In this document: piece after piece, positions 1 to 47,568 of the stretch | Layout of the letters: each line of letters starts with the position of its first letter | Numbering within the stretch: position 1 is the first letter of the stretch | NCBI GenBank assembly: GCA_029267445.1 | Contig: JAJUIU010000022.1 | Location: 1 to 47,568 of the forward strand | Direction of reading: 5' to 3' | DNA: 47,568 bases | DNA from: Rhodospirillaceae bacterium | GTDB taxonomy: Bacteria; Pseudomonadota; Alphaproteobacteria; Azospirillales; Azospirillaceae | Translations under genes and position numbers: made by a program | The notes under the pieces: generated by a model | What the model saw: only the letters and a program-made list of their open reading frames with translations | Database searches by the model: none | Told to the model about the DNA's origin: nothing

Positions 1-698
1 CCTTCGCGGGCACGGCGGGCCACCTCCTCCGGCGTGAGCTGGATCGGCGGGGCGGCGGCCTGGGTCGGCGCGGACTGGTTCTGCGTGGCGGCGGGCGCCG
101 TGGAATCGGCGGCGGGCCCGCCGGCCGACGTGGCCGCCTGCGTCGCTTGCTGGGGGGCCGCCTGCTGGGGGGCGGCCTGTTGGTTGGCCTGCTGGCGCGG
201 CGGCTGGGCCTGCTGCGCCGGCGGCTGCTGCGATGGAGGCTGCTGCGATGGAGGCTGCTGCGCCGGGGCGGCCTGCGCCTGCCGCGGCTGCAGCACGTCC
301 ACCACCACCCGTGTACCGGCCTTGAAATGCCGCAGCGTGGCTTCCGGCGTGACGACGAAGCTGACCTTCATGCCGCCATCGTCCGGCACTTGGTCCAGGG
401 CCGTAACGCCGCGCGGGTTGGTCCGCCGCGCCTGCGTCAGGTCGGCCTGCGCCGGGCGGGAGAACCGCAGCGTGACCAGCGGGCCGGAGCGGTCAACGAC
501 ATAGTCCACGCCCTGCTGCCAGTCGAACACCAGCCGCACGTAATCCTCGTGCACACCCGCGCGCACGGCCACGGTCGGCAGGCCGCTCGCGGCGGCTGCG
601 GGTGCCGCCGGCGTCGGCGGCTGCTGGGCGAACGCCGCCTGCCCCAGCGCGATCGTCGCCGCACCGGCCAGCAGCAGGATGCGCAGCCGCCCCTTCAT
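1..698 (-). CDS. Secreted AMIN-like protein of the flagellar operon, cut by the window edge
   Basis: The gene starts at ATG 698-696 and runs off the left edge, so about 232 N-terminal residues are visible. They begin with a signal peptide (basic MKGRLR, hydrophobic stretch, probable cleavage after AFA). Next comes a beta-rich segment at about residues 42-120 (VRAGVHEDYVRLVFDW, then VTLRFSRPAQAD) resembling the AMIN domain, which in other proteins binds cell-wall polysaccharide. A low-complexity Pro-Gln-Ala linker with repeated PSQQP units follows. The start overlaps the stop of the upstream MotB-like gene, so it is the last visible gene of the fliL-fliM operon and was probably made with it. 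The missing C-terminus may hold repeats such as TPRs, but nothing in the window shows this. The secreted AMIN-like reading is fairly sure; a role in motor assembly or envelope anchoring is inferred from position only. Confidence 0.7.
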   Translation of the reverse strand, partial: MKGRLRILLLAGAATIALGQAAFAQQPPTPAAPAAAASGLPTVAVRAGVHEDYVRLVFDWQQGVDYVVDRSGPLVTLRFSRPAQADLTQARRTNPRGVTALDQVPDDGGMKVSFVVTPEATLRHFKAGTRVVVDVLQPRQAQAAPAQQPPSQQPPSQQPPAQQAQPPRQQANQQAAPQQAAPQQATQAATSAGGPAADSTAPAATQNQSAPTQAAAPPIQLTPEEVARRARE

Positions 699-1414
699 CG
701 CCCGCCCCCGAAGGCGCGGATCACCACGTCGACCCGGCGGGCGAGGCGCATCCGCTCCTCTTCCGGCCGCCACGGCGCGACTTCGGCGAAGCGCCCGTCC
801 GCCTGACCGCGCACGGTGACGTCGCGCAGATATCCCGCCCGGCGCAGGCTGGCCGCGACCGCCTGCGCCCTGGCCAGCGACAGTTCCCAGTTGGACGGAT
901 AGGCCGCCGTGATCGGCGTCGGGTCGGTATGCCCCACCACCTCCAGCGCGTTGCCGATGTTCCGCGCCACGCCGCCCAGTACGAAAAGCGCCTGCTCTCC
1001 CGCCTGCGACAGCGCTGCGGAACCGGGTTCGAACAAAAGGTCCGACGGCAGCGCGAGGACGAGGTCGTCGTCCCGCCGGGTGATCACGGCTTCCGCCAGC
1101 ATGGGGCTGGTCCGCATCTGGGCCTCGAACACGCGGCCGAGATAGCCGAGGTCGATCGCCTTCTCCTGGTCCAGCCCCTCGGCCGTGAAGGCCGTGAGCG
1201 GCTGCTCCCGTCCGTCCTCCCGGGCCGGGGCGCTGCCCGACAGGCCCGAGGCCAGCGCCTGGAAGGTGCGCGGGTCGGGCTCCGACATGGCGTACAGCAG
1301 CACGAAGAAGGTCAGCATCAGGCAGACCAGATCCGTGAAGGTCACCAGCCACGCCCGCCCGGCGGGGCTGGCGCCGCCCGGAACGACCGCCATGATCATG
1401 CGGCCCGGCGTCAT
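695..1414 (-). CDS. MotB-like flagellar stator/OmpA-family protein with membrane Asp
   Basis: A 239-residue protein with one membrane segment at about residues 21-43 (WLVTFTDLVCLMLTFFVLLY) and a C-terminal OmpA/MotB peptidoglycan-binding domain. Asp28 sits at the start of the membrane helix where MotB has its ion-carrying Asp (D32 in E. coli). The OmpA-like part shows LLFEPGSAAL, VVGHTDPTPI and a SLARAQAVAASLRRAGY helix. In the family, such proteins pair with MotA and anchor the stator to peptidoglycan. No motA lies in the window, so the partner must be elsewhere. The start overlaps the stop of the preceding MotB-like gene (ATGA), indicating translational coupling. It could be a true stator subunit or an accessory paralogue; the conserved Asp favours a functional ion path. 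Confidence 0.85.
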   Translation of the reverse strand: MTPGRMIMAVVPGGASPAGRAWLVTFTDLVCLMLTFFVLLYAMSEPDPRTFQALASGLSGSAPAREDGREQPLTAFTAEGLDQEKAIDLGYLGRVFEAQMRTSPMLAEAVITRRDDDLVLALPSDLLFEPGSAALSQAGEQALFVLGGVARNIGNALEVVGHTDPTPITAAYPSNWELSLARAQAVAASLRRAGYLRDVTVRGQADGRFAEVAPWRPEEERMRLARRVDVVIRAFGGGR

Positions 1415-2088
1415 CGGCCCGCCTCCGCCGAAAGCCGGACGGCACCCGTTTCCGGATCATGGATGCCGAACAGCAGCCGCACGGTCCCCGCCGTTCCGCC
1501 GGGCTCCAGCCCGATGGTGAGGGCTCCCGCCGGGGCGCCGGTATGGACGAGACCGCGCGCGAGGGCGCCGGCCCTGGCCACGGCCTCGGCCGGGTCGCCG
1601 CCGGTGCCGGCGCTCATCAGCGCCTCCAAGCGCACCTGGATACCCACCTGCCGGGGGGCCAGCACGTCCGCGACCCGGTGCAGCAGCCCGGTGCGGTCGC
1701 CCCGCAGGTCTCGACCCTGGAACAGCTCGGTCTCCGGCACGGTCAGGACGAAACGGTCGCCGTCGGGCGTCTCTCGCGTCTCCAGTTTGGCCAGGGGGAT
1801 TTCCGCCAGCACCTGATCGCCGATGCGTCGGATCGCGGTGGCCGCCTCGGCGATCAGGCCGGGCCGGTCGATGTCGCCCGCCGTCCCGCCCATCTCGGCC
1901 GTGCGGGAGAAGGCCTTGTCCACGCTCTCCAGCACCACGCCGACCTTGTCGTCCTTAAGCGACGACAGCGCGTTCAGCAGGATGAAGAAGGCCAGCAGCA
2001 GGATGAACAGCGCCAGATGCAGCACCATGCCGGTGCCGCTGTCGGCGTCCGTCGCGCGGGCTGAGGTGCGGAGGGCCGGGACGTCCAT
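1411..2088 (-). CDS. Degenerate MotB-like membrane protein
   Basis: A 225-residue protein with a short N-terminus, one strongly hydrophobic segment at about residues 21-40 (MVLHLALFILLLAFFILL) and a periplasmic alpha/beta region ending in GTVRLLFGIHDPE. Layout and position match a MotB/OmpA-type protein. The membrane helix has no acidic residue where MotB carries its proton-binding Asp, and the usual OmpA peptidoglycan motif (NxxLSxxRA) is not visible. It is therefore unlikely to conduct ions by itself. It lies 6 nt downstream of cheZ and overlaps the following MotB-like gene by 4 nt, so the two MotB-like proteins are co-translated and may form a heteromer. Assignment rests on topology, gene order and weak similarity; the function is inferred. 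Confidence 0.65.
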   Translation of the reverse strand: MDVPALRTSARATDADSGTGMVLHLALFILLLAFFILLNALSSLKDDKVGVVLESVDKAFSRTAEMGGTAGDIDRPGLIAEAATAIRRIGDQVLAEIPLAKLETRETPDGDRFVLTVPETELFQGRDLRGDRTGLLHRVADVLAPRQVGIQVRLEALMSAGTGGDPAEAVARAGALARGLVHTGAPAGALTIGLEPGGTAGTVRLLFGIHDPETGAVRLSAEAGR

Positions 2089-2094
2089 GGCGCC

Positions 2095-2745
2095 TCAGTC
2101 GAACAGCGAATCGATGAAGGCCTGGTCGACGCTGTTCCCCGGAAGCTGCGGCCCGTTCAGCAGCAGCCTCTCGTCGTCGTCCTTGCGCGCCGCCTCGTCC
2201 GCGTCGGGGGACCGGCGCCCGCCATCCTCCCCGAAAGCGGCCAGCAGCGCCTCGACCTTGCCCTCGATATGCTTGAGCGCCCGCACGACCTTGGTGATGC
2301 GCTGGCCGGTGATGTCCTGGAAGTTGCAGGCCTCGTAGATGCCGGTGGTGATGCCCGTCAGCTTGGCGGCGACCTCGGGCGTCACCTCGCCGGTCAGCGC
2401 CGTGATCTGGTCGCAGGCGTCCATGATTCGGTTGGTCGCGTCCTCTGTGGCGCCGACCACGGCGTCCAGTTCGTCGGTGGCGCGCGGAATGTGCTCCTGG
2501 CGGATGTCGGCCGGCTGGATCGCCGCGATCTCCCGCTTCGCCTGGGTGATGTAGCGGGCCAGCGCCTCCAGCTCGGCATAGATTCGCAGGTCGTGGCCGG
2601 TCATCTCGCCCCCCATGGAGGCGACGACGGAGGCGACGATCTCCGCCACCTCCTCCCGCGACAAGGGCTGGCGCGCCTGCTCGCGCGCCGCCGTCAGGCG
2701 ATCCTGCAGAACCGTGTCGGCGGGCGGGCGGATCATCCCGGTCAC
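2095..2745 (-). CDS. cheZ: CheZ-family CheY-P phosphatase (first copy)
   Basis: A 216-residue, mostly helical protein. The catalytic motif is intact: ACNFQDITGQRITKVV places Asp144 and Gln148 where E. coli CheZ has D143 and Q147, the residues that position Mg and water for CheY-P hydrolysis. Long helices before it (about residues 30-115) fit the CheZ four-helix dimer bundle. An acidic linker leads to a C-terminal peptide, VDQAFIDSLFD, matching the tethering helix that CheZ uses to grip CheY and resembling the FliM N-terminal peptide. It sits in the flagellar operon, overlapping the MotE-like gene by 4 nt, so its product is probably made at fixed ratio with FliM and stator proteins. A second CheZ lies at 46631-47377. 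The family call is firm; division of labour between the copies is unknown. Confidence 0.88.
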   Translation of the reverse strand: MTGMIRPPADTVLQDRLTAAREQARQPLSREEVAEIVASVVASMGGEMTGHDLRIYAELEALARYITQAKREIAAIQPADIRQEHIPRATDELDAVVGATEDATNRIMDACDQITALTGEVTPEVAAKLTGITTGIYEACNFQDITGQRITKVVRALKHIEGKVEALLAAFGEDGGRRSPDADEAARKDDDERLLLNGPQLPGNSVDQAFIDSLFD

Positions 2746-3617
2746 TCCGGCAGCGTCGGGAGGTTCTTGCGGTCGGCCAGCAGGATGGTGACCTCGTTCG
2801 CCCGCTTCGGATCCATGGAGGCCAGGATCGGCGCCGCCTTCGATTCCTTCATCCGCGAGATGACGTTCAGCAGCACCTTGTTGTCCATCGTCTCGAAGAT
2901 GCGGGCGGCCTCCTTCGGCTTCATCGTCTCGTAGATCTTCACGAGGCTGTCGAGCTGGGCCGCCTGTTCGGCGCTCACCTGGCTCAGCAGGGCCTGGATC
3001 TCGCCGCGCAGGTTCTGCAGCTCGGCGATCTTCTGCTCCACCCGCTGCTCGGCGACCTGAAGCAGGGCCTCGCGCTGGTCCAGCGCGCGGCCCCGGTCGT
3101 CAAGCTGCTGCCGCCGTTCCGACAGGCGCTGCAGCAGCTCCAGCTCGGACGGGCTGAAGGTCTGCCCCGGCGCGCCGGAGGGCTGCGCCGACGGCTCGGG
3201 CGCCGCCTGCGGGGCGGGCTCGACCGGTGCCGGCTGGGGGTCGGCGGCGACCTGGACCGGGCGGGCTGGTGCGTCAGCTTGGACGGGCGCCGTGTTGGCA
3301 CTTTCGGCGGTGGTCTCGGTCCCCGGGGCCAGCCCGGTGGTCACGCCCTGCTGGGCGATCGTGGGTCGGCCGACCTCGATGGCGCCGCCGCCGGTGAACG
3401 CGAGCCAGACATCGCCGACGCGCACGCCCAGCAGCAGCACCGCCGCGAAGATCATCAGCGGCAGCAGGCGCGGCCGGGGCCAGCGGAAGGGCTGCTTCGG
3501 GGGCTTCGGGGCGGGCGCCTTCCGCTTGGCCGTCGCGGCCGGGCGCGCGCCGGCGCCCGGGCGGGCGGCTGCGGTCGGGACCGGCGTCCTCGGCGGCATG
3601 GGCGGGCTGGCGGTCAT
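2742..3617 (-). CDS. motE: MotE-like flagellar protein with MgtE N-terminal-type domain
   Basis: A 291-residue protein with a Pro/Ala/Lys-rich cytoplasmic N-terminus, one membrane segment at about residues 51-72, a Pro/Ala/Gln-rich linker, a coiled coil at about 155-215 (repeated Leu/Gln/Arg heptads) and a C-terminal MgtE intracellular N-like domain (LVKIYETMKPKEAARIFETM through NEVTILLADRK). In alphaproteobacteria MotE-type proteins are periplasmic chaperones or partners of motor proteins, and the same domain occurs in FliG-like folds and MgtE. Four-base ATGA overlaps link it to the genes on both sides. The domain call is firm. The symbol is given by architecture and operon position and could be replaced by a generic MgtE-N name. 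Confidence 0.78.
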   Translation of the reverse strand: MTASPPMPPRTPVPTAAARPGAGARPAATAKRKAPAPKPPKQPFRWPRPRLLPLMIFAAVLLLGVRVGDVWLAFTGGGAIEVGRPTIAQQGVTTGLAPGTETTAESANTAPVQADAPARPVQVAADPQPAPVEPAPQAAPEPSAQPSGAPGQTFSPSELELLQRLSERRQQLDDRGRALDQREALLQVAEQRVEQKIAELQNLRGEIQALLSQVSAEQAAQLDSLVKIYETMKPKEAARIFETMDNKVLLNVISRMKESKAAPILASMDPKRANEVTILLADRKNLPTLPE

Positions 3618-4132
3618 CGGCGCATGTTCTCCAGCGCTTCAAGCAGTTCCTTCTCCGCGCGCGACCGCGGCTCCGCCCCACCCTGGGCGGCGGGCGGCGA
3701 TGGCGCGACAGGCGGTGCTGCGGCGGCGGTGGGCGCCGGGCGCGGCGCCGGTGCCGTCGGGGCCGCGGGCGGCATGGAGGACGCTGTCGGGGCGATGGCC
3801 TGACGGGCGCGGCCCGAGGCGGCCTCGAGCCGGCTGGCCAGCGCGTCCGCCGCTTGCACCACCAGCTCCAGCTCCTCCTTCATCGCGGTGCCGCGCTGGA
3901 CCAGGGACTGGAGCTGTTCGCCCGATTCCGCGGCGGCCTTGCGCATGCCTTTGACGCTGGCGTCGGCCTGGGCCGTCGCCTCGGCGAAGCCCTTCACCAG
4001 CGCCTCCAGTTCCGCCCGGCTGTCCTTGACGGCGGCGAGCTGGCGGTTGAGGCGGACGGCATAGACGATGGTGGCGGCCAAGAGGCCGATCACCACCACG
4101 TCCAGGATCGTGGACAGGATGGCGCCGGTCAT
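3614..4132 (-). CDS. DUF6468-like membrane-anchored coiled-coil protein
   Basis: A 172-residue protein with an N-terminal membrane anchor (ILDVVVIGLLAATIVYAV, about residues 9-27). A long helical region follows with coiled-coil character (RLNRQLAAVKDSRAELEALV to about residue 110), then an Ala/Pro-rich linker and a charged C-terminal helix (AEKELLEALENM). The pattern matches small proteins encoded next to fliM in Rhodospirillales, known as DUF6468; that match is from recall of the family, not a search. It overlaps fliM and the MotE-like gene by 4 nt each, so all three are translationally coupled. Its function is unknown; a scaffolding role at the motor membrane face is only inferred. Confidence 0.65.
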   Translation of the reverse strand: MTGAILSTILDVVVIGLLAATIVYAVRLNRQLAAVKDSRAELEALVKGFAEATAQADASVKGMRKAAAESGEQLQSLVQRGTAMKEELELVVQAADALASRLEAASGRARQAIAPTASSMPPAAPTAPAPRPAPTAAAAPPVAPSPPAAQGGAEPRSRAEKELLEALENMRR

Positions 4133-5208
4133 GGCGTGGCCTCCGGCGGGGGCGTCTCGCGCTCGATCCGCACGGCGATGTTGCCGCCCTTGCGGCCCAT
4201 CCGGCCGAGGAACATCGGCACGTCGCCGCAGCGCAGCTCGATCTGGTCCTCCGGCGCCACGTTCAGCAGGACGCGGCTGCCGATGCGCCAGTTCAGCACG
4301 TCGTGCAGGGGCACCGTGATCTCGTCCAGCACGGCGGACAGGTGGATGTCAGTGTTCCAGAGCTCCGAGGCGAGGTGGGTTTCCCAGATGCTGTCGCGGC
4401 CGAACTTCTCACCCATGAACATCTGGAGCAGCAGCTCGCGCACCGGCTCCAGCGTGGCGTAGGGGATCAGCAGCTCCAACCGGCCGCCGCGATCCTCCAT
4501 GTCGATGCGCAGCTTGACCAGCACGGCCGCGTTGGCCTGCCGGGCGATGGTGGCGAAGCGCGGGTTCGTCTCCAGCCGGTCGAAACGGAAGGTGACGGGC
4601 GACAGCGGGTCGAAGGCGGCGGACAGGTCCGACAGGACCACGTGCACCATGCGCTCCACCAGATTGCGCTCGATGGTGGTGTAGGGCCGGCCTTCGATGC
4701 GCATCGCCGCCGTGCCGCGCCGGCCGCCCAGCAGCACGTCGACGATGGAGTAGATCAGCGCCGAGTCGATGACCATCAGGCCGTAGTTGTCCCACTCCTC
4801 CGCCTTGAACACGGCCAGCATGGCCGGCAGCGGGATGGAGTTGAGGTAGTCGCCGAAGCGCACCGAGCTGATCTGGTCGAGGCTGACCTCGACGTTGTCG
4901 CTGGTGAAGTTGCGCAGGCTCGTCGACATCATGCGGACGAGGCGGTCGAAGACCACCTCCAGCATGGGCAGGCGCTCGTAGTTGACGAGGGCCGAGTTCA
5001 CCAGCGCCATGACGCCGGTGTTGTCGCCGTCGCCCGACCCGTCCTTGTCGAAGCCGAGCAGGCTGTCGATCTCGTCCTGGTTCAGGACGCGCGTGGCGCC
5101 ACCGCCGCCGACATCGCCGAAGCCGTCGCCGCCCCCGCCCTCATCGGCGAGTGCGGCCCATTCGGCGGCCATCCGTTCTTCTTCGCTGAGCTCGTCCGGG
5201 CCGGCCAT
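4129..5208 (-). CDS. fliM: Flagellar motor switch protein FliM
   Basis: A 359-residue C-ring switch protein. The CheY-P binding peptide VLNQDEIDSLLGF lies at residues 41-53 after an acidic, Gly-rich extension of about 40 residues; in E. coli FliM it is at the extreme N-terminus. The CheC-like middle domain follows (ERLPMLEVVFDRLVRMMSTS, then DYLNSIPLPAMLAVFKAEEW, then GGRRGTAAMRIEGRPYTTIE). The C-terminal SpoA/FliN-like domain reads IHLSAVLDEITVPLHDVLNW and continues to the end. FliM joins FliG and FliN and converts CheY-P binding into a change of rotation. GGGGA precedes the ATG at suitable spacing. fliL is 28 nt upstream and the downstream gene overlaps by 4 nt. Confidence 0.96.
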   Translation of the reverse strand: MAGPDELSEEERMAAEWAALADEGGGGDGFGDVGGGGATRVLNQDEIDSLLGFDKDGSGDGDNTGVMALVNSALVNYERLPMLEVVFDRLVRMMSTSLRNFTSDNVEVSLDQISSVRFGDYLNSIPLPAMLAVFKAEEWDNYGLMVIDSALIYSIVDVLLGGRRGTAAMRIEGRPYTTIERNLVERMVHVVLSDLSAAFDPLSPVTFRFDRLETNPRFATIARQANAAVLVKLRIDMEDRGGRLELLIPYATLEPVRELLLQMFMGEKFGRDSIWETHLASELWNTDIHLSAVLDEITVPLHDVLNWRIGSRVLLNVAPEDQIELRCGDVPMFLGRMGRKGGNIAVRIERETPPPEATP

Positions 5209-5236
5209 GGTCCAGTCCCCTACCCCTTCCGCGTGG

Positions 5237-5779
5237 CTACTGTACCAGGAATTCCTTGATCAGCACGTCCTTGACCTTGATCGGGTGCGAGGCCGTGTTG
5301 ATCCGCATCAGCAGCTCCTCCCGCAGCCGGTAGATGCCGGCGGAGCCGCGCAGATCGTCCGTCTTCAGCTCGCGCAGATAGACCTGGAAGGCGTCCAGCA
5401 CGCGCGGCATCACGGCCGTCAGCGCGGGGATGTCCTCCAGCCGGCAGACCTCCAGCGACAGGTTCAGCTTCAGGAAGGCCGGTCGCCGCTCGCCCGTGTT
5501 CAGGTTCACCAGGATTTCCGGGAACTCGGTGAAGAAGACGGGCGTGGGGGAGCAGTTGACCGGCCCCTCGTCCACCGGCTCGGCCTTCTCCTCCTCCGCG
5601 TGCTCCTCCTTCTTGCCGAGCAGGCCGTCCAGAATGCCGCTGAAGTAGAGACCGGCGCCGCCGCCGATCACCAGCAGGAGCGGCAGGACGATGAAGAGGA
5701 CGATCTTCTTTCCGCTGAGTTTCTTGCGTGGGAGTTCCTCACCGGACTCGCCGCCGCCATCCGTGTCGATGGCCGTCAT
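5237..5779 (-). CDS. fliL: Flagellar basal-body protein FliL
   Basis: A 180-residue inner-membrane protein with a short charged cytoplasmic tail (ELPRKKLSGKK), one membrane segment (IVLFIVLPLLLVIGGGAGLY), an acidic linker and a C-terminal periplasmic FliL domain (FFTEFPEILVNLNTG, FLKLNLSLEV, LREELLMRINTA, VLIKEFLVQ). FliL rings surround the stator and support torque. The chosen ATG at 5779-5777 has a GAGGGG ribosome site about 8 nt upstream. An in-frame ATG 57 nt further up would add a non-conserved tail and is less likely. It is the first gene of the minus-strand flagellar operon; a possible promoter and a TTAACC element lie about 160-190 nt upstream. Confidence 0.93.
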   Translation of the reverse strand: MTAIDTDGGGESGEELPRKKLSGKKIVLFIVLPLLLVIGGGAGLYFSGILDGLLGKKEEHAEEEKAEPVDEGPVNCSPTPVFFTEFPEILVNLNTGERRPAFLKLNLSLEVCRLEDIPALTAVMPRVLDAFQVYLRELKTDDLRGSAGIYRLREELLMRINTASHPIKVKDVLIKEFLVQ

Positions 5780-5939
5780 GACGCGCTCGCCCCTCACCCT
5801 CGTGTTAGCCCCGACGTGCGCCGAAGTCGTATGCACGATCCGGGCCAGTCGGCGGCCCGCCGTTGGCGGCGCGGAACCGGGACCGTGCTTCCGGACCGGC
5901 TACCCCGCCCGCGCAGGCCCCGATGCGGTAACCCTTGTA

Positions 5940-5968
5940 ATCATGGGACGGTTAACGAGGGCTTTCAA
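5940..5968 (-). promoter_or_regulatory. Possible promoter of the fliL operon with TTAACC element
   Basis: Read on the minus strand, TTGAAA (5968-5963) and CATGAT (5945-5940) are 17 bp apart, as for a housekeeping sigma promoter. Between them lies TTAACCGT (5955-5948), one base from the alphaproteobacterial CtrA half-site TTAACCAT. The transcript would have a leader of about 155 nt before fliL. The -10 match is moderate, so this is a candidate only. Confidence 0.3.
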
Positions 5969-6123
5969 CAGTTTCACCCCCGATCCTGAAAAGATGTGTG
6001 AAATGTGAGTCTTCCGAACGGTGTGGCGGTCCGTCACGGGCGGCTGCGCCCTCGTACGGCTCCGGAATCGGCCTTCCGAGTCGCCCCACGCGCCGTCGCG
6101 TGGCCGTCATTGTGCGGTGCGGC

Positions 6124-6152
6124 TTACGGGTCTCCGCCGAAGGTGTTACGCT
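6124..6152 (+). promoter_or_regulatory. Weak promoter candidate for the transglutaminase/ATP-grasp operon
   Basis: TTACGG (6124-6129) and TACGCT (6147-6152) are 17 bp apart and would start RNA near 6160, about 45 nt before the ATG at 6207. Both hexamers match the consensus only partly. Confidence 0.25.
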
Positions 6153-6206
6153 CCCACCGCGGCGCGGGACGCCCGCGCCGCCGAGGCCGCCTGGGAGGGG
6201 TTGTGG

Positions 6207-9200
6207 ATGGGCATCCATGTCGCGCTGAATCACCGCACGACCTACCGCTACGACCGACCCGTCACCCTCGGCCCCCAGATCGTCCGGCTGCGGCCGGCCC
6301 CGCACACGCGCACGCCGATCCTGTCCTATTCCCTGAAGGTCACGCCCAAGTCCCACTTCCTGAACTGGCAGCAGGACCCCCAGTCCAACTGGCTCGCCCG
6401 CTTCGTCTTCCCGGAGAAGACGACCGAGTTCACGCTGGAGGTGGACCTCGTCGCAGACATGGCGGCGATCAACCCGTTCGACTTCTTCCTGGAACCGCAG
6501 GCGGAGAAGTGGCCCTTCGCCTACGACCCCTGGCTCGCCCATGAACTGAAGCCCTTCCTGGAGGTGCGGGAGGACGGGCCGCTGCTGCGCGCGCTGGCGG
6601 CGGGCGTGGACCGCGCGCCGACCCACACCGTGGACTTCCTGGTCGGGCTGAACCGGACCCTCCAGCAGCGGATCGCCTACGTCATCCGGATGGAGCCCGG
6701 CGTCCAGACCTGCGAGGAGACGCTGGAGATGGGCACCGGGAGCTGCCGCGACAGCGGCTGGCTGCTGGTCCAGCTCCTGCGCCATCTCGGCCTCGCCGCC
6801 CGTTTCGTCTCCGGCTACCTGATCCAGCTGACCCCGGACGTGAAGCCGCTGGAAGGGCCGGAGGGGCCGAGTGCGGACTTCACCGACCTGCACGCCTGGG
6901 CGGAGGTGTACCTGCCCGGTGCGGGCTGGATCGGCCTCGACCCCACCTCCGGCCTGATGGCGGGCGAAGGGCACATCCCGCTCGCCGCCACGCCCGATCC
7001 CGGCAGTGCCGCCCCCGTGACCGGGGCGCTGGAGATGTGCGAGGTCACGTTCGAGCACCACATGCGGGTGACCCGCATCCGGGAGGAGCCCAGGGTCACC
7101 AAGCCCTACGTCCCGGAACAGTGGGCCGCCATCGAGGCGCTGGGCCACGCGGTCGACCGGGAGCTGGAGGCGGGCGACGTCCGCCTGACCATGGGCGGGG
7201 AGCCGACCTTCGTCAGCATCGACGACATGGACGGCGCCGAATGGAACACGGAGGCGCTGGGTCCCGCCAAGCGCCTGCTGGCGGGCGACCTTGTCCGCCG
7301 CCTGAAGCAGCGCTTCGCCCCCGGCGGCCTGCTGCATTACGGCCAGGGCAAATGGTATCCGGGGGAAAGCCTGCCGCGCTGGGCGTTGCAGCTCTACTGG
7401 CGCCGGGACGGCGACGCCCTCTGGGCCAACGCGGACTATCTGGCGGACGAGCGGCGCAACTACGGCTTCGGCCTCGACCATGCCGAGCGCTTCATGCGCC
7501 GTCTGGCGGAGCGGCTGGGCATCGACCCGGACTACGCCCGCGCCGCCTTCGAGGACCCCTGGCACTATATCCGCAAGGAACGGACCCTCCCGGTCAACGT
7601 GGACCCGTTCGAGAGCCGCCTGGACGACGCGGAGGAGCGCGCCCGCCTCGCCCGCGTGTTCGAACGGGGCCTCGACACGCCCATCGGCTGGGCGCTGCCG
7701 CTGAACCGCCGGCACGAGGCCACGGGCCCGGTCTGGCTTTCCAGCCCCTGGCATCTCAGGACGGACCGGCTGGTGCTGGTGCCGGGCGACAGCCCCATCG
7801 GCTACCGGCTGCCGCTGGGCAGCCTGCCCTGGGTGTCCAAGACCGACTACCCCTACGCCTTCGAGCAGGACCCGCTGGAGCCGCGCGCACCCCTGCCCCC
7901 CGGCCCGCGACCGCGCCAGCCCTCAATCAGCAAGGGCTGGACGGAGCCGGTGCAGCCGATCCAGACCATGGCCGACGTCCGCGCCGATATCGGCGCCGAC
8001 ATCCGGCGCGACTATCCGGCCAAGGGCGAAAGCGCCTGGTGGGTCGTGCGCACGGCGCTGTGCATCCAGCCGCGCGACGGGCGCCTCTACGTCTTCATGC
8101 CGCCGACCAGCTATCTGGAGGACTGGCTCGACCTCGTCTCCGCCATCGAAACGACTGCGGTCGATCTGGACATGCCGGTGGTGTTCGAAGGCTACCCGCC
8201 GCCGAAGGACTGGCGCCTCGACTCCGTCGCCGTGACGCCGGACCCCGGCGTGATCGAGGTGAACATCCATCCCGCCCGGTCATGGGACGAGCTGGTGCGC
8301 AACACCACAGACCTCTACGAGGACGCACGCCAGTGCCGCCTGGGCACCGAGAAGTTCATGCTGGACGGGCGCCATGTCGGCACCGGCGGCGGCAACCATG
8401 TGGTGGTCGGCGGCGCCAGCCCCGCCGACAGCCCGTTCCTGCGCCGGCCGGACCTGCTGCGCTCGCTGCTGACATACTGGCAGCATCATCCGTCCCTCTC
8501 CTACCTCTTCTCCGGCATGTTCATCGGCCCGACCAGCCAGCATCCCCGCGTGGACGAGGCGCGGCACGACGCCCTCTATGAGCTCGAGATCGCCTTCCAG
8601 GTGCTGGATCGGGCGGGACCGAACCCGCCGCCCTGGCTGATCGACCGGGCGCTGCGGCACCTGCTGGTGGACGTCACCGGCAACACCCACCGGACCGAGT
8701 TCTGCATCGACAAGCTCTACAGCCCCGACAGCGCCAGCGGCCGCCTCGGCCTCGTGGAGCTGCGCAGCTTCGAGATGCCGCCACATGCGCAGATGAGCCT
8801 CGTCCAGCAGCTCCTGATCCGCGCCCTCATCGCCCGCTTCTGGCGGGAGCCCTACAAGGGCCGCCTCGTGCGCTGGGGGACGGAGCTGAACGACCGCTTC
8901 ATGCTGCCCCACTTCGTCATCCAGGACGTGGCCGACGTGGTCGCGGACCTGCGGGCCGCCGGGTACGCCTTCGACGAATCCTGGTTCGCGCCGCACATCG
9001 CCTTCCGCTTCCCCGTCTACGGCCACGTCACGCAGCGGGGCCTGACGCTGGAGCTGCGCGCGGCGCTCGAGCCCTGGCACGTGCTGGGGGAGGAGCCGGG
9101 GGGCGGCGGCACCGTCCGCTTCGTCGACAGCTCGGTGGAGCGCATGCAGGTGCGGGTGACGGGGGCCAGCGGCGACCGCTTCGTCATCCTTTGCAACGGC

Positions 9201-9548
9201 CGCCGCGTGCCACTGACCCCGACGGGCACGGAGGGGGAGTTCGTGGCCGGCGTGCGCTACCGCGCGTGGCAACCGCCGAGCGCCCTGCACCCGACGATTC
9301 CCGTGCACGCCCCGCTGGTGTTCGATATCGTGGACACATGGTCCGGCCGGTCGTTGGGCGGCTGCACCTATCACGTGGCCCATCCGGGCGGGCGCAATTT
9401 CAGCACCTTCCCGGTGAACGCCAACGAGGCGGAAGGCCGTCGCCTCGCCCGATTCTTCGCCTTCGGGCACACGCCCGGCCCCGTGAGCGTTCCCCCAGAG
9501 ACCCGGAACCCGGACTTCCCGCTGACCCTCGATCTCCGCCTTGCCTGA
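6207..9548 (+). CDS. Transglutaminase-like / DUF2126 two-domain protein
   Basis: A 1113-residue protein. The N-terminal 300 residues are a bacterial transglutaminase-like domain (opening beta region HRTTYRYDRPVTLGPQIVRL) with an intact triad: Cys180 in GTGSCRDSGW, His229 in DLHAWAEVY and Asp245 in IGLDPTSG. The remaining about 780 residues are a DUF2126 domain (MGGEPTFVSIDDMDG, LHYGQGKWYPGE, GGGNHVVVGG, LFSGMFIGPTSQHPR, VELRSFEMPPHAQM), a family thought likely to act as an amidoligase. The ATG at 6207 has GGGAGGGG 6 nt upstream; longer in-frame starts add unrelated residues. It overlaps the ATP-grasp/alpha-E gene by 8 nt, so the two are coupled. No signal peptide is seen, so it should act in the cytoplasm. 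The family is widespread, but its substrate is not established. Confidence 0.9.
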   Translation: MGIHVALNHRTTYRYDRPVTLGPQIVRLRPAPHTRTPILSYSLKVTPKSHFLNWQQDPQSNWLARFVFPEKTTEFTLEVDLVADMAAINPFDFFLEPQAEKWPFAYDPWLAHELKPFLEVREDGPLLRALAAGVDRAPTHTVDFLVGLNRTLQQRIAYVIRMEPGVQTCEETLEMGTGSCRDSGWLLVQLLRHLGLAARFVSGYLIQLTPDVKPLEGPEGPSADFTDLHAWAEVYLPGAGWIGLDPTSGLMAGEGHIPLAATPDPGSAAPVTGALEMCEVTFEHHMRVTRIREEPRVTKPYVPEQWAAIEALGHAVDRELEAGDVRLTMGGEPTFVSIDDMDGAEWNTEALGPAKRLLAGDLVRRLKQRFAPGGLLHYGQGKWYPGESLPRWALQLYWRRDGDALWANADYLADERRNYGFGLDHAERFMRRLAERLGIDPDYARAAFEDPWHYIRKERTLPVNVDPFESRLDDAEERARLARVFERGLDTPIGWALPLNRRHEATGPVWLSSPWHLRTDRLVLVPGDSPIGYRLPLGSLPWVSKTDYPYAFEQDPLEPRAPLPPGPRPRQPSISKGWTEPVQPIQTMADVRADIGADIRRDYPAKGESAWWVVRTALCIQPRDGRLYVFMPPTSYLEDWLDLVSAIETTAVDLDMPVVFEGYPPPKDWRLDSVAVTPDPGVIEVNIHPARSWDELVRNTTDLYEDARQCRLGTEKFMLDGRHVGTGGGNHVVVGGASPADSPFLRRPDLLRSLLTYWQHHPSLSYLFSGMFIGPTSQHPRVDEARHDALYELEIAFQVLDRAGPNPPPWLIDRALRHLLVDVTGNTHRTEFCIDKLYSPDSASGRLGLVELRSFEMPPHAQMSLVQQLLIRALIARFWREPYKGRLVRWGTELNDRFMLPHFVIQDVADVVADLRAAGYAFDESWFAPHIAFRFPVYGHVTQRGLTLELRAALEPWHVLGEEPGGGGTVRFVDSSVERMQVRVTGASGDRFVILCNGRRVPLTPTGTEGEFVAGVRYRAWQPPSALHPTIPVHAPLVFDIVDTWSGRSLGGCTYHVAHPGGRNFSTFPVNANEAEGRRLARFFAFGHTPGPVSVPPETRNPDFPLTLDLRLA

Positions 9549-12108
9549 CCGCGCCGCCCAGTTCCAGGGCCAGTTCCAAGCCCAGAGCCAGCCCTCGCTG
9601 TTCGGCGACGCGCACGCCCTCGGCTATGAGGCGGGGCCCGTCTATGACGAGATGGTCACCGGAACCGGCCGGCTCCGTCCCCACTGGCAGACCTTCCGGG
9701 AGACGCACGGCCCGTTCGATCCGGACGCCATGGCCACGCGGTGGGACGTGGCGCGCCGCCTGCTGTTCCAGCATGGGGTGACCTACACCGCCTACGCCGA
9801 TCCCGCCGGCGTCGACCGGCCCTGGCCGCTTGACCCGATCCCCTTCCTGCTGCCGCACGAGGAATGGCGCGCGATCGAGGCCGGGCTGATCCAGCGGGCC
9901 CGGCTGCTGGAACTGACGCTGGCGGACCTCTACGGCCCGCAGCGCCTCATCGCCGACGGCATCGTGCCTCCGGCGCTGATCCAAGCCGACCCCGGCTTCC
10001 TTCGCCCGTGCCATGGGCTGCCGGTGCCGGGCGGGCGGCGGCTGGTGTTCCTGGGCTTCGATCTGGTGCGCGGGCCGGACGGTGTGTGGCGGGTGCTGGC
10101 CAGCCGGACCCAGGCGCCGGGCGGTGCGGGCTACGCGCTGGAGAACCGGGTGGTGCTGGCCCGGATGCTGCCCGACGCCTTCCGCAACTGCAATGCCGAG
10201 CGCCTCGCCCCCTTCTTCGAGGCGTTCCACCGTACGCTGTCAGCCATCGCCCCGGGGGCGGAGGACGGGCGGGAGCCGCGGGTCGTCATCCTGACGCCCG
10301 GCCCCTACAACGAGGCCTATTTCGAGCACGCCTTCCTCGCCCGCTATCTCGGCCTGACGCTGGTGGAGGGGGCGGACCTCGCCGTGCGCGACCGCACCGT
10401 CTTCCTGAAGACGCTCAGCGGCCTGGAGCGGGTGGACGTGATCCTGCGCCGGGTGGACGACGCCTGGTGCGACCCGCTGGAACTGCGGCCAGACAGCGCG
10501 CTCGGCGTGCCCGGCCTGCTGGAGGCGATCCGCGCGGGCACCGTGGCCGTGGCGAACGCGCCGGGCACCGGCCTGACCGACAGCCCCGCCCTCGTCCCCT
10601 TCATGCCCGCCCTCGCCCAACGCCTGCTGGGGGAGGATCTGGCGCTGCCCGACGTGCCCACCCTGTGGGCCGGCCGGGCGGAGGATCGGGGGGCGCTGCT
10701 GGAGCGGCTGGGACAGCTCGTCATCCGCCCCGCCTTCTCCGCCCTTGGCGGCAAGCAGCGGTTCGGGCCCGACCTGCCCCTGTCCGAACGGCAGGCGCTG
10801 GCCACCCGCATCCAGGCGCAGCCGGAGGCCTGGGCCGCCCAGGACGTGCCCCGGCTCTCCACCGCACCCGTCTGGCGCGACGGGCGGCCGGAGCCGAAGC
10901 CGCTGGTGCTGCGGGTCTTCCTGGCCGCCTCGCCCGAGCCGGGCGGCGGCTGGATCGTGATGCCGGGCGGCCTCGCCCGCGTGTCCGCCGACGCCCGCTA
11001 TCCGGCCGTGTCGCTGCAGGATGAGGCCGGGGCCAAAGACACCTGGGTCGTCCGCCAGACGCCGGACCGCCGCGCGGTCCAGACCCAGTCGGCCGAACCG
11101 GCGGTCCGCGACACGGCGACGGCCGCGAATGGGCGCGCGGGTGACCTGCCGAGCCGTGCCGCCGACCATCTCTACTGGGTGGGCCGTTATGCGGAGCGGG
11201 CGGAACAGGGCCTGCGCATCCTGCGCGCGGCCAACGCCCGCGTCGTCGATGACAGCCGCCCCGGCGCGGCGGAGGAGCTGGTGCCGCTGCTGCGGCTGAT
11301 GGGCTGGCTCGGCATGGTGCCCACGCAGTTCGCCACCCTGCCGGCCGACCATGCCCCGCGCGGCATGCGCCAGGCGCTGGAGATCGCCGCCTTCGACCCC
11401 GCCAACCCCTGTGGCCTGCGCAGCGGGATCGAACGGCTGCGCCGTGCTGCCGGCGGCGTGCGCGACCGGCTGACCGGCGACGCGTGGCGGGTGGTGTCGC
11501 TGCTGGAACGGCAGGCCACGGCCCTGGTCCGGCCCGATCCCGCCACCATGGCCGTCCGCTTCGACGAGCTGGCGACGACGCTGGCCGCCCTGTCGGGGCT
11601 GGAGCACGACGCGATGGGCCGGGGCCATGGCTGGCGCTTTCTCGTCCTCGGGCGGCGGATCGAACGCGCGCTGGGCATCGCCGCCCTGCTGCGCGGCACC
11701 GGCCTGGCCCAGGGCGCGGGGCCCGACCGGCCGGCGCTGGAGGTGGTGCTGGAGCTGATCGTCGCCCGCATGGCCTACCGGGACCGGCACGGCTCCAGTG
11801 TCCGCCGGGGCCCCGCCCTCGCACTGCTGCTGACGGACCTGGACCATCCTCGCTCGCTGGCCTTCCAGCTCGACGTGATCGCCACCAAGCTGGGCAACCT
11901 GCCGAAGCCGCCCGTGACCACGGCCGAAAGCCCGGCGGCGGACGCGGCGGCCCTTGTGCGGGAGGCGCGCGGGCTGCTGGACGCGCTGAACCCCGCCGAT
12001 CCCGCCGCCGTGACGGCCCTGGTGGAGCGTCTGGACACGCTGCTGCCGGAGGTGTCGAACCGGGTCGGGCAGGCATGGTTCAGCCATGCCTACGCCCAGG
12101 CGACGTGA
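9541..12108 (+). CDS. Circularly permuted ATP-grasp / alpha-E domain fusion protein
   Basis: An 855-residue protein joining two families usually encoded as adjacent genes. Residues about 35-500 match circularly permuted type 2 ATP-grasp proteins (GPVYDEMVTGTGRLRPHW, PFLLPHEEWRAIEAGL, GFLRPCHGLP, VILTPGPYNEAYFEHAFLAR, VLKTLSGLERVDVILRRVDD-like region). Residues about 540-855 match the alpha-E helical domain (SRAADHLYWVGRYAERAEQG, then VLELIVARMAYRDRHG). ATP-grasp enzymes form amide or peptide bonds through acyl phosphates. The TTG start at 9541 overlaps the previous stop; the next Met is at residue 38, inside the conserved region, so TTG is preferred. The following transglutaminase begins 7 nt after the stop. 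Reaction and substrate are unknown; ligation of a small peptide or amine is inferred from domains and neighbours. Confidence 0.9.
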   Translation: MPDRAAQFQGQFQAQSQPSLFGDAHALGYEAGPVYDEMVTGTGRLRPHWQTFRETHGPFDPDAMATRWDVARRLLFQHGVTYTAYADPAGVDRPWPLDPIPFLLPHEEWRAIEAGLIQRARLLELTLADLYGPQRLIADGIVPPALIQADPGFLRPCHGLPVPGGRRLVFLGFDLVRGPDGVWRVLASRTQAPGGAGYALENRVVLARMLPDAFRNCNAERLAPFFEAFHRTLSAIAPGAEDGREPRVVILTPGPYNEAYFEHAFLARYLGLTLVEGADLAVRDRTVFLKTLSGLERVDVILRRVDDAWCDPLELRPDSALGVPGLLEAIRAGTVAVANAPGTGLTDSPALVPFMPALAQRLLGEDLALPDVPTLWAGRAEDRGALLERLGQLVIRPAFSALGGKQRFGPDLPLSERQALATRIQAQPEAWAAQDVPRLSTAPVWRDGRPEPKPLVLRVFLAASPEPGGGWIVMPGGLARVSADARYPAVSLQDEAGAKDTWVVRQTPDRRAVQTQSAEPAVRDTATAANGRAGDLPSRAADHLYWVGRYAERAEQGLRILRAANARVVDDSRPGAAEELVPLLRLMGWLGMVPTQFATLPADHAPRGMRQALEIAAFDPANPCGLRSGIERLRRAAGGVRDRLTGDAWRVVSLLERQATALVRPDPATMAVRFDELATTLAALSGLEHDAMGRGHGWRFLVLGRRIERALGIAALLRGTGLAQGAGPDRPALEVVLELIVARMAYRDRHGSSVRRGPALALLLTDLDHPRSLAFQLDVIATKLGNLPKPPVTTAESPAADAAALVREARGLLDALNPADPAAVTALVERLDTLLPEVSNRVGQAWFSHAYAQAT

Positions 12109-12115
12109 GGCCGGC

Positions 12116-13009
12116 ATGACCGTGGCGCCCGTCCGCTACCGCTGCTCCCACGTTACCGCCTACAGCTATGGCGAGCCGGTGACGGAATCGCACCTGATCG
12201 CGCATCTGTCGCCGCGCCCCCACCCGCGCCAGACCGGCCGCATGGTGCGCCTGTCGCTCGATCCGGCGCCGGCGGTCGCCGTGGACCGGATCGACTGGTT
12301 CGGCAATCCCGTCACCTACGCGGCCCTGCAGGAACCGCACCGGACCCTGACCGTGACGGCGGAGCTTGAGGTGGAGGTGTCCGCCCCGCCGCCGCTGGAC
12401 CCGCTGGCGACCCCGCCCTGGGAGACGGTGCGCGACGCAGCCCGCGAGGGTGCGGAGACGGCGGAGCATGTCTTCGCCAGCCCCCGCGTCCCGGCCCCCG
12501 ATCCCGACCTCGCCGCCTTCGCGGGCGACAGCTTCACGCCCGGCCGCCCGGTGGCGGACGCCGCCCTCGACCTGATGCACCGCATCCACCGGGATTTCAC
12601 CTTCGACCCCGCCGCCACCACAGTCAGCACGCCGGTGCGCGACGTGCTGGGCCAGCGGCGGGGTGTGTGCCAGGACTTCGCCCACCTGCTGATCGGGGCC
12701 GCGCGGTCGCTGGGGCTGCCGGCGCGATATGTCAGCGGCTATCTGCGCACCCTGCCGCCCGAGGGGGTCGCCGACTGGCGGGGCGCCGCCGCCAGCCATG
12801 CCTGGGTGCAGCTCTGGACAGGTGATCCGGCGGCCGGCGGCTGCGGCTGGCTCGACCTCGACCCGACCAACGGGGTCATCGCCGGGGTCGACCATGTGAC
12901 CCTGGCCTGGGGCCGCGACTATGACGATGTCTGCCCCCTGCGCGGCGTGATCGTCGGCGGCGGCAGCCATACCCTGTCGGTCGCCGTGCGGGTGGAGCCC
13001 TTCGGCTGA
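12116..13009 (+). CDS. Transglutaminase-like cysteine protease-fold protein
   Basis: A 297-residue protein with a beta-rich N-terminal region (YRCSHVTAYSYGEPVTESHL) typical of bacterial transglutaminase-like proteins and a papain-like core. The triad is intact: Cys185 in RRGVCQDFAHLLIG, His228 in ASHAWVQLW and Asp249 in WLDLDPTNG. Bacterial members are often amidases or peptidases rather than cross-linking enzymes. The ATG at 12116 follows GTGAGG by 5 nt and lies 7 nt after the ATP-grasp/alpha-E stop, so it is the third gene of the same operon. With the DUF2126 protein, two distinct transglutaminase-fold enzymes flank one ATP-grasp ligase, suggesting one makes and another trims an amide-linked product. 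No signal peptide is visible. Confidence 0.9.
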   Translation: MTVAPVRYRCSHVTAYSYGEPVTESHLIAHLSPRPHPRQTGRMVRLSLDPAPAVAVDRIDWFGNPVTYAALQEPHRTLTVTAELEVEVSAPPPLDPLATPPWETVRDAAREGAETAEHVFASPRVPAPDPDLAAFAGDSFTPGRPVADAALDLMHRIHRDFTFDPAATTVSTPVRDVLGQRRGVCQDFAHLLIGAARSLGLPARYVSGYLRTLPPEGVADWRGAAASHAWVQLWTGDPAAGGCGWLDLDPTNGVIAGVDHVTLAWGRDYDDVCPLRGVIVGGGSHTLSVAVRVEPFG

Positions 13010-13011
13010 CC

Positions 13012-14364
13012 TCAGCGCCGGGCCAGCACGGCCAGCAGCCTCTCCGCCGCGCGGATGCCGGTGAAGTAGGCGCCCGGAACCTGCCCCGCCCAGTCCGCGA
13101 TCCAGGCCTCGCCCGCGAAGGCGATGCGGTCGCCGACCAGCGTGTCGGCCGCGCGGCGCGCGTCGGCCCGCCCCGGCCGCGCCACGGACACGCTGCCCCG
13201 GCTCCAGGGATCGGCGCCCCAGGCCGTGACGTGGGAGGCCGCGACCTTCCCGGCGGCGGCGCTTCCGAACACGTCGGCGATCACGGCGCGGGCATGGGCA
13301 ACCGCCGCCTTCTCCCCCTCCTTCTCGAGCGTGCGCGCAAGGTCGCCGCCGACGAAGCCGACGGCCAGCTCGGTCCCGAACGGGCGCAGCAGCGCGTCCC
13401 CCAGGCGCCCGTCGGCGCGGAGCTGCGCCAGCTCCGTCCCCGGCGGGCAGTCGAGCACGCCCGGCGGAAAGGACAGGGTCACCTTGTTCAGCAGGCCCAG
13501 GGGCAGGTCGGCGATGGCCTGGCCCAGCGGCGTCGGCAGGTCCGGCGCGAAACGCATCCCGCCCGCCGCCAGCACGGCCGTCGGTACGGCGATCACGGCG
13601 GAATCGGCCTCCACCGTGCCGCGCGCCGTCTCCAGCCTAACTCCCGGCCCATCCCAGCGCACGGCGGTCACCGGTGTGCCGAGTTCCACCGGAATCCCGG
13701 CACCGAAGCCCGCCACCACCGCCCCCAGCCCCTGGGGCACCAGCCGCTCGTCGCCGGTCTCGATCTGGCGCCAGAGGTCCAGGCTGGACAGTCGGTCCAG
13801 TTCCTCGCCGCAGTCGAGCGCGCCAACGATGGCCGCCGCCTTCCGGTCCCAGCCCTCCGGATTGGCGAACAGGCCGCCGACCGCGACGTCGCGGCCCGCC
13901 TCGCCCGCCAGCTCGATCGCCGTCAGCAGCCGCGACAGCCCGAGCCCCAGAAGCTGCCCCGCCGTCTCGGTCACGTCGCGCTTGTCCTGGAACAGCCAGG
14001 ACACGCCGTACTGCTCCTCCACCGCGAAGCCAAGGCCAACGGCGATCGACGTGAGCGGGTTGGCGTCTGCGGAATGCAGCCACGCGACCCCATGGTCGTA
14101 GGGCACGCCAAAGGTGGTCCGTTCGGTGAAGGCGCGACCGCCGATGCGGTCGCGGGCCTCCAGCACGGTGACCCGGGCGTCCGCCTCCAGCAGGATGCGC
14201 GCGGCGGCCAGCCCCGCCATGCCCGCTCCCACCACGGCGACATGCCGTCCCGCCACGGCGGCGCGGGCGCGGCCTCCGGGTAGAAGGCCGGTCAGCGGAC
14301 TGGTCAGCGCCGAGGCCGCCATCCCCGCCAGGACGGCCCGGCGTCCAGGGACCGGAAAACGCAT
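13012..14364 (-). CDS. Tat-exported flavin monoamine oxidase family protein
   Basis: A 450-residue FAD enzyme. The N-terminus carries a twin-arginine signal (PGRRAVLAGMAASAL), implying export of the folded, cofactor-loaded protein to the periplasm. The FAD-binding motif VAVVGAGMAGLAAARILLE and the GG doublet region ARDRIGGRAFTE follow. The C-terminus has the amine-oxidase flavin contact region (GDRIAFAGEAWIADWAGQVPGAYFTG). Family members oxidise amines to aldehydes with release of ammonia and peroxide; the substrate cannot be read here. No Shine-Dalgarno precedes the ATG: a perfect 10-bp hairpin abuts it, and a TATAGA lies just upstream, so the mRNA may be leaderless. The gene converges on the transglutaminase operon with 2 nt between stops, so it is not co-transcribed with it. 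Confidence 0.88.
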   Translation of the reverse strand: MRFPVPGRRAVLAGMAASALTSPLTGLLPGGRARAAVAGRHVAVVGAGMAGLAAARILLEADARVTVLEARDRIGGRAFTERTTFGVPYDHGVAWLHSADANPLTSIAVGLGFAVEEQYGVSWLFQDKRDVTETAGQLLGLGLSRLLTAIELAGEAGRDVAVGGLFANPEGWDRKAAAIVGALDCGEELDRLSSLDLWRQIETGDERLVPQGLGAVVAGFGAGIPVELGTPVTAVRWDGPGVRLETARGTVEADSAVIAVPTAVLAAGGMRFAPDLPTPLGQAIADLPLGLLNKVTLSFPPGVLDCPPGTELAQLRADGRLGDALLRPFGTELAVGFVGGDLARTLEKEGEKAAVAHARAVIADVFGSAAAGKVAASHVTAWGADPWSRGSVSVARPGRADARRAADTLVGDRIAFAGEAWIADWAGQVPGAYFTGIRAAERLLAVLARR

Positions 14365-14390
14365 GGGCGGAGTCTATACCGACTCCGCCC
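14365..14390 (-). promoter_or_regulatory. Perfect hairpin and -10-like TATAGA abutting the amine oxidase start
   Basis: GGGCGGAGTC and GACTCCGCCC form a perfect 10-bp inverted repeat with a 6-nt loop directly next to the start codon at 14364. Read on the minus strand the loop and arm contain TATAGA, about 8 nt before the ATG, a spacing suited to transcription beginning at or next to the start codon. It could be an operator overlapping the -10, or a terminator for the efflux operon whose stop is 24 nt away; no T tract directly follows. Confidence 0.45.
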
Positions 14391-14403
14391 ACGCCGCACC
14401 AGA

Positions 14404-14415
14404 AGGGTTAACCCT
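14404..14415. repeat. 12-bp palindrome at the end of the RND transporter gene
   Basis: AGGGTTAACCCT is a perfect palindrome overlapping the transporter stop codon. It contains TTAACC on both strands. It might be an operator for the downstream amine oxidase, or chance. Confidence 0.3.
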
Positions 14416-17400
14416 ATTCCGCCGCGAGGCTGGTTGCCGGTTCCCGCGCCGGCGGGGTGTCGCGGCCCATGACCAGCCGCCGGATCGCCACATAGAACAC
14501 CGGCGTGAAGATCAGGCCGAAGAAGGTGACGCCCAGCATGCCGAAGAACACGGTGGTGCCGATGGCCTGCCGCATCTCCGCCCCGGCCCCGCTGGCGATC
14601 AGCAGCGGCACGACGCCCAGGATGAAGGCGAAGCTGGTCATCAGGATGGGGCGCAGCCGCAGGCGGCAGGCCTCGATCACCGCGTCGAACCTGTCCTTGC
14701 CCTCCGCCTCCAGTTGTCGGGCGAACTCGACGATCAAGATGGCGTTCTTCGAGGCGAGCCCGACAAGCACGACATAGCCGATCTGGGCGAGGATGTTGTT
14801 GTCCATGCCCCGCATCATGATGCCGCCGACCGCCGACAGCAGGCACATCGGCACGATCAGCAGAATGGCGAAGGGCAATGACCAGCTCTCATACTGGGCG
14901 GCCAGCACCAGGAACACGAAGAAGACGCACAGCGGGAAGATGTAGAGGGCGGAATTGCCCGTGTTCTTCTCCTGGTAGCTCAGGTCCGTCCATTCGACGG
15001 CATAGCCGTCCGGCAGCCGCTCCTCCGCCACCCGCTCCATGGCGGCGATGGCCTGGCCCGAGCTGAACCCCGGCAAGCTGTTGCCCTGCAGCTCCGCCGC
15101 CGGGAACAGGTTGTAGCGCAACACCCGGTTCGGCCCGGTGACATAGCGGAAATCGACGAAGCTGCCGATCGGCACCATGTCGCCGTTGGTGTTGCTTGTC
15201 TCCAGCTTGGCGATGTCCTCCGGGTCCAGGCGGAACGGCCCGTCGGCCTGCGCGGTGACGCGGAACGTGCGGCCGAACAGGTTGAAGTCGTTCACATAGG
15301 CCGATCCCAGATAGACCTCCAGGGTGCGGAACACGTTGGAGATCGGCACCTGGAGCATCTGCGCCTTCACCCGGTCGATGTCGACATAGACCTGCGGCGA
15401 CTGGGCGCTGAAGGGCGTGAACACCTGAACCAGGCCCGGCACCTGGTTGGCGGCGAACGCCACGTCCCAGGTCGTCGCCTCAAGCTCCGCCGGGCCGCGG
15501 CCGGCGCGGTCCTGGATGCGCATGGTGAAGCCGCCCGACGTGCCCAGGCCCTGCACGGGCGGCGGCGGCACGACGAAGATCAGCGCCTCCGGAATGCTGA
15601 ACATCTTCATCTGGAGCTGCTGGATCAGCGATCCCGCGTTCAGCCCCTCCGGCCGCTCCTTGAACGGCACCATCGTCGCGAAGATGGCGCCGGCGTTCGT
15701 GGCGATGGTGCGGGTGGCGCCGGAGAAGCCGGCGAACGTCGCCGTGTGGGCCACACCCGGCGTTTCCAGGATCAGCCGCTCCGCCCGCTTGATCACCCGG
15801 TCCGTGTCCGCCAGCGATGTGCCTTCCGGCGTCTGGATGGCGACGATCACATAGCCCTGGTCCTGCTGTGGGATGAAGCCCGCCGGGACGCGGGTGAACA
15901 GGAAGCCGGTGGTCGCGATCAGGCCGACATAGATCAGCATCATGATCGCGACCTTGCGCGTCACCAGCCCGACCAGCCGGCCATAGGCGGCGGCCATCCG
16001 GTCGAAGGTCCGGTTGAACCCGTCGAAGAAGCGCTTGACCAGCCGGGACGCCAAGTTGAGCCGCCGATGGGCCTCCGCATGCCCTTCCTCGTGCGTGCGC
16101 AGCAGCATGGCGCAGAGCGCCGGGCTGAGCGTCAGGGAATTGAAGGCGGAGATCACGGTGGCGACCGCGATGGTCACCGCGAACTGGCGGTAGAACTGGC
16201 CCTGGATACCCTCGATGAAGGCGGTCGGGATGAACACGGCGGACAGCACCAGCGCGATGGAGACCAGCGCCCCGCCCACCTCGTCCATGGTCTTGCGCGC
16301 CGCGTCCTTCGGGCTGTAGCCCTGGGCGAGGTAGCGCTCCACGTTCTCCACCACGACGATGGCGTCGTCGACGACGATGCCGACCGCCAGCACGAGGCCG
16401 AACAGGCTGAGATTGTTGATGGTGAAACCGAAGGCGGACATCACGGCGAAGGTGCCGACCAGCGACACCGGGATGGCCAGGATCGGGATGATCGTCGCCC
16501 GCCAGCGCTGCAGGAACACCAGGACGACGATGACGACCAGGGCGACCGCCTCCAGGATCGTCTTGATCAGCTCGCTGATGGACTGGGCGATGAACTCCGT
16601 CGGATTGTAGATGATCCGGTATTCCAGCCCCTTCGGAAAGGTCTGGGACAGCTCGGCCATGGTGGCCTGGATGCGCTCGGCCGTGGCCAGCGCGTTGGAG
16701 CCCGGCAGCTGCGACACCGCCAGCACCACCGCCGGATTGCCGTCCATGTAGCTGTTGGTGACGTAGTCGCGCGCACCCAGTTCCACCCGGGCGACGTCCT
16801 TCAGCCGCACGATGCGGCCGTCTTCGCCCACCTTGACGACGATGTTCTCGAACTCCTGGGGTTCGGTCAGCCGTCCCTGCATGGTGAGGTTCAGCTGGAA
16901 GGCGCGGTTCTGGTCCACCGGCGGCTGGGCGAGCTGGCCGCCGGCCACCTGGACGTTCTGCGCCTGGATCGCCTGCACGACCTCCTGGGCCGTCATGCCC
17001 AGCGAGCCGATCACCTGCGGGTCCAGCCAGACGCGCATGGAATAGTCGCGGGCACCGAAGATCTGGATGTTGCCGATGCCCTCCACGCGGGCGAGCACGT
17101 CGCGCACCTGCAGCAGGGCGTAGTTGGAGATGTAGAGCTGGTCGTAGGTGTCGTCCGGGCTCAGCAGATGGATGACCATCAGCAGGTCCGGGGAGTTCTT
17201 GCGCGTGACCACGCCCAGGCGCCGCACTTCCTCCGGCAAGCGCGGCTGGGCCACCGCCACCCGGTTCTGCACCAGCACCTGCGCCTCGTCCAGGTTCGTC
17301 CCCAGCTCGAAGGTGATGGTCAGGTTCATCTGGCCGTCGCTGGTGGACTGCGACGACATGTAGACCATGCCCTCGACGCCGTTCACCTCCTGCTCGATCG

Positions 17401-17596
17401 GGGCCGCCACCGTGTCGGCCACGGTCTGGGCGTTGGCGCCGGGATAGACCGCGTTCACGGTCACCGTCGGCGGCACCACGTCGGGATACTGGGAGACCGG
17501 CAGGGTGATGTAGCTGATGGCACCCACGGCCACGATAACGATGGACAGGACGATCGCGAAGACCGGCCTGTCGATGAAGAAGCGGCCGATACTCAT
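14414..17596 (-). CDS. RND (HAE1 family) multidrug efflux transporter, inner-membrane subunit
   Basis: A 1060-residue proton-driven pump of the AcrB/MexB/OqxB type. The N-terminus is typical (SIGRFFIDRPVFAIVLSIVI, then LPVSQYPDVVPPTVTV). The TM4 proton-relay aspartates are present in VLAVGIVVDDAIVVVENVER, and the TM10 lysine in LASKNAILIVEFARQLEAEG. Two large periplasmic porter/docking regions lie at about residues 40-335 and 570-870. In a tripartite pump it forms trimers that take drugs from the periplasm and inner membrane and pass them via the adaptor to an outer-membrane TolC-like channel. The start overlaps the adaptor stop by 4 nt. No outer-membrane factor gene is in the window, so a shared TolC is likely. 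Substrates cannot be predicted. Confidence 0.96.
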   Translation of the reverse strand: MSIGRFFIDRPVFAIVLSIVIVAVGAISYITLPVSQYPDVVPPTVTVNAVYPGANAQTVADTVAAPIEQEVNGVEGMVYMSSQSTSDGQMNLTITFELGTNLDEAQVLVQNRVAVAQPRLPEEVRRLGVVTRKNSPDLLMVIHLLSPDDTYDQLYISNYALLQVRDVLARVEGIGNIQIFGARDYSMRVWLDPQVIGSLGMTAQEVVQAIQAQNVQVAGGQLAQPPVDQNRAFQLNLTMQGRLTEPQEFENIVVKVGEDGRIVRLKDVARVELGARDYVTNSYMDGNPAVVLAVSQLPGSNALATAERIQATMAELSQTFPKGLEYRIIYNPTEFIAQSISELIKTILEAVALVVIVVLVFLQRWRATIIPILAIPVSLVGTFAVMSAFGFTINNLSLFGLVLAVGIVVDDAIVVVENVERYLAQGYSPKDAARKTMDEVGGALVSIALVLSAVFIPTAFIEGIQGQFYRQFAVTIAVATVISAFNSLTLSPALCAMLLRTHEEGHAEAHRRLNLASRLVKRFFDGFNRTFDRMAAAYGRLVGLVTRKVAIMMLIYVGLIATTGFLFTRVPAGFIPQQDQGYVIVAIQTPEGTSLADTDRVIKRAERLILETPGVAHTATFAGFSGATRTIATNAGAIFATMVPFKERPEGLNAGSLIQQLQMKMFSIPEALIFVVPPPPVQGLGTSGGFTMRIQDRAGRGPAELEATTWDVAFAANQVPGLVQVFTPFSAQSPQVYVDIDRVKAQMLQVPISNVFRTLEVYLGSAYVNDFNLFGRTFRVTAQADGPFRLDPEDIAKLETSNTNGDMVPIGSFVDFRYVTGPNRVLRYNLFPAAELQGNSLPGFSSGQAIAAMERVAEERLPDGYAVEWTDLSYQEKNTGNSALYIFPLCVFFVFLVLAAQYESWSLPFAILLIVPMCLLSAVGGIMMRGMDNNILAQIGYVVLVGLASKNAILIVEFARQLEAEGKDRFDAVIEACRLRLRPILMTSFAFILGVVPLLIASGAGAEMRQAIGTTVFFGMLGVTFFGLIFTPVFYVAIRRLVMGRDTPPAREPATSLAAE

Positions 17597-18798
17597 CGCG
17601 AACCCTCCGCCGCCGGGGCGGTCGTCTCGACGGCGGCCGTCTGCGTCTGGATCGGCGCGTCCACCGGGGTCACCGGCGCGTTCGGGCGGATGCGCTGAAG
17701 CCCCGCCGTCACCACCTTGTCCGTGGGCTGCAGTCCCTCGCGCACGACGCGCAGCCCGTCGATGATCGGGCCCAGGGTCACCGGCCGGTACTGGGGCACG
17801 TTCCCCTCCCCGATCACATAGACGAAGCGGCGCGCCTGATCGGTGCCGATGGCGCTGTCGGGCAACAGCAGTGCGGGGTATTCCTCGCGCCCGACCAGCC
17901 GAAGCCGGGCGAACAGGCCCGGCGTGAACACCATGTTCGGGTTGTTGAAGACGGCCCGGCCACGGATGGTGCCGGTGGAGAAGTCGATCTCGTTGTCGAC
18001 GAAGTCCATACGGCCGACATGGGGGAAGTCCGTCTCGCCCGGCAGCGCCAGCACCACCGGGTTGGCCACCTCCCGCGAGCTCGCCCGGTCGCCCGTCTGG
18101 GACAGCCGGACATAGCGCAGATAGGCCTGCTGGTCGGCGTTGAAGACGAAGTGGATCGGGTCGAGCGAGACGATGGTGGTCAGCAGGGTGGAACTCGCCT
18201 GCCCGCCGCTGACCAGGTTGCCCACGCTGACCAGCCGCTGGCTAATCCGTCCCGTGACCGGCGCCTTGACCTGGGTGAATTCGACGTTCAGCTCGTCGGC
18301 GCGGACCGCGGCCTCGGCCTCCAGCACCGCCCCCTGGGCGGCGCGCACCTGCTGCAGCCGCTCGTCCAGCACCGCTTCGGACACCGCCTGGGTACGGCGC
18401 AGGTTCTCCGCCCGCTGGAGTTCGCGATTGGCCAGCTGCAGCTGCGACTGCGCCTGCTGGAGCCGGGCGCGGCTGGCGGCCAGCGCCGCCTCGTAGGGGC
18501 GCGGATCGATGACGAACAGCAGATCGCCCTTGTAGACGATGTCGCCGTCCTTGAAGTGGATGGAGTTCAGATAGCCGCTGACCCTGGCGCGGATCTCGAC
18601 GCGGTCCACGGCGACGAAGCGGCCCGTATACTCGTCCCACTCGCGGACCACCTTCTGGACCGGCGCGCTGACGGTGACCTGGGGTGCTTGCGGGGCCCCG
18701 CCCTGCGCCTGACCGCCCCCCTGCCCGCAGGCCGAAAGGGCCGCGAGAGCGAGCAGGGCAAGGCCCATCTTCACGGTGTGACGAATGCGGACGGACAT
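17593..18798 (-). CDS. RND efflux periplasmic adaptor lipoprotein (AcrA/MexA type)
   Basis: A 401-residue membrane fusion protein. The N-terminus is a lipoprotein signal with lipobox LSAC (LALLALAALSACGQGG), so it should be anchored by acylated Cys. The lipoyl/barrel start is VREWDEYTGRFVAVDRVEIR, followed by a coiled-coil hairpin (about residues 105-165, Gln/Leu/Ala heptads), the second lipoyl half (VKAPVTGRISQRLVSVGNLV) and the beta-barrel and membrane-proximal domains (FTPGLFARLRLVG). It bridges the RND pump and an outer-membrane channel. The ATG at 18798 has GGAAGAGG about 6 nt upstream and is directly followed by the signal; longer in-frame extensions are not conserved. It is the first gene of the two-gene pump operon. 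Confidence 0.94.
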   Translation of the reverse strand: MSVRIRHTVKMGLALLALAALSACGQGGGQAQGGAPQAPQVTVSAPVQKVVREWDEYTGRFVAVDRVEIRARVSGYLNSIHFKDGDIVYKGDLLFVIDPRPYEAALAASRARLQQAQSQLQLANRELQRAENLRRTQAVSEAVLDERLQQVRAAQGAVLEAEAAVRADELNVEFTQVKAPVTGRISQRLVSVGNLVSGGQASSTLLTTIVSLDPIHFVFNADQQAYLRYVRLSQTGDRASSREVANPVVLALPGETDFPHVGRMDFVDNEIDFSTGTIRGRAVFNNPNMVFTPGLFARLRLVGREEYPALLLPDSAIGTDQARRFVYVIGEGNVPQYRPVTLGPIIDGLRVVREGLQPTDKVVTAGLQRIRPNAPVTPVDAPIQTQTAAVETTAPAAEGSR

Positions 18799-18922
18799 CG
18801 CAGCCTCTTCCTTCGGCAAGCCATGGGCGGGGACACGCGGCCCAGCGCCGGCTTGGGTGTGATCCCCGGTCGAACCGGTCCGGCCGCATGGCCGGCGCCC
18901 GCCCCGATCGAATACCAAGCAC

Positions 18923-18941
18923 CGGAACTAGGCCTGTTCCG
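18923..18941. promoter_or_regulatory. Inverted repeat upstream of the efflux operon
   Basis: CGGAAC and GTTCCG arms flank a 7-bp centre containing AGGCCT, about 125 bp upstream of the adaptor start. Size and position fit an operator for a dimeric repressor such as TetR or MarR. No such regulator gene is nearby. Confidence 0.4.
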
Positions 18942-18952
18942 CGCCCGGCTAA

Positions 18953-18966
18953 GTGACGCGCGTCAC
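18953..18966. promoter_or_regulatory. 14-bp perfect palindrome upstream of the efflux operon
   Basis: GTGACGCGCGTCAC is a perfect palindrome 12 bp from the preceding inverted repeat, in the 206-bp gap between the efflux adaptor and the GGDEF-EAL gene, both read leftward. It is a candidate second operator; it could also lie in the 3' region of the GGDEF-EAL transcript. Confidence 0.4.
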
Positions 18967-19004
18967 CGGGGAACACGATCCGCCCTATTCCGCAGGATAT
19001 GAAG

Positions 19005-21134
19005 TTACTGTTTTGCTGCGGCGATCAGCCATTCCGCGAACTTCGCGGCAGGCAGGGGGCGGCTGAACAGGAAGCCCTGCACGTCGTCGCAGCCGATCCT
19101 GGCCAGGAAGGCGTGTTGTTCCGGGGTCTCCACGCCTTCGGCGACGACCTTCTTGCCAAGGCTGTGGCAGAGCTGGACCACGGCGGTGGAGATGGCCGCG
19201 TTGTGCGGATCGGCCGGCAGGCCGCGCACGAAGGCTCGGTCCAGCTTGATCTTCTGCGCCTGGAAGCGGCGCAGATACGCCAGCGACGAATAGCCCGTGC
19301 CGAAATCGTCGATGGCGAGGCCGACGCCGAGATCGTGCAGCTTGGCCAGCGTGGCCGCCGCCGCCTCCGCGTCCTTCATGGCCGCACTCTCGGTCACCTC
19401 CAGCGCCAGCCACTCCGGCGCCAGCCCGGCGTCGGACAGGGCCTCGCCAACCATGTCGACCAGCTCGGGCTGCTGGAACTGGCGGGCGGACAGGTTGACC
19501 GCGACCACCACGGGGGGAAGCCCCCGCTTCTGCCAGTCCTTCGCCTGCCGGCAGGCCTCGCGCACGACCCAGCGCCCGATCGGCACGATCAGGTCGGAGC
19601 TTTCGGCCAGAGGGATGAAGTCTCCGGGGGAGATCATGCCCCGTTCCGGGTCGTTCCAGCGCAGCAGCGCCTCGCAGCCGGACGGACGGCCCGCCATGTC
19701 CAGCTGCGGTTGGTAGTGCAGCTCGAAATGCTGCTCGTCCAGGGCGCGCCAGAGCCCGGCGGTCAGCTCCCGCCGCCGCTGCACCTCTGCCGTCATGCCC
19801 TCCAGATAGTAGCGCAGCCGCTCCCCCGCCGCCTTGGCCCGGCCGAGGGCGAGATCGGCGTTCTGCAGCAGGCTGCGGGCGTCGCGCCCGTTCTCCGGAT
19901 AGACCGCGATCCCGCAGCGCGGATCGAAGCGGATCTCGTGGCCCTGGAAATAGAGCGGCTGGGACAGCGTCTCCAGGATGCGGCGGGCCTGGGTTTCCGC
20001 CATTTCGAAGCCGGTCAGGTTCGTCTGCACCACGGCGAAATGGTCGTCGCCCAGCCGCGCCACCGTGTCGGTCTCCCGCGCGCAGGTCTGCAGCTTGATC
20101 GCGGCCCGGCGCAGCGCGTAGTCGCCGACCGTGTAGCCGAAGCTGTCATTGATGTCGTTCAGCCGGCCGAGGTCGATCACCGCCACCCCGACCCCCAGGC
20201 CCGACCGGTCGGCGTTGGAGGTCGCCTCCTGGAGGCGGCTCAGAAGCTGCGTCCGGTTCGGCAGGCCGGTCAGCTCGTCGAAATTGATCAGCGCCTCGGC
20301 CCGTTCCCGATCCCACTGGCGCTCGGTCACGTCCAGCGAGATCGTGACCAGCTTGCGCACGGCACCGTTCGCGTCCTTCAGCGGCACCTTCGAGGTCAGC
20401 CAGACCCGCTCGCGCCCCTCGGCATCGGCGAAGGCCTCCTCATGGTTGAACAGGGCCTTGCCCTCGGCCATCAGCTTGGCGTCCAGCGCGTCGATCGTGG
20501 CGCCGCGCTGGCCCAGCAGGTCCACTGCCGTCCTGCCGATGGCGTCCGCCGCCTTCACCCCGAACACCTCCGCCTGATAGGCGTTGGCCAGCAGGTAGCG
20601 GCCGCCCGTGTCCTTGGCGCTGACCATGGCGGGGATGTTGTCGATGATCGTGCCGAGAAGCTCGGAACTCTCCCCCAACGCGGCGCGGGCGGCCCGCACC
20701 TCCCCGATCTCGCGGAAGGCGCAGAAGAGGATGCTGGTCTTGCCCACGGTCTGCGGGTTGGCCAGGATCTCGACCGGCACCTCGCTGCCGTCCTTGCGCC
20801 GGGCATAGACGGTGATGGGCCGCTCCGGCTGCTGGCGGCCGGACACGAACCGCTCGCGCAGATGCTCGCGCACGCGGGTCAGGTCCCGCTCTGGCACGAT
20901 CGCCTTGATCGACTTGTTGCGCAGCTCCTCCGGCTCATAGCCGAAGACGCCCGCGCAGTCGCCGTCCACCAGGATGATGCGGCTGTCCTTGTCGGTCGCG
21001 AAGATGACGTTGGTGGGCACGCCCCGGTACAGCATGCGGGCGAGATGGATGCGCTCGGCCAGCAGCTCCGGAAGCCGCGTCAGGTCGTCCATCGCCGCCC
21101 CGGCAGCGGCCCGGCCGTTCTCGTTGCTACCCAT
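19005..21134 (-). CDS. PAS-PAS-GGDEF-EAL protein, probable c-di-GMP phosphodiesterase
   Basis: A 709-residue cytoplasmic protein. Two PAS domains come first ([20 protein letters not shown] and [20 protein letters not shown]), then a GGDEF domain at about residues 285-440 and an EAL domain at about 455-705. The GGDEF signature is degraded to GDDHF, so synthesis of c-di-GMP is unlikely. The inhibitory-site motif RETD sits five residues before it as in binding-competent domains. The EAL domain keeps its signature residues: [37 protein letters not shown] and [10 protein letters not shown]. It is predicted to hydrolyse c-di-GMP in response to a PAS signal. No membrane segment is seen. It is divergent from the pentapeptide gene; ATG 21134 is used, and a Met 14 codons later is possible. 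Confidence 0.92.
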
Positions 21135-21240
21135 GGCCCTTTTGACCCATCGCTTTTTGTCCCGTAGCGCGACGCGCGCGATTGCGGGTAATCATATCGA
21201 TTGCGGCGCCTCCCGTCAGGCGCCCTCTCGAGGTCACATT
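21135..21240. promoter_or_regulatory. Divergent promoter region with a 9-bp direct repeat
   Basis: This 106-bp gap must hold both promoters. CGATTGCGG occurs at 21179-21187 and again at 21198-21206, 19 bp start to start, close to two helical turns. This spacing suits two regulator subunits on one DNA face. No clear -35/-10 pair was found. Confidence 0.3.
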
Positions 21241-22521
21241 ATGCCGAAGCAGACCGACCAGCGTCCATTGGAACGCCTGACCCAGGCCGAACTGGATGAG
21301 GTGCTCCGGCGCCATGAACTGTACAGGCGTGCGCGGCACGGTGGCGCTCGGGCCGTGCTGTCCTTCTTCGATCTTTCGGGCCTGAACCTCGCCGGTAAGG
21401 ACCTGACCGACGCCGACCTCGCCGGCTCCATCCTGTCCCACGCCAACCTCGAGGGCTGCACCCTCGACCGCGCCAACCTGTTCGCCTGCGACCTGCGGGA
21501 GGCGCGGATGAAGGGGTCGAGCCTCGTCCGCACCGACCTGCGCGGCGCCTGCCTGCGGGCCGCCGACCTGTCGGGGGCGGCCCTGCTGGACGCCGACCTG
21601 CGGGAGGGCACGCTCGCCGAGAAGGACAAGCTGGGCGAGTTGCACATCAAGAACATCGAGACGGAGCTTGGCCCGTCGGAGATGCAGAAGGCGGACTTCC
21701 GGGGTGCCAACCTGACCGGCGCCCGGCTGGTCGGCGCCCTGGCCGGCAGTGCGGACTTCAGCGACGCGGTGATGAAGCGCTGCAAGATGACCCGCGTCGA
21801 CCTCCGCAACGCCAATCTCGAGGGTGCCGATCTGGAGGGGTCGGACCTGTCCGGCGCCAACCTGGAGGGTGCCAACCTCAAGGACGCGAACCTCGCCGGC
21901 ACGACCCAGAATCTGACGGAGTTCAAGGGGGCGGACCTGACGGGCGTCCTGTCGGACAAGCCCGCCGGGCGCGATCCGAACACGCTGGAAGCGCCGCTGG
22001 ACGAACTGCTGGACATGCACGCCGCCTGGGTCGCCAGCACCGGGCAGTCGGGGCGCATGCTGGACGTCACCGACGTCGATCTCCGCAGCGCCGGCGCGCT
22101 GGAGGGGGCGGTGCTGACCGCCATCAAGGCGGAAGGTGCCTGCTTCTACGGCCGCGACCTGACCGGCACGCAGTTCCAGGCCGCCCACCTGCGGGAGGCG
22201 GATTTCCGCGCCTGCGTGCTGAAGGGGGCGGATTTCCGGGGCACCGACCTGCGGGGTGCGCGCCTGGACAAGGCCGACCTCAGCGGGGCGCGGCTCAGCC
22301 CGCTGGTCGTGACCAAGGACCGCAAGCTGCCGGCCCAGCTCGCCCGGGCCAGCCTGAAGCACGCCGTCCTGCGCGACGCGGATCTGCGCGGCATCGACCT
22401 GACCGGCGCCGATCTGACGGGAGCGGACCTGCGCGGCGCGCAGATGGACGGGGCCGGGCTCACCGGCGCTGTGACCACCGGCGCGCTTCTGCCCCATGGC
22501 GTGACGGCGAAGGCCTCCTGA
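21241..22521 (+). CDS. Pentapeptide-repeat protein
   Basis: A 426-residue protein, mostly A(D/N)LxX pentapeptides that fold as a right-handed quadrilateral beta helix (LSGLNLAGKDLTDADLAGS, GADLEGSDLSGANLEGANL, GADLTGADLRGAQMDGAGL). Three repeat blocks are separated by non-repeat stretches near residues 130-155 and 240-285, so it may form several helix segments. An N-terminal helix pair (LERLTQAELDEVLRRHEL) precedes the repeats. Some family members mimic DNA and protect gyrase, but most have no known function and nothing here selects one. The ATG at 21241 has GAGG about 8 nt upstream. The stop lies 7 nt from the stop of the convergent peptide-binding protein, and a hairpin spans both. Confidence 0.92.
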   Translation: MPKQTDQRPLERLTQAELDEVLRRHELYRRARHGGARAVLSFFDLSGLNLAGKDLTDADLAGSILSHANLEGCTLDRANLFACDLREARMKGSSLVRTDLRGACLRAADLSGAALLDADLREGTLAEKDKLGELHIKNIETELGPSEMQKADFRGANLTGARLVGALAGSADFSDAVMKRCKMTRVDLRNANLEGADLEGSDLSGANLEGANLKDANLAGTTQNLTEFKGADLTGVLSDKPAGRDPNTLEAPLDELLDMHAAWVASTGQSGRMLDVTDVDLRSAGALEGAVLTAIKAEGACFYGRDLTGTQFQAAHLREADFRACVLKGADFRGTDLRGARLDKADLSGARLSPLVVTKDRKLPAQLARASLKHAVLRDADLRGIDLTGADLTGADLRGAQMDGAGLTGAVTTGALLPHGVTAKAS

Positions 22522-22547
22522 GCCCCCTTCAGGGCTCCAGGCTCAGG
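22518..22547. terminator. Hairpin covering two convergent stop codons
   Basis: GAGCCC and GGGCTC form a perfect 6-bp stem with a 6-nt loop at 22520-22537; alternatively CCTGAGCC pairs with GGCTCAGG (22518-22525 with 22540-22547). It overlaps the stops of the pentapeptide and peptide-binding genes and could serve both directions. There is no T tract, so intrinsic termination is uncertain. Confidence 0.35.
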
Positions 22548-24064
22548 AACCGGGCCGGCGTCTGGATGGCGAGGTTCCGGCGCCACCCCTTCACCTTCGG
22601 CGACACCAGCACCCGCCGCGCGTTCTGGAACAGCGGGATCACCGGTGCCTCCGCCATGGCGATCTCCTCCGCCCGCGCCAGCATGGCGTTCATCGCCTCC
22701 AGCGTTGGCTGCCGCCGCGCCTCGTCCAGCAGGGCGTCCACGGCCGGGTTCGCGTATCCCGGCCCGAACTCGGCCTTGCTGCCATGGAACAGGTCCAGAT
22801 AGGTGATCGGCCGTTCGGACACCCAGCCGGACAGGGTCAGGTCCCTGTGCTGGCGGGTCCGCCGCTGGGCCAGCACGACCTTGGACTCCTCGTTCCGCAG
22901 CACGACCTCCATCCCCAGCGTCCGCTTCAGCATGGATGCAACGGCGATGGCGATCTGCCGGGCCCGGTCCCCCATGGCGTACAGGAGCTCGACGGGCGGC
23001 AGGGCACCCGGCCCGTAGCCGGCCTCCGCCAGCAGGGCGCGCGCCCTCGCCTCCCGCTCCGCCTGCGTCCAGCCCGCCCATTCCGGCACGGGCACCGTAT
23101 AGCCGGGGATGCCGGCCGCGACGAAGCCGTAGGCCGGCCGTTCGCCCGCGCGCAGCACCTTCCCCGTCAGCGCCTCCCGGTCGATGGCGAGGCTGATCGC
23201 CAGCCGCAGTTTGGCGTTCCCGCCCCAGGGCGGGCGATGCAGGTTCGGGTTCAGATAGATGATGTTGGCGACGGGGTAGACCTGCAGCGCCTCCGGCAGG
23301 TTCGCCCGCACCCAGGCGAGCTGGTTCGGCGGGACGGAGAAGGCGATGTGCAGGTCGCCCGTCCGGAACCGCTTCAGCTCCGTCTGCTGGTCCTCCGTCA
23401 CATGGTACTCGACCACCCGCGTCGGCACGCCGCCGGCGTTCCAGTAATGCGGGTTCCGTTCCAGCCGGACATGGGAACCCGGCACCCGGGCCGCGACGGT
23501 GTAGGCCCCGTTGTGGATGTCCAGCCGCCCGCTGGCGCCGTGCACGGGGCAGAGCAGCGCCTCCGCCGTGTTCACCAGGAAATCCGCCTGCGGCTGGACG
23601 AGGCGAACCACCAGCCCGTGCTCGCCCTCCGCCCGCACGCCCAGCGTCTCCGGCGGTGCAGCACCGCGCAGGATGGCTTGCGCGTTCTCCAGGTTGGACA
23701 GCCGGTCGGCGAAGGGCACGGCGGCGGCCGGGCTGACCACCCGCCGCCAGGAGGCGACGAAGTCCTGCGCCGTCACCGGGCTGCCGTCGGACCATTTCGC
23801 CTCGGGGCGCAGCCGGAAGGTCCAGGTCAGCCCGTCCTCCGACACGGTCCAATCGGTCGCCACGCCGGGGACGGGCTCCCCGTCGGCGCCGAAAGTCAGC
23901 AGCCCCTCGCAGATGTCGCGGACGATCGGCCCCTCGCTGAGGGTGACCGCCTTGTTCCAGTCCAGCGTGCCCACATCCGGCCCGTTGCCGATCCGCAGCA
24001 CCTCCGCACCCGCCGGAAGTGCCGCCCCCAGGATGGCGAGGAGACAGAGGGCCGCACGGCGCAT
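22529..24064 (-). CDS. Peptide ABC transporter substrate-binding protein (OppA/family 5)
   Basis: A 511-residue periplasmic binding protein with a cleavable signal peptide (MRRAALCLLAILGAALPAGA). Family 5 landmarks are present: LRIGNGPDVGTLDWNKAVTL, IVRDICEGLLTF, TWTFRLRPEAKWSDGSPVTA, VRLERNPHYWNAGGVPT and RLAISLAIDREALTGKVL. Such proteins deliver oligopeptides or related compounds to Opp/Dpp permeases. No permease or ATPase gene lies beside it, so it is an orphan using permeases encoded elsewhere. It follows surE by 7 nt in the same direction and may share its transcript. The ligand cannot be told from sequence; the MppA/OppA group is the closest by general look. Confidence 0.92.
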   Translation of the reverse strand: MRRAALCLLAILGAALPAGAEVLRIGNGPDVGTLDWNKAVTLSEGPIVRDICEGLLTFGADGEPVPGVATDWTVSEDGLTWTFRLRPEAKWSDGSPVTAQDFVASWRRVVSPAAAVPFADRLSNLENAQAILRGAAPPETLGVRAEGEHGLVVRLVQPQADFLVNTAEALLCPVHGASGRLDIHNGAYTVAARVPGSHVRLERNPHYWNAGGVPTRVVEYHVTEDQQTELKRFRTGDLHIAFSVPPNQLAWVRANLPEALQVYPVANIIYLNPNLHRPPWGGNAKLRLAISLAIDREALTGKVLRAGERPAYGFVAAGIPGYTVPVPEWAGWTQAEREARARALLAEAGYGPGALPPVELLYAMGDRARQIAIAVASMLKRTLGMEVVLRNEESKVVLAQRRTRQHRDLTLSGWVSERPITYLDLFHGSKAEFGPGYANPAVDALLDEARRQPTLEAMNAMLARAEEIAMAEAPVIPLFQNARRVLVSPKVKGWRRNLAIQTPARFLSLEP

Positions 24065-24071
24065 GGGCGGC

Positions 24072-24848
24072 TCAGCCCCTGGCCCGCAGGGCCTTCAGCA
24101 TCGGCTCGTCCGTCAGGTCGAAGCCGACCGGCGTGATCGACACCATGCGGCGGCGCAGCGCGCTCACGTCGCTGTCCTCGGCCTGCTCCCCCGGCTCCCG
24201 GCTGAAGGCCATCCAGTAATAGTCCGCACCCCGCGTGTCCGTGCGCTTGTCCACATTGATCATCATCATCGGATTGATGGCCTGCCGGGTGAACTCGAAC
24301 CCGTCCACCTCGTCGGGCGGCACGTCGGGGAAATTCACGTTCAGCACCGTGTCCGGCAGGCCGCCGAGGGTGTCCAAATGGTCGAACACGCGCGGGATCC
24401 AGGCCATCGCCGTGTCCCAGCGCAGCGCGGTGCGGTCGCGGAAGGCTTGGCTGAAGGCGATGGCGGGCACGCCCATCAGCTTGGCCGCCAGGGCAGCGCT
24501 CACCGTGCCGGAATAGGCCACCTCCTGCCCGATGTTGGCCCCCCGGTTCACACCCGACAGCACGATGTCGGGCCGGGCCTCGCGCATCAGGCTGCGGATC
24601 GCCAGGATGGAACAGTCGCTTGGCGTGCCGCCCACCGCGAAGCGATGCCGGCCGCGATGGTAGACGCGCAGCGGGTCGTGCAGGCTGACCGCGCGCGAGG
24701 TGCCGCTCTGGTCGTGCTCCGGTGCGACGATCCAGATCTCGTCGGCCAGTTCGGCGGCCGCTTCCGCCAGCGCCGCCAGCCCCGGCGCCTCGATCCCGTC
24801 GTCGTTGGTCAGCAGCGCGCGGGCGAAACGGCGGGTGGGGGCTTGCAT
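24072..24848 (-). CDS. surE: 5'-nucleotidase SurE
   Basis: A 258-residue metal-dependent nucleoside monophosphate phosphatase. The N-terminal motif ALLTNDDGIEAPGL carries the paired metal-binding Asp residues. GTPSDCSILAIRSLM, DIVLSGVNRGANIGQEVAYSGTVSAA (read in parts) and NVNFPDVP are diagnostic. SurE removes phosphate from nucleotides and is tied to stationary-phase survival. The ATG at 24848 has AAGG 8 nt upstream; longer in-frame starts add non-family residues. It is divergent from the DUF1491 gene with 72 bp between starts and is followed after 7 nt by the peptide-binding protein. The usual pcm/nlpD neighbours are absent here. Confidence 0.96.
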   Translation of the reverse strand: MQAPTRRFARALLTNDDGIEAPGLAALAEAAAELADEIWIVAPEHDQSGTSRAVSLHDPLRVYHRGRHRFAVGGTPSDCSILAIRSLMREARPDIVLSGVNRGANIGQEVAYSGTVSAALAAKLMGVPAIAFSQAFRDRTALRWDTAMAWIPRVFDHLDTLGGLPDTVLNVNFPDVPPDEVDGFEFTRQAINPMMMINVDKRTDTRGADYYWMAFSREPGEQAEDSDVSALRRRMVSITPVGFDLTDEPMLKALRARG

Positions 24849-24920
24849 CGGCGGGCCTTGTCGGGTGTTGCTGTGGGGGTGCGGGCCAAGAAACCGCATC
24901 GGCGACCGGGAGTCGAGGCT

Positions 24921-25259
24921 TTGAGCGACGCGCGGGTACCCACCCATCTCTGGGTCCAGGCTCATCTCTGGCGCTGCTCCGCCGCCGGCACCCCGGCCTA
25001 CGTCCTGCGCAAGGGGGAGGCGCAGGGCGGCATGGTGGTGCTGAAGGTCACCGTGCCGTTCCAGGGTGCGAAGCTCTACGCCCAGACGCGCGACCTCGAC
25101 GGCAACCTCGGCTGGATCGCCGGCCTGAACGGCGCCCTGGTGCCGGAGGATGAGGCCGGCGCCTACATCGACCGGCAGGTTAAGCGCGACCCCGACCTCT
25201 GGGTCGTGGAGGTGGAGAGCCGCACCGGGGAGAACCCGTTCGAGGGCAAGGTCCTTTAG
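24921..25259 (+). CDS. DUF1491-family small protein
   Basis: A 112-residue protein opening with RVPTHLWVQAHLWRCSAAG and LRKGEAQGGMVVLKV, then DPDLWVVEVESRTGENPFEG at the C-terminus. This matches DUF1491, a short alphaproteobacterial family without a known function. The TTG at 24921, preceded by GGGAG/GAGG sequences, puts the conserved region at the N-terminus. A GTG about 16 codons upstream is also possible. Length agrees with the family. It is divergent from surE and 68 nt before the TonB receptor gene, which has its own promoter candidate. No signal or membrane segment is visible. Confidence 0.8.
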   Translation: MSDARVPTHLWVQAHLWRCSAAGTPAYVLRKGEAQGGMVVLKVTVPFQGAKLYAQTRDLDGNLGWIAGLNGALVPEDEAGAYIDRQVKRDPDLWVVEVESRTGENPFEGKVL

Positions 25260-25266
25260 GTCGCAC

Positions 25267-25294
25267 TTGATTCGGGGGCCGCTTGGGGTACACC
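25267..25294 (+). promoter_or_regulatory. Promoter candidate of the TonB-dependent receptor
   Basis: TTGATT (25267-25272) and TACACC (25289-25294) are 16 bp apart and would start RNA near 25301, 27 nt before the ATG. The -35 matches four of six consensus bases, the -10 three. Confidence 0.35.
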
Positions 25295-25327
25295 CGCGCA
25301 TCCCCGTATGCCGGTCCCCCCGCCCCG

Positions 25328-27463
25328 ATGCTCCGCCGCCTCCTCCTCGCCGCCACGGCGCTCGCAGCACCGCTTCCAGCCGCTCCGCATCCCGTCTGGG
25401 CCGCCGAAAGCCCGCTGGACGAGATCATCGTGACGGCCACCCGCCGGGCGGAAAGCGTGCGCGACGTGCCGGCCAGCGTGTCCACGGTGGACCGCGCCGA
25501 CTTCGACGCCCGCGCCACCCGCTTCGTCGGCGAGGAGCTGCGCGGGCTGCCCGGCGTGGTCGTCGGTTCCAACGATGCCGGCACCTACACCAAGCTGACC
25601 GTGCGCGGCGTGCCCAACCGCATCCACAACGACACGCTGGCCGTGCTGGTCGATGGCGTGCCGTTCCTGACCGGCGATGACGAGGCGGACCTGGAGCAGC
25701 TCCCCTTCGGCGCCGTGGCGCGGGTCGACCTCGTGCGCGGGCCCATGTCCGCCCTCTACGGCCGGGGCGCCATCGCGGGCACCATCAACTACATCACCCG
25801 GGAGGTCGGGCGGGAACCGGCGACGGCGGTGACGGCCGGGCTGGGTGGCCATGGCTGGCGCCGGCTGGGCGCGCTGGCGCAGACGCCGACCTCGCCCAAC
25901 GGCGCGCTGCTCGTGTCCGGGGAGGCGCAGCGGGCGGACGGCTGGCGCGACCGCACCGGCCGGCGTGAGGACGCCCTGTTCGCCAAGCACCGCCTCGACC
26001 TCTCCGGCTGGGGCGCGCTGAACCTGACCGCCACCTGGGTGTCCACCGACCAGAACTTGGCGGGAGAGCTGCCGTTGGACGCGCGGGGGGAGCCCGCTCC
26101 CCTCCCCGGCGGCCGGGCCGCCAACTGGAACAACGAGGATGCCGGCTTCGCCAAGCGGATGCTGACCGGCACCGCCATCCTGGACACCGACATCGGCAGC
26201 GGTCTCACCGCCGCGACCCGCCTGCACGCCCGCCGGGCGCTGACCACCGCCATCCAGGGCTTCTTCAGCCCCTACGATCCGGCGGCGGGTACCGTGACCT
26301 TCACCGGCTTCCGCGTGGACAACGACACCGACACCCTGTTCGCGGAACAGTCGCTGGACTGGCGGATCGGCCCCGTGCGCCTGCTGGGCGGTGCCAGCGT
26401 GGAGCGGGTGGCGAGCGCGCCGGTGGAGACTTGGACGGGCGAGTTCGACTTCGGCCCCCTGTTCTACGCCCAGCGGCGCGACGCCCGCACCGGCGCGTTC
26501 ATCAACCGCGACCAATGGCGCCGGGACATCCTGCTGAACGCCGACGCCGTCAGCCTGAACCACGCCGCCTACGCGCAGGCCGACTTGGAGCTTGGCAGGC
26601 TAACCCTCTCGGCCGGCGCCCGCTTCGACCGCTTCTCCCGCCGGGTCCACTATGGGCCAAGCGGCAGCGGCTTCGGCCCGGATCCGGTGGAGACGATCGC
26701 CGACATCGACCAGCGGATCAGCCCCAAGGCCTCGGCGACCTGGGCCATCAGCGACGCGGTCACCGCCTATGTCGCCTACGGCGCCGGGTTCAGCCCCGGC
26801 TTCGGGCCGGTCTGGTCCTTCCGGGGCCGCGACACGCGGCTGGCGCCGGAGCTTGCCGACAACCTCGAGGCGGGCGTGAAGGGCGACGCGCTGGACGGCC
26901 GGCTGTCGGCGAGCCTCACCGTCTACGAGCTGCGTCGACGCGACCTGCTGCAGCTCCTGCCCGTGGAGGGGACCGCCCGCACCATCAACACCGGCCGCCA
27001 GCGGTCGCGCGGGCTGGAGCTTGAGGCGACCCTGCGGCCGGTGGACGGGCTGACGCTGCTGGCGACCTACGGCCTGACCGACAGTGTATGGCTGGAGAAC
27101 CGCTTCCTGGAGCCCTTCACCGGCCGCCCCTTCGACTTCGGCGGCAAGGATGTCGCCGGCGTGCCCCGCCATGCCGGGCGGGTGGAGGCGGTGGGCGTTC
27201 TGGGTGCCGTTGAGGCACGTGCTTGGATCGACCTGTCCGGCGACTACGCCTACGACAACGCCAATTCCGTCCGCGCCGGGGGCTACGCCCTGTGGAACGC
27301 CGCACTCGCCTGGGCACCGACCGACCGGCTGGAGCTGACGGCCACCGCGCGGAACCTGTTCGACCGGGAGGTGAACCTGGTGGTCGCCAACAATGACGGC
27401 CCCTTCGCCTACTTCCCCCAGCCGCCGCGCGAGGTCTTCCTGAACGCGACAGTGCGGTTCTAG
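25328..27463 (+). CDS. TonB-dependent outer-membrane receptor
   Basis: A 711-residue outer-membrane protein. A signal peptide (MLRRLLLAATALAAPLPA) is followed by a TonB-box-like LDEIIVTATRR. The plug domain (about residues 35-160) includes LRGLPGVVVGSND, TVRGVPNRI and VDLVRGPMSALYGRGAIAGTI. A 22-strand barrel follows and ends in Phe (NATVRF), the signal for Bam insertion. Such receptors import ferric siderophores, cobalamin or other scarce ligands using TonB energy. The look is of a siderophore-type receptor, but no siderophore or Fur-box gene is beside it. The ATG at 25328 is chosen because it starts the signal peptide, though no strong ribosome site is seen. It converges on an unrelated gene 12 nt away. 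Confidence 0.94.
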   Translation: MLRRLLLAATALAAPLPAAPHPVWAAESPLDEIIVTATRRAESVRDVPASVSTVDRADFDARATRFVGEELRGLPGVVVGSNDAGTYTKLTVRGVPNRIHNDTLAVLVDGVPFLTGDDEADLEQLPFGAVARVDLVRGPMSALYGRGAIAGTINYITREVGREPATAVTAGLGGHGWRRLGALAQTPTSPNGALLVSGEAQRADGWRDRTGRREDALFAKHRLDLSGWGALNLTATWVSTDQNLAGELPLDARGEPAPLPGGRAANWNNEDAGFAKRMLTGTAILDTDIGSGLTAATRLHARRALTTAIQGFFSPYDPAAGTVTFTGFRVDNDTDTLFAEQSLDWRIGPVRLLGGASVERVASAPVETWTGEFDFGPLFYAQRRDARTGAFINRDQWRRDILLNADAVSLNHAAYAQADLELGRLTLSAGARFDRFSRRVHYGPSGSGFGPDPVETIADIDQRISPKASATWAISDAVTAYVAYGAGFSPGFGPVWSFRGRDTRLAPELADNLEAGVKGDALDGRLSASLTVYELRRRDLLQLLPVEGTARTINTGRQRSRGLELEATLRPVDGLTLLATYGLTDSVWLENRFLEPFTGRPFDFGGKDVAGVPRHAGRVEAVGVLGAVEARAWIDLSGDYAYDNANSVRAGGYALWNAALAWAPTDRLELTATARNLFDREVNLVVANNDGPFAYFPQPPREVFLNATVRF

Positions 27464-27475
27464 AACACGCGTTCT
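27462..27475. terminator. Short inverted repeat between convergent genes
   Basis: AGAAC and GTTCT flank a 4-nt loop in the 12-bp gap between the TonB receptor and the following convergent gene. The stem is short and there is no T tract, so a terminator role is doubtful. Confidence 0.2.
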
Positions 27476-28234
27476 TCAGCGTCGGGGGCGGACGGACTCC
27501 CCAGCCATCCTGGGGTCGACCAGGTTCACATGCTGCCCAGGCTCCACGCCGAACACGCTGCGGAACTCTTCCACTGTGAGCAGTTTCGCCGCCTCGGCAA
27601 GCATCGCGTTGATCAGGCCGTTCACGTCTCCCGCAACGTTCCTCTCCTGCGCGACGCCGCGCATCGGCTGAAGCCGTTCGCGAAACTCGTTTCGCAGGGC
27701 GTCAAGCCGCTCCTTCTTCAACGGAGGCAGATCGGCGGTGAAGACGTCTGCGAATGGATCCATGCCCGCCTCCAGTTTGCCAGGCCCGCCCTTGCAGGCC
27801 GCCACTTGCTGCCAGAACGCCTGCGGATTCCGTCCATAGGGGCCATACAGGAAGTGGCTCAGCCTGTAGCCGCGCGCATTCGCGACCGTCAGTGCCGGGC
27901 CCCGATCTGCGGTCGAATATAGCACCTGATTGGCTAATTGATGGCAGACACCGTCCACCGCGTACACGAAGATGGTGCCATGGGCTTGCGGATCATTCGG
28001 CTTAACCAAGCATGTGGACAGGCCGAGATCGCCGAGGGCATGTCCCAGATATGAACCCGCCGAATGGTACGTCCCCCAGCAGAACCAGAAGCATTCCCCC
28101 GGAGGCCACCTGATCGGCTGGCTTTGGCCAAGCGTTGACGGCGGCTGATAGTTGGTGACCCAGGTATGGTCGAGATTCGGATCGATATCCAACGGACGCG
28201 CCCAGGCGTAAAGGACCGCACCAGCCATGTACAT
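27476..28234 (-). CDS. Unrecognised protein with a GVCHQLAN motif
   Basis: A 252-residue protein I do not recognise. The first half is rich in aromatic and Gly residues (HTWVTNYQPP, CFWFCWGTYHS) and contains GTIFVYAVDGVCHQLANQVL with adjacent Cys97-His98, an arrangement compatible with, but not proof of, a cysteine-hydrolase or transglutaminase-like site. The second half is helical and charged (about residues 160-225). No signal peptide or clear membrane segment is seen. Base composition is visibly less GC-rich than neighbouring genes, suggesting later acquisition. Translation may begin at either of two near-adjacent Met codons (28234 or 28228), after a GGGG stretch. A promoter candidate lies just upstream, so it is probably transcribed alone. 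Confidence 0.7.
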   Translation of the reverse strand: MYMAGAVLYAWARPLDIDPNLDHTWVTNYQPPSTLGQSQPIRWPPGECFWFCWGTYHSAGSYLGHALGDLGLSTCLVKPNDPQAHGTIFVYAVDGVCHQLANQVLYSTADRGPALTVANARGYRLSHFLYGPYGRNPQAFWQQVAACKGGPGKLEAGMDPFADVFTADLPPLKKERLDALRNEFRERLQPMRGVAQERNVAGDVNGLINAMLAEAAKLLTVEEFRSVFGVEPGQHVNLVDPRMAGESVRPRR

Positions 28235-28260
28235 GCCCCAAAAAAGGTATGACAGGGCCG

Positions 28261-28288
28261 TCTATACCACTTTCACGTGGCGGAGCAA
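28261..28288 (-). promoter_or_regulatory. Promoter candidate for the GVCH-motif protein
   Basis: On the minus strand TTGCTC (28288-28283) and TATAGA (28266-28261) are 16 bp apart, in an AT-richer patch, predicting a leader of about 20 nt. The spacer holds CCACGTG...GTGG, a small inverted repeat that could bind a regulator. Confidence 0.4.
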
Positions 28289-28335
28289 ATGAACGAAGTA
28301 GCGAGACGCGACAGATGCGACAGCTATTCGCGTTC

Positions 28336-29151
28336 TCAGCGCGGCCTGAACGCCGACACCGTCACGGCACCCCCGTCGGCCACCAGGAAGGCGCCTTCCG
28401 GCACCTCCTCCCAGTGGGCGCCGTCCTCGTCCAGCGGTTCGGACAACACAAGCGTGCAGCGCCCCTCGGCGGCGAACTCCAGGATGGTGCCCTTGCAGTC
28501 GATCCGTCCGCCGCTGCCGTGGAACATGGTCGGGCTCTTGCCGTCGCTGGACCAGCGCACGGCCAGGATGCGCCGCCCGTCCGTCACCGCCGCCGTCATG
28601 CGGAACGGCTCCGCCACGCCCTCCGCCTTCATGATGTCCGTCACCTGCCGGATGGTGCGGGAGAAGGCGCGCTGCGGGTCCTCCGCCAGCCCGTTGCCCA
28701 GCAGCAGGTAGAAGAAGGCCTCGCTGTCGGTGGAGCCTTCCCGGTACTTGTACAGCTCCTTGCGGATGCTGCGCTCGATCTCCTGCCGCACATCCGTCCA
28801 GCCGCCGATCTGGCCGTTATGCATGAACAGCCACTTGCCGTAGCGGAACGGATGGCAGTTCAGGCGCGCCGTCGCCGGCCCCGTGCTGGCCCGCACATGG
28901 GCGAAGAACAGGGGCGAGCGGATCTGTTCGGCCAGCGAGCGCAGGTTGGCGTCGTTCCAGGCCGGCATCGTGTCGCGGTAGAGCCCCGGCCTGTCGAGGT
29001 CCCCGTACCAGCCGAGGCCGAACCCGTCGCCGTTCGTCGGTGCCGCCGCCCGCTGCGCCGACAGGGACTGCCGGATCAGCGAATTGCAAGGTTTGAACAG
29101 CAGGGTGTCCATGGGGATGGGATCACCCCCGTAGGCGAGCCACCGGCACAT
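28336..29151 (-). CDS. Class II glutamine amidotransferase (YafJ type)
   Basis: A 271-residue Ntn-hydrolase. The start is fixed by Met-Cys (MCRWLAYGG): Met removal exposes Cys2 as the N-terminal nucleophile. Other class II landmarks are NGDGFGLGWYG, FFAHVRASTGPATARLNCHPF and WLFMHNGQIGG, and STDSEAFFYLLL near the middle. Stand-alone proteins of this kind are putative amidases that release ammonia from glutamine or hydrolyse gamma-glutamyl amides; the substrate is unknown. It is divergent from the cysteine hydrolase at 29325 and is preceded on its own strand by a good TTGTGC-17-TAGGCT promoter. The ribosome site GAGGA lies slightly far from the ATG. The next leftward gene is about 100 nt away and is probably separate. 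Confidence 0.92.
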   Translation of the reverse strand: MCRWLAYGGDPIPMDTLLFKPCNSLIRQSLSAQRAAAPTNGDGFGLGWYGDLDRPGLYRDTMPAWNDANLRSLAEQIRSPLFFAHVRASTGPATARLNCHPFRYGKWLFMHNGQIGGWTDVRQEIERSIRKELYKYREGSTDSEAFFYLLLGNGLAEDPQRAFSRTIRQVTDIMKAEGVAEPFRMTAAVTDGRRILAVRWSSDGKSPTMFHGSGGRIDCKGTILEFAAEGRCTLVLSEPLDEDGAHWEEVPEGAFLVADGGAVTVSAFRPR

Positions 29152-29188
29152 GGCGGGGATCGATCCTCAAGGAATTGCGTCGATGCCA

Positions 29189-29217
29189 AGCCTAGGCACC
29201 AGATCGTGGCCGCACAA
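29189..29217 (-). promoter_or_regulatory. Promoter of the class II glutamine amidotransferase gene
   Basis: TTGTGC (29217-29212) and TAGGCT (29194-29189) on the minus strand are exactly 17 bp apart, a form common in high-GC alphaproteobacteria. RNA would start near 29182, about 30 nt before the ATG. Confidence 0.5.
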
Positions 29218-29240
29218 GGGCGAAGGATGGTTCGGAACCT

Positions 29241-29258
29241 GATTTGTCCGGACAAATC
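29241..29258. promoter_or_regulatory. 18-bp perfect palindromic operator candidate
   Basis: GATTTGTCCGGACAAATC is a perfect palindrome between the divergent amidotransferase and cysteine-hydrolase genes, immediately followed by TTGACA. The core GTCCGGAC has the GT-N4-AC form seen in several GntR-family operators, and a GntR/UTRA regulator is encoded at 33721-34551. Binding by that protein is inferred. Confidence 0.55.
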
Positions 29259-29287
29259 TTGACAGCGGGCCGGGCCGCCGCGACTCT
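29259..29287 (+). promoter_or_regulatory. Promoter candidate with consensus TTGACA for the cysteine-hydrolase operon
   Basis: A perfect -35 TTGACA (29259-29264) directly follows the palindromic operator. The hexamer 17 bp on (GACTCT, 29282-29287) is a poor -10, so activation or a different sigma factor may be needed. Confidence 0.35.
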
Positions 29288-29324
29288 CCCGCCAGGACCG
29301 TCACGCATGGATGGGGAGACGCGC

Positions 29325-29996
29325 GTGGAGACCTCGAACCTGACGCCGCGCGAATGGTACGCGCAGATCAAGGCCCGGCCGAGCCGCGCCAAGTTCGGCT
29401 TCGGGACGCGGCCGGCCCTGGTCAACATCGACCTGCAAAAGGCCTACACGGCAGTGGGGGAGTTCGCCACGGCCTACGAGACCGATCCGAACCAGCTCCC
29501 CTACATCGACGCGCTGGCCGGGCTCTGCCGCTCCAAAGCCGTGCCCGTGGTCTGGACGTTTGTGGCCTACATGGAATCGGGCGAGGATGCGGGCGTCTGG
29601 GGCACCCGCACCAACACGCCTGACAGCCTGCAGAACATCAAGGTCGGGTCCCGCCGCGCCGAGTTCGACGACCGGCTGACGATCGACCGGGTGAAGGACG
29701 TCATCATCAACAAGCGCATGGCGTCCCCCTTCTTCGAGACGAACCTCGGCAGCCTGCTGACCTGGCACAAGGTGGACACGGTGATCATCACCGGCGGCAG
29801 CACCTCGGGATGCGTGCGCGCCTGCGCGGTGGACAGCCTGAGCCGGGGATACCGCACCATCGTGGTGGAGGAGTGCGTGGCCGACAAGCACGAGATCCCG
29901 CACTTCGCCAACCTCGCCGACATGCTTCTGAAGTACGCCGATGTGGAAAGCTATTCCACTGTAAGGGAGTATCTGGAGCGACTGCCGGCGGCATGA
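29325..29996 (+). CDS. Isochorismatase-family cysteine hydrolase (N-carbamoylsarcosine amidase-like)
   Basis: A 223-residue alpha/beta hydrolase with an intact Asp-Lys-Cys triad: Asp36 in LVNIDLQKAY, Lys130 in IINKRMASPF and Cys163 in GGSTSGCVRACAVDS. The general form resembles N-carbamoylsarcosine amidohydrolase and related carbamoyl amidases, which release ammonia and CO2 from N-carbamoyl groups. GTG at 29325 has GGGGAGA 5 nt upstream; an in-frame ATG at 29307 is the alternative and would add six residues. It is the first gene of a plus-strand run with a MAPEG protein and two deacetylase-fold proteins, behind an operator-like palindrome. Its place beside PuuE-like proteins suggests a role in ureide or cyclic-amide breakdown. 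The exact substrate is unknown. Confidence 0.88.
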   Translation: METSNLTPREWYAQIKARPSRAKFGFGTRPALVNIDLQKAYTAVGEFATAYETDPNQLPYIDALAGLCRSKAVPVVWTFVAYMESGEDAGVWGTRTNTPDSLQNIKVGSRRAEFDDRLTIDRVKDVIINKRMASPFFETNLGSLLTWHKVDTVIITGGSTSGCVRACAVDSLSRGYRTIVVEECVADKHEIPHFANLADMLLKYADVESYSTVREYLERLPAA

Positions 29997-30036
29997 CCGT
30001 CCGCCGGATCGCGGTCCGACGAACTCCGGAGAACCC

Positions 30037-30453
30037 ATGCCCCAGTCCGTGATCATCCTTCCCATGGCGGCGATGGTGCTGGTCACCTTCGCCCTCGCCC
30101 TCAACCTCCTGCGGCTGCGCAGTGCGGCCGTGCGGGCGGGGCAGATCCGCTTCAACCGCTTCCGAGCCATGCAGGGCGGCGAGGTGCCAGAGCATGTCGC
30201 CGTGGCGGAGCGCGCCTTCCACAACGCGCTGGAGGTGCCGCCGCTCTTCTACGCGGCCTGCATCGCGGCACTGGCGCTCGGCGCCGTGGATCCGGTGGCC
30301 ATGGCGCTGGCCTGGACCTTCGTCGCGGCGCGGATCGTCCAGGCGCTGATCCATCTCACCTACAACAACATCATGCACCGGCTCTTCGCCTACATGGCGG
30401 GCTGGCTGGTGCTCCTGGCGTTCTGGGCGTGGCTGGCCCTGGGCGCGTTCTGA
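30037..30453 (+). CDS. MAPEG-family membrane protein
   Basis: A 138-residue integral membrane protein with four hydrophobic segments (about residues 5-25, 72-92, 90-110 and 116-136). It carries the MAPEG pattern RFNRFRAMQGGEVPEHVAVAERAFHNALE followed by PPLFYAACIAAL. Eukaryotic MAPEG proteins use glutathione in eicosanoid metabolism or conjugation; bacterial members are mostly uncharacterised. The ATG follows GGAG at normal spacing. It sits 40 nt after the cysteine hydrolase and 23 nt before the first deacetylase, so it is in the same operon. Why a catabolic operon would hold it is unclear; detoxification of a reactive intermediate is one possibility. Confidence 0.85.
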   Translation: MPQSVIILPMAAMVLVTFALALNLLRLRSAAVRAGQIRFNRFRAMQGGEVPEHVAVAERAFHNALEVPPLFYAACIAALALGAVDPVAMALAWTFVAARIVQALIHLTYNNIMHRLFAYMAGWLVLLAFWAWLALGAF

Positions 30454-30476
30454 TCCCGCGGGCGGAGGCGACACAC

Positions 30477-31433
30477 GTGAGGAGCGATCCCGGTCTCTAC
30501 GGCTACAATCCCTGGCCCGGCCGGCCCAAGGTCACGTGGCCGAACGGCGCAAGGGTCGCCTTCTGGGTGGCCCCGAACATCGAGTTCTACGAGCTGGCTC
30601 CGCCTCCCAACCCCAGCCGCACGCCCTGGGGCCGCCCGATCCCGGACGTCGTCGCCTACAGCCACCGCGACTACGGCAACCGCGCCGGCCACTGGCGGAT
30701 GATGGAGGTGATGGACAAGCACGGCGTGCGCGGCTCCATCAGCCTCTCCATCGCGCTCTGCGACCATCATCCGGAGATCATCGAGGCCTGCGCCGCCCGG
30801 AACTGGGAGTTCTTCAGCCACGGCATCTACAACACCCGCTACTGCTACGGCATGGACGAGGCGCAGGAGCGGGCGATCATCCAGGACAGCATCGACACGG
30901 TGATGCGCGCCACCGGGCAGCGGATCGACGGGTGGCTGGCACCTGCCCTGACCCATACCGAACGCACCATGGACCTGCTGGCGGACATGGGTCTCGCCTA
31001 CACCTGCGACCTGTTCGGCGACGACCAGCCGCAGCCGGTGAAGGTGGCGAAGGGCCGGTTCGTCTCCGTCCCCTACTCGCTCGAGATGAACGACGTCATC
31101 GTCTACAACTCCAACAACATCACGCCGCGCCGCTACGCCGACATCCTGAAGGCCAATTTCGACCGGCTGTACGAGGAGGGGGCGGAGAACGGCACGGTGA
31201 TGTGCATCCCGCTGCACGCCTTCCTGGTCGGCCAGCCGCACCGCATCGCCGGGCTGGACGAGGCGCTGGCCTACATCACCGCGCACAAGGACGTCTGGGT
31301 CACCACGGGGCGGGAGATCGCCCGCTGGTACCTGGACCACCATTACGACGCGGCGGTCGCGCATATCGACGCGGTTGAGGCGAAGCAGGCGAGGCTCCGC
31401 GCCCGTCTGCCGAACCACCGCGCGGGAGGCTGA
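30477..31433 (+). CDS. Polysaccharide deacetylase-fold protein, PuuE/allantoinase-like (first copy)
   Basis: A 318-residue protein of the NodB/PuuE carbohydrate esterase fold. Landmarks are WPNGARVAFWVAPNIEFYE, HRDYGNRAGHWRMMEVMDKHG, SLSIALCDHHPEII, FFSHGIYNTRY, GWLAPALTHTERTMDLLADM and HAFLVGQPHRIAGLDEAL. PuuE-type members open cyclic amides such as allantoin rather than deacetylating sugars. The conserved SHG histidine is kept here. GTG at 30477 has GGAGG 8 nt upstream and gives a natural N-terminus (RSDPGLYGYNPWPGRP). The next gene, a paralogue, starts 4 nt after the stop. Cytoplasmic: no signal is present. Activity on a cyclic ureide or amide is inferred from the subfamily and the adjacent carbamoyl amidase-like gene. 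Confidence 0.88.
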   Translation: MRSDPGLYGYNPWPGRPKVTWPNGARVAFWVAPNIEFYELAPPPNPSRTPWGRPIPDVVAYSHRDYGNRAGHWRMMEVMDKHGVRGSISLSIALCDHHPEIIEACAARNWEFFSHGIYNTRYCYGMDEAQERAIIQDSIDTVMRATGQRIDGWLAPALTHTERTMDLLADMGLAYTCDLFGDDQPQPVKVAKGRFVSVPYSLEMNDVIVYNSNNITPRRYADILKANFDRLYEEGAENGTVMCIPLHAFLVGQPHRIAGLDEALAYITAHKDVWVTTGREIARWYLDHHYDAAVAHIDAVEAKQARLRARLPNHRAGG

Positions 31434-31437
31434 CGCC

Positions 31438-32364
31438 ATGGCCCTGCCCGACGATTACCTGAAGTACCCGATGCGCCGCTACGGCATGGACCATGACCGC
31501 TACGACTGGTCCATCCTGCTCCGGCGCAAGCCCGTGGTCTGGCCCGGCGGTGCGCGCGTGGCGCTGTGGGTGGTGCCGACACTGGAATTCTTCCCGCTCG
31601 ATCAGCCGGCCAAGCCATTCAAGGCGCCGGGCGGCATGGTGACCCCCTACCCCGACCTGCGGCACTACACGCTGCGCGACTACGGCAACCGGGTCGGCGT
31701 CTGGCGGGTGTTCCAGGCGCTGGACGATCTCGGCCTCAAGGCCAGCGTCGCCTTCAATTCCAAGGTGGCGGAGCGTTATCCCCTGCTGCTCCAGGCCGTC
31801 GTGCAGCGCGGGTGGGAGGTTGTGGCCGGCGGCGTCGACATGGGCCGCCTGCACTTCGGCGGGATGGACGAGGCCGCCGAGCGGGCGCAGATCGCGGAGT
31901 GCCTGTCGGTCCTGCGCGCCCTGTCCGGCCAGCCGGTGACCGGCTGGCTGTCCCCGGCCAAGAGCCAGTCCGAGCGCACGCCCGACCTGCTGGCGGAGGC
32001 CGGCGTCCGCTACATGTGCGACTGGATCAACGACGACATGCCGTTCCCCTTCCGCACGGCATCGGGCCCCCTCACCGCCATGCCGCACACGCTGGAGCTG
32101 GACGACCAGACCATCATCTTCGGCTACAAGCACAGCGAGGAGGATTTCGTCGAGCAGGTGGTGGACGCCTTCGACACCCTCTACGCCGAGGCGGAGACCC
32201 AAGGCGGGCGCATCCTCTGCCTCTCCATCCACCCCTGGGTCAGCGGCCAGCCCCACCGGATCGCGGCCCTGGAAGCCGCCCTGGCCCACATCGCCCGCCA
32301 CAAGGGCGTGTGGAGCGCCACGGGTTCGGAAATCCTGGCGGAATGGGAGCGGCAGCAGGGGTGA
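31438..32364 (+). CDS. Polysaccharide deacetylase-fold protein, PuuE-like (second copy)
   Basis: A 308-residue paralogue of the preceding gene with the same framework: WPGGARVALWVVPTLEFF, LRDYGNRVGVWRVFQALDDLG, GWLSPAKSQSERTPDLLAEAG and HPWVSGQPHRIAALEAAL. At the position of the first copy's SHG histidine it reads VVAGGVDMGRLHFGGMDEA, so that His is replaced by Gly. Either the two have different substrates or this copy is a partner subunit of the first. ATG 31438 has GGGAGG overlapping the end of the previous gene. Family membership is firm; activity is uncertain. Confidence 0.87.
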   Translation: MALPDDYLKYPMRRYGMDHDRYDWSILLRRKPVVWPGGARVALWVVPTLEFFPLDQPAKPFKAPGGMVTPYPDLRHYTLRDYGNRVGVWRVFQALDDLGLKASVAFNSKVAERYPLLLQAVVQRGWEVVAGGVDMGRLHFGGMDEAAERAQIAECLSVLRALSGQPVTGWLSPAKSQSERTPDLLAEAGVRYMCDWINDDMPFPFRTASGPLTAMPHTLELDDQTIIFGYKHSEEDFVEQVVDAFDTLYAEAETQGGRILCLSIHPWVSGQPHRIAALEAALAHIARHKGVWSATGSEILAEWERQQG

Positions 32365-32436
32365 GCGGGCGGGCAGGCTGGGAGACGAGAGCTATTTTTC
32401 GTTTTCCTTGCGGACAATCATCCGTATTCTGCGCGT

Positions 32437-32706
32437 ATGGCAGGTGAGAATAACGCGCATGAGCTGCGATGGGTCGGCCGCTTCCTGGGACATATGCTCA
32501 CCTCGACGGCGATCTTCGTCATCATCGCACTGCCCGCAGTCGGATTATGGTTCCTCATCGGCTACCTCGAAGGAATCGGTGTCAGCGGCGCCACCCTTCT
32601 CATGCTGACAGGCCTGAAGTATGCGATCCTGGCGGTTGATGTGTTTCTTTGCCTCGCCTATCTCTTCATCAGTGCGTTGAAGGCGGTTCGGGAGATGCTG
32701 ACATGA
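32437..32706 (+). CDS. Small two-TM membrane protein, unknown
   Basis: An 89-residue protein with two strongly hydrophobic segments (about residues 23-46 and 52-78) and a charged N-terminus (MAGENNAHELRW). I recognise no family. The coding sequence is less GC-rich than its surroundings. Its last codons overlap the start of the next small gene in an ATGA, so the two are translationally coupled and likely act together. Holin-like or small regulatory membrane proteins look similar, but no phage genes are near. It lies between the deacetylase operon and the convergent lyase gene. An AT-rich stretch just upstream (32392-32436) probably holds its promoter. Confidence 0.65.
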   Translation: MAGENNAHELRWVGRFLGHMLTSTAIFVIIALPAVGLWFLIGYLEGIGVSGATLLMLTGLKYAILAVDVFLCLAYLFISALKAVREMLT

Positions 32707-32843
32707 GCATTTTTCTGAGGGAGTTCCGCAAGGGCGCGCGGGAAGCGTGGCACCTCTACTTTCTGCCTCTGCGCGCGATCGTCGAGGCGATCCGCACCGA
32801 GCTTGCAAAAGATGCCGCCACGCCTGCGCAGCCACGCCGTTAG
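32703..32843 (+). CDS. 46-residue basic amphipathic protein coupled to the two-TM protein
   Basis: A 46-residue protein beginning SIFLREFRKGAREAWHLYF and rich in Arg, Lys and aromatic residues in a helical pattern. Its ATG overlaps the stop of the two-TM gene (ATGA), good evidence for a real coupled pair despite its size. The helix is amphipathic and could lie on the membrane. No family was recognised. The stop is 3 nt from that of the convergent lyase gene. Confidence 0.55.
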   Translation: MSIFLREFRKGAREAWHLYFLPLRAIVEAIRTELAKDAATPAQPRR

Positions 32844-32846
32844 CGG

Positions 32847-33710
32847 CTACTCGTACCGCTTGCCCGTCTCCAGCATCGCGTCCAGCCCGATGACCGCGTT
32901 CAGGCCCATCAGGTCGTGCATGCGGCCCTGCATGGCGGCGGTCGAGCCGTCGCGGCGGATGATGTCGTAAAGCTCCCGCGCCGCCGTCGCCACCACGCGG
33001 GCCAGCGCGCCGGGGAAGATGACCAGCCGGAAGCCCAGCGCCTCCAGGTCCCCGGCGTTGGAGATCGGCGTGTCGCCGCCCTCCACCATGTTCGCCAGGA
33101 GCGGCACCTTCGGCCCCAGCCGGGCGGTGATCGTCCGCATCTGCTCCAGGCTTTTCGGCGCCTCGACGAACAGCACGTCCGCACCGGCCTCGGCATAGGC
33201 GTGCGCCCGGTCCAGGGCCGCCTCGAACCCCTCCACCGCGATGGCGTCGGTGCGGGCGATGACCAGCGTACCCGCCTGCCGCGCGTCCAGGGCGGCCTTC
33301 ACCTTGCCCACCATCTCCGCCTTGGGGATCACGGCCTTGCCTTTCAGGTGGCCGCAGCGTTTCGGGCTCGCCTGGTCCTCCAACTGGATGGCCGTGGCGC
33401 CCGCCCGCTCGAACACGCGCATGCAGCGCTGCACGTTCAGCGCGTTGCCCCAGCCCGTGTCGGCGTCGACGATCAGCGGCAGGTCCACCCGGTCGCGGAT
33501 GTTCGCGACCGTGTCCGCCACCTCCGTCATCATGGTGAGGCCGATGTCCGGCCGGCCCAGCCGGGTGTACGCCACGCTGGCGCCCGACAGGTACAGCGCC
33601 TCGTGCCCCGCCTGCTGCGCGATCAGGGCCGAAAGCGCGTCATAGACGCCGGGCGCCAAGACGATGCGCGGTTCCGCCAGCCGCCGCCGCAAGCCCTCCG
33701 CGAGGGTCAT
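32847..33710 (-). CDS. Isocitrate lyase / PEP mutase family enzyme
   Basis: A 287-residue TIM-barrel enzyme. Diagnostic parts are VLAPGVYDALSALIAQQAG, LIVDADTGWGNALNV (Mg-binding Asp pair), AIQLEDQASPKRCGHLKGK (the KRCGH loop with the catalytic Cys used by lyases of the family) and VIARTDAIAVEGFEAALDRA. Members cleave 2-methylisocitrate, oxaloacetate-type or carboxyphosphonopyruvate-like substrates; the Cys in the loop points to a C-C lyase rather than a phosphonate mutase. It follows the GntR regulator by 10 nt on the same strand and is probably co-transcribed with it, so it belongs to the regulon. The precise acid cleaved is not readable. Confidence 0.9.
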   Translation of the reverse strand: MTLAEGLRRRLAEPRIVLAPGVYDALSALIAQQAGHEALYLSGASVAYTRLGRPDIGLTMMTEVADTVANIRDRVDLPLIVDADTGWGNALNVQRCMRVFERAGATAIQLEDQASPKRCGHLKGKAVIPKAEMVGKVKAALDARQAGTLVIARTDAIAVEGFEAALDRAHAYAEAGADVLFVEAPKSLEQMRTITARLGPKVPLLANMVEGGDTPISNAGDLEALGFRLVIFPGALARVVATAARELYDIIRRDGSTAAMQGRMHDLMGLNAVIGLDAMLETGKRYE

Positions 33711-33720
33711 GCCGGGCCCC

Positions 33721-34551
33721 TCACTCGCCCGCCGTCAGGGCCGGCTTCCAGCTGCCCGGCTCCTCCGACGGGGTCAGGTCCATCTGGTACTGGAACATGT
33801 CCGGGCGGTACAGCACGGTCAGATGGTCGAACGGCGCGTCGTGGCTGTCGAACAGCACGCGGGTCAGCACCAGCAGCGGCGCCCCCACATCCACCTTCAG
33901 CAGCTGCGCCACCCGCGCGTCCGCCAGGGTGGCCGACAGGGTCTGCTTTGCGCGCTTGATCTTCACGCCCGCCCGCTCGAACGCGGCAAGGCGCAGCGCC
34001 CCTTCGAAATCCGCGCGGGTGAAGCTGTCGCCCACCGCCGGGATGGTGTGGCTGGTCAGGTGCGAGAACGGCTCCCCGTCCAGGGACCGGATGCGCACCA
34101 TGCGCAGCACCTGCGTGCCCGGCGGCACAGCCAGTGCATGGGCGATGTGCGGCGGCGGCAGTTCGCGGCCGAACTCGATCAGGGCCGCCGCCGTCCGCTT
34201 GCCATAGGCGGCGAGGTTGTCCAGCAGTCCGCCCAGTGGCGCCTGCACCGGCTGCGGCTGGTAGGTGTGGGTCACGTGGGTGCCGCGCCCGCGCTGGCGG
34301 ACGACGAGCCCGGCGGATGCCAGATCGTCCAGCGCCCGCTTCACCGTGATTCGGCTGACGTTGAACTCGCGGGCGAGCTCGTGCTCGCTGGGAAGCTGGT
34401 CGCCATGCGCGAAGGTCCCGCTCAGGATCTTCTCGCGCAGGATGACGTAAAGCTGGTGGTAAAGCGGGGTCGGGGACCGTTCGTCGATCCCGTCACGGTC
34501 GGCTTCGGTCAGCCAGTCGGCCTTCACGATTTCCTGCGGCGTCGCGCCCAT
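33721..34551 (-). CDS. GntR-family regulator with UTRA domain (HutC type)
   Basis: A 276-residue transcription factor. The winged-helix domain at about residues 28-98 has the GntR signature PLYHQLYVILREKILSGTF, LPSEHELAREFNVSRITVKR and LVVRQRGRGTHV. The C-terminal UTRA effector domain runs from about 115 to 265 (VPPGTQVLRMVRIRSLDGEP through LTVLYRPDMFQYQMDL). HutC-type proteins usually repress nearby catabolic genes until a pathway metabolite binds UTRA. It is divergent from the DUF1330-nitrilase-ALDH operon, with inverted repeats in the 183-bp gap, and is followed by the lyase gene. It probably controls both flanking operons and perhaps the palindrome at 29241. Confidence 0.94.
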   Translation of the reverse strand: MGATPQEIVKADWLTEADRDGIDERSPTPLYHQLYVILREKILSGTFAHGDQLPSEHELAREFNVSRITVKRALDDLASAGLVVRQRGRGTHVTHTYQPQPVQAPLGGLLDNLAAYGKRTAAALIEFGRELPPPHIAHALAVPPGTQVLRMVRIRSLDGEPFSHLTSHTIPAVGDSFTRADFEGALRLAAFERAGVKIKRAKQTLSATLADARVAQLLKVDVGAPLLVLTRVLFDSHDAPFDHLTVLYRPDMFQYQMDLTPSEEPGSWKPALTAGE

Positions 34552-34619
34552 TTTCCGGTCGTCTCATCCCAGGCCGGGCGTTTGCCGCCCGCCATTTCGC
34601 ATCGGTCGAAAAACCCGCT

Positions 34620-34645
34620 CGTTCCATAAAGGAATTAATGGAACG
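34620..34645. promoter_or_regulatory. Spaced inverted repeat between gntR and the DUF1330 operon
   Basis: CGTTCCAT and ATGGAACG are perfect 8-bp arms around a 10-bp AT-rich centre. The right arm overlaps the -35 candidate of the plus-strand promoter, suiting repression by the divergent GntR protein. Confidence 0.5.
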
Positions 34646-34666
34646 GGGCTCTAAAAGCCATATAAA
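34638..34666 (+). promoter_or_regulatory. Promoter candidate of the DUF1330-nitrilase-ALDH operon
   Basis: ATGGAA (34638-34643) and TATAAA (34661-34666) are 17 bp apart in an unusually AT-rich patch. The -10 overlaps CATATAAATATG (34659-34670), an inverted repeat of 5-bp arms with a 2-nt centre, which may be a second binding site. Confidence 0.4.
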
Positions 34667-34734
34667 TATGCCAACATGTCATTTCCCGGCGGACATCCCG
34701 CCCCGCCGTCCAGCACCGCCCTTGGAGCCGCAGC

Positions 34735-35031
34735 ATGGCCGGTTGCCTCATGGTGATATACGCCCGCATCGCCGACCCGGATCGATTCAAGGCGTACGCC
34801 GCCGTCACACCCGGCCTCGTCGCGCAGTATGGCGGTCGCTACCGTGTGCTCAACGGGAATCCGCAGGTGCTGGAGGGGGACTGGCCCTTCCGCACCACCG
34901 CCGTCTCGGAATGGCCGTCGCGGGAGGCCGCCCTCGCCTTTTGGAATTCCCCTGAATACGCCGAAGCGAAGGCGCTGCGCGCCGGGGCCGGCGACTTCCA
35001 GGTGATCCTTCTCGACCAGCTTCCCGCCTGA
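34735..35031 (+). CDS. DUF1330-family protein
   Basis: A 98-residue ferredoxin-like dimeric alpha/beta-barrel protein. It shows VIYARIADPDRFKAYAAVTP, GRYRVLNGNPQVLEGDW and a C-terminal part SEWPSREAALAFWNSPEYAEAKALRA typical of DUF1330. Its relatives include monooxygenases and isomerases of small compounds, but DUF1330 itself has no settled reaction. TTGGAG lies 8 nt before the ATG. It is the first gene of the plus-strand operon divergent from gntR, 8 nt before the nitrilase-superfamily gene. It may act on a ring-opened intermediate; this is inferred from position only. Confidence 0.88.
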   Translation: MAGCLMVIYARIADPDRFKAYAAVTPGLVAQYGGRYRVLNGNPQVLEGDWPFRTTAVSEWPSREAALAFWNSPEYAEAKALRAGAGDFQVILLDQLPA

Positions 35032-35039
35032 ACCTTCGG

Positions 35040-36083
35040 ATGCCGCCCGCGATGTCAGACGCCCCCGCCTACCGCGCCCTCGCCCTGCAGGTCGTCTGCG
35101 ACGCGGTGAACGGCGATCCCGACCGGGCTGCCGCGCGCGCCCGGATGACGGCGTCGCTGGACCGTCTGGAACGGCAGATCAAGGCCAGCAAGGGTTTCAT
35201 CGGCCAGGATCTGCGCCTCGTGGTCCTGCCGGAGTATTTCCTGACCGGCTTCCCCATGGGCGAAAGTGCCGACGCCTGGGCCGACAAGGCGGCGCTGGAG
35301 ATCGACGGACCGGAGTACGAACGGCTGGGCGCCATCGCCCAGGCCACGGGGACCTTCATCGCCGGCAACGCCTACGAGCTCGACCCCAACTTCCCCGGCC
35401 TCTACTTCCAGGCCTGCTTCGTCGTCTCGCCGACGGGAGCCGTGGTGCTGCGCTATCGGCGGCTCAACTCCATGTTCGCGCCCACCCCCCATGACATCTG
35501 GTCCCGCTACCTCGACGTCTACGGGCTGGACGGCGTCTTCCCCGTGGCGCGGACGGAGATCGGCAACCTCGCCGCCGTCGCCTCGGAGGAGATCCTTTAT
35601 CCCGAGATCGCCCGCTGCCACGCCATGCGCGGGGCTGAGATCTTCCTCCACTCCACCAGCGAGGTCGGCAGCCCCGCCCTGACGCCGAAGGACGTGGCCA
35701 AGCGCGCCCGCGCGTTCGAGAACATGGCCTATGTCGTGTCCGCCAATTCGGCCGGGATCGCGGGCACGGCCATCCCCATCGCCTCCACCGACGCCATGTC
35801 CAAGATCGTCGACCCGACCGGCCTCGTCCTGGCGGAGGCGGGATACGGCGAAAGCCTCGCCGCCACGGCGGAGATCGACCTGGGCGCGCTGCGCCGTCTG
35901 CGCCGCCGCCCCGGCATGGCCAACATGCTGTCGCGCCAGCGGTTCGAGCTGTTCGCGCGGAGCTACGCCGGGCACAGCTTCTACCCGGCGGACACGCTGG
36001 AGGGGGTGAAGCCGTCCCGCCAGCACTTCCTGGACACCCAGCGCGCCGTCATCGAACGGCTGGCCAAGGACGGGGTGATCTGA
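35040..36083 (+). CDS. Nitrilase-superfamily protein with Glu-Arg-Ser in place of Glu-Lys-Cys
   Basis: A 347-residue protein with the overall carbon-nitrogen hydrolase fold: LVVLPEYFLTGFPMGES (Glu65), GNAYELDPNFPGLYF, VLRYRRLNSMFAPTPHD, NLAAVASEEILYPEIARCHA and GAEIFLHSTSEVGSP. In active members the second block carries a catalytic Lys and the third a catalytic Cys. Here they read Arg141 and Ser182, so ordinary thioester chemistry is not possible. The rest is well conserved, so it is unlikely to be a decaying gene; it may have different chemistry, bind without cleaving, or serve as a subunit. A Met four codons in is an alternative start. The aldehyde dehydrogenase begins 3 nt after the stop, within the same operon. 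Confidence 0.87.
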   Translation: MPPAMSDAPAYRALALQVVCDAVNGDPDRAAARARMTASLDRLERQIKASKGFIGQDLRLVVLPEYFLTGFPMGESADAWADKAALEIDGPEYERLGAIAQATGTFIAGNAYELDPNFPGLYFQACFVVSPTGAVVLRYRRLNSMFAPTPHDIWSRYLDVYGLDGVFPVARTEIGNLAAVASEEILYPEIARCHAMRGAEIFLHSTSEVGSPALTPKDVAKRARAFENMAYVVSANSAGIAGTAIPIASTDAMSKIVDPTGLVLAEAGYGESLAATAEIDLGALRRLRRRPGMANMLSRQRFELFARSYAGHSFYPADTLEGVKPSRQHFLDTQRAVIERLAKDGVI

Positions 36084-36086
36084 ACC

Positions 36087-37523
36087 ATGGTCGATACCGC
36101 CGACCGGATCGCCGTCCGCAACCCCCGCACCGGGCAGGTCGATTACCATTTCACGCCCGCCGACCCGTCCCGCATCGCGGCCGTCACGGCCGGGCTGCGG
36201 CAGGCCCAGCCCGCCTGGGCGGCCCTGGGCGTGGCGGGCCGGGTGGCCGTGCTGCAGGCCTGGAAGGCCGAACTGGTGAAGGCGCGCGACGCGCTCCAGC
36301 AGGCGCTGCTGGCCGATACCGGCCGCTGGCGGGAGACGGTGCTGGAGGTCGACGCCGTCCCCCGCCTGATCGACCGCTGGTGCGCCGAGGCGCCGGCGCT
36401 GCTGGAGGCGCCGCCGGCGCGGCCCAGCCGCATCGTGCCCAGCGTGGCGGTGGACGCCATCCTAACCCCCTACCCGCTGGTCGGCGTCATCAGCCCCTGG
36501 AACTTCCCGCTGCTCTTGTCGCTGATTGACACGGTGCCCGCCCTGCTGGCGGGCTGTGCCGCCGCCGTGAAGCCCAGCGAGGTGACGCCCCGCTTCATCG
36601 AACCCCTGGCCGCCACCATCGCGGCCGTGCCGGACCTCGCGGCCGTGCTCGCCGTGCTGCCGGGTGCCGGGGCCACCGGAGCCGCCCTGATCGGCAATGT
36701 CGACGCGGTCTGCTTCACCGGCTCCGTCGCCACCGGCCGCAAGGTGGGCGAGGCGGCGGCCAAGGCCTTCATCCCCGCCTTCCTGGAACTGGGCGGCAAG
36801 GACCCGGCCATCGTCATGGCCAGCGCCGACGTGGACCGTGCGGCGTCCGCCTGCCTGTCCGGCTCCATCAGCAACGCCGGGCAGGCCTGCCAGTCGCTGG
36901 AGCGCATCTATGTCGACCGGCGCGTCTATGCGGCCTTCCTGGAGGCCCTGGTGCTGAAGGCCGGGCGCATCCGCCTCGCCTGGCCGGACCCGGCGCAGGG
37001 GGAGATCGGCCCCATCATCTTCGACCGGCAGGCGGAGATCATCGCCGACCATGTCACCGACGCCGTGTCCAAGGGCGCCAAGTGCCTGACCGGCGGCAAG
37101 ATCGAGCGGCACGGCGGCGGCGCCTGGGTGGCCCCCACCGTGATGGTCAACGTCAACCACGACATGAAGGTGATGCGGGAGGAGAGCTTCGGCCCCCTGC
37201 TGCCCGTCATGCCCTTCGACACGGAGGAGGAGGCCGCCCGCCTCGCCAATGACAGCGACTACGGCCTGTCGGCCGCCGTCTTCGCCGGGTCGGAGGAGGA
37301 GGCGCGCGCCATGGCGGCGCGGCTCGAGGCCGGGGCCATCAGCATCAACGACGCGGCGCTGACCGCCATGGTCTACGACGCCGAGAAGAACAGCTTCAAG
37401 CTCTCGGGCCTGGGCGGCTCCCGCATGGGGCCCAGCGGCCTGACCCGTTTCCTCCGCCGCAAGGCGCTGCTGATCAACCGGGCTGACTCCCCCTCCCCCT
37501 GGTGGATCGCGGGGCCGGCCTGA
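36087..37523 (+). CDS. NAD(P)-dependent aldehyde dehydrogenase
   Basis: A 478-residue enzyme of the ALDH superfamily. The cofactor motif GVISPWNFPLLLS, CFTGSVATGRKVGE, catalytic Glu234 in LELGGKDPAIV and nucleophile Cys268 in SNAGQACQSLERIYVD are all intact, as is EESFGPLLPVMPFD near the C-terminus. It oxidises an aldehyde to the acid with NAD(P)+. It follows the nitrilase-superfamily gene by 3 nt and belongs to the GntR-linked operon, so the pathway probably passes through a semialdehyde. Which one cannot be told. The protein is cytosolic with no signal peptide. Confidence 0.95.
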   Translation: MVDTADRIAVRNPRTGQVDYHFTPADPSRIAAVTAGLRQAQPAWAALGVAGRVAVLQAWKAELVKARDALQQALLADTGRWRETVLEVDAVPRLIDRWCAEAPALLEAPPARPSRIVPSVAVDAILTPYPLVGVISPWNFPLLLSLIDTVPALLAGCAAAVKPSEVTPRFIEPLAATIAAVPDLAAVLAVLPGAGATGAALIGNVDAVCFTGSVATGRKVGEAAAKAFIPAFLELGGKDPAIVMASADVDRAASACLSGSISNAGQACQSLERIYVDRRVYAAFLEALVLKAGRIRLAWPDPAQGEIGPIIFDRQAEIIADHVTDAVSKGAKCLTGGKIERHGGGAWVAPTVMVNVNHDMKVMREESFGPLLPVMPFDTEEEAARLANDSDYGLSAAVFAGSEEEARAMAARLEAGAISINDAALTAMVYDAEKNSFKLSGLGGSRMGPSGLTRFLRRKALLINRADSPSPWWIAGPA

Positions 37524-37572
37524 CCGCCACGGCGCCACAGAAGACAACGGACGACAACAGGGAGACCGTCAC

Positions 37573-38031
37573 ATGTCCGACATCCGCACCGGCATGCCGG
37601 TCCTGCTCCGCCATCTCGGCGAGTGGGAGGGCGAGTACATCTACATCGACGCCGACGGCAACGTGATCGACCGGCACAAGTCCCACCTCACCTGCAAGTT
37701 CCCGGACGGCGGTGAGTACGACTACTACCAGATCAACCGCTACATGTGGGCCGACGGCCGCACCGAGGAGCATCACTTCCCGGCCAAGTACTGCGACGGC
37801 CGGATCTGGTGGGACACGGAGCGGATCAAGGGCTGGGCCTCGGACGTGGCCCTCGACATGGCCGGCCGCACCACCATGCTGACCTGGGTCCGCAAGGACA
37901 TGCCGGACCATTACCTCTACGAGATGATCCAGATCTCCGCCGACAACACCAAGCGCGCGCGGACCTGGCACTGGTTCCGCAACGACGAGCTCTATCAGCG
38001 CACGATCATCAAAGAGCGCCGGGTCAAGTGA
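37573..38031 (+). CDS. Small beta-rich protein, possibly calycin/DUF3598-like
   Basis: A 152-residue protein rich in Trp, Tyr, His and Asp with alternating patterns of beta strands (HLGEWEGEYIYIDADGNV, HLTCKFPDGGEYDYYQIN, TTMLTWVRKDMPDHYLYE, RTWHWFRNDELYQRT). The N-terminal LGEWEGEY and strand layout recall DUF3598/lipocalin-like barrels; this likeness is tentative. A GGGAG ribosome site precedes the ATG. It lies 49 nt after the aldehyde dehydrogenase in the same direction and appears to close the operon. A small-molecule binding role is possible. No catalytic motif is recognised. Confidence 0.75.
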   Translation: MSDIRTGMPVLLRHLGEWEGEYIYIDADGNVIDRHKSHLTCKFPDGGEYDYYQINRYMWADGRTEEHHFPAKYCDGRIWWDTERIKGWASDVALDMAGRTTMLTWVRKDMPDHYLYEMIQISADNTKRARTWHWFRNDELYQRTIIKERRVK

Positions 38032-38067
38032 CCCGGCCGGGCCTGGAGGGATACCGGAGCGGGTCCG

Positions 38068-38730
38068 CTAGTCGCGGCCCCGCTTCTTCTTCTCCTCGGC
38101 TTCCTTCTGCGCCCGGCGCTTCTCGGCTTCCGGGTTGACGGCCTTGCCCTCGTTCTTGGGCGCCTGCCCGGCCTCGAAGCCCAGCAGTTCCACCTTGAAG
38201 ATCAGGGTGGCGCCGCCCGGGATGGGGCCGCGCCCCACCGGGCCGTAGCCCAGCTGGTGGGGGACGACGAACTCCCACGTCTCGCCGACCCGCATCATCG
38301 GGATGCCCTCCTGCCAGCCCCGAATCAGGCCGTGCAGGGGGAAGCTCACCGGCTCCCCCCGGGCGTAGGAGCTGTCGAACACCGTCCCGTCGATCAGCCG
38401 CCCCTCGTAGTGGACGCGCACCGTGTCGTCGCTGTCCGGCTGCGGCGCGTCGGGATTGCCGCGGCGGACGGGCCGGTACTGCAGCCCGGTGCCGGACACC
38501 ATCCAGCCGGGCTGCCGCCGGTTCTGGTCCAGGAAGGCGCGCTGCGGGTCGATGCGGGGGCCCGTCTGGGCCGCCGGTCGCGCCTGCACGGGCGGGGCAT
38601 CGGCCGGTGCGGCCTGGGCAGGGGCGGTCTGGGCGTCGCCCTGGGCCAGCGTTGGTGCTGCCGCGAGCAGGACGGCCAGCGCCAGTCCGGGACCGGCGGC
38701 CATCAGGGTCTTGCGGGCGGTGGCGGTCAT
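38068..38730 (-). CDS. FKBP-type peptidyl-prolyl isomerase, periplasmic
   Basis: A 220-residue protein. A signal peptide (residues about 1-30, ending near APTLAQG) is followed by an Ala/Pro/Gln linker, then an FKBP domain at about residues 95-180: VRVHYEGRLIDGTVFDSSYARG, GWQEGIPMMRVGETWEF and IPGGATLIFKVELLGF. The tail is highly charged (EKRRAQKEAEEKKKRGRD). It should speed proline isomerisation of periplasmic proteins, like Mip or FkpA. ATG 38730 has GGAGTGAG upstream; longer in-frame starts add unrelated residues. It converges on the preceding operon and lies about 107 nt downstream of the next unknown secreted-protein gene. Confidence 0.93.
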   Translation of the reverse strand: MTATARKTLMAAGPGLALAVLLAAAPTLAQGDAQTAPAQAAPADAPPVQARPAAQTGPRIDPQRAFLDQNRRQPGWMVSGTGLQYRPVRRGNPDAPQPDSDDTVRVHYEGRLIDGTVFDSSYARGEPVSFPLHGLIRGWQEGIPMMRVGETWEFVVPHQLGYGPVGRGPIPGGATLIFKVELLGFEAGQAPKNEGKAVNPEAEKRRAQKEAEEKKKRGRD

Positions 38731-38775
38731 CGGCTCACTCCATCGGACGGCCCGGCGGGGGCGGCGATCGTCCGT

Positions 38776-38805
38776 TTGATTACCGCCCATGGGCGGAGGG
38801 ATCAA
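38776..38805. promoter_or_regulatory. Nested palindrome between the FKBP gene and its upstream neighbour
   Basis: CCGCCCATGGGCGG (38783-38796) is a perfect 14-bp palindrome, flanked by TTGAT and ATCAA arms. It could end the upstream transcript (stop at 38838) or regulate the FKBP gene. No T tract follows. Confidence 0.35.
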
Positions 38806-38837
38806 CCTTGAACCCGCACCGTCCCGTCCGTCGGCGA

Positions 38838-39494
38838 TCAGGGTTGCCGCGCCGCCGGTCGGCCGGGCGGTAGGTCGGGCTGCTGGAAGGCGGGCGGCAT
38901 GCGCCCCTCGATCACGTCCAGCGACATGACCTTGAGGCCCTGCGGCAGTTCGAAGAAGGCGAGCTCCTGGGGCCCGATGCGGACATTGCCCAGCGTCAGC
39001 CGCACTGCCTGCGGCTCGCCCCCGTCGGTGGCCGTCCCCTCCACCCGGACATAGATGCCGTCGTCGGTCGACCAGACTTGCCCGTCGAAGCCGCCGCCCT
39101 CGGCGAAGGCGCCCTGGACGCGGTACTTCGTCACGGGCAGGCCCGCCACGGTCTCCCTGCCCAGGGGCTCCGCGTCCAGCGTGTGCAGGGCGGACAGGTC
39201 GGGCCCGAACTCGGGTGCGGCGATGGGCAGCTCCAGTGCCAGCCCCATGTCCGGCTGGATCTGCCACGCCTTGCCCTTGTCCGGGCGGATCAGGACGATG
39301 CTGAACAGCCCGTCGGCGGTCGCCCGGCGCCGCTCCATCCCGCGCAGGTGGTTGACCGCCGTCGTCAGCTCCACTCCGTTCAGGCTAAGCGTCTGGTCCG
39401 CCGCGTAGGCCGCCCGCTGGGGCGGCAGCCCGGCGGCGGCGGCACCGATGGGCGAGAGGATCAGGACGGCCACAAGGATGGCGAGGCGGCGCAT
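38838..39494 (-). CDS. Secreted protein of unknown function
   Basis: A 218-residue protein with a signal peptide (MRRLAILVAVLILSPIGAAA). The mature part alternates strands and turns, with SIVLIRPDKGKAWQIQPDMG, LPVTKYRVQGAFAEGGGFDG and VRVEGTATDGGEPQAVRLTL, reminiscent of periplasmic LolA-like or DUF4412-type proteins. I cannot confirm either. A Pro-rich tail closes it. It is read leftward, upstream of the FKBP gene, and separated from the DAO-Rieske gene stop by about 96 bp. No catalytic residues are recognised. Confidence 0.75.
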   Translation of the reverse strand: MRRLAILVAVLILSPIGAAAAGLPPQRAAYAADQTLSLNGVELTTAVNHLRGMERRRATADGLFSIVLIRPDKGKAWQIQPDMGLALELPIAAPEFGPDLSALHTLDAEPLGRETVAGLPVTKYRVQGAFAEGGGFDGQVWSTDDGIYVRVEGTATDGGEPQAVRLTLGNVRIGPQELAFFELPQGLKVMSLDVIEGRMPPAFQQPDLPPGRPAARQP

Positions 39495-39590
39495 GGGGGC
39501 GGACCGGGTCTGCGGGATCGGGGCGGGCGGACCCTAGCGGCCGGGCCCCGCCCCCTCAAGCCCGGAGTGCCCGCCCCAGCCTCTTTCGCC

Positions 39591-41213
39591 TCAACCCCTA
39601 TCGCCGATCGGCGCCAGCGGTTTCGGCGCCGGGCCGTTCAGCACCGTCCCTTCCGGCGTGAAGCGGCTGCCGTGGCAGGGGCAGTCCCAGCTCCGCTCCA
39701 TCTCGTTCCAGTGCACCGTGCAGCCGAGATGGGTGCAGTGGGCCGATACCCGCGTCACCGTGCCGTCCTCGGCCCGGTAGACCGCGACATGCTTGCCGCC
39801 CTCCTTCAGGACCGCACCGTGGCCCACCGGGATCGCCGCCTCGCTGGAGGTCTCGCTGCCGCCCAGGTGGCCCTTGGCGTATTCGCGGGCGACGTCCAGG
39901 TTCTCCTTCAGATACTCGGTCAGGTTCCGGGTCATCTGGCGCGATGGATCGTAGATGCGCGCCCAGGCGTTCTGCCGGCCCTGCAGCATGTCGGTCAGCA
40001 GCATCCCGGCGATGGTGCCGTGGGTCATGCCCATGCCGCTGTCGCCCGTGGCGATCAGGATGTTCGCCGTGTTCACCGGGTCGCGCCCGATGAAGCCCAG
40101 CCCGTCATAGGTCTCCATCACCTGCCCGGACCAGCGGTAGGCCACCTCGCCCGCCTGCGGCCAGTGCTTGCGGGCCCAGTGCTCCAGCCGGGCGAGCCGC
40201 TGGTCCATGTCGTGCGCCTCACCCGTCTTGTGGTCCTCGCCCCCGACGATCAGGATGTCCGTGTCGCCGCCGTCGGCCGCCGCCTGCAGCCGGACATAGT
40301 GGTAGATGTCGCGCGTGTCCCACCACAGCGCGGGCTGCACGGCCCCCTTCGGCATCCTCAGCCCGACCACGTAGGTCCGATAGGGCGCCTGCTTGGTATG
40401 GATCGCCACCTTGTCGATGAAGGGGCTGTTGGTGGCGACCACGCAGTTGTCGGCGCGCAGGCTGCGCCCGTCGGCCAGATGCAGGGTCGCCCACTGCCCG
40501 CCTTCCACGCCGGTCACCATCTGCCCGGTGACGATGGTGCCGCCCTTGGCCCTGAACGCGGCGGCGAGGCCGTTCAGATACTTCATCGGGTCGAACTGGC
40601 CCTGGCCGGGGAAGCGCAGCGCCGGACCGGCATAGCCCTCGCCCAGGCGGAAATCCTCCACCAGCTCCACATCGCCCAGCCCGGCCCGGTGGGCGGCGGC
40701 CAGCTCCTCCTCCAGATGCTCGCGCCCATGCTCGGGTGCGAGGAACAGGTAGCCGTCCAGCCGGCGATAGTCGCAGTCGATGCCTTCCGTCTCGGCAATG
40801 CGGCCGATCAGGTTGATCGCGGCGGTGTGGCTCTCCGCCGCCAGCCGGGCGCCTTCCTCGCCATGCTGCGTCTCGATGAAGCTGTAGCGGTCGTCGATGG
40901 CGTTCGCGAGGTGGGCGGTGGTGCGGCTCGTCTCGCCGCCGCCGACCGGCCCCTTGTCGATCACGATCAACCTCCGGCCCTCGCGCGCCAGCAGGTAGGC
41001 GGTGGTCAGCCCGGCGATCCCGGCCCCGACCACGACGACGTCCGCCGCCCCGATGTCTTGCGCCTGGGCGGGATTGGCGAAGCTCAGCGCCGACGGCATG
41101 TCCAGGCCGGATTCGTGCGGCGGCTCGCCCGGATGCGGGGCCTGCGACGTGTCGGCCCGCGGGAACGGGGCCGTGTCCATCCAGAGGGACTTGCTGCTGC
41201 CGGAACCGGGCAT
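39591..41213 (-). CDS. FAD-dependent oxidoreductase fused to a Rieske [2Fe-2S] domain
   Basis: A 540-residue protein. Residues about 55-420 form a DAO-type flavoenzyme ([56 protein letters not shown]). Residues about 455-540 form a Rieske domain with both ligand pairs: CTHLGC and CPCHGS. The Rieske cluster probably passes electrons to or from the flavin; the substrate is unknown. ATG 41213 has GAGG 7 nt upstream; a longer in-frame extension is not family-like. The first 50 residues are polar and lack a clear signal, so it is probably cytoplasmic. It is divergent from the SnoaL-like gene. Confidence 0.93.
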
Positions 41214-41284
41214 GGGGAAACCTCGCGACTCTTCGGCGGTGGGGGTCCCCTGCCAACAGGGCGGTTCCGGCGGACGTTCCCCGC

Positions 41285-41314
41285 TTGCGCGCGGGCGGGG
41301 TCGAGGCCGATGCT
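41285..41314 (+). promoter_or_regulatory. Weak promoter candidate of the SnoaL-like gene
   Basis: TTGCGC (41285-41290) and GATGCT (41309-41314) are 18 bp apart in the 132-bp divergent gap. Match to consensus is modest. Confidence 0.25.
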
Positions 41315-41345
41315 GCGGGCGGTTCGACCGCGAAGGACCCCCGCC

Positions 41346-41807
41346 ATGACCCGCCTTGTCCGCACCGCAGCCCTGGCCCTCGGCCTTTCGGCCGGCACAG
41401 TCCCCGCCATTGCCGCCGACCCGGCCCAGCCCCTGATCGACGCCGACCGCGCCTTCGCCCAGCGCGCCAAGGAGGTGGGCGTCGGCGCCGCCTTCAAGGA
41501 GTACGCGGCGGACGTGTCCATCTACCCGTCCGCCCCCGGCTTCACGATGACGCCGGACGACTGGACAAGGGCCTTCCCGCCCGGCTCGACCCTGGAATGG
41601 GAGCCGGTGGGCGGCAGCATGGACGCGGCCGGCACCATGGGCATGACCTGGGGCAAAGGGCTGCTGCGCGGCACCGGCGCCGACGGGAAGCCGTTCGAGC
41701 TCCGCACCCACTATCTCACGGTCTGGCAGAAGCAGCCCGACGGGTCCTGGAAGTTCGTGGCCGACACCGGCGTGCCGGAGCCGAAGCCGCCCGCCACCAA
41801 GCCCTGA
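41346..41807 (+). CDS. Secreted SnoaL-like/DUF4440-type protein
   Basis: A 153-residue protein with a signal peptide ([20 protein letters not shown], cleavage near AIA-AD). The mature part is an NTF2-like cone: [41 protein letters not shown], and [21 protein letters not shown], as in SnoaL/DUF4440 proteins. The fold binds small molecules in many enzymes and binding proteins; no active residues single out a reaction. AAGGA precedes the ATG. The nearest downstream gene, nadE, has its own promoter candidate. Confidence 0.85.
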
Positions 41808-41850
41808 CCGCCGCGCGCCGCCCCGCGCCGGCTTCTTCAAGGGCGGATGA

Positions 41851-41879
41851 TTGAGGGGGCGGCCGCGCGTTGCTAGGGT
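41851..41879 (+). promoter_or_regulatory. Promoter candidate of nadE
   Basis: TTGAGG (41851-41856) and TAGGGT (41874-41879) are exactly 17 bp apart, with TGC before the -10. RNA would start near 41886, about 30 nt before the ATG. GGGGCGGC (41856-41863) and GCCGCCCC (41880-41887) form 8-bp inverted arms across the promoter, which might be an operator. Confidence 0.5.
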
Positions 41880-41916
41880 GCCGCCCCACCCGCGCCCGGA
41901 ACCCGGACCCGAGATC

Positions 41917-43584
41917 ATGACCGACCGCCTCACCATCGCCATGGCGCAGATGAACCCCACCGTCGGGGCCATCCGCGCCAACCAGTCCCGCATCCTGGAC
42001 ATGCGGGCGGAGGCGGCGGCGCGCGGCGCCGACCTCGTCGTCTTCCCGGAGCTGTCGGTCTGCGGCTACCCGCCGGAGGATCTGGTCCTCAAGCCCTTCT
42101 TCCTGGACCGCGTCCAGGCGGCGGTGGAGGACCTCGCCCGCGCCACGGCGGACGGCGGCCCGGCCATCCTGGTCGGCGCCCCCTGGCGCGAGGGCGGGAA
42201 GACGCACAACGCCGCCCTGCTGCTGGACGGCGGCAGGATCGCGGCCATCCGCTTCAAGCACGACCTGCCGAACTACGGCCCCTTCGACGAGAAGCGCGTC
42301 TTCGCCGCCGGCCCGGTGCCCGGCCCGGTCAACTTCCGCGGCGTGCGCCTGGGCGTCATGGTCTGCGAGGACATGTGGACCCCCGACGTGGCGGAAACCC
42401 TGGCCGAGACGGGGGCGGAGCTGCTGATCGTCCCGAACGGCAGCCCGTTCGAGGCGGACAAGCAGGATCGACGCCTGCAGCTCGCGGTTTCCCGCGTGAC
42501 GGAGACGGGCCTGCCGCTGGTGTACGTCAATCAGGTCGGCGGGCAGGACGAGCTGGTGTTCGACGGGATGAGCTTCGCCCTGTCGGCCGACAGCCGGCTG
42601 GTCGCCCAGTTCCCGGGTTTCGTGGAGCATGTGGGGCTGACCCACTGGACCCGCGACGGCGACGGCTGGCGGGGCGGGTCGACCGAGCTGATCCCGCCGC
42701 CGGAGCCGCTGTCGGCCATCTACCACGCCATGATGCTGGGCCTGCGCGATTACGTTGAGAAGAACCGGTTCCCCGGCGTCATCCTCGGCATGTCCGGCGG
42801 CATCGACAGCGCCATCTCCGCCGTGGTCGCGGTCGACGCGCTGGGGCCGCACCGCGTCCACTGCGTGATGATGCCCAGCCCCTACACCAGCCGCGACAGC
42901 CTGGAGGACGCGGCGGAGTGCGCGCACATGCTGGGCGCAAAGCTGGACACGATCCCCATCGAACCCGCCATGCAGGCCTTCGGGAAGATGCTTGAGCCGC
43001 TGTTCGCGGGCACCGACCCCGACATCACGGAGGAGAACATCCAGTCCCGCGCCCGGGGCCTGACCCTGATGGCGCTGTCCAACAAGTTCGGCGGCATGGT
43101 CCTGTCCACCGGCAACAAGTCGGAGATGTCGGTCGGCTACGCCACGCTCTACGGCGACATGTGCGGCGGCTTCAACGCGCTGAAGGACATCTACAAGACG
43201 ACCGTCTACCGCCTTGCCCACTGGCGCAACGCGCACCTGCCGACAGGAGCCCGCGGTCCCGGCGGCCGCGTGATCCCGGAGCGGATCATCACCAAGGCGC
43301 CGACGGCGGAGCTGAAGCCGAACCAGACCGACCAGGACAGCCTGCCGCCCTACGACGTGCTGGACGACATCCTGGAATGCCTCGTGGAGCGGGACCTGTC
43401 GGTGGCGGACATCGTCGCGCGCGGCCACGACCGGGAGACGGTCAACCGCGTCTGGCGCATGCTGGACCGGGCCGAGTACAAGCGGCGCCAAGCCCCGCCG
43501 GGGGTGAAGATCACGCCGCGCAGCTTCGGCAAGGACCGGCGCTATCCGATCACCAGCGGCTTCCTGAACGCGGTCAGCGACTGA
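41917..43584 (+). CDS. nadE: Glutamine-dependent NAD+ synthetase
   Basis: A 555-residue enzyme that amidates nicotinic acid adenine dinucleotide to NAD+ using glutamine and ATP. The N-terminal glutaminase domain of the nitrilase superfamily has an intact triad: Glu45 in [16 protein letters not shown], Lys114 in [18 protein letters not shown] and Cys150 in [11 protein letters not shown]. The C-terminal synthetase domain has the ATP-pyrophosphatase loop [20 protein letters not shown], plus [20 protein letters not shown]. Length is normal for the two-domain bacterial form. ATG 41917 starts directly before the conserved region; longer starts add unrelated residues. It stands alone between convergent and weakly linked neighbours. 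Confidence 0.97.
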
Positions 43585-43591
43585 CGTCGCG

Positions 43592-43607
43592 GGCGGTTCA
43601 CGCCGCC
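43592..43607. terminator. Short hairpin between convergent nadE and GGDEF-EAL genes
   Basis: GGCGG and CCGCC flank a 6-nt loop in the 13-bp gap between stops, overlapping the end of the GGDEF-EAL gene. The stem is short and has no T tract. Confidence 0.25.
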
Positions 43608-45853
43608 GGCAGCAGCACCGGGCCAGCCACCATCTGGGCCACCATGGCGTCGGCCTGGGCCGCCGTCAGCGGCCGGGCGAAGTGGTATCCCTGGGCCATG
43701 CGGCAGCCGAGCTTCGCCAGCGCCGCCCCGGTCTCCGCGTCCTCCACGCCCTCCGCGACGATCTCGACGCCCAGGCTCTGCCCCAGGGCGATCACCGACC
43801 GCACGATGTCGCGGCAGTCGGCGTCCGTGCGCATGGCCTGGACGAAGCTCTGGTCGATCTTCAGCCCGTCGAACGGCAGCCGGTGCAGGCGCGACAGCGA
43901 CGAATAGCCCGTGCCGAAATCGTCGATCATCACGGCGAAGCCGAAGTCCCGCAGCGTCGCCAGCCGGCTGGAGACGATGTCCACGTCCTGGCCGAACGCG
44001 GTCTCCGTCACCTCCAGCTTGACCCGGCGGATGTCCACGCCGGTACCCGCCACGACGCCCTCGATGGCGTCCGAAAGGTCGGCGCGGGCGAGCTGCACCG
44101 GGGAGACGTTGATGCTGACGCTGAGCGGGGTTTCCCCCAGCCGGTCCTGCCAGCCGCGCATCCAGCGGCAGGCTGCCTGCAGGATCCAGGTGCCCAGCGG
44201 GCCGATCAGGCCGCTTTCCTCGGCGATCGGGATGAACACGGCGGGCGGCACCGGCCCGCGCGCCCCGCCCGGCCAGCGCACCAGCGCCTCGAACCCGCTG
44301 AGCTGGTGCGTGCGCAAATCGACGATGGGCTGGAAGGCGAGTTCCAGCTCGTTGCGGTCGATCGCCCGGCGCAGGTCGGTCTGCATGCGCAGCGCTTCCA
44401 GCGGCGCGGTGCGCATCCGCTGTTCGAAGGCGACGCAGCGCCCCCGCCCCTGGTTCTTGGAATAGTGGATGGCGATGCCGAGGTCGCGCAACAGCTCGTC
44501 GGCGTGCTCGCGTTCGCCATGGTCCAGGGCCGTGGCGATGCTGACGCTGGGAAACACGTCATGACCCGACAGCTCCAGCGGCTCGGAGATGGACTGGCGC
44601 AGCTCCTCGGCCAGCCGCATGGCGCCGTCGGGCTCCATCGGTCCTTCCATCATCAGGCCGAAATCGTCCCCGCCCAGCCGCGCCAGCGTGTCGCCCGGCC
44701 CGATGGCCGCGCGCAGGCGCCGGCTCAGCACCACCAGCATCCGGTCGGCCAGCGCGTGGCCCAGCGTGTTGTTGACCAGGCGGAAGTTGTCGCAGTCGAT
44801 CAGGAACACCGCCACGGCCTCCGACTGCCCGGCGCGCACGCGGCGCATGGCCTGGGCCAGTCGGTCCATGAACAGCGTCCGGTTGGGCAGGCCCGTCAGC
44901 CCGTCATGCAGGGACACATGGGCCAGCTGCTGTTCCGCCCGCTTGCGGTGGGTGATGTCCTGGGCGCTGCCCTCGAACAGCTCGAACAGCCCGTCGGCGC
45001 CGTAGATGCCGCGCACGTTCAGCGACACCCAGATCGGGTGCCCGTCCTGGCGCAGCACCTGCGCCTCGTACCCGGTCACCTGCTTCTCGCGCGGCAGCCT
45101 GCGGTCCAGCTCCGCCGGCACCTCCGGATCGGCGAACAGGTTGCGGGCGTTGGCGACGGCCGCCTTCACCGCCTCCGGACTGGCGAATCCCAGCAGTTTG
45201 GCCAGCGCCGGGTTCACCGTGATCAGGCGGCCGTCCACCGTCATCTGGAACATGCCCTCGACGGCGTTCTCGAACAGGTCGCGCCAGCGCCGCTCGGCCG
45301 CGCGCGCCCGCTCCTCCGCCTTGCGGGTCTCGTCGGCCGCCAGGGCCAGCGCCACGAAATCCGCCAGTGACGCGGCGAACACCTGATCCTCCCCGGTCCA
45401 GGCGCGCGGGCCGCCCGTATGCTCGCAGCAGACGATGCCGACAAGCCGTCCGTGGTAGAGGATCGGCGCGTCCAGCAGCGCCCCGATGCCGTATGGGACC
45501 AGATAGTCGGGGCCGAAATCCGCCGTGCGGGGATCCGTCTTCGCGTCGTGCGCCGCGATGATCCGGTCCTGCTCGATCGCGTCGAAATAGGCGCGGTGGT
45601 CCTCCGCCCTCAGGACCAGCCCCTGTTCGTGGCTTGCGCTGGCCGCCGCGTACATGTCCCGGCAGATGATCGCGTCGCGCTCGGGCGTGAAGAACCACAC
45701 GGCCGCGCGCGCGACCCCGAGCACGGTCGACGCCATTTCCGTCACCGCGCGCAGGCAACCCTCCAGATCGTGGCGGAGGAAGGGTTCGCTGCGCGCCAGG
45801 CGGCCCAGGGCGCTGCTGCGATCGCTTCCAGGCGGCGGTTCGTTCACTGACAC
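43598..45853 (-). CDS. GAF-PAS-GGDEF-EAL signalling protein
   Basis: A 751-residue soluble protein. A GAF domain (about residues 20-175: TVLGVARAAVWFFTPERDAI, LDAPILYHGRLVGIVCCEHT) is followed by PAS (about 190-305: LFENAVEGMFQMTVDGRLIT), GGDEF (about 315-475) and EAL (about 490-745). The GGDEF signature is GGDDF, one conservative change, so cyclase activity is possible but doubtful; the inhibitory-site Arg is lacking (GPGD). EAL keeps [32 protein letters not shown] and AEGVED, though the usual EQ after it reads ET. It could make, break or sense c-di-GMP depending on GAF/PAS input. It is divergent from the cheY-cheZ pair, suggesting a motility link. Confidence 0.92.
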   Translation of the reverse strand: MSVNEPPPGSDRSSALGRLARSEPFLRHDLEGCLRAVTEMASTVLGVARAAVWFFTPERDAIICRDMYAAASASHEQGLVLRAEDHRAYFDAIEQDRIIAAHDAKTDPRTADFGPDYLVPYGIGALLDAPILYHGRLVGIVCCEHTGGPRAWTGEDQVFAASLADFVALALAADETRKAEERARAAERRWRDLFENAVEGMFQMTVDGRLITVNPALAKLLGFASPEAVKAAVANARNLFADPEVPAELDRRLPREKQVTGYEAQVLRQDGHPIWVSLNVRGIYGADGLFELFEGSAQDITHRKRAEQQLAHVSLHDGLTGLPNRTLFMDRLAQAMRRVRAGQSEAVAVFLIDCDNFRLVNNTLGHALADRMLVVLSRRLRAAIGPGDTLARLGGDDFGLMMEGPMEPDGAMRLAEELRQSISEPLELSGHDVFPSVSIATALDHGEREHADELLRDLGIAIHYSKNQGRGRCVAFEQRMRTAPLEALRMQTDLRRAIDRNELELAFQPIVDLRTHQLSGFEALVRWPGGARGPVPPAVFIPIAEESGLIGPLGTWILQAACRWMRGWQDRLGETPLSVSINVSPVQLARADLSDAIEGVVAGTGVDIRRVKLEVTETAFGQDVDIVSSRLATLRDFGFAVMIDDFGTGYSSLSRLHRLPFDGLKIDQSFVQAMRTDADCRDIVRSVIALGQSLGVEIVAEGVEDAETGAALAKLGCRMAQGYHFARPLTAAQADAMVAQMVAGPVLLPAA

Positions 45854-46239
45854 CTCGTTACCCGTTCACGGATCGCTGCACGGCCAAGCATCGGATGCGG
45901 GCGCCACCGGTTCCACGCTTTCTCTTCGAATGTCCCTTAAGGATGCGGATCGTTTCAAGTCTAAGAAACGCCTCTGCCCAGCCTATGTCGAAAGGCGAAA
46001 CAAATCGTTAAGTTTTCCCGCGCAGGGTGCAACTCGGCATTTCGGCCGAAAGTGGCGCCAATACCGCCTTCCTTGACAGGAAATCGGCCTCGCCCGAAAG
46101 TGCGGCCTTGTCGTTGGGGTTAACCATTGTGTTACCCCCTGCGCGCTATAAGCTCTGAGGCGCCCTGGGGCTGCGGGCGCGGGTCGGGGACGGCCCGCGG
46201 GCCGGCGGGCGGGCGGTAACGGCGAGTGGGGGTCTAGGC
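45854..46239. other. Divergent intergenic region before cheY
   Basis: This 386-bp gap holds no convincing gene. The part near 45930-46020 is AT-richer and probably contains the promoter of the leftward GAF-PAS-GGDEF-EAL gene. The right part holds the CtrA-type element and -10 for cheY, and a palindrome CGGCCCGCGGGCCG (46191-46204) in the predicted leader. Confidence 0.55.
46116..46152 (+). promoter_or_regulatory. CtrA-type box and -10 of the cheY-cheZ promoter
   Basis: TTAACCAT (46120-46127) is the alphaproteobacterial CtrA half-site, followed by GTTAC eight bases after TTAA, close to the full TTAA-N7-TTAA form. TATAAG (46147-46152) lies 19 bp downstream, so the box covers the -35 as in CtrA-activated promoters. 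An imperfect inverted repeat GGGGTTAAC...GTTACCCC spans the box. RNA would start near 46159. Confidence 0.5.
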
Positions 46240-46626
46240 GTGTCCGTTCTGAATCTTCAGGTGCTGGTCGTCGACGATTACGCGACGATGCGGCGCATCA
46301 TCCGGAACCTGCTGACCCAGATCGGCTTCTCCCGCATCGAGGAGGCGACCGACGGGGCGGACGCGCTGACCAAGCTTCGCGCGGGCACCTTCGGCCTCGT
46401 CATCTCCGACTGGAACATGGAGCCGATGACCGGCCTCCAGCTCCTCAAGGAGGTGCGCGCCGATGTCCGTCTGAAGGACATGCCCTTCATCATGGTGACG
46501 GCCGAGTCGAAGACGGAGAACGTGGTCGCCGCCAAGCAGGCGGGCGTGAACAACTACATCGTCAAGCCGTTCAACGCCGACACGCTGAAGAAGAAGATCG
46601 AAGCCGTCATCGGCACGATCGCCTGA
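46240..46626 (+). CDS. cheY: Chemotaxis response regulator CheY
   Basis: A 128-residue single-domain receiver. Every key residue falls at E. coli CheY numbering: Asp12 and Asp13 (VLVVDDYATMRRI), phospho-acceptor Asp57 (LVISDWNMEPM), Thr87 (MVTAESKTEN), Tyr106 (NNYIVKPF) and Lys109. WNMEPMTGLQLL is characteristic of motor-binding CheY rather than generic receivers. Phosphorylated by CheA, it binds FliM and changes motor behaviour. The start is GTG at 46240. cheZ begins 4 nt after the stop, so the phosphatase is made with its target. The promoter carries a CtrA-type box. No cheA or other che genes are in the window. Confidence 0.95.
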   Translation: MSVLNLQVLVVDDYATMRRIIRNLLTQIGFSRIEEATDGADALTKLRAGTFGLVISDWNMEPMTGLQLLKEVRADVRLKDMPFIMVTAESKTENVVAAKQAGVNNYIVKPFNADTLKKKIEAVIGTIA

Positions 46627-46630
46627 CCCG

Positions 46631-47377
46631 ATGACGGACGGCCCGGTCAGGCTCACCGCCGCCGACTACGAACGGATCGAGGATCGCCTGCTGGCCGATC
46701 CGGAAACCCGGGCCTTCCTGCGCCTGCGCGACCGGCGCAACCGGGCCGTCGCGCTGGAGGAGGTGCGGCGCCTCTTCCGCGAGCACCGCAAGCCCGCCGA
46801 ATCCGACCCCGCCTCCCACATCCGCATCCTGCGCCGGGAGCTGCAGGAGCTCTCGTCCCACATCGCCCAGACCCGGCGTGAGATCGCGGCCCTGAAGCCC
46901 GACGATCCGTCCGCCGACCGCATCATGCTGGCGACGGAGGAGCTGGACGCCATTCTCCAGGCGACCGAACACGCGACGACCGAGATCCTGAACGGGGCGG
47001 AGCGCATCCAGACCGTGGCCGAAGGGCTGCGCGCCGCGGCACCCGAGGCCGCGCGCCAGCTGGACGACGAGGTCATGCACATCATGACCGCCTGTTCCTT
47101 CCAGGACATCACCGGCCAGCGCATGACCAAGGTGGTCAACACGCTCCGCTACATCGAGCGGCGGGTGGAGGCGATGATCGGCATCTGGGGGGAGCTCGGG
47201 CTGGATGCGGGGGAATCCCCGGCCGACGAGGCCGACCGCGACAGACGCCCGGACGCGCACCTGCTGAACGGCCCCCAGCTGCGCGGTGGCGTGGACCAGG
47301 CGGCCGTGGACGCCCTCTTCGACGCCCCGGCCTCCGGCCCCCTCGGCCAGGACGCCATCGACGACATGTTCCCCTGA
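46631..47377 (+). CDS. cheZ: CheZ-family phosphatase (second copy) with two C-terminal CheY-binding-like peptides
   Basis: A 248-residue helical protein. The catalytic motif ACSFQDITGQRMTKVVN is intact with Asp159 and Gln163, equivalent to E. coli CheZ D143 and Q147. A helical hairpin spans about residues 60-190. The acidic linker leads to two similar peptides: VDQAAVDALFD (221-231) and LGQDAIDDMFP (238-248). Both follow the Q-x-x-[I/V]-D-x-[L/M]-[L/F] pattern found in CheZ C-termini and the FliM N-terminus. It starts 4 nt after cheY and would dephosphorylate that CheY. The N-terminal about 60 residues are longer than in the first copy (2095-2745) and have a distinct basic segment. Confidence 0.9.
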   Translation: MTDGPVRLTAADYERIEDRLLADPETRAFLRLRDRRNRAVALEEVRRLFREHRKPAESDPASHIRILRRELQELSSHIAQTRREIAALKPDDPSADRIMLATEELDAILQATEHATTEILNGAERIQTVAEGLRAAAPEAARQLDDEVMHIMTACSFQDITGQRMTKVVNTLRYIERRVEAMIGIWGELGLDAGESPADEADRDRRPDAHLLNGPQLRGGVDQAAVDALFDAPASGPLGQDAIDDMFP

Positions 47378-47440
47378 CACCGGTCCCGGCGCTCAAGCGT
47401 CGGCGGGTCACCCCTCACCCGGTTCGCTTGCGCTCACCAC

Positions 47441-47555
47441 CCTCTCCCGCAGGGGGAGAGGGTTACATGGACCGCGCTCAATCCATCTGCGACCACGCCC
47501 GCTCCTGTAGAACGGTGCCGGTGCCAAGTTCCCCCTCTCCCCTTGCGGGAGAGGG
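47441..47555. repeat. Pair of inverted palindromic intergenic repeats
   Basis: CCCTCTCCCGCAGGGGGAGAGGG (about 47440-47462, given here only as its arms CCCTCTCCC and GGGGAGAGGG) and an inverted copy at about 47531-47555 flank about 70 bp. Each unit alone forms a stable hairpin. Units of this type are widely scattered in proteobacterial intergenic regions. No gene is seen from 47378 to the window end. Confidence 0.65.
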
Positions 47556-47568
47556 TCCCGAGCGGAGC

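Follow-up and report, generated by a model that had tools for sequence, protein, structure and literature searches.

A nitrilase-superfamily clade with Arg and Ser in place of the catalytic Lys and Cys, associated with one aldehyde dehydrogenase in five bacterial phyla

Catalysis in the nitrilase superfamily is defined by a Glu-Lys-Cys triad. In some clades of the cephalopod (squid) vanin/symplectin-like proteins the triad reads E-R-S or E-K-S, and serine was acquired there on several independent occasions (PMC5541922). Searches of the open literature for cysteine-less or serine nitrilases, nitrilase together with RCC reductase in cyanobacteria, the DUF names and imide hydrolases returned only this cephalopod precedent, and no description of a bacterial E-R-S family was found there. 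The bacterial E-R-S clade described here is an old, horizontally spread group within the carbon-nitrogen hydrolase (nitrilase) superfamily. Its representative in the 47,568-nucleotide stretch of Rhodospirillaceae DNA that was analysed (the window), and the codons discussed below, are as follows.

35040..36083, + strand: E-R-S nitrilase/amidase-fold gene, 347 aa, with an alternative ATG start at 35052
35097..35099, + strand: Cys20 codon; clade-invariant, in 92/92 sequences with a residue at this column
35232..35234, + strand: Glu65 codon (gag); general-base Glu of the superfamily, kept
35409..35411, + strand: Gln124 codon; Gln in 93/93 of the clade, Asn in 88/95 relatives
35460..35462, + strand: Arg141 codon (cgg); Lys in 95/95 relatives
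35493..35495, + strand: Asp152 codon; aligns to E142 of AmiE, the second of its catalytic Glu residues
35583..35585, + strand: Ser182 codon (tcg); nucleophile Cys in 85/95 relatives

CN_hydrolase (PF00795) was the sole Pfam family on the 347-aa protein (99.9 bits against a cut-off of 23.2, E 2e-28), and the alpha-beta-beta-alpha fold of this domain was also found in an AlphaFold2 model (input with 42 orthologues; mean pLDDT 91.7, pTM 0.92), which matched many superfamily members with Z scores of 28-32. The best structural neighbours in VIA-align were formamidase 5g3o and AmiE 2uxy, both with a Z score of 32.3 and with rmsd values of 2.5 Å over 268 residues and 3.2 Å over 294 residues, respectively; as modelled, the fold is that of an amidase. 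NCBIfam amidase and carbamoyl hydrolase models gave weak matches far under their cut-offs; for example, the aliphatic amidase and formamidase equivalogs, NF009802 and NF009803, scored 52.5 against 427 bits and 57.4 against 406 bits.

In a profile alignment built from 42 orthologues, E65 fell opposite the Glu in FPEYS of aliphatic amidase, R141 opposite the Lys in KYRK, S182 opposite the Cys in CDDGNYPE and D152 opposite the second Glu in IEGW. The preliminary description had read the triad positions as Glu65, Arg141 and Ser182, and both residues and numbering proved right when the codons were read against this alignment. Realignment cannot restore an active-site Cys and Lys, since no gap interrupts the alignment of the blocks RYRRLN and ASEEILYPE. 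Active-site geometry we infer from alignment only. Two peptide patterns, scanned against 84,980 species genomes, yielded 80 loci with 62-69% identity (62 in Cyanobacteriota, 10 in Bacteroidota, 5 in Acidobacteriota, 2 in Pseudomonadota and 1 in Chloroflexota), which together with orthologues from whole-genome searches gave 93 distinct orthologous sequences. We found that Glu65, Arg141, Ser182, Tyr112, Glu113, Gln124, Ser144, Asp152, Trp154 and Glu184 were invariant in 93/93 orthologues and that Glu208 was kept in 92/93, with Cys20 being the only invariant Cys. Because E65 and residues 110-113 formed part of the search patterns, their invariance among the scan loci is in part built in; R141, Q124, D152 and S182 were absent from the patterns. 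Arg and Ser are thus fixed across the whole clade, which rules out a lone mutation in the window genome, and the presence of orthologues in five phyla rules out restriction to one lineage. The fold places the protein in the superfamily; judged by the triad that defines catalysis, it lies outside the catalytic class, with Glu kept, Lys replaced by Arg and Cys replaced by Ser throughout.

The reading frame is intact in the window and in the orthologues. Pairwise Nei-Gojobori estimates of dN/dS were 0.06-0.09 in close ortholog pairs; those for the window gene versus its relatives were 0.10-0.23, values affected by saturated dS. The E-R-S clade is under purifying selection, and the pseudogene reading is rejected.

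Homologues retaining the normal triad, which would have pointed to an isolated change in the window gene, were sought within the clade and none was found; it is the outgroups that carry Lys and Cys. Of 95 non-orthologous relatives, all had Lys at the R141 column, 85 had Cys at the S182 column and 88 had Asn at the Q124 column. In a maximum-likelihood tree the clade was monophyletic (100/99 branch) and nested among Cys-bearing groups. The nearest outgroups (for example, L128, L176, L203 and L117) share about 29-36% identity with it, have an E-K-C triad and have the TPHD/SPHD block in common with it. In a few relatives (L177, L204 and L005) Ala or Gly stands where the catalytic Cys would be; in two of these, the TPHD-type L177 and L204, it is Ala while Glu and Lys are kept, representing further independent losses. 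Loss of the Cys thus happened on several branches within this part of the superfamily, and among the sequences compared it was accompanied by Lys-to-Arg and Asn-to-Gln changes in the E-R-S clade only. The E-R-S clade was joined at 95/92 to another Cys-less, Lys-keeping group, a join made uncertain by long branches.

The gene is flanked in the window by the following features.

29244..32364, + strand: isochorismatase-family amidase and two PuuE-like polysaccharide deacetylases, possibly of the same pathway
32847..33710, - strand: PEP-mutase/isocitrate-lyase family enzyme; relatives with 41-44% identity adjoin the E-R-S gene in 7 Nostocales loci
33721..34551, - strand: GntR/UTRA regulator, divergent
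34735..35031, + strand: DUF1330 protein, 8 bp upstream; also near the E-R-S gene or the ALDH in several other proteobacterial loci
36087..37523, + strand: aldehyde dehydrogenase (ALDH), the constant partner; orthologue of PDB 4h7n (E 4e-171)
37573..38031, + strand: small calycin/lipocalin-like protein (DUF3598_N), nearby in 45/83 compared loci

Gaps of 8 bp between the DUF1330 and E-R-S genes, 3 bp between the E-R-S and ALDH genes and 49 bp between the ALDH and calycin-like genes fit the earlier placement of the E-R-S gene among genes of one operon. A same-strand ALDH gene lies directly downstream of the E-R-S gene in 67 of the 83 loci, at a median gap of 78 bp, and an ALDH orthologue (51-60% identity) was present in 21/22 genomes with the E-R-S gene versus 1/16 genomes without it (Fisher p 1.6e-8, kinship ignored). 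The orthologue is missing from a single carrier, G457, a small MAG of 2.8 Mb, and in G455, G458 and G460 a distance of about 6-20 kb separates the two genes, which share a contig. Both catalytic motifs of the ALDH, those of the Cys and the Glu (GQ-C and ELGGK), are intact. In two cyanobacterial genomes the E-R-S gene has recently been lost beside an intact ALDH: in L166 (G492) it is missing upstream of 6571, and in L167 (G484) only its last ~50 codons are left (7858-8007). The ALDH can therefore persist without the E-R-S gene.

The isochorismatase at 29244-32364 is N-carbamoylsarcosine amidohydrolase-like and is followed by the two PuuE-like genes; orthologues of all three (59, 66 and 46% identity) occur together near the E-R-S gene in L031, and the set looks like one for catabolism of a cyclic amide, ureide or imide. 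Ring-opening or amidase-type genes (PuuE-like, isochorismatase, amidohydrolase) recur near the E-R-S gene across loci, suggesting such a compound as a candidate substrate. Upstream of this set, a TonB-dependent receptor (25283-27463) is perhaps its uptake gene, and a 515-aa protein with many pentapeptide repeats is encoded at 20974-22521. A PrpB-type assignment of the PEP-mutase-family gene was rejected, as its score fell under the curated cut-off. In Nostocales (L034-L113), an RCC-reductase (PF06405) homologue, a bilin-reductase relative, lies directly upstream of the E-R-S gene in 25/83 loci, always on the same strand and about 20-50 bp away; these loci have no evident chlorophyll-breakdown context. 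A paper covering RCC reductases and bilin reductases leaves nitrilases unmentioned (PMC10151467). HisZ, penicillin-binding and similar genes in many Nostocales loci were judged to be conserved bystanders of closely related genomes.

The clade-wide fixation of Arg and Ser, the monophyly, the purifying selection and the ALDH partnership all agree with the selected role that had been proposed for this protein. We regard it as moderately probable, and favour over a binding or scaffold pseudoenzyme, that this role is carried out by a working pocket, remodelled to act without thiol catalysis, that would supply or prepare the ALDH substrate. The thiol machinery would have been replaced as a set, with Cys becoming Ser182, Lys becoming Arg141 and the adjacent Asn becoming Gln124, while Glu65 was kept and Asp152, Glu113 and Glu184 were held invariant. 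A small molecule would be bound and processed in the old active-site pocket through Glu65, Ser182 and Arg141; Arg141 may hold or polarise a carboxylate or acyl oxygen, and Ser182 may be either a weaker nucleophile or an oxyanion/hydrogen-bond donor. The reaction may belong to a catabolic pathway that yields an aldehyde for oxidation by the ALDH encoded alongside. Ordinary amide or nitrile hydrolysis is probably not involved, because two residues thought indispensable have been swapped and the protein travels with an ALDH of its own. Ser by itself may not be catalytic, since Cys-to-Ser mutants of relatives serve as inactive substrate-trapping forms according to the structure titles of 5h8l and 5nz5. 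The retention of the ALDH in two genomes that have lost the E-R-S gene also counts against this reading.

Those same titles, which indicate that Cys-to-Ser normally kills activity in the superfamily, together with the almost unfailing presence and proximity of one ALDH, would also suit a subunit without catalytic activity (binding, allosteric or scaffold) that assembles with the ALDH or channels its substrate, a possible but rather unlikely alternative. A scaffold need not keep the old pocket, yet conservation is located in the active-site positions themselves. In addition, at least two E-R-S proteins have twin-arginine-type N-termini and are predicted to be exported, one in L095 (5707-7020; TRRSFLKGSALGATGL) and one in L171/G341 (L171 about 1345-2499, - strand; MNRRDVLMTALAAGASL), whereas the ALDH of L095, the one locus in which the partner was read, has no export signal (MSERLGVRNPRTG...); this argues against an obligatory complex, and a physical association would not be universal. 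It is the frozen pocket residues and these two Tat signals that lead us to prefer a working pocket to a pure scaffold.

A more far-reaching proposal, which we consider improbable as it stands, is that the amidase fold has acquired new chemistry (for example, non-hydrolytic or Ser/Arg/acid-based) in an undescribed pathway of cyclic amide or imide breakdown, possibly of tetrapyrrole-derived compounds. It draws on the recurrence of PuuE-like, isochorismatase and dimethylmalate-lyase-like genes, on the RCC-reductase homologue upstream in Nostocales and on the calycin-like protein, which resembles bilin-lyase and nitrobindin folds; specifically, its model is a lipocalin-type barrel matching BFA1, DUF3598 2o62, the S-type phycobiliprotein lyase CpeS and nitrobindin. 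A tetrapyrrole link of the E-R-S pathway should be taken as a lead only.

Less likely still is a relocated thiol nucleophile, in which Cys20, just after the first strand, would replace the lost Cys and the protein would still be a thiol amidase. The invariance of Cys20 wherever an orthologue has a residue at that column speaks for this idea, but a Cys also occurs at or near this loosely aligned column in 13/95 relatives that keep the normal Cys, and the Lys-to-Arg change would be left unexplained. Finally, that the gene is decaying, or altered by a lone mutation in the window genome, has next to no chance of being correct: the two cyanobacterial losses beside an intact ALDH resemble decay, but 93/93 fixation over five phyla, the intact frame and dN/dS of 0.06-0.09 have already refuted it for the family, in keeping with the earlier opinion that simple decay was unlikely.

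Two of three triad residues were exchanged jointly and have since stayed fixed in at least five bacterial phyla beside a constant ALDH, which makes the E-R-S clade a test case for an enzyme fold changing its chemistry or becoming a binding protein. The labels nitrilase, amidase or N-carbamoyl hydrolase that automatic annotation gives these proteins are probably incorrect. Nostoc offers a defined, cultivable system for the family, and the structure of the partner has already been solved. This structure, PDB 4h7n ('Aldehyde dehydrogenase'), is an orthologue of the partner ALDH over its whole length and concerns the partner, not the E-R-S protein itself; we take it to be from Anabaena.

Among the systems with which the E-R-S clade can be compared, the second Cys-less nitrilase-like group (L056 3633-5006, L064 2784-4088 (+); relatives in L130 and L134) is encoded in the same gene group, its gene immediately preceding the E-R-S gene in these two acidobacterial loci. 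Like the E-R-S clade, to which it is sister in the tree by an uncertain join, it lacks the Cys; unlike it, this group keeps Lys, has the motifs FHEFPITGW, KQWKARN and SSVQWEPE and shares only ~29% identity, and it has a Tat signal and is predicted to be exported. The cephalopod vanin-like proteins have the same triad letters as E65/R141/S182 (PMC5541922), but they are animal proteins with an extra base domain, whose description links them neither to an ALDH operon nor to these bacterial sequences; in structural alignment, vanin-1 matched the model over the nitrilase domain only (model residues 6-296). The closest in structure are AmiE (2uxy, 2plq) and AmiF (2dyu, 5g3o), with VIA Z scores of ~32 and the general-base Glu in common; AmiE could be aligned over model residues 6-347, and its second acidic position is retained in the E-R-S protein as Asp. 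Identity to these amidases is, however, ~20%, and the E-R-S protein has Ser, Arg and Gln where they have Cys, Lys and Asn.
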